Source: Ignavibacteriota bacterium (GTDB lineage Bacteria > Bacteroidota > Ignavibacteria > Ignavibacteriales > Melioribacteraceae). From it: DNA of 64,000 bases. Below the pieces are notes generated by a model that ran no database searches, was not told the origin of the DNA, and saw only the letters and a list, made by a program, of their open reading frames with translations. This document shows, piece by piece, positions 1 through 64,000 of the stretch. A program made the position numbers and the translations under genes. Each line of letters starts with the position of its first letter. Position 1 is the first letter of the stretch. Location of the stretch: the NCBI GenBank assembly GCA_002698995.1, contig PAAX01000012.1, forward strand, positions 62,001 through 126,000. Reading direction: 5' to 3'.

Positions 1-80
1 ATGTGAAATTCTTGGAAATCGGTTTCGAAGAATCATTAAAAGATGAAGCAATGTTTAAGGAGCTTTTAACAATATCTTAA
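1..80 (+). CDS. C-terminal end of a gene entering from the left (partial)
   Basis: An open frame runs from the window edge to a TAA at 78-80 and reads about 25 residues, ending in FKELLTIS. It is the same strand as the PadR-like gene that follows 42 bases later, so it may be the end of an upstream gene in the same transcription unit. The fragment is too short for any family assignment, and its coding status is inferred only from the open frame and position. Confidence 0.35.
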   Translation, partial: VKFLEIGFEESLKDEAMFKELLTIS

Positions 81-122
81 ATTGATAAATAAAAACAAAA
101 GAACTATTTTAAGATACATTAG

Positions 123-728
123 ATGTTAATTGAAGAATATATTTTGCTTCCAAAACTTTCTACATTAATATTGGGGATTTTAGCTGAGCAGGAGATAAGT
201 CCTTACCAGTTAAATAAACTTCTCAAAGATCTTGATACAAAGAAATGGTTTCCTATTGCCGAATCCACAGTTTATGCAACAGTAACAAAACTAAAAAGCA
301 AAGGCTTAATTGAAGGAAGAAAAGAGAGATTAGGAAAACTTCCGGAAAGAACAATTTACAGAATAACAACAAAAGGGGAAGAGGAATTTAAATCCGCTGT
401 ATCAAATTATTTTGATAGAATGGATTCCGACACATCCCGATTTGATATTGCAATTTTACTTATGCATAATCTTGATTCAAATGAAATTCAAAAAAGATTA
501 AAGAAAAAACTGGAGATGCTGGAATCGAATTATTATGATATAAGAAAACAGCTTTTATCTTTGGAGAGTGAGAGACACAAAGTTGGATTTACTACGATTG
601 CAATGTTAAAACATCGTCTGCATAAAATAGAAGCAGAGATAAAAACAATAAAAGAAATAATCAAAGAACTAAACACCACAAAAAACTCATCCCAGCAGCA
701 TCCGTTTGATTTTAGAATGAATAACTAA
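123..728 (+). CDS. PadR family transcriptional regulator
   Basis: This 201-residue protein has the PadR layout. A winged helix-turn-helix covers about residues 10-90; it includes LGILAEQEISPYQLNKLL, a W-P-I-A-E-S-T-V-Y recognition segment and a wing with the RTIYRITTKGEEEF signature. A charged helical C-terminal region at about 110-190 matches the Vir/AphA-type dimerisation arm. PadR proteins repress nearby genes and respond to small molecules or stress; the target and ligand here are unknown. The ATG at 123 has only a weak purine stretch upstream, which is common in this group. No transporter, the usual PadR partner, is adjacent inside the window, so the regulated gene may be the truncated one to the left. 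The family call is firm; the function is inference. Confidence 0.85.
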   Translation: MLIEEYILLPKLSTLILGILAEQEISPYQLNKLLKDLDTKKWFPIAESTVYATVTKLKSKGLIEGRKERLGKLPERTIYRITTKGEEEFKSAVSNYFDRMDSDTSRFDIAILLMHNLDSNEIQKRLKKKLEMLESNYYDIRKQLLSLESERHKVGFTTIAMLKHRLHKIEAEIKTIKEIIKELNTTKNSSQQHPFDFRMNN

Positions 729-763
729 AGAAAGTCCCGCAAGGTTGAACTAAACCAAAATAA

Positions 764-780
764 AGACTATATTTTAGTCT
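764..780. promoter_or_regulatory. Small dyad upstream of the toxin-antitoxin pair (candidate operator)
   Basis: AGACTA and TAGTCT form perfect 6-base arms around a 5-base loop, 21 bases before the antitoxin start. Phd/YefM antitoxins, with their toxins, usually repress their own promoter by binding short palindromes there, so the position fits. The arms are short and chance cannot be excluded in AT-rich DNA. Confidence 0.35.
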
Positions 781-800
781 AAGTAAGTTAGGAATTTAAA

Positions 801-1097
801 ATGAAATTTAGTGAATCAATAAAACCGATAAGTTATTTAAAGACTCATGCTTCTGAAGTAATTAGAGATGTTGCGGAAAATCAGAAAACGTTATTAATTA
901 CTCATAACGGTGAAGCTAAAGTTATACTTCAAGATGTTAAGCTTTATGAAAAAACACAGGAAAGTATTGCATTATTAAAAATTCTGGCTTTAAGCGGAAA
1001 GGAAATAAAGCAAGGAAAATACAACCCGATTAATAAATCACTTAAAAATGTTAAAAAAAGAATAGCAGATTTTAAGAATGGACAGAAAGAAGTATAA
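801..1097 (+). CDS. Antitoxin, Phd/YefM family
   Basis: The 98-residue product starts MKFSESIKPISYLKTHASEV and continues with a segment like LLITHNGEAKVIL, which is the Phd/YefM N-terminal DNA-binding fold (about residues 1-60). The rest is polar and lysine-rich, as expected for the disordered toxin-neutralising tail. AGGA lies about 8 bases before the ATG. The gene overlaps the following toxin gene by 20 bases, which suggests translational coupling. The protein would bind and inhibit the toxin and repress the operon. The family call comes from residue patterns and gene order; no experimental support is available here. Confidence 0.85.
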   Translation: MKFSESIKPISYLKTHASEVIRDVAENQKTLLITHNGEAKVILQDVKLYEKTQESIALLKILALSGKEIKQGKYNPINKSLKNVKKRIADFKNGQKEV

Positions 1098-1413
1098 AGT
1101 TAATTTGGTGAAATCTGCAGAAGATGATTTAGTAGAAATTTATGAATACATCTTTATAAATGATTCCGAAGAAACCGCCGATAGAATTTATTTAAAACTG
1201 GAAGAAAAGATTTTATCACTGCAGAATTATCCCAATAGAGGACATGTTTCAGAAGAAATGAATTTGCTTGGTATCGATGATTTTCTGGAAATCAATTACA
1301 AGCCATACCGAATAATCTATCAAGTTATAAAAGATACAATTTTTGTGCGTTGTGTTTTAGATGGAAGAAGAGATTTACAAAGTCTTTTACAAGAAAGATT
1401 AATGAGAGAATAA
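1078..1413 (+). CDS. Toxin, RelE/ParE family
   Basis: The 111-residue product carries the RelE/ParE superfamily pattern. A KSAEDDLVEIYEYI helix leads into a pair of helices, then the strand segment FLEINYKPYRIIYQVI and the C-terminal VRCVLDGRRDLQSLL. The YRIIYQV strand and the R-D near the C-terminus are typical of ParE-like proteins, which act on DNA gyrase, whereas RelE relatives cleave mRNA on the ribosome; the sequence alone does not decide between them, although ParE is the better guess. It overlaps the Phd-type antitoxin gene by 20 bases, the classic arrangement. It is full length for the family and shows no frameshift. Confidence 0.85.
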   Translation: MDRKKYKVNLVKSAEDDLVEIYEYIFINDSEETADRIYLKLEEKILSLQNYPNRGHVSEEMNLLGIDDFLEINYKPYRIIYQVIKDTIFVRCVLDGRRDLQSLLQERLMRE

Positions 1414-1415
1414 AT

Positions 1416-2147
1416 CTAGCTGAACCGCTCTTTCAATTTAGAAGTATATCTTCTGCTTACATCAAAAGGTTCTTTTACCGATTTCAAATGTATTCTATAT
1501 GATTTTTGAAACCACTCCTCAATTCTTTCTACAAACTCAAGATTAACAATTGTTGATCTGTGTATTCTTGCAAATAAATTTTCGGGCAGACGAGCTTCCC
1601 ACTCCTTGATTGATTTGAATGTAATTCCCTTTTGATTATCACCGGTTTGAATTTCTGTGTAATCCCCCGCGGCAGAAATATAAATTATATTCTTAATTTT
1701 AATGAACTGAAGCTTGCTGTTAAGAGTAACTAAAAGTCTATCTGATTCTAAAAGTTTTTTTGAATTCTCGGCAGTAGAATCATTTTTACTTAATTCTTCA
1801 ATTCTCTCAATAGTCTCTTTTAAGCGTTTTGGATTAACAGGCTTTAATAAATAATCCAAAGCATTTACATCAAATGCTCTAATTGCATATTCATCAAAAG
1901 CAGTAACAAAAATTACTTTTGTTTTAATTGGGATACTGTTGATTAAATCAAATCCAGATTCCCCGGGCATTTGAATATCTAAAAAAACTAAATCGACACT
2001 ATTTTCTGAAAGAAGCTTTTGAGCTGTTTTAATATCTGCCGCCTCGCCAATAACATTAATATTCGCAAAATCATTTAACATAAGAATCAATTCTTTGCGG
2101 GCTAAGCGTTCATCATCAACTATAATTGCATTTAATGTTTTACTCAT
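1416..2147 (-). CDS. LytTR response regulator
   Basis: This 243-residue protein has an N-terminal receiver domain (residues 4-120) with the acidic pair D11-D12, the phospho-acceptor D57 in FLDIQMPG, a T in FVTAFDEYAI and K in YLLKPVNP. A LytTR DNA-binding domain covers about 140-243, including IYISAAGDYTEI and RIHRSTIVNL. Such regulators bind paired direct repeats in promoters. It starts 2 bases after the stop of the sensor kinase gene, so the two form one operon. The divergent gene on the plus strand begins about 1.3 kb upstream across a palindromic spacer (3263-3346) that could hold a target site. Target genes are not shown by the sequence. Confidence 0.93.
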   Translation of the reverse strand: MSKTLNAIIVDDERLARKELILMLNDFANINVIGEAADIKTAQKLLSENSVDLVFLDIQMPGESGFDLINSIPIKTKVIFVTAFDEYAIRAFDVNALDYLLKPVNPKRLKETIERIEELSKNDSTAENSKKLLESDRLLVTLNSKLQFIKIKNIIYISAAGDYTEIQTGDNQKGITFKSIKEWEARLPENLFARIHRSTIVNLEFVERIEEWFQKSYRIHLKSVKEPFDVSRRYTSKLKERFS

Positions 2148-2149
2148 GA

Positions 2150-3208
2150 CTAATTTTCTATTTCGATGTTTACTGATACCGATCCATTATTTTTATCAAT
2201 AAAGAATTTATGTTTGTTTGGAAAACCATTTTCCAATCTTCTTTTTACGTTATCCAGACCGGTTCCCGTTCCGGTTAAATTAAACGAATCGCTATCTCTT
2301 TCAAACCAATTACCGCTGTTAGAAATATTTAAAATGAACTTGTTGTTATCAACATTAGCAGAGACCTTTATTTTAAGCGGTTTTGTGCTTGTCTGCATTC
2401 CATATTTAATAGCATTTTCAATTATTGGGTGAATTAAAAAACTTAGTACAGGAAAATTTTCCGCATTTGGATTTATATCATACTCAACAATTAAGTTTTC
2501 TTCAAATCTGGTTTTTTCAATTGCCAGATAATGCCGAATCGCTTCCAGTTCATCTTTAAAAGGAACATTAGAATTATTTTTACTTAACAAAGAATATCTT
2601 AAAAATTCCGAAAGTTCAGTTATCATTTCCTTTGCCCGCTTTTTATCTTCTTCTACCAAAGCTCTAATTGAATTTAATGAGTTGAATAAGAAATGGGGAT
2701 TTAATTGATAACGAAGCATCTGCAGCTGAGCAGTTTGAGCAAGAGATTCTGCCTCTTCGGTTTTCTTTAATTGTGATTGAAACTGATACCAGAACTTTAT
2801 TCCGAAATAAAGTGAACTCCATGCAAACAAAACAAATGAATTTGACCAGATGTAGCTGAAGTATCTATTAATTGTTAATGATTCAAAAACTTGTGAAGAG
2901 AAACCGAATAAGTAAGTAAGTGCAATATCAAACCAAAACCAAAAATTTGCAAAAATTACAGAAGAAACTAAAATTGCAATTAATATTTGCGGAATTGGCT
3001 TATAGACGTAATTGAGTTTTTTATAAATAACTCTAACTAAAAGTGTGATTAAAAATCCCGATAAATAAGAAATGAATAATGAAGCAATTTTTGAAAAATC
3101 ATCAATTGAACTTCTATAATAAAGAACTTGGTAAAGGAGATAAAGTAATATCCATCCGGAAATATTGAGAATCCAGAACAGTTTATTTTTAGTAATATTT
3201 TCTTTCAC
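2150..3208 (-). CDS. LytS/YpdA-type sensor histidine kinase
   Basis: The kinase has about four hydrophobic segments in the first 150 residues, a short coiled region, and then the His_kinase domain with QLNPHFLFNSLNSI, where H172 is the likely phosphorylation site. A HATPase domain follows (N in HPIIENAIKYG, and GTGTGLDNVKRRL). I chose the GTG start at 3208 because an AGAGG ribosome binding site sits 5 bases before it. An in-frame ATG at 3256 would add 16 residues with no conserved pattern and no such site. The kinase passes phosphate to the LytTR regulator encoded directly downstream. No extracytoplasmic sensing domain of recognisable type is present; the signal may be sensed in the membrane. 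Confidence 0.92.
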   Translation of the reverse strand: MKENITKNKLFWILNISGWILLYLLYQVLYYRSSIDDFSKIASLFISYLSGFLITLLVRVIYKKLNYVYKPIPQILIAILVSSVIFANFWFWFDIALTYLFGFSSQVFESLTINRYFSYIWSNSFVLFAWSSLYFGIKFWYQFQSQLKKTEEAESLAQTAQLQMLRYQLNPHFLFNSLNSIRALVEEDKKRAKEMITELSEFLRYSLLSKNNSNVPFKDELEAIRHYLAIEKTRFEENLIVEYDINPNAENFPVLSFLIHPIIENAIKYGMQTSTKPLKIKVSANVDNNKFILNISNSGNWFERDSDSFNLTGTGTGLDNVKRRLENGFPNKHKFFIDKNNGSVSVNIEIEN

Positions 3209-3262
3209 ATTAACCTCTGCGTAAATATAAATCAAATTAAAATCACATAAAAACATCTAAGA

Positions 3263-3346
3263 ATAAGCGGTTATTATTTTCGATTAACGGTTTAAAGGAG
3301 TCAAATTTTTTAAATAATCCGTTTATCGAATAACTTATCCGCTAAT
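3263..3346. promoter_or_regulatory. Imperfect long dyad with CCGTTWATCGA boxes in a divergent promoter region
   Basis: Two arms of about 28 bases (3263-3290 and 3319-3346) are imperfect reverse complements. Each contains a CCGTT(A/T)ATCGA box followed by a CCGC element, in opposite orientation. The region lies between the minus-strand kinase-regulator operon and the plus-strand gene at 3446. The boxes faintly recall LytTR/AlgR targets such as ACCGTT, but LytTR sites are normally direct repeats, so assigning the LytTR protein to this dyad is a guess. Confidence 0.4.
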
Positions 3347-3445
3347 CGAATTACAATAAGAAAACAGATATAAATGAATTTTATTTGTTCTTGAAAATTG
3401 GTTCATCGGGGGGATGAATCAATTCTAAATCAAAAGGAGATTTTT

Positions 3446-5509
3446 ATGAAAACTTTATTAAAAATATTTTTGGCTCTTCTGTTTGTACTTTCATTTAAAG
3501 CCCAAAATTTAATTGACGGTGCCGAGAGCGTTGCTTATCACGCAGAAACTAACTCTTACTTTGTATCAAGTTTAATGAATAATAGAGTAATTAAAATAGA
3601 TTCTGATCAGAACTATTCAATTTTTGTTGATAACATTATTGCTTTTGGAAACTGCATTAAAGGGGATACTCTTTTCCTTTCAAGCGGTAATGAAGTTGTA
3701 GGGATAAATGTTTTTACCGCAGAAATTATTTTTACAGTTGCTGTTGAAGGAGCGCAGCAGTTTGATGGAATTACATACGACAATAATAATAATTTATATG
3801 TTGTTGAAACTAGATCAAACAAACTTGTTAAAATCAATATAACAGATAAATCCTATTCATACTTTGTTGAAAGCGGATTGGAGCAAGCAACGCAGGATGT
3901 TTATTATGATTCTTTTAACGATAGAATAATTGTTTGTGCATACGGATTAAACAGCTCTGTTCTTTCGGTTGATCCACACACAGCAGAAGTAACTAAGCTT
4001 ATTGAAACCGGTGGAAGATTTGACGGAGTTACAATAGATAACAATGGATTTATTTATCTGGCCACTCATTTAAATGGAGGACAAGTACAGCTCTATTTTA
4101 ATGATTTTTCGAATGAACCTTTTATTATTTATCAAGGAATTGATGAACCGGCGGGACTCGATTTCAATATAGAAAATAACACAATTGCTGTCCCTAGTTT
4201 TGTTGGCGATAATGTGATTTTTATTCAATTGCCGGAGAAATATTTTTATCCAAGTTTTAATGTAGATCTTAAAACCGGCAATGCTCCGTTAACAGTCCAG
4301 TTTTCCGATAACTCAAAAACCAACATAGATAATGTAAATTACGAATGGGATTTTGATAACGATGGAGTGGTTGATTCAGAATTGAAAAGTCCTGAGTTTA
4401 CTTTTGAATCAAAAGGAGCTTACAGCGTTAAAGTTGATTATGAATCTTCCGAAGGAAATTATTCTGTAGTTAAAGACAGCTTGATTATAGTTTTTGCCGG
4501 AGAATCCTCTATTTTATTCAAAAAGAAAAGTTCGAAAGCTGTAATTAAATCAAGTGAAGAATTAAATCTTGGAAATGAGTTTACCGTTGAAGCATATATT
4601 TATCCAGAAGAATATCCATCATTTCCAATTGGAAAAACTATTATTGATAAAACATATTTCAGAATGTACTTAACGGGAAATGTGCTTGGACTTTTAGGAG
4701 ACAGAAGCCTATTGGTTTCGGTTACGTTATCTGATGAAAAAACATTAACTCTAAGCGCACCAAGCGATGCAATTCAGTTGAGCAAATGGCAGCATACAGC
4801 AGTAAGTTTTAATTCCTCAGAAAACAGCGCAAAGCTTTATATAAACGGAATTGAGATTGATCCGATATTAGTCGGTGCCGGAACAATTGAAACGGGATTA
4901 AAAAATAACACTGAGAATGATATTGTTGTAGGAAATAATCTTCTTGGTGAGACAAACTTTTCCGGTAAGATTGACGAAATAAGGTTTTGGAATAAGTCTC
5001 TAAATTCATCTGAAATAAATGAAAATTTATTGAATAGATTAAATGGCGATGAAGAAAATCTTGCCGGTTATTGGGATGTGAATGAAGGAAATGGAAGTAT
5101 ATTATTTGATAAAACATCAAACGAAAATAATGGTCTTTTAGAAGAGCTTGTTTACAGAGAAGGAGTAAATTTTGATGAAGTTGTTTCTGTGAAAAACGAA
5201 ACGGTAAATACATTACCAAGCAGTTTTTTGTTAGAGCAGAATTATCCAAATCCGTTTAATCCAAGTACAACCATTGAATATACCATTCCAACAAAAGTAG
5301 GGGACGCAAACTTTGCATCCCCTACAAATGTTACACTACGAGTTTATGATATTCTTGGAAATGAAGTTGCGACTCTAGTAAACGAAAACAAAGAACCGGG
5401 AAATTATAGAGTTAACTTTGATGCTTCCTCCTTATCAAGTGGAATTTATTTATACAGAATACAAGCCGCTAATTTCAATCAAGTTCGCAAGATGGTATTG
5501 ATCAAATAA
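3446..5509 (+). CDS. T9SS-exported protein: beta-propeller, PKD, LamG-like and sorting domains
   Basis: I chose the ATG at 3446 because AAAGGAGA lies 5 bases upstream and it opens directly into a signal peptide (MKTLLKIFLALLFVLSF). The mature protein has, in order, a beta-propeller of SMP-30/NHL type (about 20-260, with repeats like FDGVTIDNNGFIYLATH), a PKD domain (about 265-350, with YEWDFDNDGVVDSE), a LamG/concanavalin-like domain (about 360-560, with WQHTAVSFN and IDEIRFWNKSL), and a type A T9SS sorting domain (about 595-687, NYPNPFNPSTTIEY). It should be exported, cut at its C-terminus and anchored or released at the cell surface. Adhesion or glycan binding is plausible; no catalytic motif was found. 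A palindromic repeat is read in frame inside the sorting domain (5297-5325). Confidence 0.88.
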   Translation: MKTLLKIFLALLFVLSFKAQNLIDGAESVAYHAETNSYFVSSLMNNRVIKIDSDQNYSIFVDNIIAFGNCIKGDTLFLSSGNEVVGINVFTAEIIFTVAVEGAQQFDGITYDNNNNLYVVETRSNKLVKINITDKSYSYFVESGLEQATQDVYYDSFNDRIIVCAYGLNSSVLSVDPHTAEVTKLIETGGRFDGVTIDNNGFIYLATHLNGGQVQLYFNDFSNEPFIIYQGIDEPAGLDFNIENNTIAVPSFVGDNVIFIQLPEKYFYPSFNVDLKTGNAPLTVQFSDNSKTNIDNVNYEWDFDNDGVVDSELKSPEFTFESKGAYSVKVDYESSEGNYSVVKDSLIIVFAGESSILFKKKSSKAVIKSSEELNLGNEFTVEAYIYPEEYPSFPIGKTIIDKTYFRMYLTGNVLGLLGDRSLLVSVTLSDEKTLTLSAPSDAIQLSKWQHTAVSFNSSENSAKLYINGIEIDPILVGAGTIETGLKNNTENDIVVGNNLLGETNFSGKIDEIRFWNKSLNSSEINENLLNRLNGDEENLAGYWDVNEGNGSILFDKTSNENNGLLEELVYREGVNFDEVVSVKNETVNTLPSSFLLEQNYPNPFNPSTTIEYTIPTKVGDANFASPTNVTLRVYDILGNEVATLVNENKEPGNYRVNFDASSLSSGIYLYRIQAANFNQVRKMVLIK
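5297..5325. repeat. 29-base GTAGGGG...CCCCTAC palindrome inside a coding region
   Basis: Two 14-base arms (first arm starts GTAGGGGACGC, second ends GCATCCCCTAC) pair with one mismatch around a single central base. It is read in frame as roughly VGDANFASPT and lies exactly where the other two sorting domains in this window have no such segment. A related palindrome with the same outer GTAxGG/CCCTAC ends is at 6852-6879, so this looks like a dispersed REP-like element. Confidence 0.7.
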
Positions 5510-5622
5510 GCATCAATATTTTTGGAGGAATAGGAAAATAGAGTTGAGAAAATCTTTGTTTGTTTTTCAAATCATTTGATTATATCTTTTTGCCCATTAA
5601 TTAAAATGAGTTGATTGACAAA

Positions 5623-6045
5623 ATGGATGATCCAACTATTTCAGACTTTCCGGTAAAGACATTTGATAAAATCAGATATTCTGATACCGACAGACAAGGA
5701 CACGTAAACAACTCTATTTTTTCTTCCTTTTTAGAGACTGGAAGAGTTGAGATTTTATACAATTCTGAAAAACCTCTTTTATCCGAGAACTGCAGTTTTG
5801 TTATTGCCTCAATAAAGCTGAATTTTCTAAAGGAAATCAATTGGCCGGGAGAAGTAGAAATTGGCACCGGAATCTTGAAAATAGGAAACAGCTCAATTAC
5901 TTTTTATCAGAAATTATTTCAAAATAATATTTGTGTTGCAGATGCCGAAACGATTATAGTACAAGTAAATGATCAAACCAAAAAAAGCCACCAGTTATCC
6001 GAAAAGACAAAGTCTCTTTTAATGGAACTGCAAATAAGAGAATAA
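5623..6045 (+). CDS. Acyl-CoA thioesterase, 4HBT (hotdog) family
   Basis: The product of about 140 residues has the hotdog-fold thioesterase signature near its start, YSDTDRQGHVNN, in which the aspartate in DTD and the following GHVNN match 4-hydroxybenzoyl-CoA thioesterase relatives. ETGRVEIL and the segment IKLNFLKEINWPGEVEIGTGI complete the central helix and sheet. These enzymes hydrolyse acyl-CoA thioesters; the acyl group cannot be told from the sequence. The ATG at 5623 is used here, but a TTG four codons upstream at 5611 is possible and neither has a strong ribosome binding site. The gene stands alone, downstream of the T9SS protein. Confidence 0.85.
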   Translation: MDDPTISDFPVKTFDKIRYSDTDRQGHVNNSIFSSFLETGRVEILYNSEKPLLSENCSFVIASIKLNFLKEINWPGEVEIGTGILKIGNSSITFYQKLFQNNICVADAETIIVQVNDQTKKSHQLSEKTKSLLMELQIRE

Positions 6046-6152
6046 CAACGAAATAATTTCCGTCTTGTTAAAATTAAAGAGATAAATATTTATTAATTTC
6101 ATAATTTTGTGAGTTCGAAATCAAATTTCTTCTAACAAACACGGAAAAACAA

Positions 6153-6557
6153 ATGAAAAAATTAATCCCCGCGATTTTCTTAATCGCAATAATGTTACTA
6201 GCATGTGAACCAGAGATTGGGTCAGGAACTCTTTACAACTATAAAGTATATGGTACAGCAGATTCGATTGAAGTATATTATGACGGAAAGTATGAGCCTA
6301 GAAGTCAAAAACCGGATTCTTATCCAGTACAATATTATTTAGCGGTTAGATATAAAAGTGAATTTCCATTAAATTATTTTAATAGTAGCGATGAAGGTAG
6401 ATATAACGATAAATTAAGCATCACAAATATCAGCGATACCGGAATTGTCTATATAGAACAAAGAGCAACTTCTAATTACAACAATAGTGAGAATTTTAGA
6501 TTAATCGAATTACCGCCAGGCGGAGGATTTAAGCAACCCACCGAATTTGCTTATTAA
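6153..6557 (+). CDS. Lipoprotein of unknown function
   Basis: The 134-residue product has a lysine-rich start, a hydrophobic run and a lipobox ending LLAC, with C18 as the lipidated cysteine, so it should be a lipoprotein on the periplasmic side of a membrane. The remainder is tyrosine-rich and beta-like (YNYKVYGTADSIEVYYD), with FNSSDEGRYND and a proline-glycine turn near the end. It resembles small beta-sandwich lipoproteins in general, but I recognise no family. A hairpin followed by a T-run lies about 28 bases after the stop, so the gene is probably monocistronic. Confidence 0.75.
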   Translation: MKKLIPAIFLIAIMLLACEPEIGSGTLYNYKVYGTADSIEVYYDGKYEPRSQKPDSYPVQYYLAVRYKSEFPLNYFNSSDEGRYNDKLSITNISDTGIVYIEQRATSNYNNSENFRLIELPPGGGFKQPTEFAY

Positions 6558-6585
6558 AAGAAAGCCTGCCAATCCCGGTGGGCTT

Positions 6586-6607
6586 GCCTACGCAAGTAGG
6601 CTTTTTT
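6586..6607 (+). terminator. Rho-independent terminator after the lipoprotein gene
   Basis: GCCTAC and GTAGGC form a 6-base stem closed by a GCAA tetraloop and followed directly by six T residues. An extra outer pairing with AAAGCCTGCC at 6561-6570 may compete with or extend it. Confidence 0.8.
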
Positions 6608-6740
6608 ATTACCTACACATCTAAACTAATAACTTAGCCGAGAATATCGGAGGGGGTAATCTATGTAATATAATCCGATAAGTATATTTTATTATAACCC
6701 GCACTTATATCTAATCACAAAAAACAAAAAGGAATTTTAA

Positions 6741-6890
6741 ATGAAAAAATTCATATCGTTATTGGTTATGCTTCTAGCATTAGCCGGAACCATAACCGCA
6801 CAGATGAAAAAGCTATTGATAACAAAAATAATTAGTGAAACTTTTTACATTGTAAGGACAAGTCGCGACTTGTCCCTACTGACTTATTAA
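6741..6890 (+). pseudogene. Signal-peptide gene remnant with a palindrome-derived tail (49 codons)
   Basis: An ORF of 49 residues has a good ribosome binding site (AAAAAGGA, about 7 bases before the ATG) and a clear signal peptide, MKKFISLLVMLLALAGTITA, with an A-x-A type cleavage site before Q21. After only about 17 further residues the frame enters a 28-base palindrome (6852-6879) and stops. A secreted gene this well equipped but with no body suggests a gene truncated by deletion next to a repeat; a genuine short exported peptide is the alternative. It lies in a 437-base gap between the terminator at 6607 and mnmE in which I see nothing else of note. Confidence 0.5.
6852..6879. repeat. 28-base palindrome of the GTAGGG...CCCTAC type
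   Basis: Two 14-base arms (GTAAGGACAAGTCG and CGACTTGTCCCTAC) pair with one mismatch and no loop. The outer bases match the palindrome at 5297-5325. No transposase is present nearby. Confidence 0.7.
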
Positions 6891-7044
6891 ACAACAATTG
6901 ATTTATAAATTCATAAATCGGTTATTAGATTGATTGTTTCCTATCTCTAAGTTATTCTAAATAAATAGGTTACAAAATCCGCTCTGTTGATATCGGGATA
7001 ATTTATACTTATTTTTAAAGTTTTATTTTTCCAAAAATGGGCAG

Positions 7045-8403
7045 ATGATAACTCACGAAGAAGATACAATAACGGCGCTTGCTACACCAAGCGGTGAAGG
7101 GGCAATTTCTATAATACGGATCAGCGGAAAGAACAGCTTTTCATCCGTTGATAATATATTCAAAGGTAAAATAAAAATTGCTGAAGCTCAATCCCATACA
7201 ATTCATTATGGAAAAATAATCAGCAGCCAAAACGAAACAATTGATGATGTTCTGGTTTCAGTTTTCAGAAACCCAAATTCATTTACCGGTGAAGATTCTG
7301 TAGAAATCAGTACACACGGCAGCCCATTAATAATTCAAAAAATTATATCTGAATTATTAAGATATGATGTTAGGTTGGCCGATCCGGGTGAATTTACAAA
7401 AAGAGCATTCCTAAATGGAAAGATAGATCTAGCTCAAGCCGAAGCGGTTGCCGATGTAATTAATTCAAGAACAGAAGCATCTCTTAGAGGAGCAAGAAAT
7501 CAACTTGATGGACTTCTTTCTCAGAAGGTCGATTCGCTGCGGGAAATGCTTGTAAATACATCTTCTTTAATCGAACTTGAATTAGATTTTGCAGAAGAGG
7601 ATGTTGAGTTTATGTCGCTTGAGCAAATCAAAAAAAATATTGCTGAGATAATTGCTGAAATTAATGAGTTGATAAAATCATATTCATTTGGAAGAGTAAT
7701 TCGAGATGGTGTAAATGTAGCTTTAGTTGGAAAACCGAATGTTGGAAAATCATCTCTGCTTAATTACATATTGAAAGAATCCAGAGCAATTGTAAGTGAA
7801 ATTCCGGGTACAACAAGAGACATAATCAGAGAAGATGTTTCGATAGATGGAATTTTATATAAACTATTTGATACAGCTGGAATCCGACTCACCGAAGATG
7901 TGGTTGAAAAAGAGGGAGTTTTAAGAAGCAGAGAGGCGGTTTCAAAAGCAGATATTGTTTTGTTAATAAATGATGCAATTTCAGATTACGATGATATTCT
8001 TTACAATCAAATTATGGGATTAACTTCTGAAGAAAGAATAATAAAAGTAACAAATAAGATTGATCTTAATGATAATTATAATTCGGATTCTGATGTTAAA
8101 ATCTCGGCATTAACCGGAAAAGGAATTAATGAATTATTTAAAGTGTTGAAGGAAAAAGCTGTCGGTTCAAAAACATATAGCGAAAAGAATGCGATAGTTA
8201 CAAATCAAAGGCATTATAATTCGCTGCTCAAAGCAAAAGGACATTTAGAAAATGCCGAGACTTCAATCTCTCAAAAAATGACCGGAGAATTCATCTCCGT
8301 AGATTTGAGAAATGCCGAAACCGCATTGGGAGAAATAATAGGAAAAGTAACTTCTGATGATATTCTTAATAACATTTTCTCAAAATTCTGTATAGGAAAG
8401 TAA
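7045..8403 (+). CDS. mnmE: tRNA modification GTPase MnmE (TrmE)
   Basis: This 452-residue protein is full length for MnmE. The N-terminal formyl-THF-binding domain begins ITHEEDTITALATPSGEGA and continues with SFTGEDSVEISTHGSP. The helical domain is interrupted by the G domain at about 220-375, which has GKPNVGKSS (P-loop near 229), PGTTRDI, DTAG near 275 and TNKID. The C-terminus is FCIGK with the conserved cysteine C449. With MnmG it installs the carboxymethylaminomethyl group on U34 of certain tRNAs. MnmG is encoded 0.5 kb downstream, with a four-helix-bundle gene and two parS sites between them. The mnmE-mnmG-rsmG order is typical of origin-proximal DNA in many bacteria. Confidence 0.98.
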   Translation: MITHEEDTITALATPSGEGAISIIRISGKNSFSSVDNIFKGKIKIAEAQSHTIHYGKIISSQNETIDDVLVSVFRNPNSFTGEDSVEISTHGSPLIIQKIISELLRYDVRLADPGEFTKRAFLNGKIDLAQAEAVADVINSRTEASLRGARNQLDGLLSQKVDSLREMLVNTSSLIELELDFAEEDVEFMSLEQIKKNIAEIIAEINELIKSYSFGRVIRDGVNVALVGKPNVGKSSLLNYILKESRAIVSEIPGTTRDIIREDVSIDGILYKLFDTAGIRLTEDVVEKEGVLRSREAVSKADIVLLINDAISDYDDILYNQIMGLTSEERIIKVTNKIDLNDNYNSDSDVKISALTGKGINELFKVLKEKAVGSKTYSEKNAIVTNQRHYNSLLKAKGHLENAETSISQKMTGEFISVDLRNAETALGEIIGKVTSDDILNNIFSKFCIGK

Positions 8404-8438
8404 AAAGACAATTAGGAATTAATAATTAAGAATTAGGA

Positions 8439-8783
8439 ATGAAAAAGAATATTATACAAGAAAAAAGTTTTGAGTTTGCACTTGAAGTTATTCGTCTTTA
8501 TAAACAATTAAAAAATCAAAACGAACACGTTATCTCAAAGCAACTTCTTAGATCGGGGACAAGCATTGGTGCTAATGTGGAAGAGGCAATAGGAGCTCAA
8601 TCAAAAAAGGATTTCATCAACAAGATGAGTGTGGCTTACAAAGAATCAAGAGAGACTCATTATTGGCTTAGATTAATTAAAGAAAGTAATTTACCAGACG
8701 GAGACTTTAACAAATATTTAGAAAAAGCAGAGGAACTCAACAAAATAATTTCCTCTATTTTGAAAACTTCGAAAGAGAATTAG
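8439..8783 (+). CDS. Four-helix bundle protein (23S rRNA intervening-sequence protein family), copy A
   Basis: The 114-residue product is helical throughout, with the family's landmark segments: SKQLLRSGTSIGANVEEA, where S-G-x-S-I-G-A-N starts the second helix, and SRETHYWLRLIKES. Relatives are encoded inside intervening sequences of 23S rRNA in Leptospira and Coxiella, and distant kin (Avd) assist diversity-generating retroelements; the molecular role of the free-standing form is unknown. It forms pentameric helical bundles in known structures. The gene sits 35 bases after mnmE, and its stop codon abuts a parS site. A paralogue with the same motifs is encoded at 25965-26315. Confidence 0.88.
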   Translation: MKKNIIQEKSFEFALEVIRLYKQLKNQNEHVISKQLLRSGTSIGANVEEAIGAQSKKDFINKMSVAYKESRETHYWLRLIKESNLPDGDFNKYLEKAEELNKIISSILKTSKEN

Positions 8784-8799
8784 TGTTTCACGTGAAACT
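8784..8799. promoter_or_regulatory. parS centromere site 1 (ParB binding)
   Basis: TGTTTCACGTGAAACT contains the perfect 14-base palindrome GTTTCACGTGAAAC and matches the parS consensus TGTTNCACGTGAAACA at all but the last base. It begins at the base after the four-helix-bundle stop codon. parS sites cluster near the replication origin and are bound by ParB for chromosome segregation. Confidence 0.88.
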
Positions 8800-8850
8800 A
8801 AGTCAAAAAATAATTCTTAATTCTTCATTCTTAATTTTTAATTGAAGAAG

Positions 8851-8866
8851 GGTTTCACGTGAAACA
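8851..8866. promoter_or_regulatory. parS centromere site 2 (ParB binding)
   Basis: GGTTTCACGTGAAACA has the same 14-base palindromic core as site 1, with only the first consensus base different. The centres of the two sites are 67 bases apart, and this one ends 39 bases before the chosen mnmG start. Neither parA nor parB lies in the window. Confidence 0.88.
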
Positions 8867-8905
8867 GTATTGAAAAATTTAATTTCCGGAAAGGAAAGAA
8901 TAAGT

Positions 8906-10780
8906 ATGTATTATGATATAATTGTTGTTGGGGGAGGGCATGCCGGAATTGAAGCGGCAGTTTCTTCTGCCAACATGGGCTGTAAAGTTGCATTGATAAC
9001 CATGGACAAAAAAGCAATCGGCAGAATGTCTTGTAATCCAGCTATTGGTGGTTCTGCAAAAGGGCATTTGGTTCATGAAGTTGATGCTCTTGGCGGTGTA
9101 ATGGGATTGATAGCAGATAGATCGGGAATTCAATTCAGAACATTAAATAAATCCAAAGGTCCTGCTGTCTGGGCTGGAAGAAGTCAGAACGACAGAGTTC
9201 TTTATTCTGAAGAAGCATTAAAAATTGTTGAAGCAGTTGAGAATCTTGATATAATTGAAGATGGAGTTTCGGAAGCTTTTGAAGAGAACAAAAAGATTGT
9301 CGGAATTAAAACTCTAAAAGGGATTGAAATAAAATGTAAAGCATTAATATTATCAGCGGGGACTTTTCTAAACGGATTGATGCATACTGGATTAAATTCA
9401 GTTAAAGGGGGAAGGTTTGGAGAGAAACCGGCGACAGGTTTAACTGAGTCATTACTTAACATGGGTTTTATTTCAGGAAGATTAAAAACCGGAACTCCTC
9501 CTAGGCTTCATAAAAATTCCATTAACTGGGATTTATTAGAAGAGCAGCCTGGAGATGAAAATCCAAATCCGTTTTCTTTAAGAACCGATAAATCGCAGTT
9601 TCCATTTCAGCCGCAAGTCAGTTGTTACATAACTTATACTGATGAATCGGTTCATAAAATTCTAGAAACAGGATTTGATAGATCACCTATGTTTACCGGA
9701 TTAATCCATGGAGCCGGACCGAGATATTGTCCCTCCATTGAAGATAAAATTGTTAGATTCTCGGATAAACCACGTCATCAACTCTTTCTTGAACCTGAAG
9801 GATTAAATGATGAATTGATTTATGTGAATGGATTTTCTACATCACTTCCGGCTGAAGTTCAGCTTGAAGCATTGAAGAGAATAAAAGGATTGGAAAATGT
9901 TGAAATGGTTAGACCAGGTTATGCGGTTGAGTATGATTATTTTCCTCCTTACCAAGTTGATCTAACTTTAGAAACAAAGCTTGTAGAAGGATTATATTTT
10001 GCCGGACAAATAAACGGAACTTCGGGTTATGAGGAAGCCGCAGGTCAAGGTTTAATAGCCGGAATAAATGCAGCTTTAAAGATTCAAGGAAAACCTGAAT
10101 TTGTTCTAAAAAGAAGCGAAGCTTATATAGGAGTTTTGATTGATGATCTAGTTGGTAAATCTACAAACGAACCTTACAGAATGTTTACTTCCAGAGCTGA
10201 ACACAGACTTCTATTAAGACAGGATAATGCTGATAGAAGATTAATGAGATACGGACATGATTTCGGATTGATTTCGGATGATCTTTTTAATCAATTAAGA
10301 GAAAGAGAAATATTGATAACAAAGGTAAAAGAAGTTCTTCCTGAAGTTAAAATTAAACCGGAAGATGCAAATCCGGTTTTGGAAAAGACCGGATCTTCTC
10401 CAATTTCGCAATCAGAAAGTTTGGATAGATTGGCTAAAAGACCGGACACAGATTTAAAGGGATTAATTGAGAAAACGGATCTTTCAAAATATGAGGCTCT
10501 TACAGATATTCTTATTGATCAAAAAGCATTTGAACAATTAGATATTGAAACTAAGTATGAAGGATATATTAAACGTCAGCAAGAATTAATTGATAAAATG
10601 GAAAAATTGGAAAACGTTAATATTCCACAAGACTTCAACTTTTTAAATATTAAGACAATTTCTGCTGAAGCTAGAGAAAAACTGCATAAAATTAAACCAA
10701 GATCGATAGGGCAGGCATCCAGAATTTCGGGAGTTTCTCCTGCCGATGTTTCTATTTTATTAGTATATTTGAAGAATTAA
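8906..10780 (+). CDS. mnmG: tRNA uridine-5-carboxymethylaminomethyl(34) synthesis enzyme MnmG (GidA)
   Basis: The protein opens with the FAD-binding motif [14 protein letters not shown] and carries the family patterns [49 protein letters not shown], and the C-terminal helical region involved in MnmE binding. The ATG at 8906 places the GGGHAG motif at residues 8-13, as in known MnmG proteins, and has AAGGAAAG upstream. A TTG at 8870 would add 12 unconserved residues and start only 4 bases after parS site 2. At about 624 residues it is full length. It binds FAD and acts with MnmE on U34 of tRNA. The rsmG gene follows after 16 bases. Confidence 0.97.
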
Positions 10781-10796
10781 ATTTTCGGGGGTTTGT

Positions 10797-11477
10797 TTGG
10801 ACCAACAAGAACGTTATTTAAGAGAATTAAAAAAACTTTTTTGGGAAAATAGTTACAACCCAGATATTTATCAACTTGAAAGGTTAGCACATTTTGCAGA
10901 GTTAATTACTAAAAAAAATGATGAAGTTAATTTAATTTCAAGAAAAGATGTAGAGAATATAATTGAAAACCACATTTTTATATCTGCTCTGATGTCGGAG
11001 TACCTGCCTAACAAATCAAATAAGTTTTTAGATATTGGAACCGGCGGAGGATTTCCCGGAATTCCTCTAGCAATAATGAAACCACTCATGCGCGGCGTTT
11101 TGGTAGATTCAACCGGAAAAAAAATTGAAGCAGTAAAAGAATTTATTGATAAACTGAAACTTGGAAATATTGTTGCAGAAAATGACCGTGTTGAAAGTGA
11201 TGAATTCAAAGAAAAATATGCCGGAAAATTTGATTTAGTTGTATCAAGAGCAACCGTTCCTCTAATAATTCTTTTTAGATATTCAATTCCTTTAATTAAA
11301 GATAAAGCTTACATTATGGCAATTAAAGGGGGAGATTTAGAAGAAGAATTTAATACTGCAAAAATGAAATATAATTCTTATATAAAAAAATCAACAATAT
11401 TTGAATTAGCATACAAACCAAATAATGCAAAAAACGAAAAAGGAAAGAAATTAGTAGTACTTGAACTTAACAAATAA
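10797..11477 (+). CDS. rsmG: 16S rRNA (guanine527-N7)-methyltransferase RsmG (GidB)
   Basis: The 226-residue product has the RsmG signature FLDIGTGGGFPGIPLAI (SAM-binding motif I), followed by LVDSTGKKIEAVKEF and the region FDLVVSRATVPL, with the conserved R-A that lines the active site. RsmG methylates G527 in the 530 loop of 16S rRNA, and its loss gives low-level streptomycin resistance in other bacteria. Translation probably starts at TTG 10797, because a run of five G residues lies just upstream and no better start exists. It follows mnmG by 16 bases and precedes murQ by 12 bases, so the three are probably cotranscribed. In many genomes parA and parB follow here; they are absent from this window. 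Confidence 0.96.
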   Translation: MDQQERYLRELKKLFWENSYNPDIYQLERLAHFAELITKKNDEVNLISRKDVENIIENHIFISALMSEYLPNKSNKFLDIGTGGGFPGIPLAIMKPLMRGVLVDSTGKKIEAVKEFIDKLKLGNIVAENDRVESDEFKEKYAGKFDLVVSRATVPLIILFRYSIPLIKDKAYIMAIKGGDLEEEFNTAKMKYNSYIKKSTIFELAYKPNNAKNEKGKKLVVLELNK

Positions 11478-11489
11478 AATTACCTTATA

Positions 11490-12410
11490 ATGACAGAAGA
11501 ACAAAGAATATTTGAAGAATTAAAAAGCATTTCTACGGAACAAAGAAATCCGGATTCAATCAATATTGATAAACAGTCAATTGAAGAAATTCTTCATATT
11601 ATTAATAGTGAAGATAAGAAAGTACCATTGGCTGTCGAAAAAGAAATTCCCTACATAGCAAAAGCAGTTGAAAAAATAGTTGAAGCCTTTAAAAACGGCG
11701 GCAGACTTTTATATTTTGGCGCAGGTACCAGCGGAAGATTAGGAGTTGTAGACGCATCTGAATGTCCCCCAACTTTTGGAGCTCCTTATGATATGGTAAT
11801 CGGACAAATTGCCGGGGGAGAAGCAGCAATGTTTCGTGCTCAAGAAGGAGCCGAAGATTCAGAAGAAGGAGGAGCTGCAGATGTTATGAAACATAACGTA
11901 TCCTCTATTGATGTAGTATGCGGAATTGCGGCCAGCAGAAGAACTCCTTATGTAATTGGCGCAGTAAAAAAAGCTAAAGAACTTGGTGCAGCAACTCTTT
12001 ATGTTACGGCAACACCAAGAGAATCATTTAATATTCCCGAAGTTGATATTCCGATCTGCCCTCATGTTGGTCCGGAAGTGGTAATGGGTTCAACAAGAAT
12101 GAAAAGTGGAACCGCTCAAAAGCTTGTTTTAAATATGCTTACAACAACATCATTTATTCGTTTGGGCAAAACTTATGAAAATATGATGATTGATCTTCAG
12201 CAGACAAACAAAAAATTAATTGAAAGATCAAAAAAGATTGTTATGACAATTACCGGTGTAGGTTACGATGAAGCTGCAAAATATTTGGTCGAATCTAAAG
12301 GACATGTTAAATCAGCACTAGTTATGATTCTGGCTAATTGTTCTTATGAAGAAGCTCAAGAAAGATTAAAAAAAGCAGACGGTTTTGTAAGAGCAGCTTT
12401 GGAATTGTAA
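11490..12410 (+). CDS. murQ: N-acetylmuramic acid 6-phosphate etherase MurQ
   Basis: The 306-residue product matches MurQ closely: FGAGTSGRLGVVDASECPPT holds the SIS-domain sugar-phosphate loop and the catalytic glutamate, and GGEAAMFRAQEGAEDS and VMGSTRMKSGTAQK are further family blocks. MurQ cleaves the D-lactyl ether of MurNAc-6-phosphate to give GlcNAc-6-phosphate, a step of peptidoglycan recycling. The usual partner genes for MurNAc import or AnmK are not nearby; instead the gene trails mnmG and rsmG and ends at a strong terminator. The start ATG has little upstream signal but is only 12 bases after rsmG, so reinitiation is likely. Confidence 0.96.
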   Translation: MTEEQRIFEELKSISTEQRNPDSINIDKQSIEEILHIINSEDKKVPLAVEKEIPYIAKAVEKIVEAFKNGGRLLYFGAGTSGRLGVVDASECPPTFGAPYDMVIGQIAGGEAAMFRAQEGAEDSEEGGAADVMKHNVSSIDVVCGIAASRRTPYVIGAVKKAKELGAATLYVTATPRESFNIPEVDIPICPHVGPEVVMGSTRMKSGTAQKLVLNMLTTTSFIRLGKTYENMMIDLQQTNKKLIERSKKIVMTITGVGYDEAAKYLVESKGHVKSALVMILANCSYEEAQERLKKADGFVRAALEL

Positions 12411-12434
12411 TCACAAGCTATAAAGGTTTATTAT

Positions 12435-12469
12435 AAAGAGATACTACATAATTATAGTATCTCTTTTTT
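12435..12469 (+). terminator. Strong Rho-independent terminator after murQ
   Basis: AAAGAGATACTA and TAGTATCTCTTT form a 12-base perfect stem around an 8-base loop, with a run of T residues at the 3' end. It closes the mnmE-to-murQ transcription unit. Confidence 0.9.
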
Positions 12470-12493
12470 GTTTTAAAGACTTAAAAAACAGTT

Positions 12494-12691
12494 CTATTTT
12501 TTAACGGAATCTGTTTTGCATGTAGAAATTCCAAATGGTAAATAAGCCGGGCACCATCTCATAAATGCTGTTGCTAAAGGAACAATTCCTATTACTCCCC
12601 ACCAGCTTTGGTAATAAAATCCAACTGCAATAATTACAACACCTAAAACAATTCTTAATATTCTATCGGTACTTCCAACATTTGTTTTCAT
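12494..12691 (-). CDS. DUF2892 (YgaP-like) small membrane protein
   Basis: The 65-residue product begins MKTNVGSTDRILRIVLGV, the standard opening of DUF2892 proteins, and has two membrane-spanning helices joined by a short turn. The pattern FMRWCPAYLPFGISTCK, with two cysteines, is typical. In other proteins this domain is fused to or encoded with rhodanese or sulfur-handling proteins, and next to CRP/FNR-type regulators, as is the case here (the regulator gene is 81 bases upstream on the same strand). A precise function is not known. GGAG lies upstream of the ATG. Confidence 0.88.
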   Translation of the reverse strand: MKTNVGSTDRILRIVLGVVIIAVGFYYQSWWGVIGIVPLATAFMRWCPAYLPFGISTCKTDSVKK

Positions 12692-12772
12692 ATCAAACTC
12701 TCCTTTTTTATAAAATATATTGTTTAAAGCTATGTTAAATAATAATAATAGTCTGTGACTTTATCACACTAC

Positions 12773-13432
12773 TCACAACTTCTTAATTTTGGATTTTAGC
12801 TTATTGAAATCAACAACCTTAATAGTTCCGCGTGAAAGAGAAATTGATCCATCATGTTCAAGGTCTTTCAATATTCGGCTTATAACTTCTCTAGAAGTTC
12901 CAATTTCAGAAGCAATTTCATTATGTGTAATTTTTATCTGATTAGACTTTTGGTTGATTAAAAATTCAATCAGTCTCTTATCAACTCGTTTGAAAGCAAC
13001 TTCATCAATAATAGAAAGAACCGAAGAAAGACGTTCGGTTAAAAGAGTAAAAACATATTCACGCCAAAAATCATATTTAATAACCCATTCTTTAAACAAT
13101 ATGCTTGGAATAAGAATAACCTCAACGTCGGTCTCGGCTAAAGAGAATGCCGGAAAAGATTTTGTACTCATAACGCATGAAGCTGTTAAAATACAGCTTT
13201 CGCCGGCTGCTAAACGATATAAAGTAATTTCTCTTCCACTTTCGCTAAGCATGTAAACTCTAACAGCACCGCTTAAAACAAAGGCATAATAAGAACAAGA
13301 ATCTCCCTCAAGATATATGTGCGAGCTTTTTTCAATTTTTTTATAAACAGCATTCAGTTCCAGCGAGCTTATTATTTTATCTTCAGCGGAATTTAGAAAT
13401 TCGAGATTTGTTAAAATGTTTTTAGAAACCAT
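12773..13432 (-). CDS. CRP/FNR family transcriptional regulator
   Basis: The 219-residue protein has an N-terminal cyclic-nucleotide-binding-like beta roll (about 20-130, with SHIYLEGDSCSYYAFVLSG) and a C-terminal winged helix-turn-helix (about 150-215). The recognition segment is ITHNEIASEIGTSREVISRI, the FNR/CRP pattern. The four-cysteine iron-sulfur cluster pattern of true FNR is not present; two cysteines close together (C75 and C81 region) might be redox-responsive but this is speculative. It is divergent from the T9SS subtilase gene and in the same direction as the DUF2892 gene, one or both of which may be regulated by it. Confidence 0.9.
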   Translation of the reverse strand: MVSKNILTNLEFLNSAEDKIISSLELNAVYKKIEKSSHIYLEGDSCSYYAFVLSGAVRVYMLSESGREITLYRLAAGESCILTASCVMSTKSFPAFSLAETDVEVILIPSILFKEWVIKYDFWREYVFTLLTERLSSVLSIIDEVAFKRVDKRLIEFLINQKSNQIKITHNEIASEIGTSREVISRILKDLEHDGSISLSRGTIKVVDFNKLKSKIKKL

Positions 13433-13552
13433 AAAATATTATTACTCCTTTTCATTATTCAAAAGAGAAACTTATTTTTGCATTTGTTATTAAGTTATCT
13501 AATTATAATATTAAGCTCTTATTTAAAAATATAATTACAAACGAGGTTTTAA

Positions 13553-16369
13553 ATGAAAAGAGTTTTCCTCTTTCTTCTATTTACTATTGTATCATTTGCA
13601 CAAAGCTCAAACTTACTTTTTGATGGAAAAAGTTATTATTATGCCGACCGCATATTGGTTAAATTCAAGCAAACAGTCAATTATGATTATAACAAAAGAG
13701 CAATTTTGTCAGATGAGTTTTATGGAAAGATAAAATCATACGGAGTTAAAAGTTTAGAGAAAACTTTTGAACCACTGGATGTTAATATTCAAGAAGGAAG
13801 GGAGCTTGAAAAAATTGTAACAATAAAATTTGATGCTCCATTTAATCCCATTTTTCTTTCTAAAAAATTTTCAAAATTAGATAATGTTGAATGGGCTGAA
13901 CCGCAGTATGTTCAACAGTTGGCATTTACACCCGACGATCCACAAGTTAGTCTGCAATATGGTTTAACAAAAATACAAGCTTTTGAAGCATGGGATTTAT
14001 CAACAGGCAATCCAAATATTACAATTGCAATAATTGATACAGGTGCTGATTTAGATCATCCGGATTTAGCAAGCGAATTATGGCAGAATCCTGGCGAAAC
14101 ACCTAACAACGGAATTGACGACGACAACAATGGTTATGTTGATGATTATAATGGATATGATTTTGGAGGTTCGTCCGGAGTTCAAGATTCCGATCCTCAA
14201 GAAGACGCACCGGTTCATGGAACTCATGTAGCCGGAATAGCTGCTGCTGCAACCAATAATGATGAAGGAATTGCTTCGATAGGTTACAACTCTAAACTTA
14301 TGATAGTTAAATGTTCTGAAGGAGATGAGAGATTTTTAACCGGGGGTTATCAAGGAATTATTTATGCGGCTGATAACGGAGCAGATTTTATAAACTGCAG
14401 CTGGGGAAATTACAGCTACTCATTGGCAGAACAGAATGTTATAGATTATGCAACTTCAAAAGGAGCATTAGTTATCGCGGCGGCTGGTAATGATAATACT
14501 TCAGATATGTTTTATCCGGCTAGTTATGATAAAGTTTTATCGGTAGGAGGAACAGATAAAAATGATGTAAAATGGGGAGGTTCAAACTTTGGTGATAGAA
14601 TTGATGTAGTTGCTCCCGCTTTTACAATTTATTCAACATGGTTGGATAATACTTATAAAACATTAAGCGGAACTTCAATGGCAGCTCCTTTAGCTGCCGG
14701 ACTCGGAGCATTAGTTAAAGATCAATTTCCGGATTATACTCCTTTACAAATAGCAGAAAGAATTCGTGTAACTTCTGATCTTGTTGATACTTTAACAAAT
14801 GATTTCGAATTCCTAATGGGTAAAGGAAGAATAAATGCATTTAAAGCTTTGAATGAAGCTAATCCTATCTCAGTAAGAATAAAAGAATATTCATTTATTG
14901 ATTTGGGAAACGGAGATGGTATTCTTGATCCGGGTGAAAATATTCAGCTCGATGTAACTTTCACTAATTACTTAAGCAGTGTAAGCGGATTAACAATTAC
15001 AATACAAACCGAAAGCGAAGATATAACTATCAGCAATAATTCATTCTCTCAAAGTTCGGCTTCTACACTTCAGGATTTCAGTAATAGTTCATCAAGATAT
15101 TCATTTCAAATTATTCCGGAAGTTGCAACTAATCAATCAGTAAAATTAAAATTTGATTACACCGGTTCTAACGGTTACGCCGATTTTGAATGGTTAACTT
15201 TCAGAGTAAATCCAACTTATGCAATTCAATCCGGAAATAATATTTCCTTTACGGCAACCAGTAATGGAACAATTGGATTTAATGACTATCCAAACAACGT
15301 TGAAGGAAACGGATTTATTTTTAGAGGTGGAACAAATCTTCTTTTTGAAGGAGCCTTGATGTATGGAACTGCAGTAGATAAAGTGGTTGATGCTGCAAGA
15401 GAAACAAGCGCTCAAAGTAATAACTTTAAGGTTCTTCAAAAATTTTCGATTGATAGAAACAGTTCAATTGCAAGCGAATTAGGAACTGCAAGATTTAATG
15501 ATGATAATGCATCAAACAAACTTGGTGTTGAAACAAGATTTTACACATACAGTTTTAATCAAACCGGTAAAGAAGATTTTGTTGTTCTCCGCTATGATTT
15601 CTACAATACAACAGAACAGGAAATTACTAACTTTTATGCAGGTTTATTTGCCGATTGGGATATTGATGAAAACGATTGGGAAGGAGATACTGTAAATTAT
15701 GATGTGGCAGATAACTTTGCATTTATAAAAGATGCTGAAGATTCACCAACTTCAGATATTGTAGGTATGGCGTTAATAAGCGGAACCGAATTTGGTTATT
15801 ATGGAATTGATAATAATGCTTCGGGTCAAATTAGTATGTATGATGCAAACGGATTTTCCAAATCGGAAAAATGGACTACTCTTTCAAACGGAGTAACTGA
15901 AACAGCAGCCGGACCTACAGATGTTTCTGCAGTAATTTCTGCTGGACCGTATTCAATTCCGGCTGATTCAAAAGTTACTGTCGCATTTGCTCTTGCCGCC
16001 GGTGAAGATATGAATTCATTGAGAGCAGCAATTCAAGAAAGCAGATCAACTTACAACTCAATAATTTTACCTACAAGTGTAGATGAAAATGAACTGGAAA
16101 TTCCAAACAAGTTTACACTTGAACAGAATTATCCGAATCCGTTTAACCCGGCAACACGCATTGAATTCTCAGTTCCAAGCAATGAGTATGTCAGTTTGAA
16201 AGTCTTTGATATTCTTGGAAGAGAAGTGATTACATTAGTTAACGAACAGAAATCAGCAGGCAGTTATCAAGTTAGTTTTGATGCAAGCGATCTTTCAAGT
16301 GGAATTTATATATACAGATTAAATGCCGGAGCTCATACTGCAATAAAGAAAATGATGCTCTTGAAATAA
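13553..16369 (+). CDS. T9SS-exported subtilisin-like serine protease (S8)
   Basis: The 938-residue precursor has a signal peptide (MKRVFLFLLFTIVSFAQ), a propeptide of fervidolysin/inhibitor I9 type (about 25-125, DRILVKFKQ), and a subtilase domain. Its catalytic residues are D162 in AIIDTGADLDHPDL, H222 in HGTHVAGIAAA and S375 in SGTSMAAP, with oxyanion N313 in AAAGNDN. A long beta-rich region follows (about 430-850, beginning with a DGILDPGENIQLDV motif). The sorting domain is at about 855-938 (EQNYPNPFNPATRIEF). It should be secreted by T9SS and degrade extracellular protein. It has its own terminator and is divergent from the CRP/FNR gene. All catalytic residues are present. Confidence 0.95.
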   Translation: MKRVFLFLLFTIVSFAQSSNLLFDGKSYYYADRILVKFKQTVNYDYNKRAILSDEFYGKIKSYGVKSLEKTFEPLDVNIQEGRELEKIVTIKFDAPFNPIFLSKKFSKLDNVEWAEPQYVQQLAFTPDDPQVSLQYGLTKIQAFEAWDLSTGNPNITIAIIDTGADLDHPDLASELWQNPGETPNNGIDDDNNGYVDDYNGYDFGGSSGVQDSDPQEDAPVHGTHVAGIAAAATNNDEGIASIGYNSKLMIVKCSEGDERFLTGGYQGIIYAADNGADFINCSWGNYSYSLAEQNVIDYATSKGALVIAAAGNDNTSDMFYPASYDKVLSVGGTDKNDVKWGGSNFGDRIDVVAPAFTIYSTWLDNTYKTLSGTSMAAPLAAGLGALVKDQFPDYTPLQIAERIRVTSDLVDTLTNDFEFLMGKGRINAFKALNEANPISVRIKEYSFIDLGNGDGILDPGENIQLDVTFTNYLSSVSGLTITIQTESEDITISNNSFSQSSASTLQDFSNSSSRYSFQIIPEVATNQSVKLKFDYTGSNGYADFEWLTFRVNPTYAIQSGNNISFTATSNGTIGFNDYPNNVEGNGFIFRGGTNLLFEGALMYGTAVDKVVDAARETSAQSNNFKVLQKFSIDRNSSIASELGTARFNDDNASNKLGVETRFYTYSFNQTGKEDFVVLRYDFYNTTEQEITNFYAGLFADWDIDENDWEGDTVNYDVADNFAFIKDAEDSPTSDIVGMALISGTEFGYYGIDNNASGQISMYDANGFSKSEKWTTLSNGVTETAAGPTDVSAVISAGPYSIPADSKVTVAFALAAGEDMNSLRAAIQESRSTYNSIILPTSVDENELEIPNKFTLEQNYPNPFNPATRIEFSVPSNEYVSLKVFDILGREVITLVNEQKSAGSYQVSFDASDLSSGIYIYRLNAGAHTAIKKMMLLK

Positions 16370-16396
16370 AACTTGATAAATAATTTTCTAAAAATG

Positions 16397-16425
16397 AACC
16401 CGCAGTGCAATTTTGCGGGTTTTTT
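16397..16425 (+). terminator. Terminator after the subtilase gene
   Basis: AACCCGCA and TGCGGGTT form an 8-base stem followed by a T-rich tract. Confidence 0.88.
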
Positions 16426-16536
16426 ATTTTATCCGTATTACCAAACAAAGCAATAATCGATGTAACTTTTCATTTTTAATATTGTTTAACCAAAACGACT
16501 TCAATATTTTGTTAACATCAAATTATAAATTAATCT

Positions 16537-17787
16537 ATGAAGAAAATTATTCTATTTTTTGTTTTTGTACTTCAGATTTCTGCTCAAAATAAATTATTAA
16601 TTCCAATGGATTTGAGGCAGTCCGATCATCTAAAAGCATATGGAATCACCTTTAATGCGCTTGAAGAAGGAATTACATCCGACTGGCTTTTGAATTACCG
16701 CGGCGGATCTTTCATGTTTGATTATAATGAGAATCTTGCCTTAAAATGTAGATTGAAAGGAGTATCATTCGAAACAATTTCAAGTTCTGAGGCAGCTCAA
16801 ATTTATGCTTTAGTTCAAAGCGAAGATCAAAACATGGAGGTTGTTCGATTAGAAAAATCTCCTAAAATTGCGGTGTATGTTCCACCCGGATTTCAACCGT
16901 GGGATGATGCCGTTACTCTTGCTCTTGAATATGCCGAAGTAAAGTACGATAAAATTTGGATTGAAGAAATTCTACGCGGTGACCTTGAAAAATATGACTG
17001 GCTTCATCTTCATCATGAAGATTTTACCGGGCAGTATGGCAAATTTTATGCAAGCTTCCGAGGCGCCCAATGGTATATTGAACAGCAGCTTCTTTATGAA
17101 AATGAAGCAAAAAAACTTGGATTTAAAAAAGTTTCCGAAATGGAGAAAGCTGTAGTTCTTACAATTAGAAATTACATTGGCGACGGTGGATTTTTATTTG
17201 CAATGTGCAGTGCAACCGATTCATTTGATATTACTCTTGCCGCAATGAATGTTGATATTGCAGACCAGATGTATGACGGTGATGCACCCGATCCGAAGGC
17301 GCAGGAAAAATTAGATTTTGAGAATACTTTTGCCTTCGAAAAATTTACTTTGGAAATGAATCCCTATATTTATGAGTACAGCAATATTGATATTCAACCG
17401 AACGAGATTGGAAACCAGAACAATGATTATTTTACTCTTTTTGATTTTTCTGCAAAGTATGATCCGGTTCCAACCATGCTGATTCAAAATCATGTAAATG
17501 TAGTTAAGGGATTTATGGGGCAGACAACAATGTTCCGTAAGGAATTGATAAAAAACTCGGTATATATTCTTGCACAAAGAGCAGAAACTAATCAAGTAAA
17601 ATATATTCATGGAAATTTTGGAAGAGGAACTTTCACTTTTTACGGCGGACATGATCCCGAAGATTATCAGCATGCTGTTGGTGATCCTCCGACTGATTTA
17701 GCATTGTTTAAAAACTCACCTGGGTATAGATTAATTCTTAATAATATTTTGTTTCCCGCAGCAAAAAAGAAAAAACAAAAGACATAA
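16537..17787 (+). CDS. Exported protein of unknown function (family often labelled 'asparagine synthetase B' in Bacteroidota)
   Basis: The 416-residue product has a signal peptide (MKKIILFFVFVLQISA), then IPMDLRQSDHLKAYGITF and WLLNYRGGSF, which recur in exported Bacteroidota proteins that carry the name 'asparagine synthetase B'. I see none of the features of that enzyme: no N-terminal catalytic cysteine after cleavage and no SGGxDS PP-loop. Segments such as KIAVYVPPGFQPWDDAVTLAL, WLHLHHEDFTGQYG and GGFLFAMCSATDSFD suggest an alpha/beta fold resembling class I glutamine amidotransferase-like proteins that read a small ligand. The name should therefore be treated as unproven. The gene is preceded by the subtilase terminator and followed after 38 bases by the FAH-family gene. 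Confidence 0.8.
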   Translation: MKKIILFFVFVLQISAQNKLLIPMDLRQSDHLKAYGITFNALEEGITSDWLLNYRGGSFMFDYNENLALKCRLKGVSFETISSSEAAQIYALVQSEDQNMEVVRLEKSPKIAVYVPPGFQPWDDAVTLALEYAEVKYDKIWIEEILRGDLEKYDWLHLHHEDFTGQYGKFYASFRGAQWYIEQQLLYENEAKKLGFKKVSEMEKAVVLTIRNYIGDGGFLFAMCSATDSFDITLAAMNVDIADQMYDGDAPDPKAQEKLDFENTFAFEKFTLEMNPYIYEYSNIDIQPNEIGNQNNDYFTLFDFSAKYDPVPTMLIQNHVNVVKGFMGQTTMFRKELIKNSVYILAQRAETNQVKYIHGNFGRGTFTFYGGHDPEDYQHAVGDPPTDLALFKNSPGYRLILNNILFPAAKKKKQKT

Positions 17788-17825
17788 TATCGAATCATTT
17801 TTTATTTGGGAGAATCTAATCAATT

Positions 17826-18491
17826 ATGAAATTTGCAAAAATTAAAAATTCCGAAAAAAAGTATGAAATAGGGAAGCTTGTTTGTGTTGGAAGAAATTAC
17901 GCAGAACATGCCCAAGAATTAGGAAATGAAATTCCGGAATTTCCTCTGGTTTTTATTAAGCCAAGTTCAGCCGTTATTTTTGACGGTGAAGAAATTGTGA
18001 TTCCAAAATTTTCTAATGAAGTTCATCATGAAGCGGAACTGTTGCTGCTGATAGGAAAAAAAATTAAGAATGCAACAATTGAAGAATCGGAAGAAGCTGT
18101 AATTGCATTTGGAGTTGGCTTGGATATGACTGCAAGAGACGTTCAAGATCAATTAAAGAAAAAAGGACATCCTTGGACAATCTCAAAATGTTTTGATACT
18201 TCTGCAGTTTTATCGGATTTTGTTTCTAAAGAAAATTATAATCTTATTGGAAATGAAGTTATTACACTAAAGGTAAACGGAGAGATAAAACAGAATTCAT
18301 CAATAGATAAAATGATTTTTAACTGGAAGGAGATTGTTAAATTTATTTCTCATGAAATGACTTTGGAAGAGGGAGATATAATCTTTACCGGAACTCCAAA
18401 GGGGGTTGGAAAGGTTTTAAAGGATGATGTTATAGAAACAGAAATTACAAACATTGGAAAAATTACAAATAAAGTAAAGAAGGAATCTTAA
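17826..18491 (+). CDS. Fumarylacetoacetate hydrolase (FAH) family protein
   Basis: The 221-residue product has the FAH fold markers: CVGRNYAEHAQELG, FIKPSSAVI, HHEAELLLLIG and GDIIFTGTPKGVG. The likely metal ligands are E69, E71 and D100. The short single-domain form includes oxaloacetate decarboxylases, acylpyruvases and 5-carboxymethyl-2-hydroxymuconate isomerase-like enzymes, so the substrate is a beta-dicarbonyl compound that cannot be specified here; acylpyruvase or oxaloacetate decarboxylase activity is the best guess. The stop codon overlaps the start of the rhodanese lipoprotein gene (TAATG), so the two are translationally coupled. Confidence 0.9.
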   Translation: MKFAKIKNSEKKYEIGKLVCVGRNYAEHAQELGNEIPEFPLVFIKPSSAVIFDGEEIVIPKFSNEVHHEAELLLLIGKKIKNATIEESEEAVIAFGVGLDMTARDVQDQLKKKGHPWTISKCFDTSAVLSDFVSKENYNLIGNEVITLKVNGEIKQNSSIDKMIFNWKEIVKFISHEMTLEEGDIIFTGTPKGVGKVLKDDVIETEITNIGKITNKVKKES

Positions 18492-18877
18492 TGAAAAAAA
18501 TATATATCTTTTTGATGATTATTCTGTCAATATTTCTAACCACAGCATGCGCGCAGCAGAATCCCGAATATGTTATGACTGTTGATGAATTGAAAAAAGA
18601 AATGGAAGAAAATCCAAATCTTGTTATTCTTGATGTTAGAACAGAAGCCGAACTTGTTGGTCCGCTGGGTAAAATTGACGGAGTAATAAATATTCCTATT
18701 CAGCTTTTAGCAAACAGATTAAATGAACTGGAGCCATACAAAGATAAAGACATTGCTGTTATTTGCAGAACCGGAAATCGATCAACTACCGGAACTGAAA
18801 TTCTAGTTGAGAACGGATATAAAGCAAGAAATGTTTTAGGGGGTATGGTTGCTTATAATAAAGTGAAGCTTCCTTAG
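18491..18877 (+). CDS. Rhodanese-like lipoprotein
   Basis: The 128-residue product has a lipoprotein signal ending LTTAC, with C20 as the lipid anchor, and one rhodanese domain. The domain is recognised by VILDVRTEAEL, GVINIPI and the active-site loop ICRTGNRS with the catalytic C92. It would act as a sulfur carrier or thiol redox partner outside the inner membrane. The loop has the length of active single-domain rhodaneses, not of phosphatase-type relatives. It overlaps the FAH gene by one base and ends at a bidirectional terminator. Confidence 0.92.
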   Translation: MKKIYIFLMIILSIFLTTACAQQNPEYVMTVDELKKEMEENPNLVILDVRTEAELVGPLGKIDGVINIPIQLLANRLNELEPYKDKDIAVICRTGNRSTTGTEILVENGYKARNVLGGMVAYNKVKLP

Positions 18878-18881
18878 TTTC

Positions 18882-18905
18882 AGCCCGCAATTCTGCGGGC
18901 TTTTT
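18882..18905. terminator. Bidirectional terminator between convergent genes
   Basis: AGCCCGCA, an ATTC loop and TGCGGGCT are followed by TTTT on the plus strand. It lies between the rhodanese gene and the convergent methyltransferase gene. Confidence 0.88.
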
Positions 18906-18914
18906 AAAAATAAA

Positions 18915-19712
18915 CTATTTACGCAATACAATAACCATCGCATCAGAATCTTCAGAAGTATCAAGTTTTTTACCCGGCATATTATACATGCTTCCATACA
19001 TCCAATATTTTTCGAATGCACCCGAAAGCTCAATTAAAACTTTCATTTCTTGAGCAAGATACCATCTTACCGGACTAACACTTTCAAAAATTTTTGGTTC
19101 TTGTTTTCCTTCTTGAATTTTCATTATTGTTGTTGTATTCCAAATTTGAGTCACCGAATTATACTCATCCGATGGAACACCGAATGTAACTTCAACTTTT
19201 ATATTTCCTTCCTTAGATTTCCAGGTGTTGGGTTCGTAATCGGGAAAGAAAAACATTGGGTGGGTTGCTTCAATTACATATATGCCGCCATTAACTAAAT
19301 TCTTTGCAACGGATTTTAAATGAGAAATCATCTGCTCATTTGTTGTCATATGAGAAATACTTTCCATTAATGTTGCAGCTAATACAACTTTTCTATCAAG
19401 CTTAAAATCAGACATATCAGCAACAACAGGTTCAATTTTGATATTCTCTTTCTCTGATTCAATTTTTGCATATTCAATCATTTCTTCGGAAAGATCCAGT
19501 GCAACAGATCTCCAATTTCTTTTGGCAAATTCTCTTGCATGTTTTGCGGGACCGCAGCCCAGCTCAAGAAATGATTTTTCTTCTCTTTTCTTTTTCTTCA
19601 ACTTAGAATGTTTTTTAAGCGCCCACTCTAAAAAATCACATTCGGTTTTAAAGTCTCTATCGGAAAAGGCAATATCATATGCCTTAGCATGTTTGTAAAA
19701 ATCTTTTGCCAT
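18915..19712 (-). CDS. Class I SAM-dependent methyltransferase
   Basis: The 265-residue protein carries motif I as FLELGCGPAKHAREFAKR, followed by VALDLSEEMIEYAKI (motif post I), VVADMSDFKL (motif II) and VNGGIYVIEATHP (motif III-like). It belongs to the broad methyltransferase 25/11 group. The C-terminal half is mostly beta (NTTTIMKIQEGKQEPKI), a layout known for sugar- or small-molecule-modifying methyltransferases. The substrate is not evident, and the neighbours give no clear pathway. The gene is convergent with the rhodanese gene and has a divergent partner, the epimerase gene at 19907. Confidence 0.88.
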   Translation of the reverse strand: MAKDFYKHAKAYDIAFSDRDFKTECDFLEWALKKHSKLKKKKREEKSFLELGCGPAKHAREFAKRNWRSVALDLSEEMIEYAKIESEKENIKIEPVVADMSDFKLDRKVVLAATLMESISHMTTNEQMISHLKSVAKNLVNGGIYVIEATHPMFFFPDYEPNTWKSKEGNIKVEVTFGVPSDEYNSVTQIWNTTTIMKIQEGKQEPKIFESVSPVRWYLAQEMKVLIELSGAFEKYWMYGSMYNMPGKKLDTSEDSDAMVIVLRK

Positions 19713-19906
19713 GAAATTCCTTTTTATACTTTTTGAAATTAATTATACAAAATAATGGTTTATAAAATGAAGTGAATAATTTTTTCTAAAAGAATCTTGG
19801 TGAAGAGTTACAACTTAATCGATATTTAATTTGTGTTGAAAGAAAAGATTATTATTTTCGTTATCAGAGGGAAATTATAATACCACTAAAGCAGAATGGT
19901 CTTACC

Positions 19907-20824
19907 ATGAAAATAGTTATAGCGGGCGCTACAGGTCTAATTGGAAAAGCATTAACAAAAAAACTAATTGATAATGGAGAAGATGTAATTATCTTTTCCA
20001 GAAATATTGCTAAATCAAAAGAGCTAATTCCAAATGCAAAAGATCATATTGAATGGAGAATTAACGGCTCAACTAATCCACAAGTAATAGATGCCCTTAA
20101 AGATGCAGACGCAGTTATTAATCTTGCAGGAGAAAATGTTCTGTCGAGACGATGGACAAAAAAACATAAAGAGAATATTTATAACAGCAGAGTTAAAGGG
20201 ACAAGAAAACTTACCGAGGCAATATTAAAATCTAATAATCCATTAAAGACTTTTATCTCAGCCTCCGCAGTTGGAATATATGGCTCAAGGGACAGTGAGA
20301 CTTTTGAAGACTCGGAGACAGGAAATGACTTTTTAGCAAATGTTGTAAAGGATTGGGAATCAGCGTCATCTGGATTGGAAAAATTTAATACAAGAAGAGT
20401 TCATTTAAGAATAGGAATAGTTCTTTCAACAGATGAAGGAGCATTAAAAAAACTATTACTGCCATTCAAACTTTTTGTGGGAGGTCCTCTTGGTAATGGT
20501 AAGCAATGGTTTCCTTGGATTCATATAAATGATGTAGTAGAATTATTTTTATACTCAATTTATAATAGTGCTCTTGAAGGTCCAATTAATACGGCATCTC
20601 CAAACCCATTGCGGATGAAAGAGTTTTGCAAGGTTTTGGGAAAGACGATGAAAAGACCTTCAATTTTTAATGTCCCTTCAGTAGCATTAAAAATTTTATT
20701 TGGTGAAGGGGGAGATGTTCTTTTAACGGGAGCAAAAGTCCTTCCCAAAAGGGCTGTTGATTTTGGTTATAAATTCAAATTTGAAAATGCTGAAAAGGCT
20801 CTAGAAGAGTTACTGAATAAATAA
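19907..20824 (+). CDS. TIGR01777-type SDR epimerase
   Basis: The 305-residue product starts MKIVIAGATGLIGKALTKKL with the Rossmann GATGLIG motif, has INLAGENVLSRRWTKKHKE (a hallmark of the TIGR01777/YfcH group), SASAVGIYG, and a C-terminal extension with PFKLFVGGPLGNGKQWFPWI, PNPLRMKEFCKVLGKTMKRP and VLPKRAVDFGYKF that corresponds to DUF1731. The group is NAD(P)-dependent, but no member has a firmly defined substrate. It ends 8 bases before the stop of the convergent pseudopilin-like operon, so the two units run into each other without an obvious terminator. Confidence 0.92.
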   Translation: MKIVIAGATGLIGKALTKKLIDNGEDVIIFSRNIAKSKELIPNAKDHIEWRINGSTNPQVIDALKDADAVINLAGENVLSRRWTKKHKENIYNSRVKGTRKLTEAILKSNNPLKTFISASAVGIYGSRDSETFEDSETGNDFLANVVKDWESASSGLEKFNTRRVHLRIGIVLSTDEGALKKLLLPFKLFVGGPLGNGKQWFPWIHINDVVELFLYSIYNSALEGPINTASPNPLRMKEFCKVLGKTMKRPSIFNVPSVALKILFGEGGDVLLTGAKVLPKRAVDFGYKFKFENAEKALEELLNK

Positions 20825-20832
20825 ATTCACAT

Positions 20833-22239
20833 TTATTCAAACCAAGAAACAACTTCAAAACTTTCGGTATGTGGGAAGCTTGGAGGAACAGTCATTAAAA
20901 ATCTTTCATCATAAGTATGGACAAATTTCAATCCATTTGTAGGAACAAATACTCCGCCGCTGTAACCATATTCTGCTGTTACCCTTGTTGTAGATGCTAT
21001 TAATCCGCCAAGAATTTTCCACTTACCTAAATAACCTTGAGTAACCAGACCATCAGCCGGACCAATATCACTGTTAAGAGAAAACATTGAAGCATGAGTG
21101 TTGATATCTTTTCCTAGTGTATTTGCATTTGCTTCAATTCTAATTTCTTGTTCTGCAACAATACCAAGTATATCGTCGGAGCTGGAAACAATTCTGGGAT
21201 CATCATTATAAACTAAATCATCTGTCTGTATAACTTTACCGTAACCGTTCTTTCCCTTTCTGGTGGCGACAATAGTAACCTTACCGTTTACGGTTCCTTT
21301 CGTATAAATATTTCCTCGCTCAACATAAATTAATCCATTTGGCGCAAGTGTTGATAATGGCGTGGTTTGTGGAGTTGTCCAGCTGCCGTCATTGTTAAGC
21401 ATAAAACTGTGTGTTACTGTTCCATCAGCGTTAAAGTATAATCTAACATCTATTGGTTTTTGATTAGCTGCTCCGGTTGTATCTCTAAAAACATAACCAT
21501 TAGTTTGAGCGGTAGAGCGCATTCCCGTTGTATCAAATTGAAGAGGAATATCAACACCGGATTCATAACCTCCGTAAAATTTGGGATCTTTAGGAGCCCC
21601 CATTAATTTTAATCCATTCTTAGTAGTTACCTTTCCCCAGAATACCGGGGTACCGTAAGTTGTAAGTTTTGAATTAGCGTGAAATGGTCCATTAAAGGTA
21701 TCACCGGTTGCCGGAGCTGCAGAAACGGTTTTATAAAAATTACCAAACTTAGAAAAATGAGAGGGACGAAGTTTAACCGTTACAACTTTTGTAACTCCTT
21801 GGAATGTTCCTTCTGAAATAATTATTACTTCATTCGGATTAATTGGATCACCGCAGCTTCCTAAATAATCGCCATGAGCTAAATGAGCAGGAACTGCTGA
21901 TGAACTAACAGTAATTGTATGTTGTGCATCCGGATTTCCAGGAGGTATATGACAGATGGTAACTTTTGTTCCGGTTGCTTCCGGGTTACTTATATAAACA
22001 TTAATAATTCCACCGGCAAAACTTAAATCGGAGTATCCGCTTCCCCAGGTTTTATCCATAAAAACTTGACTTGCAGCCATATTGGCTCCGCTTACTGCAA
22101 TATTATGAGCCATAGATTCAACATAATAGTCGGTAATATTATCAACTGCATTAACTGATAGGTTGTTGAAATTATGACCAACAACCAAGAAGATTAAACT
22201 GAATCCAAGAACCAATAATAGAGAGGCTTTACCACCCAT
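20833..22239 (-). CDS. Pseudopilin-operon beta-rich protein with ICHIPPG module (paralogue 1)
   Basis: The 468-residue protein begins MGGKASLLLVLGFSLIFLVVG, a single membrane helix resembling a pilin stem without the usual glutamate at position 5, and continues as a long beta-rich domain. It is a tandem paralogue of the next gene; the two share the stem, VSGANxA, DPKFYGGYESG, LSTxAPNGxxYVxRGNIY and a C-terminal segment with FxxVSWFE. Residues 91-130 carry a segment absent from the paralogue, VTICHIPPGNPD...AHLAHGDYLGSC, recurring in secreted Bacteroidota proteins and with paired Cys and His that could bind metal or form disulfides. It resembles PilX/DUF4900-like proteins of unknown function. 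The start overlaps the preceding gene's stop by one base. Confidence 0.75.
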   Translation of the reverse strand: MGGKASLLLVLGFSLIFLVVGHNFNNLSVNAVDNITDYYVESMAHNIAVSGANMAASQVFMDKTWGSGYSDLSFAGGIINVYISNPEATGTKVTICHIPPGNPDAQHTITVSSSAVPAHLAHGDYLGSCGDPINPNEVIIISEGTFQGVTKVVTVKLRPSHFSKFGNFYKTVSAAPATGDTFNGPFHANSKLTTYGTPVFWGKVTTKNGLKLMGAPKDPKFYGGYESGVDIPLQFDTTGMRSTAQTNGYVFRDTTGAANQKPIDVRLYFNADGTVTHSFMLNNDGSWTTPQTTPLSTLAPNGLIYVERGNIYTKGTVNGKVTIVATRKGKNGYGKVIQTDDLVYNDDPRIVSSSDDILGIVAEQEIRIEANANTLGKDINTHASMFSLNSDIGPADGLVTQGYLGKWKILGGLIASTTRVTAEYGYSGGVFVPTNGLKFVHTYDERFLMTVPPSFPHTESFEVVSWFE

Positions 22240-23516
22240 TACTCAAACCATGAAACTATTTCAAATTTACCTGTACCCGGAAATACCGGAGGAATATTCA
22301 ACATAAATCTTTCATCAAAAATTACATGTTTTTTATAACCATTTTTTATATTGCCGCTGCCATCAAGAGTTGCAACAAGTTCTTCTTTTGCTGCAACCAT
22401 TCCACCTCTAACATAAATGGTTCCGCTTGGAGGAATAGTTTTGTCTTCTATTGTAAAGCCGCCCTGTGCACAGAAAATAGAGGCATCTATTCTAACATCT
22501 TTTTGAAAAACGTTTTTGTCAGTTTCAGCAACAACAACATTATTGGTTGCTAAAAGTCCAAGCATATCTTGGCAGCTTTCATTTTTTACATACTTATTTA
22601 ATGCTGCATCATAAACCATTGGTGCATTGCGGTATGTAAGGTTATCAACTAAATATAAATTACCATGACCAACGCCTGAAGCTTCACCTACGGCAACAGT
22701 TACTTTTCCGTTTAATGTTCCGGAAGCATAAATATTTCCTCTTGCAACGTAAACAACCCCATTTGGTGCGAATGTGCTTAACGGCTCTGTTATAGGAGCC
22801 GAATAAGTGCTGCTGTCAGATCCGGTTCCTGTTCTATGTGTTATTGTTCCATCGGCATTAAAAGTAAGCCAAACATCGGTACCATCAAAGTAGGATGAAC
22901 CCCCTTTGTTTACTACTCCATCTACGGCCATACTTTTTTCTTGAGTGAACTGATAATTAACCGGAAGAGGGACATCAATACCCGACTCATACCCGCCATA
23001 GAATTTTGGATCACCGTCGGCAATATTCAAACCTTTTAGACTGGTCACTTTTCCCCAAAAAACCGGATCACCATCAATATTTAATTTTGATTGAGTATGG
23101 AAAGGACCCCATACTGTATCGCCTGTAATAAAATCTTTGGAGCTCATATTGCCGGCATACCAAGCAAACTTAGCATAACTGCTTGGTTGAAGTTTTACAA
23201 TTACTTCATGCTCAATTCCTTCGAATGTACCGCTTGATGTAACTATTTTAAATGCGCTATCGGAAACAACAGACACATTAATTTCTCCTCCGTCAAATGT
23301 TAATCCGGAGATTCCGTCATCCCAGTCCTTATCTTGAAAAATACTTTGAAGAGCTATATTAGCACCACTTACAGCAATATTGTGTGCTTTACCGTTTGCA
23401 AAATAATCAATATTATTTTCAACCGATCTTGTTGAAAGATTCCAGAAGTTTGTCCCGGCAACTATAAAAATTAAACTGAATCCGAGAACTAATAATATTG
23501 ATGCTTTTCCGCCCAT
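22239..23516 (-). CDS. Pseudopilin-operon beta-rich protein (paralogue 2)
   Basis: The 425-residue protein has the same MGGKASILLVLGFSLIF stem and the same conserved landmarks as its downstream paralogue, but lacks the 40-residue ICHIPPG segment; the equivalent position reads NVSVVSDSAFKIVTSSGTF. PMVYDAALNKY and IFCAQGG distinguish it. Stop and start codons overlap by one base with both neighbours, so all members of the operon are translationally coupled. The protein is probably anchored by the N-terminal helix with a large beta domain outside the membrane, like a minor pilin or surface-exposed pseudopilin. I see no catalytic motif. Confidence 0.75.
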   Translation of the reverse strand: MGGKASILLVLGFSLIFIVAGTNFWNLSTRSVENNIDYFANGKAHNIAVSGANIALQSIFQDKDWDDGISGLTFDGGEINVSVVSDSAFKIVTSSGTFEGIEHEVIVKLQPSSYAKFAWYAGNMSSKDFITGDTVWGPFHTQSKLNIDGDPVFWGKVTSLKGLNIADGDPKFYGGYESGIDVPLPVNYQFTQEKSMAVDGVVNKGGSSYFDGTDVWLTFNADGTITHRTGTGSDSSTYSAPITEPLSTFAPNGVVYVARGNIYASGTLNGKVTVAVGEASGVGHGNLYLVDNLTYRNAPMVYDAALNKYVKNESCQDMLGLLATNNVVVAETDKNVFQKDVRIDASIFCAQGGFTIEDKTIPPSGTIYVRGGMVAAKEELVATLDGSGNIKNGYKKHVIFDERFMLNIPPVFPGTGKFEIVSWFE

Positions 23517-24115
23517 TATCTATTCTTTAAATTTCTTGCAGCTAATCTAATTTGACGCCAAAAGGCACTTGAATATTGTTCATCATAAGCTGCGGGATTT
23601 TCGACTGTTATATTAATCTGCATTGTATAAATTTCGCTTGGAACTGTTATTGGAAAGGAAATTTGATTTCCGAGAGCATTATAATAAATCATTTGAAATT
23701 GTGTTACGCCCAAGTTTGTTCCAACAGGAGTTTCGTTATTTATCACTCTGTATAGCATTCTATCTCGTGGATTTGGAGTACCGCTTAACTCACTAATGTT
23801 GCCGGTATAATATTTCATTGTATCAATTACGCCGTCGGAATCAACATCAGTTAAAAATGAAATACTGTTTGAATCTGCCGCAATTATTGATTCAGTTGGA
23901 TCGGGAATCTTTTCCCAGTCTTTACAGAATCCTATTTTTCTAAAATCATGTTCGAGAAGTCTAACAACTTCAACAAGGTTTTGCTGTACCATTAATTCTC
24001 CACCGTAAACATATGTATTCTGAACTGAGGCATCATTTAGCCGCAGAAGAATCATCAAAAGCATTCCGCCGATAATTGTTGAACCTAATATGTCTATTAA
24101 AGTACTAAAACCCAT
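23516..24115 (-). CDS. PilW-like minor pseudopilin
   Basis: The 199-residue product starts MGFSTLIDILGSTIIGGMLL, with a very short G-F leader-like start, an acidic residue near position 8 and a membrane helix, then a soluble beta-rich part with MLYRVINNETPVGTNLGVTQF, QMIYYNALGNQI and a C-terminal segment WRQIRLAARNLKNR. These match the PilW/GspJ style of minor pilin, in which the segment 'RxVxN...xGVxxFxxxYxD' is typical. The leader is shorter than the canonical prepilin peptidase site, so whether PilD processes it is uncertain. It lies between the PilV-like gene and the two larger paralogues. Confidence 0.7.
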   Translation of the reverse strand: MGFSTLIDILGSTIIGGMLLMILLRLNDASVQNTYVYGGELMVQQNLVEVVRLLEHDFRKIGFCKDWEKIPDPTESIIAADSNSISFLTDVDSDGVIDTMKYYTGNISELSGTPNPRDRMLYRVINNETPVGTNLGVTQFQMIYYNALGNQISFPITVPSEIYTMQINITVENPAAYDEQYSSAFWRQIRLAARNLKNR

Positions 24116-24127
24116 TTTTGATAAACC

Positions 24128-24613
24128 TTATCTAAAATAAAAATAACTATAGATGGTTGACATTTCTACGGTATCCTGCATTGACTCGCTTGTAACCTGA
24201 ACTGTAATTTTTTTATGCCATGTTTTTGAACCGGATGCAGTTTCAGGATTTGCGGGATTAATATAATTAACTTTGCAGGCTATCTTAAAAACTGCAGAAG
24301 GAAGAGTTGAATCAATTTTGGTAAAATTATTAAAATCATCAAAATCATTAAAGTCTGGATAAACTTCTCCCGATTCAGGACCAAGTGAACTTAAAGCTGA
24401 AGTTAAAGTAACGGTGTTTGAATCTGTGAAATGATCAAAAGCTTTTCCGTTTGCTTCTTCAATCATAGAAGTTGCAAGAGATACTGCAAGAACACCAAAC
24501 TTACTCTCCATCATAACGGTATTTGTGCTTAAAACTCCGTTATTAACCCTTAAAACAACTAAAGAAAGGAGCATAAGAGCAGCTATTGTAATTAGCATTT
24601 GTCCGGTATTCAT
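24128..24613 (-). CDS. PilV-like minor pseudopilin
   Basis: This first gene of the operon encodes 161 residues with the start MNTGQMLITIAALMLLSLVV, one membrane helix and a soluble part with DFNDFDDFNNFTKIDS, then FKIACKVNYI and KKITVQVTSES. Minor pilins of the PilV/GspI group end with a similar 'V.V......V.L...' strand pair, which is why I place it there. A G-Q pair within the first five residues could act as a processing site, but no glutamate at position +5 follows. The next gene begins 12 bases downstream. A 12-base inverted repeat lies in the promoter region upstream. Confidence 0.62.
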   Translation of the reverse strand: MNTGQMLITIAALMLLSLVVLRVNNGVLSTNTVMMESKFGVLAVSLATSMIEEANGKAFDHFTDSNTVTLTSALSSLGPESGEVYPDFNDFDDFNNFTKIDSTLPSAVFKIACKVNYINPANPETASGSKTWHKKITVQVTSESMQDTVEMSTIYSYFYFR

Positions 24614-24643
24614 TGAACTTACTTCTAATTTTATTATAAAATA

Positions 24644-24703
24644 TATAAATCACTCAACTAAGTCCATTCAAATTTCGTGCTATAGAAAAGAGAGTGATTT
24701 ATA
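24644..24703. promoter_or_regulatory. 12-base inverted repeat in the pseudopilin operon promoter region
   Basis: TATAAATCACTC (24644-24655) and GAGTGATTTATA (24692-24703) are perfect reverse complements, 36 bases apart, in the 153-base spacer before the operon. One arm overlaps a TTATAT-like -10 candidate read on the minus strand, with a TTGAAT-like -35 element 17 bases before it. A two-half-site operator is plausible; the regulator is unknown. Confidence 0.45.
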
Positions 24704-24766
24704 ACATAATCGAATAATTTTAGAGAATTCTTAATAGCTAAATACAAAGTTACCAGTAAAAATTAC

Positions 24767-25900
24767 TTAAAATCCCTTTTTTAAAGCAAAATCGAGATCA
24801 GACTTTATCATAATTTCAATCAATTGATTTAGCTCGGTTTTAGGTTCCCACCCAAGCTTTTCTTTTGCTTTTTTCGGATCACCAATTAGAAGTTCAACTT
24901 CAGTCGGTCTGTAATAACCTGGTGAAACCTCAACAATTACATCCCCTTCTTTTAGATTAATATTTTTGCTGGAAAAATTATTAGCATAATTTGAAGATTT
25001 AAGAAGAGAATCAAATTTTTCAATATCAACTGATTTAATAATTCCGTTTTCGTTTTCTTCTTCACCGTGCCATTCAATATTAACACCCAGATTCATAAAA
25101 CTTTCAGCTACAAAATCTCTAACGGTATTTGTTTTGCCGGTAGCTAAAACAAAATCTTCCGGAGTATCATGCTGTAAAATTCTCCACATTCCTTCACAGT
25201 ATTCCGGTGCATATCCCCAGTCTCTTTTTGCATTTAGATTTCCAAGAGTTAACTTGTCCTGCATTCCCAAAACAATTCTGGTTGCTGCTCTTGTAATTTT
25301 TCTGGTTACAAAAGTTTCTCCTCTTCTTGGTGATTCATGATTAAACAGTATTCCGTTACATGCAAAAATATTATATGCTTCTCTATAATTTACAATAATC
25401 CAATAAGCATAAAGCTTCGCAACTCCATACGGAGAGCGGGGATAAAAAGGAGTAGTTTCTGTTTGAGGAACCTCCTGAACTTTCCCGTAAAGTTCTGATG
25501 TTGAAGCTTGGTAGAATTTTGTCTGCTTGCCAAGACCGGTTTCTCTAATGGCATCTAAAAATCTTAATGTACCAAGGGCATCAACTTGTGCTGTGTAATC
25601 CGGTACTTCAAAAGAGACTTTTACATGAGATTGTGCGGCAAGATTATAAATTTCATCCGGTTCAATTTTTTCCAGCAGTCTGTTTAAGTTGCTTGTATCA
25701 ACAACATCACCATGATGAAGAAATAAAGATTTACCTTGAATATCGGGATTTCTATAAAGATGATCAATTCTCTGTGTATTGAATGAACTGCTTCTTCTAA
25801 TTATACCATGAACTTCGTAACCTTTTTCCAAAAGAATTTCGGTTAGATAACTTCCATCTTGCCCGGTAATACCGGTTATTAGTACTTTCTTTTTTGACAT
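24767..25900 (-). CDS. gmd: GDP-mannose 4,6-dehydratase
   Basis: The product (about 377 residues) has the NADP-binding motif [28 protein letters not shown], the catalytic YxxxK as YGVAK within [15 protein letters not shown], and [12 protein letters not shown]. It converts GDP-mannose to the GDP-4-keto-6-deoxy intermediate, which the product of fcl turns into GDP-L-fucose. I use the ATG at 25900; the upstream TTG at 25912 lacks a good ribosome binding site. The gene is separated from fcl by a second four-helix-bundle gene, an unusual split for a pair that is normally adjacent. Confidence 0.97.
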
Positions 25901-25913
25901 GTGCAATTCCAAA

Positions 25914-26384
25914 TTAAAAATGAAAAATTAAAAAACAATTTTAAAAATTTAATGTAAGACATAATTATTGAATACTTTTTGATACCCTAGAACTTATAGA
26001 TCCAAGAATTTTTTTTAATTCCTCGGATTCAGAAATTAATAAATCCAACTCTTCAGAGTGAGATGAGACAGCCTTTATAATTTTTAACCAATAATTAGAT
26101 TCTCGCATTTCCTTTAATGAAATTTTTATTTTATTTCTAAAATCCAATTTTGAGGATGCAGCTTGTGCTTCTTCATAATTTGCCCCACTTGATGTTGCGG
26201 ATTTTGTTAATTGGTATTTTATTACATCGTATTCTTTTCCATCTGATAAAGTGCGAGTTAATAATATTACCTTAACAGAAAAATTAAATAGTCTTTGACC
26301 TAATCCCTTATCCATTAAAATTACCAAGTCCTTTTAGATTTAATAATAAACCAAGCATTCAAGTACTTTTTAATTTTTAATTTG
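25914..26384. mobile_element. Candidate intervening-sequence-like element (copy B) between fcl and gmd
   Basis: The four-helix-bundle gene is flanked on the minus strand by ACAAATTAAAAATTAAAAAG just after the fcl stop and by TTTTTAATTTTTCATTTTT just before the gmd start. These are near-exact inverted repeats apart from a short insertion. The design matches copy A at about 8409-8849. Low complexity makes the exact ends uncertain. Confidence 0.35.
25965..26315 (-). CDS. Four-helix bundle protein (23S rRNA intervening-sequence protein family), copy B
   Basis: The 116-residue product shares with copy A the segment TKSATSSGANYEEAQAASS and SLKEMRESNYWLKIIK, so it is the same family but clearly diverged (different spacing residues and C-terminus SISSRVSKSIQ), not a recent duplicate. 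I chose the ATG at 26315; a TTG at 26327 would follow too closely on the AAGGA motif. The protein should be an all-helical oligomer; its role is unknown. It interrupts the fcl-gmd pair in the same orientation as those genes. Confidence 0.87.
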   Translation of the reverse strand: MDKGLGQRLFNFSVKVILLTRTLSDGKEYDVIKYQLTKSATSSGANYEEAQAASSKLDFRNKIKISLKEMRESNYWLKIIKAVSSHSEELDLLISESEELKKILGSISSRVSKSIQ

Positions 26385-27338
26385 TCATTTGTAATTTTCC
26401 AAAAACCATTCGTATGTTTTCTTTATTCCCTCTTCAAGATTTGTTTTATGCTTCCAGCCCAGATTGTTTATTCTACTTACATCCATCAATTTTCTTGGAG
26501 TGCCGTCGGGTTTTGTTGAATCATAAATTATGCTTCCTTCAAATCCAACTATTTTTTTGATTGTATCTGCTAATTCGCTAATTGTAAGATCTTCTCCGGT
26601 TCCAACATTCAATTGAGAAATTTCGAGATCATATAATGATTTTGCCTCAATGTTCTCTAAAGTGAATTTTACTGCTTCCGCTAAATCATCAACAAATAAA
26701 AATTCTCTCTTTGGAGAGCCTGTTCCCCAAATTGTAACGGATTCGGAATCGGAAGTTTTAGCTTCATGAAATTTTCTAATTAATGCCGGGAGAACGTGAG
26801 ATGTCTGCAGATTAAAATTATCATTAAATCCATATAGATTAGTAGGCATTAACGATAGAAAATTTGAGCCATATTGTTTATAATAACTTTCGCAGAGTTT
26901 TATTCCAGCAATTTTTGCAATTGCGTATGGCTCGTTCGTGTATTCTAAATAATCACTTAAAAGATATTCCTCTTTAAGCGGCTGAGGAGCCAGCTTTGGA
27001 TAAATGCATGAGCTTCCTAAAAAGATTACTTTCTTAGCATTATTCAAATGAGAAGCATGAATAAGATTAGCTTCAATCATTAAATTATCATAAAGGAATT
27101 CGGCTCGATATGTATTGTTTGCTAAAATACCGCCAACTTTAGCCGCGGCAATTATTACAACTTCCGGCTTCTCATTTTCAAAAAAACTATTAACTTCAGA
27201 TTGGTTTCTTAAATCCAGTTCTTCTAAAGATTTTGTAACAATATTGTTATAACCGGACTTAGTTAACTCTCTAAAAATAGCAGAACCAACCATTCCATTA
27301 TGTCCCGCTAAATAAATTTTCTTCGAATTCCAGTTCAC
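26385..27338 (-). CDS. fcl: GDP-L-fucose synthase
   Basis: The 317-residue product has the opening [13 protein letters not shown] (Rossmann motif), [16 protein letters not shown], the catalytic YAIAK (Tyr and Lys) and the C-terminal [16 protein letters not shown], all typical of GDP-4-keto-6-deoxy-D-mannose 3,5-epimerase-4-reductase. It uses NADPH to make GDP-L-fucose for surface polysaccharide or glycoprotein synthesis. Gmd is encoded 0.5 kb downstream on the same strand. A SAM methyltransferase gene precedes it by 53 bases, so it may be part of a longer minus-strand unit. Confidence 0.97.
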
Positions 27339-27391
27339 AATTCTTCTCTTTTATTTAACACTTAATATAAAAAATCGGTTTATAATTTATT

Positions 27392-27991
27392 TTACTTCTT
27401 TCCAACAAAATTTATAACTGATGCTTCTCCATCGTGCAGTTTTCCTTCTTTCAATCTAATTACTTCCTTTGCTAAAACTATAAAATCCATATCTTGAAAA
27501 TCGGTTACAATTTCTTCTAATGAGTAAAGCAAAGAAATATCTTTTGGTCCACCGCTGTTATATTTTAACTGATCATGATCGTAAGCTTGAAGAATAAGAA
27601 CTCCGCCGGGTTTTAAAGCTTTGTAAATATTTGAATGATAGATTTTCTTTTCATCTTCATCTAAGTGAACAAAAATAGAAACGATACAATCATAAAAATC
27701 TTCACCAAACTCATTTTTTGACATATCAAGAATCTGATGATTAACAATCACATTTTCATTTTCAGCATTTCTTTTATTTTTGTTTATAGCCTCTTCACTG
27801 TAATCAATAGCATAAGTTTTCCATCCGAGTTTAGCCGCGTAAATACTGTTTCTTCCATCGCCATCACCCGGGAATAGAATTTCCCCTTTTTCTAACTTTT
27901 CTATTTGTTCTTTAAAGAACGCGTTTGGTTCTTTCCCATAAACATAGTCTTGTTCTTTGTATCGCTGATTCCATAAGTCTTTCATATACAT
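27392..27991 (-). CDS. Class I SAM-dependent methyltransferase (TehB-like)
   Basis: The 199-residue product has a short N-terminal stretch with LWNQRYKEQDYVYGKEPN, a motif frequent in TehB-like small methyltransferases, then FPGDGDGRNSIYAAKLGW (motif I) and IDYSEEAINKNKR, and a C-terminal GGVLILQAYD. I use the ATG at 27991, which overlaps the TGA of the upstream serine hydrolase gene by one base (TGATG); AAAAGGA lies just before it. Another ATG follows at 27985. TehB itself methylates tellurite and selenium compounds, but most relatives have unknown substrates. Confidence 0.88.
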   Translation of the reverse strand: MYMKDLWNQRYKEQDYVYGKEPNAFFKEQIEKLEKGEILFPGDGDGRNSIYAAKLGWKTYAIDYSEEAINKNKRNAENENVIVNHQILDMSKNEFGEDFYDCIVSIFVHLDEDEKKIYHSNIYKALKPGGVLILQAYDHDQLKYNSGGPKDISLLYSLEEIVTDFQDMDFIVLAKEVIRLKEGKLHDGEASVINFVGKK

Positions 27992-29505
27992 CAATCCTTT
28001 TTGATAAAGTGTAAATTGTAGAAATGAAAATCGGGATTAGGTAGATCAATCTTGAATCCGCTTATCTTCCCTTCTTTGTTAGTTTCAAAAGTAATCATTC
28101 CTTCCGGTAAAAAAGGATCTGCAAACTTGAACGAGAATGTATCAAAGTGCCAGTGATTCAATTCTGCATTAAACAATTCTTTTGCCGGAAGAAGAGTTAA
28201 ATGGAGCTTATCATTTTCAATTTTTATTTCTGCATCACCGTACATTTTATCTGTATAAATTCCCGTAAAACTTTCTATAGTTTGTGACGGTGAAGTTTCT
28301 TTTGCTCTATTTTCTTCAAGCTCTTTTTTTCTTTTTGACTCCCTTTCTTCTTTCCCTTTAAAGTAATTTAATGATCGTTCAAAATAATCTTCATCTTTAA
28401 GATTTCCGGCAAAGAGATCAAAAAGATGATTCATTAAAGGGGGAATCATATATGCTTCATCATTTGTTAAAACTATTATAGAAAGATTATCTTCCGGTAC
28501 TATTGCAAATCTACTTATATAACCAATCAATCCGCCAGAATGATGAATAATTTTTCTTCCGTTTCTATCCTCTAAAAACCAGCCCATTGCAGTGTTGAGA
28601 AAATGTCTTTCATTAATTTTTGATAAATTGCCCACATTAATTGCTTGATAAGAAGATAGTATTCTATCAACAGTTTTTTCTGTTAAGATTACTTTTCCTT
28701 TGTATTTGCCTTTGTTTAACCACATCATTCCCCACTTAAGCATATCGGATGATGTTGAATTTATAGAGGCTGCAGCACCAATATTATCGTAGTTTAGAAA
28801 ATCTAATTTTTCTCTTCCCAAATGAGGATATGCAACATTTGAATTTTCTGTGAATTGTTTTGTAGAAGTATTTGTGCTTGTCATTTCCAAAGGAATAAAA
28901 ATTCTTTCGGTTACAAAATCATCCCAAGATTTTCCGGTAACCTCTTCAATTACTTCTCCTGCTGCAAGAAACATAATGTTCGAATAACCATATTCACTTC
29001 TAAAGCTTTTTTTGAGAGGCATCTCTTTAAATCTTTTTAGAATTTCCTCTCTTGAATAATCTGTTCCGTACCACAGTAAATCACCGTCAAACGTGGAGAA
29101 GCCGGCTCTGTGAGTAAGTAAATCAACAACTCTTAATTCTCTTGTTACATAAGGATCGGAAAGCTGAAACCATGGAATGTAATCAATTACTCTGTCATTC
29201 CAATCAAGCTTTCCCTGATCAACTAAAATTCCTATTGATGCAGCAGTAAAAGCTTTTGAAAGAGATGCAATTCCGAAAAGAGTTTCAGTATCAACCAATT
29301 CATCTGTGTTCCACTCTTTATAACCGTAACCTTTATTAAAGATTATGGTGCTGTCTTTAAGAATTCCAATTGAAAGACCGGACAGCTCAAAATCATTGTA
29401 AATTTTGTTTATGAGAGAATCTAGCTTGTCTGCATTAAATTTTGGTTGAGCATTTAGCGAGCTCAAAAGCAAAGCAAGTAAAACTAATGATTTGAATAAT
29501 CTCAT
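27991..29505 (-). CDS. Exported serine hydrolase (beta-lactamase class C/PBP4 type) with DUF3471-like C-terminus
   Basis: The 504-residue precursor has a signal peptide (MRLFKSLVLLALLLSSLNA), then a class C beta-lactamase fold: S81-L-S-K84 in IASLSKAFT, Y174-S-N in YGYSNIMFLAAGEV, and HHSGG near 320 in the place of the KTG box. The last 100 residues (ESFTGIYTDKMYGDAEI onward) form a small beta domain like DUF3471. Such proteins include D-aminopeptidases, esterases and Pab87-like peptidases, and resistance to beta-lactams should not be assumed. The gene couples to the methyltransferase gene through a TGATG overlap. Confidence 0.9.
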   Translation of the reverse strand: MRLFKSLVLLALLLSSLNAQPKFNADKLDSLINKIYNDFELSGLSIGILKDSTIIFNKGYGYKEWNTDELVDTETLFGIASLSKAFTAASIGILVDQGKLDWNDRVIDYIPWFQLSDPYVTRELRVVDLLTHRAGFSTFDGDLLWYGTDYSREEILKRFKEMPLKKSFRSEYGYSNIMFLAAGEVIEEVTGKSWDDFVTERIFIPLEMTSTNTSTKQFTENSNVAYPHLGREKLDFLNYDNIGAAASINSTSSDMLKWGMMWLNKGKYKGKVILTEKTVDRILSSYQAINVGNLSKINERHFLNTAMGWFLEDRNGRKIIHHSGGLIGYISRFAIVPEDNLSIIVLTNDEAYMIPPLMNHLFDLFAGNLKDEDYFERSLNYFKGKEERESKRKKELEENRAKETSPSQTIESFTGIYTDKMYGDAEIKIENDKLHLTLLPAKELFNAELNHWHFDTFSFKFADPFLPEGMITFETNKEGKISGFKIDLPNPDFHFYNLHFIKKD

Positions 29506-29533
29506 TATTATTCCTTCTTATTTGTCTTAAAAA

Positions 29534-31288
29534 TTATTTACTTCCGAATAAAAGGCGAAAATCTTTTTTCATTCCCTTAAACCAATATTCTTGTGGAATA
29601 ACTTTCCAGTTTCCCGAGGCTTCCGGAGTAACATCTCCTTTCTCTTCAATCCATTTCATCATGTAATATCTTAAGTCGCGCTCTGTTGAATTAATAATTC
29701 TGTTGCTTAATTCATTTTTATTAATCTTAGCCCCATTTGTTAAGTGATTTCCTCCGCCGTTTCCTCTATAAGAATTTAATGCAACTTTATACTTCTTCTT
29801 AAAATTAAATTCATTGCCATCAGCAAATGATTTTATACTAATTCTTTCACCGATAGGTTTAGTTACATCTACTTCGTAAATCAATCCTCCTGCAGAATCA
29901 AAATTGTAAAATCTTTCTTTAAGCTGAGGAGAATTTGTTCTGTTAGAAAATATTAGATTTCCTTTTTCATCTTTTTCAAAAAGTAAAAGATGATCATTCT
30001 CATCTTTCATTTGATTGAACCAGATGCCGTATGAATATTCCAGATAGTCTTTAATTTCCTTTCCAGACAATTCCATTGTGTATAACAGATTTTCATATCG
30101 GTACAGTTTAAACATATCTTTAACAAAAATATCTCCTTCATTTATAGTAGTATTGAATGAAAGAGGTGCGGTAAAAGAAACATCAGCATTTGTAAGTTCA
30201 AGCTGAATTTTATGAATCAAATCGACGAACGCAGAGTTGCCAAAGATAGATTCTTGAGAAGAAATTTCTTTTGTGAATGAGCCAATCTTTCTTGAAACAA
30301 ATTCTTTTGTTTTATTAAAATCATTCTGAAAGATTTTCAAAAATTCTTTATCCGGTTCTTCATCAGATAAATCATATAAATAACCATTAATCGATTTTAC
30401 AACTTTGTCGGTTTCCATTTTTAATGTTACATCGGCAACTGCAATATTTCTTGCTGATGAAGATGGACCAAGAATTTGAACATTATTTCCGTAGTTATTT
30501 GTAATCACAGTATCCCAGCCTTGGTGATCATGTCCGACAAATATCAAATCAAATCCGTTTACTTTTTTAGCTACAAGCTGAGAAGCATTTTCGTTTTTGT
30601 AGGTATGCTCATTTTGATTTCCATAAGTAAAATCAAAGCCGGAATGAAACAGACCAATTACAAAATCTGGTTTTTCTTTTTTGTTTACTTCAATAATCCA
30701 TTTTTGAGCTGATTCAATCATGTCATCAAAGTACATTCCTTCCCAAAGATTTTCGGGAAGCCAATTCGGAACGTGCGGTGTAATTAATCCAATTACTGCA
30801 ATCTTAAACCCGTTTATTTCGATTAGCTTGTAAGGTTCAAAATAAGGCTGTTTGTTTTTAGTTTTTACAGCATTTGCTGCAAGCCAAGGAAAATTTATTT
30901 CACTTCGGAATTTATCATATACTGCATGCCCTGCTTCAATATCATGATTTCCAACAGAAGCGGCATCATATTCCAAAAAGTTCATAACTCTTGCATAAGC
31001 ATGAACAGTTGAAGTATCAATAAAATCGTAATAATAAACAAAGGGAGTTCCCTGCAGAAAATCTCCGTTATCAAAAAGAAACTCGGTGTAAGAAGTATCT
31101 TCTCTTTCCCTTTTTAAATAAGATGATAAATGGGCAAGGGAATAGTCGGTTTCGCGCTCATTTAAAAAATCATAAGGAAATGCCATTCCGTGCACATCGC
31201 TGGTTTCTATAAATTTTAGATTTACCGTCTGCCCAAATATTGATGCACATAAAACCAGCACCCAAATTAGTTGTTTAATTATTTTCAT
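29534..31288 (-). CDS. Periplasmic 5'-nucleotidase/2',3'-cyclic phosphodiesterase
   Basis: The 584-residue precursor has a signal peptide and a metallophosphatase domain with D31 and H33 in TSDVHG, D76 in DNGDFLQG, N114-H115 in VGNHD and the GHDHQGWD site, which match the two-metal centre of the UshA/CpdB group. The C-terminal 5'-nucleotidase domain (from about 335) contains FVDLIHKIQLELTNADVSF, MYKLYRYENLLY-like and GGGNHL segments. The enzyme should release phosphate or nucleosides from nucleotides outside the inner membrane. Which nucleotides it prefers cannot be told. It is followed by the serine hydrolase gene and preceded by the esterase gene. Confidence 0.92.
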   Translation of the reverse strand: MKIIKQLIWVLVLCASIFGQTVNLKFIETSDVHGMAFPYDFLNERETDYSLAHLSSYLKREREDTSYTEFLFDNGDFLQGTPFVYYYDFIDTSTVHAYARVMNFLEYDAASVGNHDIEAGHAVYDKFRSEINFPWLAANAVKTKNKQPYFEPYKLIEINGFKIAVIGLITPHVPNWLPENLWEGMYFDDMIESAQKWIIEVNKKEKPDFVIGLFHSGFDFTYGNQNEHTYKNENASQLVAKKVNGFDLIFVGHDHQGWDTVITNNYGNNVQILGPSSSARNIAVADVTLKMETDKVVKSINGYLYDLSDEEPDKEFLKIFQNDFNKTKEFVSRKIGSFTKEISSQESIFGNSAFVDLIHKIQLELTNADVSFTAPLSFNTTINEGDIFVKDMFKLYRYENLLYTMELSGKEIKDYLEYSYGIWFNQMKDENDHLLLFEKDEKGNLIFSNRTNSPQLKERFYNFDSAGGLIYEVDVTKPIGERISIKSFADGNEFNFKKKYKVALNSYRGNGGGNHLTNGAKINKNELSNRIINSTERDLRYYMMKWIEEKGDVTPEASGNWKVIPQEYWFKGMKKDFRLLFGSK

Positions 31289-31299
31289 TAATTCCTCTA

Positions 31300-31944
31300 T
31301 TATAAAATTTGTTCAAGCACATTTTTGTAGATTTTGTGCTCCCCTTCATAAACTATTAAATTGTATTTTATTTTCCTCTCCGAAAGTAAAGTCTTAATTT
31401 CATTTACGTTTTCTTCAGAAATAAATTCATCTTTTGTACCGATACAAATATTAATATCAGATTTTTCGGAAAGAGCTTTTACTTTGTCAAAATCAGCATC
31501 TTTGGGAATTGCTCCTCCCCACAATATAATTTTATTTGGTGAAAAATTTGTATTAATAAGCCACCTAATAGCTGCGGCGGATCCTTGTGAAAATCCTAAA
31601 ACAAACTTTTGTGCTGCACCAAACCAATTTTCATTTTTGTATAATTGTACAATATTATTCAGATAAGTTGTTTGATTTTCAATTTCATCTTCTCGTTCCA
31701 ATTTTGTCATCCAAGAAGCACCAACATTTCCCGAAAAGCCGTTTAAGTAAAAACGATTTAATGCCTCGGGGACAATAACTATAAAATTATTCTCATCAAG
31801 AAAATTGAAATTACGTATAAAATATTCTGCAAGCTGACCGTAACCATGTAAAGCAATTATAACAGATTTAATATTATCCGAATCTAGATTTCCTTTTACA
31901 GCAATTTTGGCGGTTTTCTCAGTTTTTATTTTATGTAAAATCAC
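31300..31944 (-). CDS. Alpha/beta hydrolase (phospholipase/carboxylesterase family)
   Basis: The 214-residue product has the GFSQGSA nucleophile elbow (S119), ALHGYGQLAEYF with the oxyanion loop, and later the acid (in GTKDEFIS) and histidine (in EGEHKIY) expected for the carboxylesterase/phospholipase family. It is shorter than most lipases, lacks a signal peptide and should be cytoplasmic. Substrates are probably short-chain or lysophospholipid esters, which is an inference from the family. It ends 12 bases before the nucleotidase start, so it may be the first gene of the minus-strand unit running through gmd. Confidence 0.9.
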   Translation of the reverse strand: MILHKIKTEKTAKIAVKGNLDSDNIKSVIIALHGYGQLAEYFIRNFNFLDENNFIVIVPEALNRFYLNGFSGNVGASWMTKLEREDEIENQTTYLNNIVQLYKNENWFGAAQKFVLGFSQGSAAAIRWLINTNFSPNKIILWGGAIPKDADFDKVKALSEKSDINICIGTKDEFISEENVNEIKTLLSERKIKYNLIVYEGEHKIYKNVLEQIL

Positions 31945-32181
31945 TTTTAAATTCTCAAAAATTTAATTCGATAATAACTATGTGATTAAGAATTATTAGA
32001 TAATTGACATGAAGCATAATTCAGACAAAGATTCTTATTCCTAATAATTCTAAACGCTGATTTCTTAAAATACTTTATCATATAAAGCATTTTAAGAAAA
32101 TTTTGAAATGATAAACAGATTAAATTATCGGCATTACTTTTGATGCTTAATATAAACATCATATTTTGGGAGAGAGAAAAA

Positions 32182-32316
32182 ATGTGGTTTTTCATTTTAT
32201 TTTTATCGATAGTATTTATTCTTTTTGCAATTATGGTTGCACAAGCTCCTGTCGGTTACGAAGATGAAGACGGATTTCATTACGGTTCTAAATTAGATCA
32301 AGAAGAAATCAATTAG
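32182..32316 (+). CDS. Small single-pass membrane protein (44 residues)
   Basis: An ORF of 44 residues follows a strong GGGAGAGAG-type ribosome binding site. The product has a hydrophobic stretch of about 18 residues (FFILFLSIVFILFAIMVA) and then a polar, acidic tail, APVGYEDEDGFHYGSKLDQ, so it is likely a bitopic membrane protein with the tail on one side. It overlaps the stop end of the convergent serine hydrolase gene by 8 bases. It is the only feature I can support in the 31945-32308 gap. The size and design resemble accessory subunits of membrane complexes, but I cannot name a family. Confidence 0.55.
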   Translation: MWFFILFLSIVFILFAIMVAQAPVGYEDEDGFHYGSKLDQEEIN

Positions 32317-33364
32317 ATAGATATAATTCTGCAAGTTCTCGTGCAAGAACCAATGTATCTCCTTCGTCTCTATTTGAAAGAAAAATAATAACTAGACGTT
32401 CGCTTGGAATTCTATAGATAATATTTCTGAATCCGGTTGAACTGCCGGTATGATATACAACCTCATAATCATCAAGTTTCTCAAGCCTCCAGCCGTATCC
32501 GTAATCAAATGTTTCACCTGAAGTAGTTGTTTTTCTTAATTGAGATTCATCAATTAGTTTTTTAGGAAGAAGCTTTTCAGTGTACAGACTTGATTCCCAT
32601 TTAAGCATATCGTAAACATTAGAATATATTCCGCCGTCTCCCAAAACAGCACTTGTTAAATTTTGATCAGCAAAAACCGCTTCGTTGTTTTCGAGTTTAT
32701 AACCGAATGCTCTGTTTTTTACTAAGTTTTCTCCTTTAACAAATGCTACTGAAGTTTCCATTTTAAGCGGATCAAATATTCTTTCTTTTAGGAAAACATG
32801 GTAAGATTTACCTGTAATTTTTTCAATAATCATTGTAAGCACGGCATAACCACTGTTGCTGTATTGATGTTTTTCACCGGGAGAAAAATAGGTGCTGTCA
32901 ATCTGCATCATCATATTTAACACATCTTTATCATGTAGCTTATCTTTTTGATTTTCCGGAATTAATGATTCATAATCAACTATTCCGGAAGTATGTTCAA
33001 GAAGATTTTGTACAGTAATGTTCTTTCCATAAAAAGGAAATTTCGGAAATATTTCGGTCAAAGTAGTTTCAAAGGAAAGCTTTCCTTCATTAATCAGCAT
33101 TAAAATTGAAAAAGCCGTGAATTGTTTTGTAACTGAAGCTAATCTGAAATTTGTTTCATTTGTTATTTTAGATTTTACTTCAATGCTTGCCATTCCACTT
33201 GATTTAGCAAGAAGAATTTCACCATCTTTTGCAATTAACAAACTGTAACCGGGTTGATTTGGATTTTGATAATCTTCTAAAAATTTATTCACTTTTTTAT
33301 CCATATTAGTTGAACAAGAAAAAAGAGCAAATACTGACAAAGAGAAAATCAGTTTCTTAATCAT
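32309..33364 (-). CDS. Serine hydrolase lipoprotein (beta-lactamase class C type)
   Basis: The 351-residue product has a lipoprotein signal ending FALFSC (C17 the anchor) and a class C beta-lactamase fold: S77-V-T-K80 in LASVTKQFTAF, YSNSGYAVLTMI for the second catalytic motif, and HTGSSTGF for the third. It is a membrane-anchored relative of the exported serine hydrolase at 27991-29505 but lacks its C-terminal beta domain. Peptidase or esterase activity towards cell-wall or peptide substrates is the usual expectation. It is convergent with the small membrane protein gene. Confidence 0.9.
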   Translation of the reverse strand: MIKKLIFSLSVFALFSCSTNMDKKVNKFLEDYQNPNQPGYSLLIAKDGEILLAKSSGMASIEVKSKITNETNFRLASVTKQFTAFSILMLINEGKLSFETTLTEIFPKFPFYGKNITVQNLLEHTSGIVDYESLIPENQKDKLHDKDVLNMMMQIDSTYFSPGEKHQYSNSGYAVLTMIIEKITGKSYHVFLKERIFDPLKMETSVAFVKGENLVKNRAFGYKLENNEAVFADQNLTSAVLGDGGIYSNVYDMLKWESSLYTEKLLPKKLIDESQLRKTTTSGETFDYGYGWRLEKLDDYEVVYHTGSSTGFRNIIYRIPSERLVIIFLSNRDEGDTLVLARELAELYLSN

Positions 33365-33423
33365 ATTTTAACTCAAATTATTTGTAAAAAGTCCGATAAT
33401 ATTACTAACTAAAGTTAAGAATT

Positions 33424-34077
33424 ATGAAGAAGATTATTTTAATATTATTTGCAGCTATTTCTTTAATTGGGCAAACTACAAATGATCTGCGTCCAAATGC
33501 CATTTATAAAAATTTCAAACCGTTTGAAACACCAAGAACTACAGGCAGACCGGGGACAGTCTTCAGAATAGATACAAATTATGTTAAGTATTATGTTGAA
33601 GATGTAAGAGCAATTAAATCGTTTGAAAGCAATGAGGGAAATGTTAAAGGAAGAATGTATTTTAAGAAGAGCGAACTCCTATCTTTGCTTAATCTAGATT
33701 TTTCAACAGATGAATTAATACCAGTTGAAGTAGAATTAAAAAATGTTGTTAGAGAATATAACGAACAGACAACATTAGACAGAGTTTTTTGGGATGATGA
33801 TAAAGCTGAAGAAGTTATTCAGGATAAGTTCAGCAGATATTTTGTAATTCGTGAAGCGGTACTTTGTGAAGAAGCAGTTTTTAAATTCAGCAATGCTTCT
33901 CTTCAAGAGCTCATCACTGGAAAATATCAGCTAAGTGAAGTTAAATTAAAAGGGGATCAAGTTGATGAATTTCCTTTTTATATAACCGTTAAGTTTGATG
34001 AACCCAAAAGACTGTTTTACTTAGAACAGGAATTCTGGCTCGATCCATATGAAGCTAAACCAAATTTTGATGATTAA
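33424..34077 (+). CDS. Exported protein of unknown function
   Basis: The 217-residue precursor begins with a signal peptide (MKKIILILFAAISLIGQ) and then has TTNDLRPNAIYKNFKPF, RTTGRPGTVFRIDTNYVKYY and a long charged middle (VEVELKNVVREYNEQTTLD). I recognise no catalytic motif. The RPGTVFRID segment appears in other small exported proteins whose role is not established. It is divergent from the serine hydrolase lipoprotein gene and stops 6 bases before the stop of the convergent amylase gene, so the two transcripts may overlap. Confidence 0.7.
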   Translation: MKKIILILFAAISLIGQTTNDLRPNAIYKNFKPFETPRTTGRPGTVFRIDTNYVKYYVEDVRAIKSFESNEGNVKGRMYFKKSELLSLLNLDFSTDELIPVEVELKNVVREYNEQTTLDRVFWDDDKAEEVIQDKFSRYFVIREAVLCEEAVFKFSNASLQELITGKYQLSEVKLKGDQVDEFPFYITVKFDEPKRLFYLEQEFWLDPYEAKPNFDD

Positions 34078-34083
34078 TTAAAC

Positions 34084-35910
34084 TTAGTTTTCTTCTTTAA
34101 TTATTCTTCCCCATTTTGGGTTTAATAAAATCTGGTTTGATTTTATTTCTTCATCATTTAATAAATCATAATAAGATTTTTCTTCTGCCAGATTTAATTT
34201 AACTGTTTGAGCCAAATTGCTGTTGTTCAAGAGAATAATAATTCTATCATCTTGATAGCTTCTTTCAAATCCGAAAACTTCTTTTTGATTATCTGTGAGA
34301 ATTGTTTTGCATTCACCAATATTAAGAGCTTTATGTGATTTTCTAATATCAATTAATTTTTTATAATGATTAAATAGATCATCATTAATTCTTACATTAT
34401 ATGATTTATCTCTTGGTGACTGATCCGGATTTAACTTTTCATTTTTATAATTGATATCACTCCAAAGCATCGGTTTTCTACAGCATGGATCATTAGCTCC
34501 CCACATTCCAACTTCATCTCCGTAATATATCATTGGAGCCCCAACGTAAGTCATCTGCATAATAATCATCAATTTCATTATTTGAACATCGGTTTCATTA
34601 GGAGCTCTTGTTTCAAATTCAGCATTATCCCCTTTAGATATTCCGAAATAATTTCCCCAATCTCTAAACTTGTGAATATCTTTATTAATAATTTGTGAAA
34701 GCAGCCGTGCGGTATCATGTGAATCAAATAAATTCTGCATTACGTAAGCCACATCTTTATTGTAAGCGTTTCTTAGAGTTGTTAATTTTTTGTCAAATTC
34801 AGAAGGAGAAATTCCGTTTTTATCATCAATAAAAAATTCTGAGCAGGCGAAAGCAAAATTGTAATTCATTACAGCATCAAACTCATCTCCTTTTAAGTAA
34901 GCTTTGTTCGCATTAACGGAATCAATAATCTCAGCAGTTATATATGAATTTGGATTAATGGCTTTTACCTGCATTCTCCAATCTTTCCAAAAATTATGTT
35001 TTACCATAAAAGCAACATCTAAGCGCCAGCCGTCAATGCCGTCTTCCGTATTTCCATCATTGTTCGGATCCATCCAACGTTTGGTAATATCAAAAATATA
35101 TTTTTTCGGTTCTTCGGTAATTCCGTTTTCATCCTGCATTAATTCGGGAAGCTCTTTTACACCGTACCATCCTTCATAACTGAATTTGGTTTTTAAAGAA
35201 TCATCATCCCAGCTTTTTATTTTGAACCAATTTTTATATCGTGATTTTTTTTGATTTTTAACTACATCCTTAAAAGCCCAAGAGTTAATTCCCATATGAT
35301 TGAAAACACCATCAATAATAATTTTCATATCCCTTTTGTGAACTTCCTTTACAAGCTTTAAAAAGAGTTTATCTGCTTCAGTCCAAATCCATGTTGAAGG
35401 ATCGTGGGGAATTTCAGTCTTAATTTTTTCTCTATCTCCTTTAGGATCGGGACCAAAATTGGGATCAACATGATGATAAGTTGCTCCATCATATTTATGC
35501 ATTGAAGGAGCTTCAAAAATTGGATTTAGATAAATCGCATTAATTCCAAGTTCTGATAGATAATCCAGTTTATCAATAATTCCCTGTAAATCTCCGCCGT
35601 ATCTTCTTCTTTGAATATTGAACCAAATATCTTTACCATTTAGTTTTTCATAGGATTGAAGCTTATACCAATCTGAATTCCATTGATGAATTTCCCAAGG
35701 CGATTCAGCATCCTGAGGCCAGGCGCCTTTTATATTTTCTACTTTAGGATCATTAGCAGTATCTCCATTTCTAAATCTTTCCGGAAATATTTGATACCAT
35801 AAAGCACTCTTTGCCCATTCGGGAACAAATGATTTTTCGTTCATTGTTTTATCCATTGACTGAGATAAACTAAGTGTAAATAAAATCGATAATAGCATAA
35901 GGAATTTCAT
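34084..35910 (-). CDS. Exported GH13 alpha-glycosidase (neopullulanase/cyclomaltodextrinase-like)
   Basis: The 608-residue precursor has an N-terminal signal peptide (MKFLMLLSILFTLSLSQ) and a GH13 barrel. Catalytic residues are D298 in DGWRLDVAF (nucleophile), E327 in YITAEIID (acid/base) and D399 in LFDSHDTARL. IIIDGVFNHMG is the second conserved region. ALWYQIFPERFRNGD and the extra linker RRRYGGDLQG are typical of neopullulanase-type enzymes, which cleave alpha-1,4 and some alpha-1,6 bonds in maltodextrins. No T9SS sorting domain is present, so it is likely periplasmic. A STAS gene is divergent upstream (80 bases). Confidence 0.94.
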   Translation of the reverse strand: MKFLMLLSILFTLSLSQSMDKTMNEKSFVPEWAKSALWYQIFPERFRNGDTANDPKVENIKGAWPQDAESPWEIHQWNSDWYKLQSYEKLNGKDIWFNIQRRRYGGDLQGIIDKLDYLSELGINAIYLNPIFEAPSMHKYDGATYHHVDPNFGPDPKGDREKIKTEIPHDPSTWIWTEADKLFLKLVKEVHKRDMKIIIDGVFNHMGINSWAFKDVVKNQKKSRYKNWFKIKSWDDDSLKTKFSYEGWYGVKELPELMQDENGITEEPKKYIFDITKRWMDPNNDGNTEDGIDGWRLDVAFMVKHNFWKDWRMQVKAINPNSYITAEIIDSVNANKAYLKGDEFDAVMNYNFAFACSEFFIDDKNGISPSEFDKKLTTLRNAYNKDVAYVMQNLFDSHDTARLLSQIINKDIHKFRDWGNYFGISKGDNAEFETRAPNETDVQIMKLMIIMQMTYVGAPMIYYGDEVGMWGANDPCCRKPMLWSDINYKNEKLNPDQSPRDKSYNVRINDDLFNHYKKLIDIRKSHKALNIGECKTILTDNQKEVFGFERSYQDDRIIILLNNSNLAQTVKLNLAEEKSYYDLLNDEEIKSNQILLNPKWGRIIKEEN

Positions 35911-35989
35911 GTGATTATTCTTTTACTTTATTCATATTTAAGTTAAAGAATAATTGCAATTTTGCAAATTAGCTAATGTGGTTTGGAAA

Positions 35990-36328
35990 ATGATTTTTGA
36001 TAAAATAATAATTAATGATATTGCGATTGTTAAAGTAAACACCGCCAGAGCTACAATTGAAAAGGTACCTGAGTTTAAGTTGGTAATTCAAGAAGTACTT
36101 GATGAAAATTATACAAAAGTTATAATTGATTTATCTGTATGCGAATATATTGATTCTACATTTTTAGGAAGTTTAGTCTTTACTCAAAAGAAATTAAAAG
36201 CAGCCGGACAAGAAATCAGATTAATAACAGTAAAAGATTCTTTATCAACCATATTTGTAATAACCAGTATGGAAAAAGTATTCAAAAAGTACATCAGCAT
36301 TGAACAAGCAATGGAAAGCTTTTTATAA
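35990..36328 (+). CDS. STAS-domain anti-sigma factor antagonist (first copy)
   Basis: The 112-residue product has the STAS fold with the phosphorylation-loop pattern IDLSVCEYIDSTFLGSL, in which the S-T follows a conserved aspartate. Such proteins (RsbV/SpoIIAA type) bind an anti-sigma kinase when unphosphorylated and release the sigma factor. I chose the ATG at 35990, with GGAAA just before it; a TTG at 35954 has no ribosome binding site. It is separate from the main regulatory block, beyond the U32 gene, but shares its family with the STAS protein at 40933-41271. A cognate kinase is not in the window. Confidence 0.88.
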   Translation: MIFDKIIINDIAIVKVNTARATIEKVPEFKLVIQEVLDENYTKVIIDLSVCEYIDSTFLGSLVFTQKKLKAAGQEIRLITVKDSLSTIFVITSMEKVFKKYISIEQAMESFL

Positions 36329-36332
36329 TAAT

Positions 36333-37547
36333 TTATCTGGTTACCACCTTGTATACTTGATCGCGGGGTCTAACTTTGCTGCTGCATTTAAATGTTATTT
36401 CATCCCCTTTAACTGCTTCTAAAATTTCATTTTCATCTTTCATTAACGATTTTAACTCCAGTTCAATTAATCCGGATGAATTTCCCATAATATAAATTTT
36501 ATCACCAAGTGCTAAGTTTTCGGCTTCAAGTTTTACATGTACAATCTGGTTTTTGCTGTAATAATTAATAACCTTTCCGGCATAAACTTTTTTGGTTGTT
36601 GCAACGCTACCATATTCTTCCGCAAAATCATCGGCACCGGGTTCATCAAAATAAAACCCATGTGAAAAGCCTCTGTTGTAAACTTCACCAAGTTCTTCTA
36701 TCATTTTTATTTTTACTTCTTTAGTCAGATTTCCTTCAAAGTACAAATCAATTGCTTTTCTGTATGTTGAAATTACTTTTGCGGCATATTCCGGACTTCT
36801 TTTTCTTCCCTCAATTTTAAATGAATCAATTCCAGATTCAATTAGTTGATCGATAAATTCAAGAGTATTTAAATCTTTGGGAGACATAATATAATCCGAA
36901 CCAAGAATTAATTTGCTGCCGCTGTCGGTATCAATTACCTCGTATTCTCTTCTGCAGGGCTGAATGCATTCTCCTCTGTTTGCACTTTTGTTAAAGAGCT
37001 CATGACTCATAAAGCATCTTCCGCTAACTGCAACACACATTGCACCGTGAATAAATGTCTCAATTTCTATATCGACTTTCTGCTTAATTTCCTTTATCTG
37101 TTCTAAAGAAAGTTCTCTTGCAAGAACAATTCTATCTGCTCCTAAATCTTTATAAAATTTTGCCGCACCGCTGTTTGAAATTGAGGCCTGCGTACTAATA
37201 CAAAAAGGGATTTCATATTTTTTGCATGCATTTATAACCGCCATATCCCATCCGATTACATATTTTACACCACTTTCTTTTGCTGTTTTAATAAGCAAAT
37301 CCAATTCATCCAGTTCATTTTCATATACAATTGTGTTTACCGTTAAGTGAACATCAACATTATGAGTGGCGCAGAATGAGACTATTTCTGATAATTCATC
37401 AACTTTAAAATTTTTTGATTTTGCACGCATATTAAGATTTTCAACACCAAGATATACCGCATTTGCACCATTATTTACCGCGGTTGTCAGCATTGTCCAG
37501 TTTCCTGCCGGAGCCAAAAGTTCAGGTCTATTTATCTCTTTTTTCAT
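36333..37547 (-). CDS. Peptidase U32 family protein (TrhP/RlhA type)
   Basis: The 404-residue product opens with ELLAPAGNWTMLTTAVNNGA, has GWDMAVIN and STQASISN, and a central four-cysteine region, HGAMCVAVSGRCFMS followed by GECIQPCRR, that would bind an iron-sulfur cluster. This matches the U32 proteins now linked to prephenate-dependent RNA hydroxylation (RlhA on 23S rRNA, TrhP/YegQ on tRNA) more than a true protease. Which RNA is modified is not clear from sequence. The gene lies between the first STAS gene (convergent, 4 bases) and the PAS kinase gene (divergent). Confidence 0.9.
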   Translation of the reverse strand: MKKEINRPELLAPAGNWTMLTTAVNNGANAVYLGVENLNMRAKSKNFKVDELSEIVSFCATHNVDVHLTVNTIVYENELDELDLLIKTAKESGVKYVIGWDMAVINACKKYEIPFCISTQASISNSGAAKFYKDLGADRIVLARELSLEQIKEIKQKVDIEIETFIHGAMCVAVSGRCFMSHELFNKSANRGECIQPCRREYEVIDTDSGSKLILGSDYIMSPKDLNTLEFIDQLIESGIDSFKIEGRKRSPEYAAKVISTYRKAIDLYFEGNLTKEVKIKMIEELGEVYNRGFSHGFYFDEPGADDFAEEYGSVATTKKVYAGKVINYYSKNQIVHVKLEAENLALGDKIYIMGNSSGLIELELKSLMKDENEILEAVKGDEITFKCSSKVRPRDQVYKVVTR

Positions 37548-37628
37548 AAAAATATTTTATTCTCATTTTTATACAAACTATTTTGTTATATTTTGATACA
37601 ATCTATTTCGGTTAAGATTAAATTATAT

Positions 37629-39533
37629 ATGACAAAAATTAACGACAATATAAGCAGGTTAATTTTATCAATTTCTAAAGCAGATTTCCTTTTTCTTATT
37701 GAAGAGGACAAGGGAAACGTTTCTGTGCTTCATGCATTCGGAAACTTGGAAATTCATCAGCAAGATATAGAAAAGCTTACTTTAGAAGTAATTAAAGATC
37801 ATACAAATTTAACATCTTCGGAAATATTTAACGAGTTCAAAAATAATTATTCTTTAAATGATATTTATGTAAGCAGAATTAATTATTTAGATTCTTTATA
37901 CTCTCTGGTTGTTCTTAACAAAAATAAATTCGGAAATTCCGATGAAACTTTGGCGCAATTTGAGCTTATTAACAAAATATTAGTAGATAACATCTTATCA
38001 AATAAAGAAATAGATTTATTTACAGACGTATTTGAAAATGTTGACGCAGTAATTTATACTATCAACAGAACCACAAAAAAATTCCTTTTTATGAAAGGAT
38101 CGCTGAAAAATTTATATGGATTTATTCCTGAAGATATAATTACAAATCCGTTTCTATCAAGAAAAATTATTGCTGAAGAAAATCTAAAAGAGTTTTTGAA
38201 TTTTAACCGGAAAGCATTAAACGGACAGAAATCAGTATTAGAATATAAAATAAATGATAAGCTGGGAAACATAAGGTATGTAAGGCACACGGCAATTCCG
38301 GTAAATCTTGAAGGAAATAAAAAGTATATAATCGGAATTGTAATTGATATTACGGACGAAAAAAGAATTCAAAGACTGCTGGAATCATCAGAAGCAAAAT
38401 TTCGCCAGCTTGTTGAAACTGCCGATGATTTAATATTTTCCTTAAATAAGAACGGATATTTCCAATCAATAAACAAAAGCGGTTCTAATGCTCTTGGTTA
38501 TTCTTCCGATGAAATAATAAACAAACATTTTCTCGAATTTATTGATGATGATTCAAAGGCAGATATTGCAGTTGTTTTTCAGGATATGCTTACAAATGCA
38601 AACGTAACAACATTTGAAACAACGTTTTTGGAAAGATTCGGCTCTAAGCTTGTTTTCGAAATTCAAGCTAGTCCTTTATACGAAGAAGGAAAAATAAACG
38701 GACTTATTGGAATTGGTAGAGATATAACTCAAAGAAGACAAGATGAGCTAAAACTAAAAGAACTAAATACAAAACTTATTGAAGCAAACAGAATAATTTC
38801 TATCGAACGGGATAGAGCAAAACAGCAGATAACAGTTTTAGAAGAATTAAATAAACTTAAGAATGAATTTATATCAAATGTATCTCATGAACTTAGAACA
38901 CCGCTTGCTTCAATAGTTGGTTTTGCAGAAACAATAGTTAGCGATGCCGAACTCCCCCAAGAAACTATTCACGAATTTAGTAATATTATTCTTACTGAAG
39001 GAAAAAGACTTGCTAGATTAGTAAATGATATTTTAGATTTTTCAAAATTAGAATCCGGTACGGAAACATTAAACCGGATTAATTTTAATCTTGCCGCCAC
39101 ATTAAAGGAACTCTCAGAAACATTTAAGGAAAGTGCTGAAAGTAAAGGTATTTCACTTAATATAGAAATTCCGGAAGCACAAATTGAAATTTTTGCAGAT
39201 AAAGAAAGAATACAAAAAGCATTTTCAAACATTATTTCAAATGGAATAAAGTTTACGGACAAAGGAGGAAGAGTAAGTATTCTTGTTCAAGATTTCTTAA
39301 AAGAAGTAGAAGTAATTATAAGTGATACCGGAATTGGAATACCAAATGAAAAGATTCCCGAACTATTTCAAAAATTCAGCAAGGTAAACAGACCCGGTTC
39401 GCAAATTCCCGGAGCTGGATTTGGTTTGGTAACGGTTAAGCAAATTATAGATTTACACAAAGGACTAATACAAGTTAAAAGTGAAATTAATAAAGGAACA
39501 TCTTTTATTGTTAGGCTGCCGAAGAAAAATTAA
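37629..39533 (+). CDS. PAS-domain sensor histidine kinase
   Basis: The 634-residue product has, in order, a GAF-like N-terminal region (about 1-125), two PAS domains (about 130-250 and 255-385), a short coiled coil, and a HisKA domain with H420 in NEFISNVSHELRTPLAS. The ATPase domain follows, with NIISNGIKFTDKGG, DTGIGIPNEKI and GFGLVTVKQII. No membrane segment is seen, so the kinase is likely cytoplasmic. I chose the ATG at 37629; the TTG at 37593 would add 12 residues. It precedes the NtrC-like regulator gene by 9 bases and is the likely phosphodonor for one or both receiver domains in the cluster. Confidence 0.93.
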   Translation: MTKINDNISRLILSISKADFLFLIEEDKGNVSVLHAFGNLEIHQQDIEKLTLEVIKDHTNLTSSEIFNEFKNNYSLNDIYVSRINYLDSLYSLVVLNKNKFGNSDETLAQFELINKILVDNILSNKEIDLFTDVFENVDAVIYTINRTTKKFLFMKGSLKNLYGFIPEDIITNPFLSRKIIAEENLKEFLNFNRKALNGQKSVLEYKINDKLGNIRYVRHTAIPVNLEGNKKYIIGIVIDITDEKRIQRLLESSEAKFRQLVETADDLIFSLNKNGYFQSINKSGSNALGYSSDEIINKHFLEFIDDDSKADIAVVFQDMLTNANVTTFETTFLERFGSKLVFEIQASPLYEEGKINGLIGIGRDITQRRQDELKLKELNTKLIEANRIISIERDRAKQQITVLEELNKLKNEFISNVSHELRTPLASIVGFAETIVSDAELPQETIHEFSNIILTEGKRLARLVNDILDFSKLESGTETLNRINFNLAATLKELSETFKESAESKGISLNIEIPEAQIEIFADKERIQKAFSNIISNGIKFTDKGGRVSILVQDFLKEVEVIISDTGIGIPNEKIPELFQKFSKVNRPGSQIPGAGFGLVTVKQIIDLHKGLIQVKSEINKGTSFIVRLPKKN

Positions 39534-39542
39534 GAGGTTGAT

Positions 39543-40925
39543 TTGGAAAAATTAATATTTATTGTAGATGACGAACCCTCGATATTGAAACTGCTGGCTC
39601 ATTGGGTTAAAAATACATGGAACTATAACGTAGAAACATTTGAAAATGCGGAAAGCATGTTAAAAGCTTTTGATAAAAATCCCGATTTAATTTTACTTGA
39701 TATTATGCTTCCCGATATTAACGGTAATGAAGTGCTTGCAATTATTAAGCAGAAAAATAAGCTTCTCCCGGTAATTATGCTTTCTGCTCAAGGTAATATT
39801 AATGTTGCATTGGAATCATTAAGATTGGGTGCATTTGATTATTTCACAAAACCAATTGATAAAGAGAGACTTGAGCATGTAATTGCAAATGCAGTTAAAA
39901 CATACGATTTGGAAAAAGAGATTATTCATCTAAATCAAAAATTAAACGAAAGATATTCTTTTGACAGCATAATTTCCAAAAATGATGCAATGCAGGAAGT
40001 TTTCAAAATGGTTACAAAAGTTTTGGATAACGACGTAACCGTTTTAATTCATGGAGAAAGTGGAACCGGAAAAGAATTAATTGCTAGAGCAATTCATTAT
40101 AACGGAGTGCGTAAAGCAAATCCTTTTATTGTAGTAAACTGTGCTTCAATTCCACGCGAACTTTTAGAAAGTGAATTATTTGGTCATGAAAAAGGAGCAT
40201 TTACAGGAGCGCATCAACGTAAAATAGGAAAATTTGAACTTGCTAACGGAGGTACAATTTTCCTTGATGAAATTGGTGAAATGGAAATGTCTCTTCAGGC
40301 TAAAATTTTGAGAGTAATACAGCAGAAAGAATTTGAAAGAATAGGTGGAAATGAACTTCTTAAAACAGATGTTAGAATAATTTCAGCTACTAATAAAGAT
40401 CTTAAAGAAGCAGTAAACGATAAAGAGTTTAGAGAAGATTTGTATTACAGGTTGAATTCATTCCCGATAAATATTCCACCGCTAAGAGAAAGAAGAAGCG
40501 ACATTGTTGTTTTAATTGATCACTTCATTAATTCGTTCAATAAAAAGCTTAATAAAAATATAAGTGGAGTATCAAAGAATGCATTAAAAATGCTTTTTGA
40601 TTACGACTGGCCCGGTAATGTTAGAGAGCTGGAAAACACAATAGAAAGATGTATCATATTAAGCGACGGAGATAAAATTGAGGTTGATTCACTCCCTCCT
40701 CAGATCAAAATACAAACACCTATTACCGAAATTAAAGTAAGCGGTGATGTATTTTCGGAAAGCTCTCCTATTATTCCTTTCGAAAAACTAAAAGAGGAAG
40801 CAATTAAACATGCAATCAAAGTTGCAAACGGCAATATGGTTGAAGCTTCTAAAAAACTTAGAATAGGAAGAGCAACATTATACCGCTTAATAGATAAATA
40901 CAAAATTGAAATACCAAAAGGTTGA
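39543..40925 (+). CDS. Sigma-54-dependent response regulator (NtrC family)
   Basis: The 460-residue protein has an N-terminal receiver (D53 in LILLDIMLPD), an AAA+ domain with GESGTGKELIARAIH (Walker A), the sigma-54 contact loop GAFTGA in HEKGAFTGAHQRK, GTIFLDEIGEM (Walker B), and a C-terminal Fis-type helix-turn-helix (KKLRIGRATLYRLIDKY). It activates sigma-54 promoters when phosphorylated. TTG 39543 is the likely start because GAGG lies 6 bases upstream. It is coupled to the PAS kinase gene and followed 7 bases later by a STAS gene, an unusual neighbour for an NtrC-type regulator. No sigma-54 gene is in the window. Confidence 0.94.
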   Translation: MEKLIFIVDDEPSILKLLAHWVKNTWNYNVETFENAESMLKAFDKNPDLILLDIMLPDINGNEVLAIIKQKNKLLPVIMLSAQGNINVALESLRLGAFDYFTKPIDKERLEHVIANAVKTYDLEKEIIHLNQKLNERYSFDSIISKNDAMQEVFKMVTKVLDNDVTVLIHGESGTGKELIARAIHYNGVRKANPFIVVNCASIPRELLESELFGHEKGAFTGAHQRKIGKFELANGGTIFLDEIGEMEMSLQAKILRVIQQKEFERIGGNELLKTDVRIISATNKDLKEAVNDKEFREDLYYRLNSFPINIPPLRERRSDIVVLIDHFINSFNKKLNKNISGVSKNALKMLFDYDWPGNVRELENTIERCIILSDGDKIEVDSLPPQIKIQTPITEIKVSGDVFSESSPIIPFEKLKEEAIKHAIKVANGNMVEASKKLRIGRATLYRLIDKYKIEIPKG

Positions 40926-40932
40926 GGGGGAC

Positions 40933-41271
40933 ATGGAATTAATAGAAGAAATAATGGGTGATGTTGTTGTGGAAATTGTAAATTCGGATAGAGCAACAAT
41001 AAACGAATCTCATGAACTTAGAGAAGCACTTCAAAGAAAAATTGATGCCGGATATAACAAAATAATCATTGATCTTTCTGCTTGTGAGTTTGTAGATTCA
41101 ACTTTTCTTGGTGTGCTTGTAAGCAATCTAAAAAAGGTAGTAAAAGAAGGGGGCGATTTACGATTGGTCGGCTTTAAACCGGTTGTCCGCTCAATGTTTG
41201 AATTAACAAGAATGTTTAGAGTTTTTGCAAGTTTTTCAGATTTGCAGGAAGCGATTAGGAGTTTTAGATAA
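40933..41271 (+). CDS. STAS-domain anti-sigma factor antagonist (second copy)
   Basis: The 112-residue product has the STAS signature IDLSACEFVDSTFLGVLVS, close to that of the first copy, and a C-terminal helix FRVFASFSDLQEAI. The ATG at 40933 has AGGGGG just upstream; a TTG at 40906 inside the previous gene was rejected. It ends one base before the start of the receiver-PP2C gene. Its phosphoserine would be removed by that phosphatase in the usual partner-switching scheme, while the kinase (RsbW type) that phosphorylates it is missing here. Confidence 0.9.
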   Translation: MELIEEIMGDVVVEIVNSDRATINESHELREALQRKIDAGYNKIIIDLSACEFVDSTFLGVLVSNLKKVVKEGGDLRLVGFKPVVRSMFELTRMFRVFASFSDLQEAIRSFR

Positions 41272-41272
41272 A

Positions 41273-42397
41273 ATGGAAGAACCAAAGAAAATATTGGTTG
41301 TTGAAGATGAACCCAATGTTGCAATTCTTTTAAAACATAATTTAAAGAGAGCAGGCTTTGAATGTGAAGTTGCTGAAAACGGATTATTAGGTTTAGAAAA
41401 GGTAAAAAGTTTTCATCCGGATTTAATTATAAGTGATATAATGATGCCGGAATTAAATGGATTTGAGTTTCGTAAAAAACTGATAGAAGAAAAAACATTC
41501 GGAAATATTCCTTTCATTTTTCTTACCGCTAAAAGCGCCGATGATGATATGATGGATGGATATGCTTTGGATATTGACGATTATGTAATTAAAACTTCCA
41601 GCCCCAAAATAATTATTGCCAAAATAAACAATATACTCCGCAATAAACAGAGGCATCGTAATGAAGCGGAAAAAGAGATTTCAACTGCTGCAGCTGCAAT
41701 GAGAAATACTCTTTCGCCTGAAAGGTTACCAAGATTTAAAGATTATAAACTCAACCACATTGCTAAACCGTACAAGGGAATTCCAGGTGGAGATTTTATA
41801 GACTACTTTAAAATTGATGACGAAAACATAATTCTTGTACTTGGCGATGTTATGGGAAAGAGATGGGGAGCTTCATACTTTGCTGTAGCTTATGCCGGTT
41901 ATGTTAGAAGTGCTGTTCGTGTAGCTGTTAATTCTAATGAAGATATTAAACCATCAAACATATTAAAGAAAGTAAACGAAGCTGTTTTTAATGATGAGAG
42001 AATAAGCGAAGTATTTATTGCGCTATCTTTAGTTTTATTAAAAGGAAACAGCAAAATATATTACAGCGGAGCGGGTGATCTGCCGATACTGAAAAAATCC
42101 GGTAAAGATATTGTTGAATATAAATCAAACGGTATTCTTCTCGGGTTTAATAAAGATTATGATTACAAAGATGTTGAGTTTGAATTGAATGATGAAGAAT
42201 TTATTTTACTTTTTACAGACGGGGTAACAGATTCACGAAACACAAACGGTGAAGCATTAGGAATTGAAACTTTAAAAACTATTCTAAAAAATGTAGATGA
42301 AAAAGAAGAACCCCTTCAAAGAATATTTAAACTAATATCTGATTTTACTGCCGAACATTTTGAAGATGATACCAGCTTGATTTGCATTCAGAAATAG
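41273..42397 (+). CDS. Response regulator with SpoIIE/RsbU-type PP2C phosphatase
   Basis: The 374-residue protein has a receiver domain (residues 1-125, phospho-acceptor D55 in LIISDIMMPE), a short helical linker and a PP2C phosphatase domain with metal-binding aspartates D173 (GGDFIDYF) and D191 (GDVMGKRWGAS), and GTDGVTD-like LFTDGVTDSRN near 330. This is the RsbU/RssB-like architecture that dephosphorylates STAS antagonists when its receiver is phosphorylated. The start ATG at 41273 overlaps nothing and has AGGAG 11 bases upstream. It is the last gene of the four-gene block with the PAS kinase and the NtrC-type protein. Confidence 0.93.
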   Translation: MEEPKKILVVEDEPNVAILLKHNLKRAGFECEVAENGLLGLEKVKSFHPDLIISDIMMPELNGFEFRKKLIEEKTFGNIPFIFLTAKSADDDMMDGYALDIDDYVIKTSSPKIIIAKINNILRNKQRHRNEAEKEISTAAAAMRNTLSPERLPRFKDYKLNHIAKPYKGIPGGDFIDYFKIDDENIILVLGDVMGKRWGASYFAVAYAGYVRSAVRVAVNSNEDIKPSNILKKVNEAVFNDERISEVFIALSLVLLKGNSKIYYSGAGDLPILKKSGKDIVEYKSNGILLGFNKDYDYKDVEFELNDEEFILLFTDGVTDSRNTNGEALGIETLKTILKNVDEKEEPLQRIFKLISDFTAEHFEDDTSLICIQK

Positions 42398-42429
42398 GGA
42401 ATAGATTTTCTTCTAATCCCTATTACAAT

Positions 42430-43404
42430 TTAAATACCAGAAATAATTTTATCGAACTTTTCTTTACCGACTCCAACTTGCGTTAATATATCTTTTATAT
42501 CTCTCTTGGTTATTTTATTAAAATCATCTTCTCTTGGCGTAATGCAGACTCCTCCCAAATCAACACTGGCTGGACTTAATAAAATCTGTTTCTCCCCTTC
42601 CTCAAAATAATGTGATGGTCTATGCTTTTCTCTAGGAAAAACGATTATTCGCCATTCGTCATTTTGATATGAAGCAACAACATTCATCATAGGTTCATCA
42701 TCTTTCGCCTCAACCTGTTCAATAGAATCATAAACTTTATTGAAAGCCTTTGTAATTTGATATTTATCGGGGCTTTCAAGAGAAATAAAATTTCTTAAAT
42801 AATTTTCGGTATAAGAAATTCTCAAGTTATCAGAATTACTCAATGTGATTTTTTGTATTGATTCAAATTCATAATCGACCGGCATAAAATTCTTTATTCC
42901 CGCTTGAAAGTGCATATGATCGGGAGCAGAGGCACCGCATTTAGGACCGTTATAAAAAACAGCATATCTATCTTGAAGATCTTTGCTTAAATCCAAAATA
43001 TCTTCAAAGTTTTCTTTTATTCTTTGCGGCTTATGATCGACTTTCGGGATTGTAAAGTGTTCAGGGAATATAGGAAAAGGATTAACAAGAATTATATATT
43101 CATTTTTATAATCAATTCCCGTTTGTACTTTGGGAAGATTTTCTTTACACAAAAAACATTTTCTTTCTTGTATAGATTTTGCATCAACCTTTGCAGAAGT
43201 AGAAATTATTCTACTTGGATTAAATTGAATTTTTATGGAAAAACCATCGAAAGAAAAGTCCTTTACCTTAACGGATTCAAGACCTTTGTAGTTATTCTTT
43301 GCTAATTCCCAATCAACTATTTGAGAGTCTAACAAATTTTTTATTTGTGATGAAAGTGTTTCTGTTTGTGGGTTTTTGTTGTTTATCAATTTATCTTTGT
43401 ACAT
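42430..43404 (-). CDS. DUF4922 protein, HIT-like nucleotidyltransferase/phosphorylase relative
   Basis: The product (about 324 residues) carries CFLCKENLP (a Cys pair), NEYIILVNPFPIFPEHFT, and the histidine triad-like sequence DHMHFQAG, with H-x-H-x-Q, as in galactose-1-phosphate uridylyltransferase and GDP-L-galactose phosphorylase relatives. The C-terminal half (VASYQNDEWRIIVFPREKHRP) fits DUF4922. The enzyme would be expected to transfer or phosphorolyse a nucleoside-diphosphate sugar; the substrate is not known. A glycosyltransferase gene precedes it on the same strand, which fits a sugar role. The ATG at 43404 is used; a TTG at 43422 is possible. Confidence 0.82.
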   Translation of the reverse strand: MYKDKLINNKNPQTETLSSQIKNLLDSQIVDWELAKNNYKGLESVKVKDFSFDGFSIKIQFNPSRIISTSAKVDAKSIQERKCFLCKENLPKVQTGIDYKNEYIILVNPFPIFPEHFTIPKVDHKPQRIKENFEDILDLSKDLQDRYAVFYNGPKCGASAPDHMHFQAGIKNFMPVDYEFESIQKITLSNSDNLRISYTENYLRNFISLESPDKYQITKAFNKVYDSIEQVEAKDDEPMMNVVASYQNDEWRIIVFPREKHRPSHYFEEGEKQILLSPASVDLGGVCITPREDDFNKITKRDIKDILTQVGVGKEKFDKIISGI

Positions 43405-43443
43405 GTTTTTTGTTCTGTTCAAGTATTCAAATGAGCTTTAAAG

Positions 43444-43476
43444 ATTCCGGTATTCAGCTATTGCTGAAACCGGAAT
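43444..43476. repeat. REP-like hairpin 1 between the DUF4922 and glycosyltransferase genes
   Basis: ATTCCGGT and ACCGGAAT, then TTCAGC and GCTGAA, form an extended stem of about 14 base pairs with one bulged base and a TATT loop. It is followed by a second, related hairpin at 43490-43520. No T-run follows on either strand, so it is not a typical terminator. Confidence 0.6.
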
Positions 43477-43489
43477 GACCAATTTTCAA

Positions 43490-43520
43490 TGCCGGTTATA
43501 ACCTTGGTATGATACCGGCA
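43490..43520. repeat. REP-like hairpin 2
   Basis: TGCCGGT and ACCGGCA pair with a few bases of extension around an approximately 12-base loop. Its CCGG core matches hairpin 1, so the two look like a paired repetitive unit in the same intergenic spacer. Confidence 0.5.
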
Positions 43521-43543
43521 CCTCAATTTAATAACTACTTAAA

Positions 43544-44998
43544 TTACTTTTTATTCTTATTAATTCTTGCAGTTAACTCAATAGTTCTGATTCTGTCTTT
43601 ATATGTATTATGAGCATTCATTTTAGCAACATCCAATGCTGCATCAGAATTTCCTTCCCATCTTCTGCACATATAAATTGGATGATATATTCTCCCGATC
43701 TGATAATTACGTGAAATTGCTAAACCAACTGCATAATCTTCACCGTAACTTGTATTTGGGATTTTTATCTTTCTTAAAAGCGGAGTGTAAAAAGCACGCG
43801 GCGCACCAAGTCCATTTATTCTTAGTGCATTATTTCTGCCGTTATCCGGAGTCCATTCTTTATGATCAATAATTCCGGGAGGAATTTCTTCCAGCTTAAA
43901 GTTGGTCATTTTATAGGTGCCCACAACCATTCCGCACTTTTGTTCATAAAAGGCATCAACAACAGTCTGTATTGTATTTTCATCAGCGTAAATATCATCA
44001 CTGTCAAGCTGAACAGAAAATTTACCGCAATACTTACTGTGAACGGCTTCATTCCAGCATCCGCCGATACCGAGATCTTTTCTTGCGGGAACCAAACGAA
44101 CGACTCTATCATCTTTATCAGCAAATCCTTTTATAATTTCTGATGTTCCGTCATCTGAATAATTATCAACAACAATAAGATTGAATTTGAATTTTGTTAT
44201 TTGTTTTAAAACAGATTCAATTGCATCTCCTACTGTTTTGGCTCTATTTTTAACCGGAATTATAACAGAAGCTTCTACTTCAAAATTTTCTTCATCAAAT
44301 TTTACTTCATCAAATTTGGGTTCCAAATACCCGCCAATATTCTCAAGATGTTCAGTTACAGCTTCTTCCATTTCTATTTGTACTTTACGGTTTTTAGGAT
44401 CAACATAATCAAATTGTTTTTGTCCCGATTTTCTAAGATCGGTTTCTACTTTTGTGTATAGCATTTCCGGAACTCTAAACAATGGATGATTTTCTGAAAC
44501 TTTTAGACGCAAATCATAAAGTCCGGCAAAAGAATAATTTCCTTTCATTCTTGATGCAGCTTCTTTTATTGCTGTTGAATTATAAAAAAGCACAGAGCCA
44601 AAATTAAAGTCGTCTCGTAAGCTTCCGGATTGATAATCAATTACGGGGTGCTGACTTCTTTGATTTTCCTTTACTTCATAATAATCCGAATAAACCATTC
44701 CGGCATTTACATCATTTGCAATATTGTAGAATCTTTCAATTGCAAATTGACCGAACTCGGTTTTTGTTTCGTTGGTTATAATTAAGGAATATTCTGTATT
44801 CGAATATTTTGAAATTTCTTGAATAGTTTTTGTGCTCCAAAGATCAGCAACTTTAATTACAGATGTTTCTAAAACTTCTGCGTTTTCTGTAGAAAGAAGA
44901 AAAATATTTTTAACTAACTCTGATGATTTTAATTCACTTATTAAATCTGAAATGTTTTCTTGTCCGCTATATGGAATAAAACAATTTACTTTACTCAT
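43544..44998 (-). CDS. Family 2 glycosyltransferase
   Basis: The 484-residue product has an N-terminal half with a nucleotide-sugar-like fold (VNCFIPYSGQENISDLI, IERFYNIANDVNAGMVYSDYY) and a classic GT2 domain at about 250-360, EASVIIPVKNRAKTVGDAIE, IVVDNYSDDGTSE and the metal-binding LDSDD. GGCWN and GRNNALRINGLGAPRA mark the acceptor region. The ATG at 44998 has GAGGGG 4 bases upstream; an earlier start at 45016 is less likely. It should transfer a sugar to a surface polymer or a small acceptor. The adjacent DUF4922 gene suggests joint use of a sugar nucleotide. Confidence 0.88.
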   Translation of the reverse strand: MSKVNCFIPYSGQENISDLISELKSSELVKNIFLLSTENAEVLETSVIKVADLWSTKTIQEISKYSNTEYSLIITNETKTEFGQFAIERFYNIANDVNAGMVYSDYYEVKENQRSQHPVIDYQSGSLRDDFNFGSVLFYNSTAIKEAASRMKGNYSFAGLYDLRLKVSENHPLFRVPEMLYTKVETDLRKSGQKQFDYVDPKNRKVQIEMEEAVTEHLENIGGYLEPKFDEVKFDEENFEVEASVIIPVKNRAKTVGDAIESVLKQITKFKFNLIVVDNYSDDGTSEIIKGFADKDDRVVRLVPARKDLGIGGCWNEAVHSKYCGKFSVQLDSDDIYADENTIQTVVDAFYEQKCGMVVGTYKMTNFKLEEIPPGIIDHKEWTPDNGRNNALRINGLGAPRAFYTPLLRKIKIPNTSYGEDYAVGLAISRNYQIGRIYHPIYMCRRWEGNSDAALDVAKMNAHNTYKDRIRTIELTARINKNKK

Positions 44999-45209
44999 TA
45001 TCCCCTCATAAATCAAAAAAATTGTGAATCAAAAATTAGCCAAAATAAGTCTGATAATAAAGGAAACTACTAAATGATGTGGTAAATATGGAATATTAAA
45101 AACTACTATTTAATAATTTGCTTGTACGATAATTTCCCCTTGATTTTATAGTCATATTTCTCAATTTTCACATTTGTTATTCAGTTACTTTGTTATCATA
45201 GAGGAATTA

Positions 45210-46253
45210 ATGAAGAAAAAGCTTTTGATCGGCTTTAGTTTGATAATGTTTTCATATAATTTTTTAACTGCGCAGACGGTAATCGGGAAATATGCCGGCG
45301 AATTTATGGCAATTGGTGTCGGAGGAAAAGCTTCCGGAATGGGAAGCGCACAAGTTGCAGTTGCTAATGATGCAACTTCCGGATATTGGAATCCCGCCGG
45401 ATTGGCAAGGTTAAACTATCCTCAAATTTCTTTAATGCATGAAGAATATTTGGGAAACTTAGTCAATTATAATTATGCTGCAGTTGCAATTCCTTACGGC
45501 GAGGATATGAGTTTCGGTATAAGCGCAATAAGATTGAGCGTTGATGGAATTCCAGATACTAGAGAAGCCTTAATAGATAGAGTTACCGGACAGGTAATCT
45601 ATGATATAAATAATCCTGCCGCCCGAATTGACCCAAGCTTAGTTAAGGAATTTAGTAATACTGATTATGCGTTCTATTTAACTTTTGCTAAAAGACAAAC
45701 CGACAAATTTTATTGGGGTGCAAACGTAAAAGTAATTAGCAGAAGCATTGCAGAATACAGCGCACTTGGAGTTGGTTTTGATGTTGGTGCAGTTTATATG
45801 CCGATGGATGATTTATACTTAGGTGCAAATTTAATGGATATTACAACAACCCTTGTTGCTTGGAGCACCGGAAGGAATGAACTGATAACCCCAACTGCTA
45901 AAATTGGAGCAGCATACGGAATTCACTTTTTTGGCGGAACATTAATGCCGGCTGTTGATTTTGATATTCGTTTTGAAAACAGACAGTTCGCTTCTACTTT
46001 TAATATTGGTGCTGTAAGTTTTGATGTTAAAGGGGGATTCGAATATAACTTCCAGAATATTTTTGCAGTTAGAGCGGGATACAATGATTTAAATCAATTT
46101 ACCGTTGGTGCAGGAATAAAACTTCCTAAACTAAATATTGATTATTCTTTTGCAAGATTTAATGAATCTTCGGCAACAAGGTTTGATGACTCACATAGAA
46201 TATCGCTCATTCTAACTTTAGAAGAACCTAGATTTTTAAGAGACGGTTTATAA
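45210..46253 (+). CDS. PorV/PorQ-like outer membrane protein
   Basis: The 347-residue precursor has a signal peptide (MKKKLLIGFSLIMFSYNFLTA) and the repeated strand pattern of the PorV/UPF0164 group. The segment AGEFMAIGVGGKASGMGSA leads to NDATSGYWNPAGLARL, a highly conserved box, and the rest alternates short strands such as YAAVAIPYGEDMSFGISAI and FAVRAGYNDLNQFTVGAG, as in an outer membrane barrel. PorV-like proteins work with T9SS or related surface machinery; whether this one is a true PorV or another PorV-family member is not certain. The gene has GAGGAAT upstream and is followed closely by a lipoprotein gene. Confidence 0.85.
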   Translation: MKKKLLIGFSLIMFSYNFLTAQTVIGKYAGEFMAIGVGGKASGMGSAQVAVANDATSGYWNPAGLARLNYPQISLMHEEYLGNLVNYNYAAVAIPYGEDMSFGISAIRLSVDGIPDTREALIDRVTGQVIYDINNPAARIDPSLVKEFSNTDYAFYLTFAKRQTDKFYWGANVKVISRSIAEYSALGVGFDVGAVYMPMDDLYLGANLMDITTTLVAWSTGRNELITPTAKIGAAYGIHFFGGTLMPAVDFDIRFENRQFASTFNIGAVSFDVKGGFEYNFQNIFAVRAGYNDLNQFTVGAGIKLPKLNIDYSFARFNESSATRFDDSHRISLILTLEEPRFLRDGL

Positions 46254-46256
46254 AAT

Positions 46257-46772
46257 TTGAATAAAAAATCATTTCTTTTTCTGATTATTTTTTTAATTGC
46301 AGCCGGATGCTCATCCGGCTCTCGTTTTTCTAAAGAAGTATTACTTTCCAACATCAGAATTTCTTCAATTGATAATACAATTTCGTCGTTAATTCCAAAC
46401 TATTGGAAAAACTATGAAGATAATTTAAACCAAACAATTCTCCTTTGGTTTGTAAATAACAGCGGCAATTCATCAATTCTTATAACGGAAGTAAATTCAA
46501 ATGCTGAAGAGCTATCTACATTAGCAGAGATTACTAAAGCATCTAAAAAACAGAACAAAGAAGATCTTAAAATATCTTCAACTCAGGCATTCTCTTCCGA
46601 AGATAAAACCGGTCTCCATTTTTTAATGGAAGGAAATACAATCCAATATGTCTTTCTGTTCAAACATAAAAATAGAGTTTATGAAGCATCGTCTATATCT
46701 CATCAAAACAGCGATCATTTAAAGGAAGAATTATTTTATATAACCAAGGAAGTTATAGGTTCAATAAAATAA
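46257..46772 (+). CDS. Lipoprotein of unknown function
   Basis: The 171-residue product starts at TTG 46257 (3 bases after the PorV-like stop) and has a lipobox ending LIAAGC. The body contains ILLWFVNNSGNSSILITEV and a C-terminal segment KHKNRVYEASSISHQNSDHL; I recognise no family. The tight spacing after the PorV-like gene suggests cotranscription and a role at the same envelope site, for instance as a partner of the barrel. Nothing catalytic is visible. Confidence 0.72.
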   Translation: MNKKSFLFLIIFLIAAGCSSGSRFSKEVLLSNIRISSIDNTISSLIPNYWKNYEDNLNQTILLWFVNNSGNSSILITEVNSNAEELSTLAEITKASKKQNKEDLKISSTQAFSSEDKTGLHFLMEGNTIQYVFLFKHKNRVYEASSISHQNSDHLKEELFYITKEVIGSIK

Positions 46773-46838
46773 TTAATTCATCATGGAAACATTTCTAAAA
46801 CTTCTGCATCTTCCCTTTTAAGAAAAACAAATAAATAT

Positions 46839-47357
46839 TTGAAGAGCAATAAAGAAATAGCTGAGTTTACGCTTTATTATAATTTATATAAAAAGCGGAT
46901 TTACAACTTCATTTACAAAATGGTTAACGATAAAGCTTTGACCGAAGATCTTTATCAAAATACATTTATGAAGCTGTATGAACATTTGAATAATATTCAA
47001 AATAAAGAGAGCATTCTGTATTGGCTTTTCAGTACTGCACGGAATCAAGTTTATGTTTTTTACAGAGGAAAAAGTTATAAGGTTGATCAGTTTAATAAAA
47101 GCGATGTAGATGATTTAGAGATTGATTCAGGAGATAATCTTGAACAAAAAATTGAAAGTAAAGAACTAAGAAAAATAGTTCTTAAAGAAGTAGAAAAACT
47201 ACCGTTCGAACAGAAGGAAGTTTATTTATTAAAAGAGTACAGCGAGTTAAAGTATAAAGAAATTGCAGATATGCTTAATATTGATGAAGGTCTTGTTAAA
47301 AGCAGATTATTCAAAGCACGACAAAAACTTATAAAGCAGATAGCAAAATATATTTGA
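46839..47357 (+). CDS. ECF sigma factor (sigma-70 family)
   Basis: The 172-residue product has sigma region 2 (LTEDLYQNTFMKLYEHLNN, with the IxYWLFSTARNQVYVFYRG promoter-melting segment) and region 4 (LPFEQKEVYLLKEYSELKYKE then ADMLNIDEGLVKSRL, the -35-binding helix-turn-helix). No extra domain is attached, as in standard ECF factors. Translation probably starts at TTG 46839; an in-frame stop lies a few codons upstream. It precedes the anti-sigma-like gene by 7 bases. Which promoters it reads is unknown, though the neighbouring PorV-like and TonB-domain genes are candidates. Confidence 0.93.
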   Translation: MKSNKEIAEFTLYYNLYKKRIYNFIYKMVNDKALTEDLYQNTFMKLYEHLNNIQNKESILYWLFSTARNQVYVFYRGKSYKVDQFNKSDVDDLEIDSGDNLEQKIESKELRKIVLKEVEKLPFEQKEVYLLKEYSELKYKEIADMLNIDEGLVKSRLFKARQKLIKQIAKYI

Positions 47358-47364
47358 GGTTGTT

Positions 47365-47829
47365 ATGAAAGATGGAAAGATTTTTGAACTGATAAACAAA
47401 TATTATGATAACGAAACATCATCCGAAGAAGAAAATTATCTTTTCTCTATGCTGGCAAATGATGATGAAGCAAAAAAATATTTCAAAGGATTTCTCTTCT
47501 TAAAAAATGAAAAAAACAATCTTGATATAGAACCTACGTTGGAGTTAGATGAAAAGGTATTTAATAAGATTACTGATAAAAAGCACAGTTCGATTTTTAT
47601 TAGTTCTTTCAACTCAAAAGCAGCATACATAACAACTACGCTTTCAATTGTATTGTTGTTTTTGGTTTTATTGTTTTACAATGAAAAAGAGAGCTATAAA
47701 GAAGAGTTTATTAATGCATCAAGAAGCAATTTTAAGCAGGAAAGAATAATTGAAGCATTATACAGATCACTTCCAAGTGCAGTTGTAGAATCTACAAGAG
47801 ATTCGGAAGTAATTGTAAGTCCATTATAA
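47365..47829 (+). CDS. Anti-sigma factor-like membrane protein
   Basis: The 154-residue product has an N-terminal soluble region with FELINKYYDNETSSEEENYL, one membrane segment at about 88-106 (ITTTLSIVLLFLVLLFY) and a C-terminal tail. This is the topology of ECF anti-sigma factors: the cytoplasmic part would bind sigma, the tail would sense an envelope signal. The zinc-binding HxxxCxxC motif of many such proteins is absent, so it belongs to the non-zinc type. It is encoded 7 bases after the sigma gene and 12 bases before a TonB-domain lipoprotein gene. Confidence 0.78.
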   Translation: MKDGKIFELINKYYDNETSSEEENYLFSMLANDDEAKKYFKGFLFLKNEKNNLDIEPTLELDEKVFNKITDKKHSSIFISSFNSKAAYITTTLSIVLLFLVLLFYNEKESYKEEFINASRSNFKQERIIEALYRSLPSAVVESTRDSEVIVSPL

Positions 47830-47841
47830 AAAAGAGGAGTT

Positions 47842-48588
47842 ATGAAAAAATTAATTTTGCTAAGCATGATGTTTATCTTCTTTTCATGTTCGGATAATCA
47901 GAATAAAATAGAACCCGATCTTGAAAAAGTTTATCTATCTGCCGAAGAGATACAAGATTTTTCCGGTCCGATAAATATGCCGCTTCAAATAAATTATGAC
48001 GAACTAATAGAGAATGCAAAGAATGACCAATCAATAAATAATTATTTTAAGGCAGAACATAGACTATTTATTGATGAGAACGGTACAGTTGTAAAGGTAA
48101 AAGTTTTGTCAGATGAAGTAAAAGAGATCAATAAAAAAATTGCAGAAGCTCAGCTTAAACTAAAGTTTGAACCGGCATTAGTTGAAGGAGAAAAAGTTAA
48201 ATCAAGATTTGATTGGTCGATTACAGTTCCCAAAGATGCTGCTGAAAAAGAAAAGTATTTAGTAACGACAAAGTACTCTAAACCGGAAGTGTATAGAATT
48301 GTGACTTCAACTCCACCTCAACCAATTGGAGGGATTGCTGAAATACAAAAAAATATTAAATATCCCGAAGAGGCTAAAGCTGCCGGTATTGAAGGACGGG
48401 TTTTTATAAAAGCATATATAAATGAATTTGGATTTGTTGATAATACAGAAATTATTAAGGGTATTGGAGGCGGATGTGATGAAGCCGCAGTTAATGCCGT
48501 AAAATTGACAAGATTTACACCGGGAATGGATGGTGATAAAGTCGTTAAAGTGCAAGTTGTAATTCCCATACTCTTTAAACTACAATAA
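47842..48588 (+). CDS. Lipoprotein with a TonB C-terminal domain
   Basis: The 248-residue precursor has a lipobox ending FFSC and two similar halves. The C-terminal one (about 155-248, GGIAEIQKNIKYPEEAKAAGI and GRVFIKAYINEFGFVDNTEI) is a clear TonB C-terminal domain, and the N-terminal one (NYFKAEHRLFIDENGTVVKV) resembles it. A TonB energy transducer should have an N-terminal membrane anchor and a long proline-rich stalk; both are missing, so this is not an ordinary TonB. It more likely binds an outer membrane partner or senses its state. It follows the anti-sigma-like gene within one operon. Confidence 0.8.
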   Translation: MKKLILLSMMFIFFSCSDNQNKIEPDLEKVYLSAEEIQDFSGPINMPLQINYDELIENAKNDQSINNYFKAEHRLFIDENGTVVKVKVLSDEVKEINKKIAEAQLKLKFEPALVEGEKVKSRFDWSITVPKDAAEKEKYLVTTKYSKPEVYRIVTSTPPQPIGGIAEIQKNIKYPEEAKAAGIEGRVFIKAYINEFGFVDNTEIIKGIGGGCDEAAVNAVKLTRFTPGMDGDKVVKVQVVIPILFKLQ

Positions 48589-48613
48589 CTCATAACAAAT
48601 AAAGGAGTACAAC

Positions 48614-48958
48614 ATGATTCATTTAAAAGTAATTTTGCTGCTTTTTCTAGTTGCCGCTGCTGCCGTGTTTGCTCAGGATAAAGAGCCTTATCCAAAGGGG
48701 GGATTGGAGGCAATAATGCAGAATGTTAAATATCCGAAAGAAGCAAAGAAAGCGAATATTGAAGGAAAAGTTCTTGTAAAAGCAAAAATTGATAAAGAAG
48801 GAAATGTTGCCGAAGCATCAATCTTAAAATCAGATAATGATATGCTTAACAAAGCCGCATTAAATGCTGTTAAAGCTACCAAGTTTACTTCTGCATTGAA
48901 AGATGGTAAAGCTGTTGAAGCAGAAATTGTTGTACCAATAATGTTTAAGCTAAAGTAA
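48614..48958 (+). CDS. Small exported TonB C-terminal-domain protein
   Basis: The 114-residue product has a signal peptide (MIHLKVILLLFLVAAAAVFA) and one TonB C-terminal domain (GGLEAIMQNVKYPKEAKKAN and VLVKAKIDKEGNVAEASI). It is a short relative of the second half of the preceding lipoprotein, probably from duplication, and, like it, has no membrane anchor or stalk. AAAGGAG precedes the ATG. The pair closes the operon and is followed by a strong hairpin. Function is not known; competition with or regulation of TonB-dependent receptors is a possible role, stated as inference. Confidence 0.82.
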   Translation: MIHLKVILLLFLVAAAAVFAQDKEPYPKGGLEAIMQNVKYPKEAKKANIEGKVLVKAKIDKEGNVAEASILKSDNDMLNKAALNAVKATKFTSALKDGKAVEAEIVVPIMFKLK

Positions 48959-48962
48959 AATC

Positions 48963-48986
48963 AAGGCGAACAATTCTGTTCGCCTT
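48963..48986. terminator. Hairpin between convergent TonB-domain and clpB genes
   Basis: AAGGCGAACA, an ATTC loop and TGTTCGCCTT form a perfect 10-base stem. On the minus strand it is followed by GATTTTACTTT; on the plus strand no long T-run follows. A bidirectional terminator is the likeliest role. Confidence 0.75.
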
Positions 48987-48992
48987 AAAATT

Positions 48993-51614
48993 CTAACCTT
49001 TTATAAAATCAAGATTACCTTTTTCATTTTGTTTTATTTTTATTGTGTCTCCGCTTGCAAAATGATTCATAAGCAAATGTGTAGAAAGTGGATTGATAAT
49101 ATACTTCTGAATAGTCCGTTTCATTGGTCGTGCGCCGTATGTAATATCATATCCAACAGAAAGTAGATAATCCTTCGCATCATCTGAAATTTCTAATGAA
49201 ATATTTTTCTCAGCAAGCATTCTTCCTACTTTTTGAAGCTGAATATCAATTATGTTTTTAACTTCATTCTTCAATAATGGTTTGAAGAAAATTACTTCAT
49301 CTATTCTGTTTAGGAATTCTGGACGAATTGTATTCCTTAATAGTTGAGAAAGACTAACTCTAATCTGTCCCATTAAATCATCATAATTCTCTTCATTAAA
49401 CTTACCAAGTTTTTCTTGAATTAAATGTGAACCAAGGTTGGAAGTCATAATGATAATTGTGTTTTTAAAATCAACAGTTCTTCCTTGATTGTCGGTAAGT
49501 CTTCCATCATCAAGTACTTGAAGTAGAATGTTAAATACTTCTGGATGAGCTTTTTCAATTTCATCTAAAAGAATAACAGAGTAAGGTCTTCTTCTAACAG
49601 CTTCTGTTAACTGCCCTCCTTCTTCATAACCAACATATCCCGGAGGAGCGCCAACTAAGCGGGATACTGAATGTTTTTCCATGTACTCTGACATATCAAT
49701 TCTTATCATAGCCTGTTCGTCATTAAAAAGAAACTCGGCTAAAGTTCTTGCTAATTCAGTTTTGCCAACTCCGGTTGTACCGATAAATATGAATGAACCA
49801 ATCGGACGGTTTACATCCTGCAGTCCTGCACGTGATCTTCTGATTGCGTTCGAAACAGCAGTAACTGCATCTTCCTGACCAATTATTCTGCCGTGAAGAA
49901 CATCTTCCATTCTAATAAGTTTTGATCTTTCACTTTCCAGCATTCTGCTTACAGGAATACCTGTCCATTTAGCCACAATTTCGGCAACATCTTCGGCATC
50001 AACTTCTTCTTTAAGCATTTTGCTGTTCTTTTGAATTTCAGAAAGAGCTTTAGTTTCAGCATCAAGCTGTTTTTGAAGAGAAGCTATTTTTCCATATCTA
50101 ATCTCAGCAACTTTTCCCAGATCACCTTCACGCTCATATTTTTCGGCTTCGGTTTTTGCCCGCTCAATTTCGCTTTTCATGCTTCTTATTTTTTGAATTT
50201 TTTCTTTCTCTAAACTCCAATGTCCTTTAAGAGATCTTCTTTGTTCTTCCAATTCAAGTAATTCTTGTTGTAGTTCATTTAATCTAATTTTTGAATCTTC
50301 ATCACTTTCTCTCTTTAATGCTTCTCTTTCAATTTCCAACTGTTTTACTTTTCTTTCAATATTATCAAGCTCTTCCGGCATTGAGTCGATTTCAATTCTG
50401 AGTTTTGAAGCTGATTCATCAATTAAATCTATAGCTTTATCGGGAAGAAACCGATCTGTGATGTATCTGTTAGAAAGCTGAACAGCAGCCACAATTGCTC
50501 CATCGGTAATACGTACGCCATGGTGAACTTCATATCGTTCTTTTAATCCACGCAGAATTGAAATGGCATCTTCTTCGTTTGGTTCACTTACAAGAACCGG
50601 TTGAAATCTTCTTTCAAGTGCAGCATCTTTTTCTATGTATTTTCTGTATTCATCTAAAGTGGTTGCACCAATAACATGCAGCTCACCTCTTGCCAAAGCA
50701 GGTTTAAGAATATTTGCGGCATCCATTGCGCCATCGGTTCTGCCTGCTCCAACAAGCTGATGAAGCTCATCAATAAATAAAATTATTTCTCCGTTTGAAC
50801 TTTGTACTTCTTTTATAACAGCTTTTAATCTTTCTTCAAACTGCCCTCTAAACTGAGTGCCGGCAACTAAAGCTCCCATATCTAAAGCAACAATATTTTT
50901 TGATTTTAATGTTTCGGGAACATCACCTGAAATAATTCTGTGTGAAATCCCTTCGGCTATAGCAGTCTTTCCAACACCCGGTTCACCAATAAGTATAGGA
51001 TTATTTTTTGTTCTTCTTGAAAGAACCTGCAGTACTCTTCTAATCTCTTCATCCCTTCCAATTACAGGATCAAGTTTTCCGCTTCTAGCTTCATCATTTA
51101 GATTTCTTCCATATTTCTTTAATGATTGATAAGTATCTTCAGCATTCTGTGAAGTTACTCTTTGATTTCCTCTAATATCCTTTAATGCAGTTAGAATCAA
51201 ATCCTTGGTAATTCCTAATTCATTTAATGCCACACTGCTTTTAGAGCTGTCTTGAACCATTGCAAGAAGAATGTGCTCGGTTGATATATATTCATCTTTC
51301 AGATTTTTAGCTTCGTTTGCTGCATTATCTAATAACTTTGCACTGTTCATAGAAAGCTGCTGATTGCCTACTCCGGCTCCGGTTACTTTTGGAAGTTTCT
51401 CTAGAATACCACTTATTTTCAGTTTAAGCTGATTTAAGTTTACCCCGCTTTTTTGAATAATTGAAACTGCTACATTTGCCGGATCCTGAATCATTGCAGC
51501 TAAAATATGTTCCGGTTCAACAATCTGATTGTTATAATTTTGTGCGATTTCTACAGCATTTTGAATCGTCTCTTGTGCTTTTACAGTAAGCTTATTAAAA
51601 TTAAATGATGGCAT
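48993..51614 (-). CDS. clpB: ATP-dependent chaperone ClpB
   Basis: The 873-residue protein is full length. It has two N-terminal Clp repeats (about 1-140), a first AAA+ domain with [14 protein letters not shown] (Walker A) and [13 protein letters not shown], a long middle coiled-coil region (about 400-540, including [20 protein letters not shown]), and a second AAA+ domain with [16 protein letters not shown] and [16 protein letters not shown]. It lacks the ClpP-binding loop of ClpA/ClpX, which marks it as a disaggregase acting with DnaK. GAGGTG lies just before the ATG. I found no CIRCE element upstream, so heat-shock control by HrcA is not supported here. Confidence 0.97.
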
Positions 51615-51763
51615 TATTACACCTCGTCAATTTCTATCTATAAATTAACAATATAAATCCTAGCATAATACAATTATCTATTATTATTTGTTTCTTGCTG
51701 TTGTTCTTAAGCAAGTTAGATAGAGTAATGATATGTTGATTTATAAGATTATGATTAAGAATT

Positions 51764-52465
51764 TTAAATCAATCCAAATGAGATTGCTAAGAAGCTTGGA
51801 CCATTTAAGCCGGCATGCAGAATTACACCTATCCAGCTATTCTTTTGTCTATTCACCGCAAAAGGCAAAATAATTAATATGGGGAGAAGTGTTATCATTA
51901 AATTAAATCCAAATGATAAATGAAACAATCCCCATGCAACTGAGTTCATAACCCAACCGAATTTGCCGGAAATGTTTTGCTTAGGAAGAATGACTCCACG
52001 CCAGAAAAATTCTTCACCCAAAATATTTAAGAGCCAATACGGTAACCATAAAAGTAAAATCCAATACCTATCCGGGGTTAATGGTTCAAAATACATAAAG
52101 GAAGGCTGATGCGAAACATTATTGAAGAAGAGTTTTAACAATTCCATAAAAACAAAACTTAAAAATCCGATTGCAATAAAAGAGTATAAAGTAACAAGCC
52201 AATCTTGTTTGGTCATTTTTGAAAAGCGAAGTCTTGATTTAAAAGTGTTTTTACTAAGTTCCAATCCTTCATTCTTAAGAATATAAATTCCATAAAGAAT
52301 CATAGGAAGAAACATTCCGAGTCCGGCAACAATAAACCAAAATATAACAGGTTCAAGATTTGTTGTGTTTGAAAGAAAAGGAATTAATAGGTGAGTCTGC
52401 AGAAAAAGTATTGCAGATAAGATTACACCAAGAACAAGTGAATTAATCCAGCCGAAAGATTTCAT
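51764..52465 (-). CDS. CPBP family intramembrane protease
   Basis: The 233-residue product has about six hydrophobic helices and the CPBP motifs: EEFFWRGVILP (E-E-x-x-x-R), WGLFHLSFGF with the second conserved histidine, and GVILHAGLN with the third. These residues form the metal-less glutamate protease site of the Abi/CAAX family. Roles range from bacteriocin self-protection to sorting; no bacteriocin gene is seen nearby. It is encoded between clpB and valS on the same strand, 79 bases after the valS stop. Confidence 0.9.
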   Translation of the reverse strand: MKSFGWINSLVLGVILSAILFLQTHLLIPFLSNTTNLEPVIFWFIVAGLGMFLPMILYGIYILKNEGLELSKNTFKSRLRFSKMTKQDWLVTLYSFIAIGFLSFVFMELLKLFFNNVSHQPSFMYFEPLTPDRYWILLLWLPYWLLNILGEEFFWRGVILPKQNISGKFGWVMNSVAWGLFHLSFGFNLMITLLPILIILPFAVNRQKNSWIGVILHAGLNGPSFLAISFGLI

Positions 52466-52544
52466 TCAATAAATAATTAATGTTATAAAATATTTATTAA
52501 TCTCTCTCCCAATAAATTAGGAGAGAGATTTTGCAAAAGTAAAA

Positions 52545-55169
52545 TTAACTTAAATCCGACAAAATTGATTTTAGTTTTTCAATAGAACTTTGCCAGTTTT
52601 CTTTTTTCTGTTTTTCCTTTTCAACAACATCAGCCGGAGCATTATTAACAAATTTCTCATTAGATAGTTTTTTCTCAACTCCGGTTAACATTCCGCTTAA
52701 TCTGTTTATCTCTTTTTCAAGTCTTTCTCTTTCAACAGAAATATCGATTAATCCTTCTAATGGAATATAAATTTCCGCATCTTTTACAACAGAACTAGCT
52801 GAAGCCTTAGGCTTTTGTAAATCGTTCGAGTAATTAAATTCTTCAACTCGTCCTAATGATTTAATATAATTTATCTGACTCTCTTTCACTTTATCAGATT
52901 TAATGAAAAGATTGATTTTCTTTGATGGCGGAATGTTCATTTCACCGCGGATATTTCTAACTGCAGTAACAACATTTTGAATAAAATCCATTTCCTCTTC
53001 TGCAGATAAGTCGATTAAGCTTTCATTTAACTCCGGCATCCTTGTAATCGAAATACTTTCACCGCTCTTTCTAGATTTAAGAAGCTGCCAAATTTCTTCT
53101 GTAATAAATGGCATTACTGGGTGTAAGATTTTCAGCATATCTTCAAATAGAGATAATGCACGTACAAGCACCGCAGTTTTAACTTCAAGGTTATCGGAAT
53201 ATAATCTGTTCTTAATCAACTCAATATACCAGTCGCAGAAGTCGTTCCAAATAAATGAATAAATTTGTTTAACTGCTCCGGTTACATCAAAGTTATCCCA
53301 TGCCTTTTCAACATTTTTTACTGTGCTTTGGAATTTTGAAATAATCCACTTGTCGGCAAAGTCAAAATGTTTTTCCTTTAAATTATCACTTAATTCAATT
53401 CCTTCAGCATTCATCAATAAGAACCTTGCAGCATTCCAAATTTTATTGGCAAAGTTTCTACCGAGAGCACATTTTTCGGTACTGAAAAGAACATCTTGAC
53501 CTAAAGGGGCGATGTATGTAATTGTAAATCTTAATGCATCGGCGCCGTATTCCTCAATAACATCAATGGGATCGGGAGAATTACCGAGAGATTTACTCAT
53601 CTTTCTTCCTTGATCATCGCGGACAATGCTGGTAAAGTACACATCTTTAAATGGAATATCTTTCATAAATTCCATTCCAGCCATAATCATTCTGGCAACC
53701 CAGAAGAAAATTATATCAGGACCGGTTACAAGTAAATCGGTTGGATAATAATATTTTTGATCTCTATCATTTGTAAAAACATCCTGCGCCCAAAGCCAGC
53801 TTGAAGCCCAAGTATCAAGCACATCCTCTTCTTGATGCCAATTTTCAATATCTTTCGGCGGATCAACTTCGCAGTAAACTTCGCCGGTTTCTTTATGATA
53901 CCAAACCGGAATTTGATGCCCCCACCAAAGCTGACGGGAAATACACCAGTCTTTAATGTTGTTCATCCAATGTTCATAAGTTTTAATCCAATGAGCGGGA
54001 TGGAATTTTATTTTTCCTTCTCTAACTACTTCAAGAGCCGGTTTTGCAAGTTCATCCATTTTCATGAACCATTGTTCTGATAAGTAGGGTTCAATAGGAA
54101 CATTTCCTCTTTGTGAGTAACCGACTTTGTTTATGTGGTCTTCTGTTTTAAGAAGAAACTCAAGATCGTGCATTCTTTCTACAACTTTTTTACGGGCTTC
54201 AAATCTATCCAATCCTCTGAATTCTTCAGGCACATTGTGATTTAAGGTTGCATCATCATTAAGAATATTTATGAATTCTAAGTTGTGACGTTTTCCCATT
54301 TCATAGTCATTAATATCATGAGCAGGGGTTACTTTTACGCATCCGGTTCCGAATTCTAAATCAACATATTCATCAGCAAAAATTGGAATTTCTCTGCCGA
54401 CAATCGGAAGAATAACTTTTTTGCCGATTAAGTGCTTATATCTTTCATCGTTAGGATTAACAGCAATGCCGGTATCACCAAGCATTGTTTCGGGTCTTGT
54501 TGTAGCTACAATTACATATTCATTTTCTTCTTTAATTTTATACTTGAAATACCACAGTTTTCCATTTTGTGTTTGATAAATTACTTCTTCATCAGAAATT
54601 GCCGATTTACTTGCCGGGCACCAATTTACCATTCTATATCCGCGGTATATCAATCCTTTTTTATAAAGATCAACAAAAGCTTCAACAACTTTTTTGTAAT
54701 AATGATCATCCATCGTAAAACGCTCGCGGTCCCAATCTAAGCTTGCACCGAGTTTGCGAAGCTGCTGTATAATTATTCCGCCGTATTTATTTGTCCAATC
54801 CCATGCATGCTTAAGAAATTCATCTCTGCCAATTTGATATTTATCAATTCCTTCTTCCTTGAGTTTAGCAATAACTTTAGATTCAGTTGCGATTGAAGCA
54901 TGATCTGTTCCCGGAACCCAGCATGCATTAAATCCTTTCATTCGTTTGTAACGAATGTATATATCTTGTAAAGTATTATTAAGTACGTGACCAAGATGGA
55001 GCATCCCAGTTACATTTGGAGGAGGTATTACAATTGTATATGCCGGTTTTGATTCGTCTGCTTCCGAATGAAATAGCTTATTATCTTCCCAATACTTGTA
55101 CCATTTATCCTCAACATTTTTCGGATCATATGCCTTTGGAATTTCATTAAGTTTTGCGTTATCCATCAT
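52545..55169 (-). CDS. valS: Valyl-tRNA synthetase
   Basis: The 874-residue protein has the class I synthetase motifs: PPPNVTGMLHLGHVLNN (HIGH-type) and DDQGRKMSKSLGNSPDP (KMSKS), and the editing (CP1) domain with ATTRPETMLGDTGIAVNP. A C-terminal coiled-coil arm (LEKEINRLSGMLTGVEKKL) is typical of ValRS. Two ATG codons open the frame; either may be used, with GAGA upstream. It charges tRNA-Val and clears misactivated threonine. At this length it is complete and shows no insertion. Confidence 0.97.
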   Translation of the reverse strand: MMDNAKLNEIPKAYDPKNVEDKWYKYWEDNKLFHSEADESKPAYTIVIPPPNVTGMLHLGHVLNNTLQDIYIRYKRMKGFNACWVPGTDHASIATESKVIAKLKEEGIDKYQIGRDEFLKHAWDWTNKYGGIIIQQLRKLGASLDWDRERFTMDDHYYKKVVEAFVDLYKKGLIYRGYRMVNWCPASKSAISDEEVIYQTQNGKLWYFKYKIKEENEYVIVATTRPETMLGDTGIAVNPNDERYKHLIGKKVILPIVGREIPIFADEYVDLEFGTGCVKVTPAHDINDYEMGKRHNLEFINILNDDATLNHNVPEEFRGLDRFEARKKVVERMHDLEFLLKTEDHINKVGYSQRGNVPIEPYLSEQWFMKMDELAKPALEVVREGKIKFHPAHWIKTYEHWMNNIKDWCISRQLWWGHQIPVWYHKETGEVYCEVDPPKDIENWHQEEDVLDTWASSWLWAQDVFTNDRDQKYYYPTDLLVTGPDIIFFWVARMIMAGMEFMKDIPFKDVYFTSIVRDDQGRKMSKSLGNSPDPIDVIEEYGADALRFTITYIAPLGQDVLFSTEKCALGRNFANKIWNAARFLLMNAEGIELSDNLKEKHFDFADKWIISKFQSTVKNVEKAWDNFDVTGAVKQIYSFIWNDFCDWYIELIKNRLYSDNLEVKTAVLVRALSLFEDMLKILHPVMPFITEEIWQLLKSRKSGESISITRMPELNESLIDLSAEEEMDFIQNVVTAVRNIRGEMNIPPSKKINLFIKSDKVKESQINYIKSLGRVEEFNYSNDLQKPKASASSVVKDAEIYIPLEGLIDISVERERLEKEINRLSGMLTGVEKKLSNEKFVNNAPADVVEKEKQKKENWQSSIEKLKSILSDLS

Positions 55170-55266
55170 TTTCTCATTAGTTTTAAAATAAACCTCAAAT
55201 ATACTAAATAATGAAAAGAATTTTGAATGCAGTTTGGAAGTTAGATTTGGAATTTATTTGTGAGAG

Positions 55267-55308
55267 AAAAAGCCTATGAGATTTTGAAAACCTCATAGGC
55301 AAAAAAAA
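55267..55308 (-). terminator. Terminator after the PhoH-type gene
   Basis: GCCTATGAG and CTCATAGGC form a 9-base perfect stem around an 11-base loop. Read on the minus strand, the stem is followed by TTTTT, so it serves the gene at 55309-56652. Confidence 0.85.
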
Positions 55309-56652
55309 TTACAATAAATTGCTTGCTATCTCTGCAAGTTGAGAACGTTCTCCTTTTTCCAAATTGATATGTGCGTAAAGCTTTTGTCCTTTAAAGTGAT
55401 CAATCAAATATGAAAGTCCGTTTGATTGAGTATCTAAGTAGGGATGGTCAATCTGGTAGATATCGCCGGTCAGTACAATCTTCGCACCTTCACCGGCTCT
55501 AGTAATAATAGTTTTAATTTCATGAGGTGTTAAATTTTGTGCTTCATCAACTATAAAAAATATTCTTTGCAGGCTTCTTCCTCTTATATAACTCAACGGT
55601 TCAACGACAAGCTTCTCATCTTTTATCATTTGAGTAATTGCAATGTGACTTTTATCAGATTCCTTGAACTGATCCTGAATAACTTTAACATTATCCCACA
55701 AAGGCTGCATATAAGGGCCAAGTTTGCTTTCAACATCTCCCGGTAAATAACCGATATCTTTATTGCTTAATGGAACTACAGGTCTTGCAATGTAAATTTG
55801 TCTGTAAAATTTTCTTACATGCAATGCACTTGCCAAAGCAAGAAGTGTCTTTCCTGTGCCCGCTTTACCGGTCATTGAAACAAGAGGAATGTTGTTGTTT
55901 ATAAGAGCATCAATTGCAAAAGTCTGCTCAGCATTTCTCGGATTAATACCATAAACATTGAACTTGTCTATTCTTCTTAAAAGAGAACCTTCTTGATCTA
56001 AGTGTGCTAAAACTGATCTTGAATTATTTCTTATTATGAAATATTTGTTTGGTACAATCTCAACTTTATTTTTACCAAAGATTTTTTTTGCTTCAAGTTC
56101 ATAAGGAGGAATAAAAAATTTCTGAATTAATTCATCATCAACATTCTCAACAAATTCTTTTCCGCTGTAAAGTTCTTCAACGCTTCCAACTCTATCGGTA
56201 GTATAATCCTCAGCCAAAACGCCCAATGCTTTGGCTTTCATTCTTAGATTAACATCTTTTGTAACAAGAATTACTTTGCTTTTATCTTTGGAGGCTTTCT
56301 GAATTTCAAATGCAGCAGTAAGAACTCTATGATCCGGATTATCTTCAATAAAAGCTTCCTTTATTTCTTTGCTTAATCCTTTTGTAATAACAACACGAAC
56401 TTTTCCTTTTCCTTTTCCTAATGAAACGCCACCATTAAATAGTGCGTTTCCGGTAATAGAGTCGAGAGTTCTTGCAAATTCTCGTGCATTAAGGTTAATA
56501 ACTTGATTTCCTCTTTTGAAGTGGTCAATTTCAGAAATTACCGCTAAAGGAATTACTATATTATTTTCTTGAAATTGATTAATGCAAGTTGGATCGTGAA
56601 GAATTACATTTGTATCAAGTATAAATGTCTTAGGTGATTTTGAGCGTGCCAT
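55309..56652 (-). CDS. PIN-PhoH fusion ATPase
   Basis: The 447-residue protein joins an N-terminal PIN ribonuclease domain (about 8-150, TFILDTNVILHDPTCI, with the acidic residues of the nuclease centre at D13 and later EIDHF and NPDHRV) to a PhoH-type ATPase (about 240-447, MTGKAGTGKTLLALASALH, FFIVDEAQNLTPHEIKTI and GDIYQIDHPYLD). This fusion, often called PhoH2, is an RNA helicase-nuclease in known cases. It should be cytoplasmic. The gene is solitary with its own terminator; the start ATG at 56652 has little upstream signal. RNA quality control under stress is the best inference. Confidence 0.93.
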   Translation of the reverse strand: MARSKSPKTFILDTNVILHDPTCINQFQENNIVIPLAVISEIDHFKRGNQVINLNAREFARTLDSITGNALFNGGVSLGKGKGKVRVVITKGLSKEIKEAFIEDNPDHRVLTAAFEIQKASKDKSKVILVTKDVNLRMKAKALGVLAEDYTTDRVGSVEELYSGKEFVENVDDELIQKFFIPPYELEAKKIFGKNKVEIVPNKYFIIRNNSRSVLAHLDQEGSLLRRIDKFNVYGINPRNAEQTFAIDALINNNIPLVSMTGKAGTGKTLLALASALHVRKFYRQIYIARPVVPLSNKDIGYLPGDVESKLGPYMQPLWDNVKVIQDQFKESDKSHIAITQMIKDEKLVVEPLSYIRGRSLQRIFFIVDEAQNLTPHEIKTIITRAGEGAKIVLTGDIYQIDHPYLDTQSNGLSYLIDHFKGQKLYAHINLEKGERSQLAEIASNLL

Positions 56653-56755
56653 AATATTTAGAACTTTTTTAGAGAATTGTTAATTTTAATAATGAACATA
56701 AGAAATTTATTGACTAATTAGAAAGCAAAATAATTGTTAAATCTTTCAAGGGAAA

Positions 56756-57334
56756 ATGATGCTCTGCTTAAAAAATGAAAGTAATACCGGCTGGATTGAC
56801 ACAGCAACACAACATTTAATAGATGTAATTATTGATCATGCACATTGTGAAAAGAAAGCAGCTCATACTGGAATGGTGCTTCTTAGTAAATATCCTGAAA
56901 AAACTGAACTTTGTTTTGCAATGGCGGATTTGGTTGAAGAGGAGATTGGGCACTTCCGTTCTGTAATGCAAATACTTGAAAGAAGAAATGAAAAATTAAC
57001 TCCCGATAAAGGGGATGAGTATGCAAGACTTTTATTCACTCGATTGAGAAAGGATGATCAAAATCGGTTGCTTGATCATTTGCTTATTGCCGGAATAATT
57101 GAAGCTCGATCTTGTGAAAGACTGCAGATTTTGGCAAAACATATTGACGATGAAGAACTAAGGAAATTTTACAAAAATCTTGCCGATTCTGAAGCTGGGC
57201 ATTATATGACTTTCGTTAAACTTGCAAAACTATATTATGAAGAAAACGAAGTTAAAAAGAGACTTGATGAATTAACAAATTATGAAGCTGACATAATAAA
57301 AAAATTAAAGAATGAACCAACAATGCACGGCTGA
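56756..57334 (+). CDS. miaE: tRNA-(ms2io6A)-hydroxylase MiaE
   Basis: The 192-residue product is an all-helical diiron protein with IIDHAHCEKKAAHTGM (first ligand helix), LVEEEIGHFRSVMQIL (E and H), IIEARSCERLQIL and DSEAGHYMTFVKL, the four-helix ligand pattern of MiaE. It hydroxylates the isopentenyl group of ms2i6A37 in tRNA and needs oxygen. The ATG at 56756 has AAGGG nearby. The next gene, hydE, starts 2 bases after its stop. An O2-dependent enzyme beside a maturase for an O2-sensitive hydrogenase is unexpected. Confidence 0.93.
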   Translation: MMLCLKNESNTGWIDTATQHLIDVIIDHAHCEKKAAHTGMVLLSKYPEKTELCFAMADLVEEEIGHFRSVMQILERRNEKLTPDKGDEYARLLFTRLRKDDQNRLLDHLLIAGIIEARSCERLQILAKHIDDEELRKFYKNLADSEAGHYMTFVKLAKLYYEENEVKKRLDELTNYEADIIKKLKNEPTMHG

Positions 57335-57336
57335 TT

Positions 57337-58449
57337 ATGCTTGATCAAATAAAATATAAATCTGAAAACAAAATTGAATTAACGGCGGATGAACTAAAAT
57401 ATATTTTGAATATTTCTGATCTTGAAGAAATGAAATCCCTTTTTGAAATCTCTTATAAGGTAAAAGAAAAATATATTGGGAAGAAAGTCTGGTTTAGAGG
57501 AATTATTGAATTTAGTAATATCTGCAAAAAAGACTGTTACTACTGCGGCATTCGCAAGAGTAATAAAAATGTTGAACGATTTATGATGAAAGAAGAAGAA
57601 ATTCTTAAAGGAGCCAAATGGGCTTTTGATCATAATTACGGTTCTGTTGTTTTACAGTCTGGAGAAAGGGATGATAAAGCATTTGTTGATTTTATTACAA
57701 GTGTAATCAAAAAGATTAAAGAAATTTCCGAAGGTAAACTTGGTATAACTCTCTCTCTTGGTGAGCAGACTTATGAAACTTACAAAACTTGGTTTGATTC
57801 CGGCGCACACAGATATTTATTAAGAATTGAAACCACAAACAAAAATCTCTACAGCAAACTTCATCCAAATGATCATGACTTTGAGACTAGAAAGAAATGC
57901 TTGTATTTACTAAAGGATGCTGGATTTCAAGTAGGTACCGGCGTAATGATTGGCTTACCTGAACAATCCATCGATGATTTAGTAAATGATATTCTCTTCT
58001 TTAAAGAACTTGATGTTGATATGATTGGAATGGGACCATATCTTGTCAGTGAAAATACTCCAACCGCCCAGCTTATTAGTAATTTTGATGAAATAAAAGA
58101 ACGTCAATATCATCTTGGATTGAAGATGATAGCAGCGGTAAGACTTTATCTGCGTGATGTAAATATTGCCTCTACAACAGCTCTTCAAGCATTAAAAACT
58201 TATGGGAGAGAAATGGGACTTAAAGCCGGAGCCAACATCATTATGCCTAATGTAACAGATACGTTTTATCGTTCTAGTTACCAGCTTTATAATGATAAAC
58301 CATGTATTGATGAAAACTCGGATTTATGTATTGACTGCCTTGAGAGTCGTATCATAAATATTGATGAAGAAATCGGGTTTGGTGAATGGGGAGATTCGCC
58401 TCATTTTATAAATAAGAATCTAAAAGTTAACGATAAAGATGAAAACTGA
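57337..58449 (+). CDS. hydE: [FeFe]-hydrogenase H-cluster radical SAM maturase HydE
   Basis: The 370-residue protein has the radical SAM cluster motif C63-x3-C67-x2-C70 in CKKDCYYCGIRKSN, the barrel with VVLQSGERDD and RIETTNKNLYSKLHP (the SAM and substrate-binding region), and the C-terminal second cluster pattern C323-x7-C331-x2-C334, as in Thermotoga HydE. HydE makes the organometallic precursor of the 2Fe subcluster of [FeFe] hydrogenase. HydF, HydG and the hydrogenase itself are not in this window. The start 2 bases after miaE implies cotranscription. Confidence 0.92.
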   Translation: MLDQIKYKSENKIELTADELKYILNISDLEEMKSLFEISYKVKEKYIGKKVWFRGIIEFSNICKKDCYYCGIRKSNKNVERFMMKEEEILKGAKWAFDHNYGSVVLQSGERDDKAFVDFITSVIKKIKEISEGKLGITLSLGEQTYETYKTWFDSGAHRYLLRIETTNKNLYSKLHPNDHDFETRKKCLYLLKDAGFQVGTGVMIGLPEQSIDDLVNDILFFKELDVDMIGMGPYLVSENTPTAQLISNFDEIKERQYHLGLKMIAAVRLYLRDVNIASTTALQALKTYGREMGLKAGANIIMPNVTDTFYRSSYQLYNDKPCIDENSDLCIDCLESRIINIDEEIGFGEWGDSPHFINKNLKVNDKDEN

Positions 58450-58505
58450 TCTTTAAGAAAAGCAAAATTTCTCTTGAATCAATTCTAAAATCATAAGAGG
58501 TGATT

Positions 58506-59078
58506 TTAATTTGTTCTTAACCAGAAAATCTTATCTCCCTCTTTAATGTTATGTTCTTCTGTAAATCCGGCATTTACTTCAACAACAAAAATTGCCGGTT
58601 CAAATGAAGGATAAGATTGACGAGAGAATGGAGTTGTATTTTTCTGAATCTTTACAATTTCTCTTTTTGAGTTAACATAAATTATATCGAGTGGAATTTT
58701 AGTATTGGCCATCCAAAATGACTGTGGTTCTTCAAATGGAAATATGAATAACATCCCTTCATATTTTTTCATCTCTTCTCTAAACATTAAGCCAAGAGTA
58801 CGTTTGTCGTTAGTATCTGCAAATTCAATATCAATTTTTGCAAGTGAATCGCCGTCAGTAGTCGTAAAAACCAATTCACCCTGCTTTGTAAAGGTATAAT
58901 CATTTTTCATAGTTGGCGGCTGCTTTTCTGTTGTATAGGTTCTTTCAGGCTGTTTTGGTTGATTAAGAAAATAAAAAGCTATTATTGATACAAATGCAAT
59001 TAGTAAAACAATAGCAATTGTTCTTGTTGATTTAGAATTGTGCCCGGTTTTTTCTTTTTTATTCTTCTGCATTTTCAT
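58506..59078 (-). CDS. DUF192 family membrane-anchored protein
   Basis: The 190-residue product has an N-terminal membrane anchor (AIVLLIAFVSIIAFYFL) and a DUF192 domain in its second half, with LGLMFREEMKKYEGMLFIF, FWMANTKIPLDIIYVN and EVNAGFTEEHNIKEGD. The frame is open for 78 further codons upstream, but I chose the ATG at 59078 because it gives the correct anchor, while the longer frame would overlap the divergent S9-like gene at 59215. The function of DUF192 proteins is unknown, though many act at the envelope. Confidence 0.87.
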   Translation of the reverse strand: MKMQKNKKEKTGHNSKSTRTIAIVLLIAFVSIIAFYFLNQPKQPERTYTTEKQPPTMKNDYTFTKQGELVFTTTDGDSLAKIDIEFADTNDKRTLGLMFREEMKKYEGMLFIFPFEEPQSFWMANTKIPLDIIYVNSKREIVKIQKNTTPFSRQSYPSFEPAIFVVEVNAGFTEEHNIKEGDKIFWLRTN

Positions 59079-59214
59079 ATAAATTATAATTGAAAAATTA
59101 TCGCTGAAAATTACGAATAATGTTGAATTAATTTTTCTCTTTGTTAGAAAGATTAAAGAATAATTTGTATATAGCAGCAAGCATCGTAAAATCACCAATA
59201 TATTTAAGGGAGTT

Positions 59215-60072
59215 ATGAAATCAAAAATAATTGAAAGAGAAGAAGTAATATTAACAGAAACGCAGACAAAAATTGCCAGAAGCGGCTGGGGAAGAGATGC
59301 TATTGATAACACAACAGTAGAAAAAATTACATATCTCTCAGATGGATTGAAAGTTAAAGGATATGCTGCTTATCCAAATACCATAGAACTGAATGAAAAA
59401 CTTCCATGTGTAATTTGGTGCAGAGGGGGAATTGGTAACTCAGGTGCAATTGATAGCTTTAATGCAAAAGGAATATTTGGTCAGCTTGCAAGCTGGGGAT
59501 ATGTTGTTTTCGCATCACAGTATAGAGGAAATGACGGCGGCGAGGGAAAAGATGAATTTGGCGGAAGTGATGTTAATGATGTTCTTAACTTAATTGATTT
59601 GGCAGATGATTTTGAATTTGCTGATAAGGACGTATGGGGAATTGAGGGATGGAGCCGTGGTGGAATGATGACGTATTTAACTCTAACTCGTTCTGATAAA
59701 TTTAAAACCGCAATTGTAACCGGCGGTATCGCAAATTTGAGATGTAATTCGGATGAAAGTAAATTTATGAGAAAATTGTATGAAGTGACGATGGGAGATT
59801 ACGGTTCCGAAGGATTTAATGAAAAATGTCAATCCAGATCAATTGTAAATTTTGCTGATAAGCTGAATGAAAAAACTTCGCTGCTCTTAATTCACGGTAC
59901 TGCAGATAATAGAGTTTTACCTCATGATTCTCTAGACCTTTCTTATGAACTTCTTAAACTAAATAGGGAATTCAGATTAGTTATGCTGGAGAACGGAGAT
60001 CACTTTTTAAAGAAACACAGAGAAACAGTTGATAATCTTCGTAAAGAATGGTTTGAAAAATATTTAAAATAA
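59215..60072 (+). CDS. Prolyl oligopeptidase-like (S9) alpha/beta hydrolase
   Basis: The 285-residue product has a short N-terminal beta segment and a hydrolase domain with the nucleophile elbow GIEGWSRGGMMTYL (S147), an HGTADNRVLP loop holding the acid, and NGDHFLKK with the histidine. CVIWCRGGIGNSGAI forms the oxyanion region. It lacks a beta-propeller, so it is the small form of the S9 group or an esterase. No signal peptide is seen. The substrate is likely a short peptide or ester. A terminator follows the stop. Confidence 0.85.
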   Translation: MKSKIIEREEVILTETQTKIARSGWGRDAIDNTTVEKITYLSDGLKVKGYAAYPNTIELNEKLPCVIWCRGGIGNSGAIDSFNAKGIFGQLASWGYVVFASQYRGNDGGEGKDEFGGSDVNDVLNLIDLADDFEFADKDVWGIEGWSRGGMMTYLTLTRSDKFKTAIVTGGIANLRCNSDESKFMRKLYEVTMGDYGSEGFNEKCQSRSIVNFADKLNEKTSLLLIHGTADNRVLPHDSLDLSYELLKLNREFRLVMLENGDHFLKKHRETVDNLRKEWFEKYLK

Positions 60073-60074
60073 AA

Positions 60075-60101
60075 AACCCGCATTAAAATATTCTGCGGGT
60101 T
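60075..60101. terminator. Terminator after the S9-like hydrolase gene
   Basis: AACCCGCA and TGCGGGTT form an 8-base stem around an 11-base loop. The stem sequence equals that of the terminator at 16397-16425. The following T content is moderate, and the hairpin also lies after the convergent amylase gene, so it may serve both. Confidence 0.78.
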
Positions 60102-60130
60102 CTATTAGATTATTAAATAATTTTTAAAAT

Positions 60131-63100
60131 CTACTTTAAGAGAAGCATTTTCTTTATCTGTGTAAAACTTCCTGCAATTAATTTATAAAAATAAACTCCG
60201 CTTGATAAATTTGATGCATTAAAGCTGATTGAATAATAACTAGCATTTTTCTGCTCGTTTACCAATGTAATTACTTCTCTGCCAAGGATATCATATACTT
60301 TTAAACTAACAAATTCATTACTCGGTACTGCATAATCTATAATTGTAGCAGGGTTAAAAGGATTGGGATAATTTTGCTTCAAATTAAATACCGTAGGAAG
60401 TGAACTTATAATTCCGGTTTCATTAACATCTGAAATAATAATTGTCGGATCAGGAATTCCGTCAAAGTTTTTATCAGGTGAAATTTTTGCAAGATTAATT
60501 AAACTATCCGGACCGGCATCACCATCAACATCAATATTATTAGGCATTGCATCACCGGCACCGTAATTAAATCCTCCTGCAACAAGAGCAACGGAATTAA
60601 TTTCAATCCCGCTTGGAATTATTCCGGCACCCAATCCATAAATATCATTCCACGAAATCGAAATTTCAAAATCTTTTCCGTTTGTTCCTCTTTTCATATT
60701 TACTAAATCAGACATTAGAAAGCTTGTTGATGAATCCGATCTGTAAAACACCGGCGAATCAATATGATAAGCAGCGGCAAAATAATCTATTGTGTTAGTT
60801 TCTCTAAATAAAAAGTTCTTTGCATAATCTCCATTATAACCTGAAGTAGAGTTAAAATTAGTTATGCCTCCTATTTTACCGGCATCAATGTAAAGCATCA
60901 TTGTGTTGAAGTTATCATTTAATATATATGAGACACCAAAGTAAAGTGAATCTGCATCCCAAGTTGCATAAAGGTCAAACAACTCGTTGTTAACGGGAGA
61001 ACCTGGATTCCATTCACTATCATCATCCGCATCATCTGCAATAAGCCATTCTTCCAACCAATCATCTTCTGATACATTTACATTACCATCAATTACCGGC
61101 TTACCGTATGTTTCTATTATTGTGTCCTGCAGCTCAATTACTGTTAAGTTAAATGAAGTAGAATCATAAGCTCCTTTTCCGTCGGTGACTCTTAGAGAGA
61201 CAAAAAAATCACCTAGATCTTCGATAGAGGGAGTCCCACTTAACAAACCGTTTGAAATTCCAAGACTTAACCATGAAGGGGCTTCAATCAATTGAAATTT
61301 TATTTCATCATTATCCAAGTCTTCTGCGGTAACAATTTTCTCAAATCTTTTTGTAGCACTTATTGTGGTATCATTAACAGCAGATATGGTTGGAGCATTA
61401 TTTTCTTCAACAGTTAAATCAAAAATATCATTTGCAGTTTCACCAAAACTATCACTCACGGTAACCGAAATAGTGAAGTTCCCGGTATCGCCGGTTTTAG
61501 GTTTACCTGACAGCAGTCCTTTTGAATCTACTTTTAACCAATTAGGATTTCCTTCTAATAAGTAATTCAACGATGAATCATTTGCATCACTTACTTTAAT
61601 CCGGTATTCAAAAATTGAATTTGTATAAGCAGTTTGATTTGGAATATCAGTAAGTACAGGAGGATTATTCACCGCACTTGTTGTATCTGCAACATAAATG
61701 GTAAAACTTCTTGGGGGAGCCCATAATTTCACTCTGTTCTTTCCGCCGGGGGATGAGGGAGTGGTAACTATTTTGTCATCATCTTTACCGCTGAAATCTC
61801 TGTAAACTGTACCGACTGGGAGTTCAGTATCAACCCAAACGTCAATCCATTGATTTGGATTATCATTAATTACAAGATATCCGCCAATTTGATTTTCAAA
61901 TCCATTGCGTCTTGCAACATAAACATCACCGCTTAACACTCCTTGATCTTGATTGCCGTCTTCGCGAATGTAATAAGCATTTAATCCGCTTCTTTTTGTT
62001 GTTCCACCACCTAAATAGTTTTGACGAATCCAAATCAAAGTATCAATAAGACCGCCGTAATTGTAATCAACATAATCCTTAAAGAAAACAGAAGGTCTTC
62101 CTTCTGAAAAAATTATAAAAGCATAAGCCATATCTTTATCTGTTAAAACAGGATCGTGACCATTATCCACTGAACCGTCATAACCAATTCTGTCAAAATC
62201 GTGGTTTTCAACAAAAGTGGAAATATTAAAAGTTGACATACCGCTGTTTATTAATCCGGCGCCGTCAAGCAGGTTCATATTGAACGATCCTGTAGTATTA
62301 TTTGCCATATCTTTTAATGTATATCTAAGAGGAAAATCGAATAGACTTATATTTCCACCCAAGTTAGTAACTTCATTAAAGTAGCTTTGAATTTCACTTT
62401 CCCCGCTCCAATGTTCTCCAACTATATAAAGATTAGGAAAAGCTTTAGCAAACTGAGCGGTAAATCCCGGCTCAATATGTTTTATTGCATCAATTCTAAA
62501 ACCATCGAAGCCAAGATTATTTATAATATATTCTCCCCAGGCAATTAAACTGTCGCCGGTTCCACCTGAGAAATAGCAAAAATCTTCAAAAAATATTTTA
62601 TTGTGATATGGAGAGTTGTTATCGCAGTGAACTGAATTTGGATGAAAATTTGCAGCCGTTTTGGGGAATCTTCCACTTGCCGGATTAAATATTACCCATC
62701 CGTCAGCAGCAGTTCCGCATTCATAAGGAGCTTGAGCATCAGCATTACCGGCATGATTAAGAACAGCATCGTAATAAAGCTGCACGCCAACTGATTTATA
62801 CATTTCAATCATTTGAAGCATTTCAGATTTACTTCCAAATCTAGTTTCCGTGCTTCCTTTTTGATTATACTCTCCAAAATCATAATTGTCGTAAATGTCA
62901 TATCCCATTGAAAATCCTCCTCCACCTTTTGCCGCTGGAGGAATCCATACTGCACTGAATCCTGCTGAAGCTAATCTTGGAGCTAATGATTTTAATGAGT
63001 CCCACCATATACCGCCGGGATTTGAATTCCAATAAAATCCTTGCAGAAAGACATCAGATTTAGGAGTAGTTCTTAATTTTTCTAATTCATTTAATGATTG

Positions 63101-63157
63101 TGAATTTATGCTGAGAGTAAATAAAATAAGGACCGATACAGAAAATAGTTTTTTCAT
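60131..63157 (-). CDS. T9SS-exported multidomain alpha-amylase (GH13)
   Basis: The precursor of about 1008 residues has a signal peptide (MKKLFSVSVLILFTLSI) and a GH13 barrel with D223 in DGFRIDAIKH, E248 in VGEHWSG and D320 in ENHDFDR. Two putative Ig-like (He_PIG) domains follow (about 500-590 and 592-680, each with a variant of LxGxPxxxDxGxF). A domain with KPVIDGNVNVSEDDWLEEW (about 690-860) resembles family 9 carbohydrate-binding modules, and a T9SS sorting domain ends the protein (NYPNPFNPATIIDY). It should hydrolyse starch or glycogen outside the cell. I chose ATG 63157; an upstream TTG at 63166 is possible. It is 1.5 times the usual amylase length. Confidence 0.95.
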   Translation of the reverse strand: MKKLFSVSVLILFTLSINSQSLNELEKLRTTPKSDVFLQGFYWNSNPGGIWWDSLKSLAPRLASAGFSAVWIPPAAKGGGGFSMGYDIYDNYDFGEYNQKGSTETRFGSKSEMLQMIEMYKSVGVQLYYDAVLNHAGNADAQAPYECGTAADGWVIFNPASGRFPKTAANFHPNSVHCDNNSPYHNKIFFEDFCYFSGGTGDSLIAWGEYIINNLGFDGFRIDAIKHIEPGFTAQFAKAFPNLYIVGEHWSGESEIQSYFNEVTNLGGNISLFDFPLRYTLKDMANNTTGSFNMNLLDGAGLINSGMSTFNISTFVENHDFDRIGYDGSVDNGHDPVLTDKDMAYAFIIFSEGRPSVFFKDYVDYNYGGLIDTLIWIRQNYLGGGTTKRSGLNAYYIREDGNQDQGVLSGDVYVARRNGFENQIGGYLVINDNPNQWIDVWVDTELPVGTVYRDFSGKDDDKIVTTPSSPGGKNRVKLWAPPRSFTIYVADTTSAVNNPPVLTDIPNQTAYTNSIFEYRIKVSDANDSSLNYLLEGNPNWLKVDSKGLLSGKPKTGDTGNFTISVTVSDSFGETANDIFDLTVEENNAPTISAVNDTTISATKRFEKIVTAEDLDNDEIKFQLIEAPSWLSLGISNGLLSGTPSIEDLGDFFVSLRVTDGKGAYDSTSFNLTVIELQDTIIETYGKPVIDGNVNVSEDDWLEEWLIADDADDDSEWNPGSPVNNELFDLYATWDADSLYFGVSYILNDNFNTMMLYIDAGKIGGITNFNSTSGYNGDYAKNFLFRETNTIDYFAAAYHIDSPVFYRSDSSTSFLMSDLVNMKRGTNGKDFEISISWNDIYGLGAGIIPSGIEINSVALVAGGFNYGAGDAMPNNIDVDGDAGPDSLINLAKISPDKNFDGIPDPTIIISDVNETGIISSLPTVFNLKQNYPNPFNPATIIDYAVPSNEFVSLKVYDILGREVITLVNEQKNASYYSISFNASNLSSGVYFYKLIAGSFTQIKKMLLLK

Positions 63158-63216
63158 TTTCACCAATTTTTAGGAGCAAGATTGTAAAACTAAGGCTCAT
63201 TTTCAATAACAATCGA

Positions 63217-64000
63217 TCAATTAGAAAGTCTAATAGATTTGCCCGAATTGGTAAAATTAATAGTTAGATTGGATGGGTTTTTCAATCGATCGTTTAAGGA
63301 AATAATATTTTTTCCTTTATGAATTTTGTGCTCTGTTATTTTCGAATCATTTTGTGAAATTACAATTTGATCTTCCTTGCTTGAAATAAGCGAAATATAA
63401 AATTGATTGTTAAGCTTCAGCAATACTGGATTAGCTTCATCATCAATTATCATGCTGTAAAAAGAATTTAATATTGGATTTCTAACAGTAATTATGTTGG
63501 ATCTCTCTTTGCTTTCATTCCAAGCTTTATCAATAGAGCGTAAATACAAATCCATTACAAATTTATTGCTGCTTGATCTTAATCTAACTGAAGATACATT
63601 ATTCTCAAAAAGCTCTAATAGATTATTTTCATTGTACAAACCATAATAAAAAATAGAGGTTGTATTTGCCGGATTTCTCCAGCTTAGGTGAATAGAATTA
63701 TCAACAAAATTATAAGCTAAATTTTGAGGTGCAGTTGGTTCAGCTTGCTTTATCCAAGGATATTCAACCGGTAAAGCTTTTTCATTAAATAAAGGGAAAG
63801 AAGTATTTGCAATATTTTCGTATCTAAAAAATGAAACTCCATCAGCATTATTATCTCTAGAATATTGAATCATTTTATTAAGCTGAAGTTTTACATCCGG
63901 TTTGTAAGGAGCAAGACCAAGAATTACTTGTCTACCGTATTTATTTTTTAACCAGTCATCTGCAATTTTTTCAAAGGGAACTGATCCGCCGAAAGACCAA
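63217..64000 (-). CDS. Glycosyl hydrolase-like (GHL10/DUF187) protein with Fn3-like region, C-terminal part
   Basis: The frame is open from the window's right edge to a stop at 63217, about 260 residues. The part nearest the edge, WSFGGSVPFEKIADDWLKNK then GRQVILGLAPYK and NADGVSFFRYENI, matches the C-terminal end of GHL10 (DUF187) glycosidase-like domains. A fibronectin type III-like segment follows (EPTAPQNLAYNFVDNSIHL). The remaining residues are beta-rich and unassigned, and no T9SS sorting domain is present. The N-terminus and catalytic acids lie outside the window. The ATG at 63873 is internal, not the start. Its stop is 60 bases from the amylase start, so the two may form one carbohydrate operon. 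Confidence 0.75.
   Translation of the reverse strand, partial: WSFGGSVPFEKIADDWLKNKYGRQVILGLAPYKPDVKLQLNKMIQYSRDNNADGVSFFRYENIANTSFPLFNEKALPVEYPWIKQAEPTAPQNLAYNFVDNSIHLSWRNPANTTSIFYYGLYNENNLLELFENNVSSVRLRSSSNKFVMDLYLRSIDKAWNESKERSNIITVRNPILNSFYSMIIDDEANPVLLKLNNQFYISLISSKEDQIVISQNDSKITEHKIHKGKNIISLNDRLKNPSNLTINFTNSGKSIRLSN

Follow-up and report, generated by a model that had tools for sequence, protein, structure and literature searches.

The question raised by this locus is what the small open reading frame (ORF) that separates fcl from gmd is, and how it came to stand there. In the analyzed stretch of DNA, 64,000 nt long and hereafter called the window, the two enzyme genes and the ORF between them all lie on the minus strand, so that the ORF is in the sense of its host genes, as claimed initially. 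The initial annotation had read positions 25914-26384 as an intervening-sequence-like element (copy B), a diverged homologue of another one (copy A) in the same window. The features of the locus are the following:

26385..27338, minus strand: fcl, GDP-L-fucose synthase, upstream neighbor (ORF list and profile match)
26367..26396, minus strand: copy B 5' arm, tandem heptamers, holds the fcl stop codon (inverted-repeat alignment)
25965..26315, minus strand: copy B four-helix-bundle (4HB, IVP family) ORF, in-frame ATG start, 116 aa
25965-26327, minus strand: copy B ORF with TTG start (ORF list)
25905..25934, minus strand: copy B 3' arm, matching the inverted 5' arm at 26/30 positions (inverted-repeat alignment)
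24767..25900, minus strand: gmd, GDP-mannose 4,6-dehydratase, downstream neighbor (profile match; ATG start picked by eye)

The copy B protein scored above the cut-off against both PF05635 (8.1e-15) and TIGR02436 (9.7e-22) in profile searches and is, judged by these models, a member of the 23S-rRNA-intervening-sequence protein family. Its AlphaFold2 model, built from an alignment of copies A and B alone, consists of four helices (mean pLDDT 89.3). The best solved structures retrieved by Foldseek, 2rld (E 1e-5) and 2gsc, both belong to the same family, and the Avd protein encoded in the Bordetella phage retroelement comes next (E 0.018). The neighbors were matched in profile searches by TIGR01472 (gmd, 1e-170) and NF047922 (fcl, 7.6e-147, with 488.7 bits against a model cut-off of 500). 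The site of copy B is between these two genes and not inside any 23S rRNA gene. The 4HB gene is the only gene of the copy B unit, in which no other ORF of at least 80 aa and no transposase, recombinase, or endonuclease gene was found.

The ORF is enclosed by two inverted arms of 30 nt each that are built of 7-nt units and share 86.7% identity (lag-7 self-match 0.83). As read from the sequence, the fcl stop codon (26385-26387) falls inside the 5' arm, and the gmd ATG lies 4 nt from the end of the 3' arm. With a PF05635/TIGR02436 protein between inverted arms, the intervening-sequence-like character of the element was largely borne out. The inverted flanks proved real, although the arms reach beyond the limits first given, to 25905 and 26396; the arms in the window are also AT-rich, as described, but the rule turned out to be the 7-nt period and not AT-richness. 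Copy B resembles the intervening sequences (IVSs) of rRNA in this anatomy and in its protein. On balance, copy B probably represents one insertion of a small mobile element that consists of a heptamer 5' arm, a 4HB gene, and the same heptamers inverted as a 3' arm.

The homology between copies A and B was upheld, their proteins being 42% identical. Copy A has the same layout on the opposite strand:

8410..8446, plus strand: copy A 5' arm (alignments 8410-8435 and 8417-8446, overlapping)
8439..8783, plus strand: copy A, four-helix-bundle ORF between mnmE and mnmG (ORF list, profile match)
8811..8843, plus strand: copy A 3' arm (alignments 8811-8836 and 8814-8843)

Inverted repeats no more than 900 bp apart were sought across the 64-kb window. 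Of the 11 returned, 6 have arms of period 7 or 8, and these all belong to copies A and B. Five block shuffles of the window gave 6 inverted-repeat matches in total, one of them with period 7 or 8. Two exact GTTTCACGTGAAAC palindromes, which we take to be parS-like, were also observed between mnmE and mnmG (window positions 8785-8798 and 8852-8865; none in 100 shuffles), the former placed between the copy A stop codon and the copy A 3' arm.

Inverted Heptamer Arms across the Protein Family

The 302 4HB matches listed were reduced to 250 full-length non-redundant copies by removal of 52 partial or duplicate ones, a set that leans to high-scoring matches among those listed. Arms, the limits of which are those of local alignments, were scored in 244 copies, the remaining 6 lacking 150-nt flanks. 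Across these 244 copies among the matches listed, the median score of the own 5'/3' pair was 27, versus 16 for flanks of different copies. The own-arm score exceeded the 95% point of the mismatched pairs in 147 copies and the 99% point in 95, and was not above the 95% point in 97; the same scoring in direct orientation placed 35 and 16 copies above the two points, respectively. In the genomes of the same bacterial family, the own 5'/3' score beat shuffles at p < 0.01 in 46 of 81 copies and at p < 0.05 in 59.

The arms consist of tandem repeats, the period of which is mostly 7. In the 95 strongest 5' arms, self-match reached 0.60 for lag 7 and 0.59 for lag 14 and ranged from 0.25 to 0.35 for the other lags between 3 and 16. 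Among arms of at least 20 nt, the best lag was 7 in 70/91 and 8 in 16/91. The 95 strongest-arm copies have 71 different most-frequent repeat units. The repeat unit varies from copy to copy, yet both arms of one copy match. Common structure in the flanks of other copies, which the initial annotation had led us to expect, was found in the form of matched inverted heptamer arms with sequences that differ between copies.

Lag-7 arrays were counted by distance from the 4HB gene in 81 sources (80 loci and the window). Less than 60 nt from the gene, 11.1 kb of sequence contained 21 arrays (1.89 per kb); the zone from 60 to 120 nt contained 14 (11.0 kb), that from 0.8 to 1.5 kb contained 13 (107 kb), and that from 1.5 to 4 kb contained 10 (337 kb, 0.03 per kb). 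Lag 8 was weakly raised close to the gene, and the remaining tested lags from 4 to 12 were not raised. Small GIY-YIG genes were considered as carriers of the same heptamer arms and rejected: in a control set of 23 such genes the lag-7 values were 0.284 and 0.285 and no heptamer arms were found, while 3 of the 23 had other strong inverted flanks.

That an AT-rich spacer surrounds an ordinary gene by chance is hardly credible. The composition of the arms in the window would suit such an account, but it is refuted by the mismatched-pair controls and also conflicts with the window repeat search, the location of arrays near 4HB genes, the GIY-YIG control, and the period of all 13 plasmid copies described below.

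A template for the arms inside the ORF was also considered and is unconvincing, since sharing of arm k-mers with the own ORF was only somewhat above that with other ORFs (k = 9, 22/95 vs. 16%; k = 11, 8/95 vs. 1.8%; k = 12, 1/95 vs. 0.4%); the excess at k = 11 may come from arms that run into the ORF ends. The own distal flanks (250-1500 nt) were richer in arm k-mers (mean of 1.28 vs. 0.08 at k = 12), which are perhaps neighboring or leftover arrays.

Distribution and Recurrence

The proposal of a recurrent element type, made initially from copies A and B, is borne out by the distribution of the gene. The genome that carries the window has 10 4HB matches, two of which are halves of one broken gene, and at least one 4HB gene is present in 55 of 57 genomes of the same family and in 75 of 99 genomes of the phylum. 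Matches were also found in two phage records and in 27 plasmid records, 13 of which were read (from Cyanobacteriota, Chloroflexota, Spirochaetota, Bacillota, and Bacteroidota). In 13/13 plasmid copies, lag 7 scored highest among lags 5-9 on each side of the gene, and the own-arm score exceeded the 95% point of mismatched pairs in 9 (three of them Planktothrix orthologs), the remaining four scoring 21-25. Plasmid 4HB genes (L324-L336) were often observed inside defense operons, namely DISARM, CRISPR (cas2-cas1), and restriction operons, the occupied junctions being drmD/methylase, cas2/cas1, and hsdS/hsdR.

Among 38 relatives, a 4HB gene occupies the gmd-fcl pair in five (G007, G010, G012, G014, and G071; in G014 further DNA lies between the 4HB gene and gmd). 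In eight others (G013, G016, G060, G063, G064, G068, G070, and G072) the gmd and fcl matches are 8-56 nt apart, a gap too small to hold a 4HB gene, and the remaining 25 have a larger gap, genes that lie apart, or no match. The copy B protein is 54% identical to its counterpart in G071, which has the same arm type, and 16-29% identical to those in the other four, and the order of the two enzyme genes is reversed in G007. Because of the low identities and the reversed order, several gmd-fcl insertions look independent, and the pair seems, by these comparisons, to have been entered several times.

Gain, Loss, and Replacement of Elements

Three gains were read, two against close relatives (flanks 83-94% identical) and one against more distant ones (73-82%). 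Most comparisons were made in the genus g77, where G096, G106, and G120 are 80-94% identical at element sites (mostly about 90%) and G130 is 72-79% identical. Four copies found only in G106 were searched, of which two were usable, L231 and L239; the other three genomes have short spacers at both sites, 43 nt in G096 and G120 and about 120 nt in G130 at the L231 site, and 63 nt in G096 and G120 and 13 nt in G130 at the L239 site. In both cases the insert has displaced the old spacer largely or completely. L226 was dropped as a gain because no homologous left flank was found in G096, G120, or G130, and L237 because 12-14 kb separates its flanks in G096 and G120.

A gain was also read at cas2-cas1 on Nostoc plasmids. 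Where no element is present, the two genes are 2 nt apart or overlap; where one is present, it runs antisense to both and has replaced roughly 60 nt at the 3' end of cas1. No target-site duplication was visible by eye at L231, L239, or cas2-cas1, which are few events at diverged sites. The element-free spacer, also as read by eye, holds a hairpin in three cases, at L231, at L239, and at the DISARM-like L330 in comparison with L339/L340, a number too small to support a general statement.

Losses and replacements were observed as well. The L253 element, also present in G130, is absent from G106 and G120, a pattern that is loss or replacement rather than gain. In g77, one copy has disappeared from G096, and another carries an internal deletion in G106. 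At several sites the 4HB copy is vertically stable. At three sites with flanks 82-93% identical the element is swapped: the replacing 4HB protein is 51-68% identical, compared with 96.6-96.8% between the 4HB proteins of the two unswapped genomes. Part of the older 3' arm seems to be retained at the swap site beside a gene read by eye as recN. Arm-ORF-arm units are gained, lost, and swapped in place between relatives.

Two gene-free spacers deserve separate mention. The L253 site of G106 and G120 (L318, L319) is a 60-nt spacer with heptamer-like units of another type, and the L239 site of G096 and G120 is a gene-free spacer with hairpin sequence of other type; the sequences at both sites look as if they had been left by earlier elements.

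The claim that the copies did not arise by recent duplication held. No near-identical copies at different sites and no donor copy were found, identity reaching at most 86% among pairs without detected flank homology, so that no event of recent transposition inside a single genome came to light. The gains could represent horizontal acquisition or recombination with other strains.

Orientation, Selection, and Co-inheritance of Arms and Protein

Both neighbors, defined as long ORFs and not as trained gene calls (they may include another 4HB gene), were present for 239 copies, the other 11 lacking one side; after 4 copies with a gap of more than 600 bp were left out, 235 were counted. The expectation of invariably co-directional neighbors failed: among these copies from the matches listed, 199/235 are in sense with both neighbors, 20 with the downstream one only, 4 with the upstream one only, and 12 with neither. 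Co-directional spacers hold 199 sense versus 12 antisense 4HB copies, and 429 of 557 other adjacent gene pairs in the same loci are co-directional. For the 127 arm-bearing sense/sense copies, the distance from the upstream stop codon to the start of the 5' arm has a median of 2 nt (quartiles -4 and 11), and in 93 of them the arm lies no more than 10 nt from that codon or overlaps it. Selection against broken neighbors would account for part of this pattern of orientation and placement.

The 4HB protein is under purifying selection, with dN/dS between 0.00 and 0.31 in 14 of 17 ortholog comparisons; the other three gave no value, one for want of synonymous changes and two, at swapped sites, because dS was saturated. 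Arm type and protein are inherited together. In pairs that have no homologous neighbor protein within 2.5 kb, similar 5' arms were found in 0.2-0.5% of those below 50% protein identity, in 3.5% at 50-60%, in 12% at 60-70% (238 pairs), and in 6/20 at 70-80%, shares that would be raised by any distant orthology missed by the neighbor test. For the 30-40, 40-50, and 50-60% bins, 1500 pairs each were drawn at random from 6704, 9928, and 2111, respectively.

The low dN/dS in the 14 comparisons and the vertical stability at several sites would also be expected of a useful operon gene, that is, of a host-beneficial 4HB factor spread horizontally as a cassette, with the arms being regulatory hairpins or leftover recombination seams. 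We regard this account as improbable, since it fits poorly with copy-specific matched arms of many unrelated sequences, with an arm type that follows the protein at unrelated sites, and with swaps at the same site.

Maintenance of Arm Matching

The arms might be kept matched as ends of DNA or as a stem of RNA. In the latter case they would pair in the host transcript, RNase III would cut the stem and free the 4HB message from the operon mRNA, and selection on the stem would preserve the match. This plan equals that of the Coxiella IVS, which is an RNase III substrate (PMC4990558), and the sense bias of 199 to 12 is consistent with it, as are some concerted arm changes. The cleanest case of the latter is L212/L217, where proteins 96.7% identical are accompanied by 4 concerted and 3 single arm changes.

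Other evidence points away from the RNA. Arm mismatches in 180 copies comprise 206 of G-U type versus 238 of A-C type (p 0.14), a comparison that has no positive control; the lack of a G-U excess favors DNA ends over a selected RNA stem. Single-sided changes in the 55 related pairs with arms outnumber concerted ones (334 vs. 77 columns), even though alignment of the arms on complementarity favors the concerted class; this count comes from overlapping pairs and leaves out 24 of 79 related pairs with an arm score below 24. Finally, the cas2-cas1 copies are antisense. Maintenance through an RNA stem therefore appears unlikely, and these observations weakly suggest that arm matching is maintained at the DNA level.

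Comparison with Known Systems

The closest parallel is provided by the IVSs of 23S rRNA, which have been known for more than 25 years and the function and origin of which were described as unclear as of 2016 (PMC4990558). The IVS of Coxiella burnetii is 428 nt long, contains an S23p ORF, and has a terminal stem of 28 bp interrupted by a single mismatch and a bulge; GACAGAT heptamers repeated in tandem precede its start codon (PMC4990558). The 23S rRNA IVSs of Coxiella, Leptospira, and others share with the copies analyzed here the protein family, the length of 400-500 nt, and the terminal inverted repeats, and the Coxiella IVS shares in addition the tandem heptamers before the ORF and the sense orientation (PMC4990558). 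Unlike them, the present copies, which are known from DNA sequence alone, lie between protein genes and not in an rRNA helix; being outside rRNA, they are not classed as rRNA IVSs but as a variant of that kind. The accessible text of the Coxiella account states neither a period-7 rule for both arms nor copy-specific repeat types (PMC4990558). IVP ORFs have also been reported in rRNA inserts of CPR bacteria (PMC11270868). A literature search, in which subscription journals and preprints were thinly covered, returned no description of paired heptamer arms around a PF05635 gene.

Intergenic 7-nt tandem repeats are familiar from the cyanobacterial STRR. Intergenic heptamer arrays such as those of the SPADE survey and the TAACTGA arrays resemble the arms in their 7-nt tandem units, but the arms form inverted pairs around one gene family, whereas the TAACTGA arrays have been reported, with a single exception, as direct repeats (PMC4679880). 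Insertion sequences and MITEs resemble the copies in having terminal inverted repeats and in being discrete units that are gained and lost; they differ in that the present units contain no transposase, show no target-site duplication by eye at the few diverged sites read, and have ends that vary between copies. Homing endonuclease elements differ too, since the units here contain the 4HB gene only and GIY-YIG genes have different flanks.

The structural match of copy B to the four-helix bundle of DGR Avd, together with a PF05635-Avd relation noted in PMC10053308, invites the explanation that an Avd-like protein and a reverse transcriptase acting in trans copy and insert the unit. No reverse transcriptase lies beside the copies read, however, and the bAvd profile gave 19.5 bits for copy A (cut-off 40) and no match for copy B. 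Because 8 of the 13 genomes with at least 10 4HB matches, including G106 with its two read gains, have no RVT_1 match, a reverse transcriptase is unlikely as an obligate partner. The genome analyzed here has one RVT_1 match, on contig C31, and the window is on contig C17. Retro-mobility of this kind is very improbable.

Proposed Mechanism

The preferred reading of copy B, as the insertion of a small mobile element, can be put as a series of steps. The unit would enter gene junctions, mostly in sense and close behind the upstream stop codon, and the host operon would express the inserted 4HB gene. Insertion would replace or trim the old spacer with no target-site duplication seen. The arms would serve as DNA ends that are inherited with the protein lineage and may drift into different repeat types while the match between the two arms of any one copy tends to persist. 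We infer that the Avd-like 4HB protein most likely recognizes and binds the heptamer repeats, that the arms act as recombination ends, and that the chemistry of cutting and joining is probably performed by host or trans-acting enzymes. Some results weigh against this reading: the unit encodes no recombinase, 97 of the 244 copies stay below the 95% arm point and 16 pass the 99% point in direct orientation, the cas2-cas1 insertions are antisense, and one-sided arm changes are more numerous than concerted ones. The element would be of the same sort as the ORF-bearing 23S rRNA IVSs, and these would be those members of a mostly intergenic family that are carried in rRNA genes.

A bolder proposal, possible but rather doubtful, is that of a mobile element class without a known recombinase and with rewritable ends. 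The arms would change in concert, either by arm-to-arm copying or by addition of one repeat, telomerase-like, to both 3' ends of a linear intermediate, and the 4HB protein would read the repeat of its own lineage. Such elements would be the source of much bacterial intergenic heptamer DNA, with rRNA IVSs as a special case.

The IVS protein family proves to be common between ordinary genes, where it forms part of a unit that obeys a simple rule, namely tandem heptamers that are inverted, matched within a copy, and different between copies. This rule is a searchable signature and a concrete lead on the intergenic heptamer periodicity for which the SPADE survey gave no clue (PMC6344855). The function of PF05635 becomes directly testable by asking whether each protein binds its own repeat, and a heptamer-armed unit could account for small insertions within operons of the CRISPR, DISARM, and restriction types.

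Additional Observations

Several observations concern GIY-YIG genes. At L008 (C26:2892-3342 of the own genome), the C-terminal portion of a 4HB gene comes immediately after a GIY-YIG gene. Orphan small GIY-YIG genes (L293, L308, L289, L309, L306, L284, L302, L300, and L311) often adjoin a tRNA gene, which was detected by ARAGORN in 9 of the 13 loci scanned, and in several of these loci the tRNA 3' end is repeated, as judged by eye, on the far side of the gene. What looks like RNase P RNA is present at the L288 GIY-YIG locus. The tRNA-adjoining GIY-YIG genes may constitute a second mobile gene class, one that restores its own target.

In several g77 elements (L222, L228, L225, L246, L247, L250, and orthologs), a GTAAGGAATT...GTCTTAC stretch, presumably ECF-sigma-promoter-like, was noticed by eye upstream of the ORF, and in L225, L245, and L246 it appears inside the arms.
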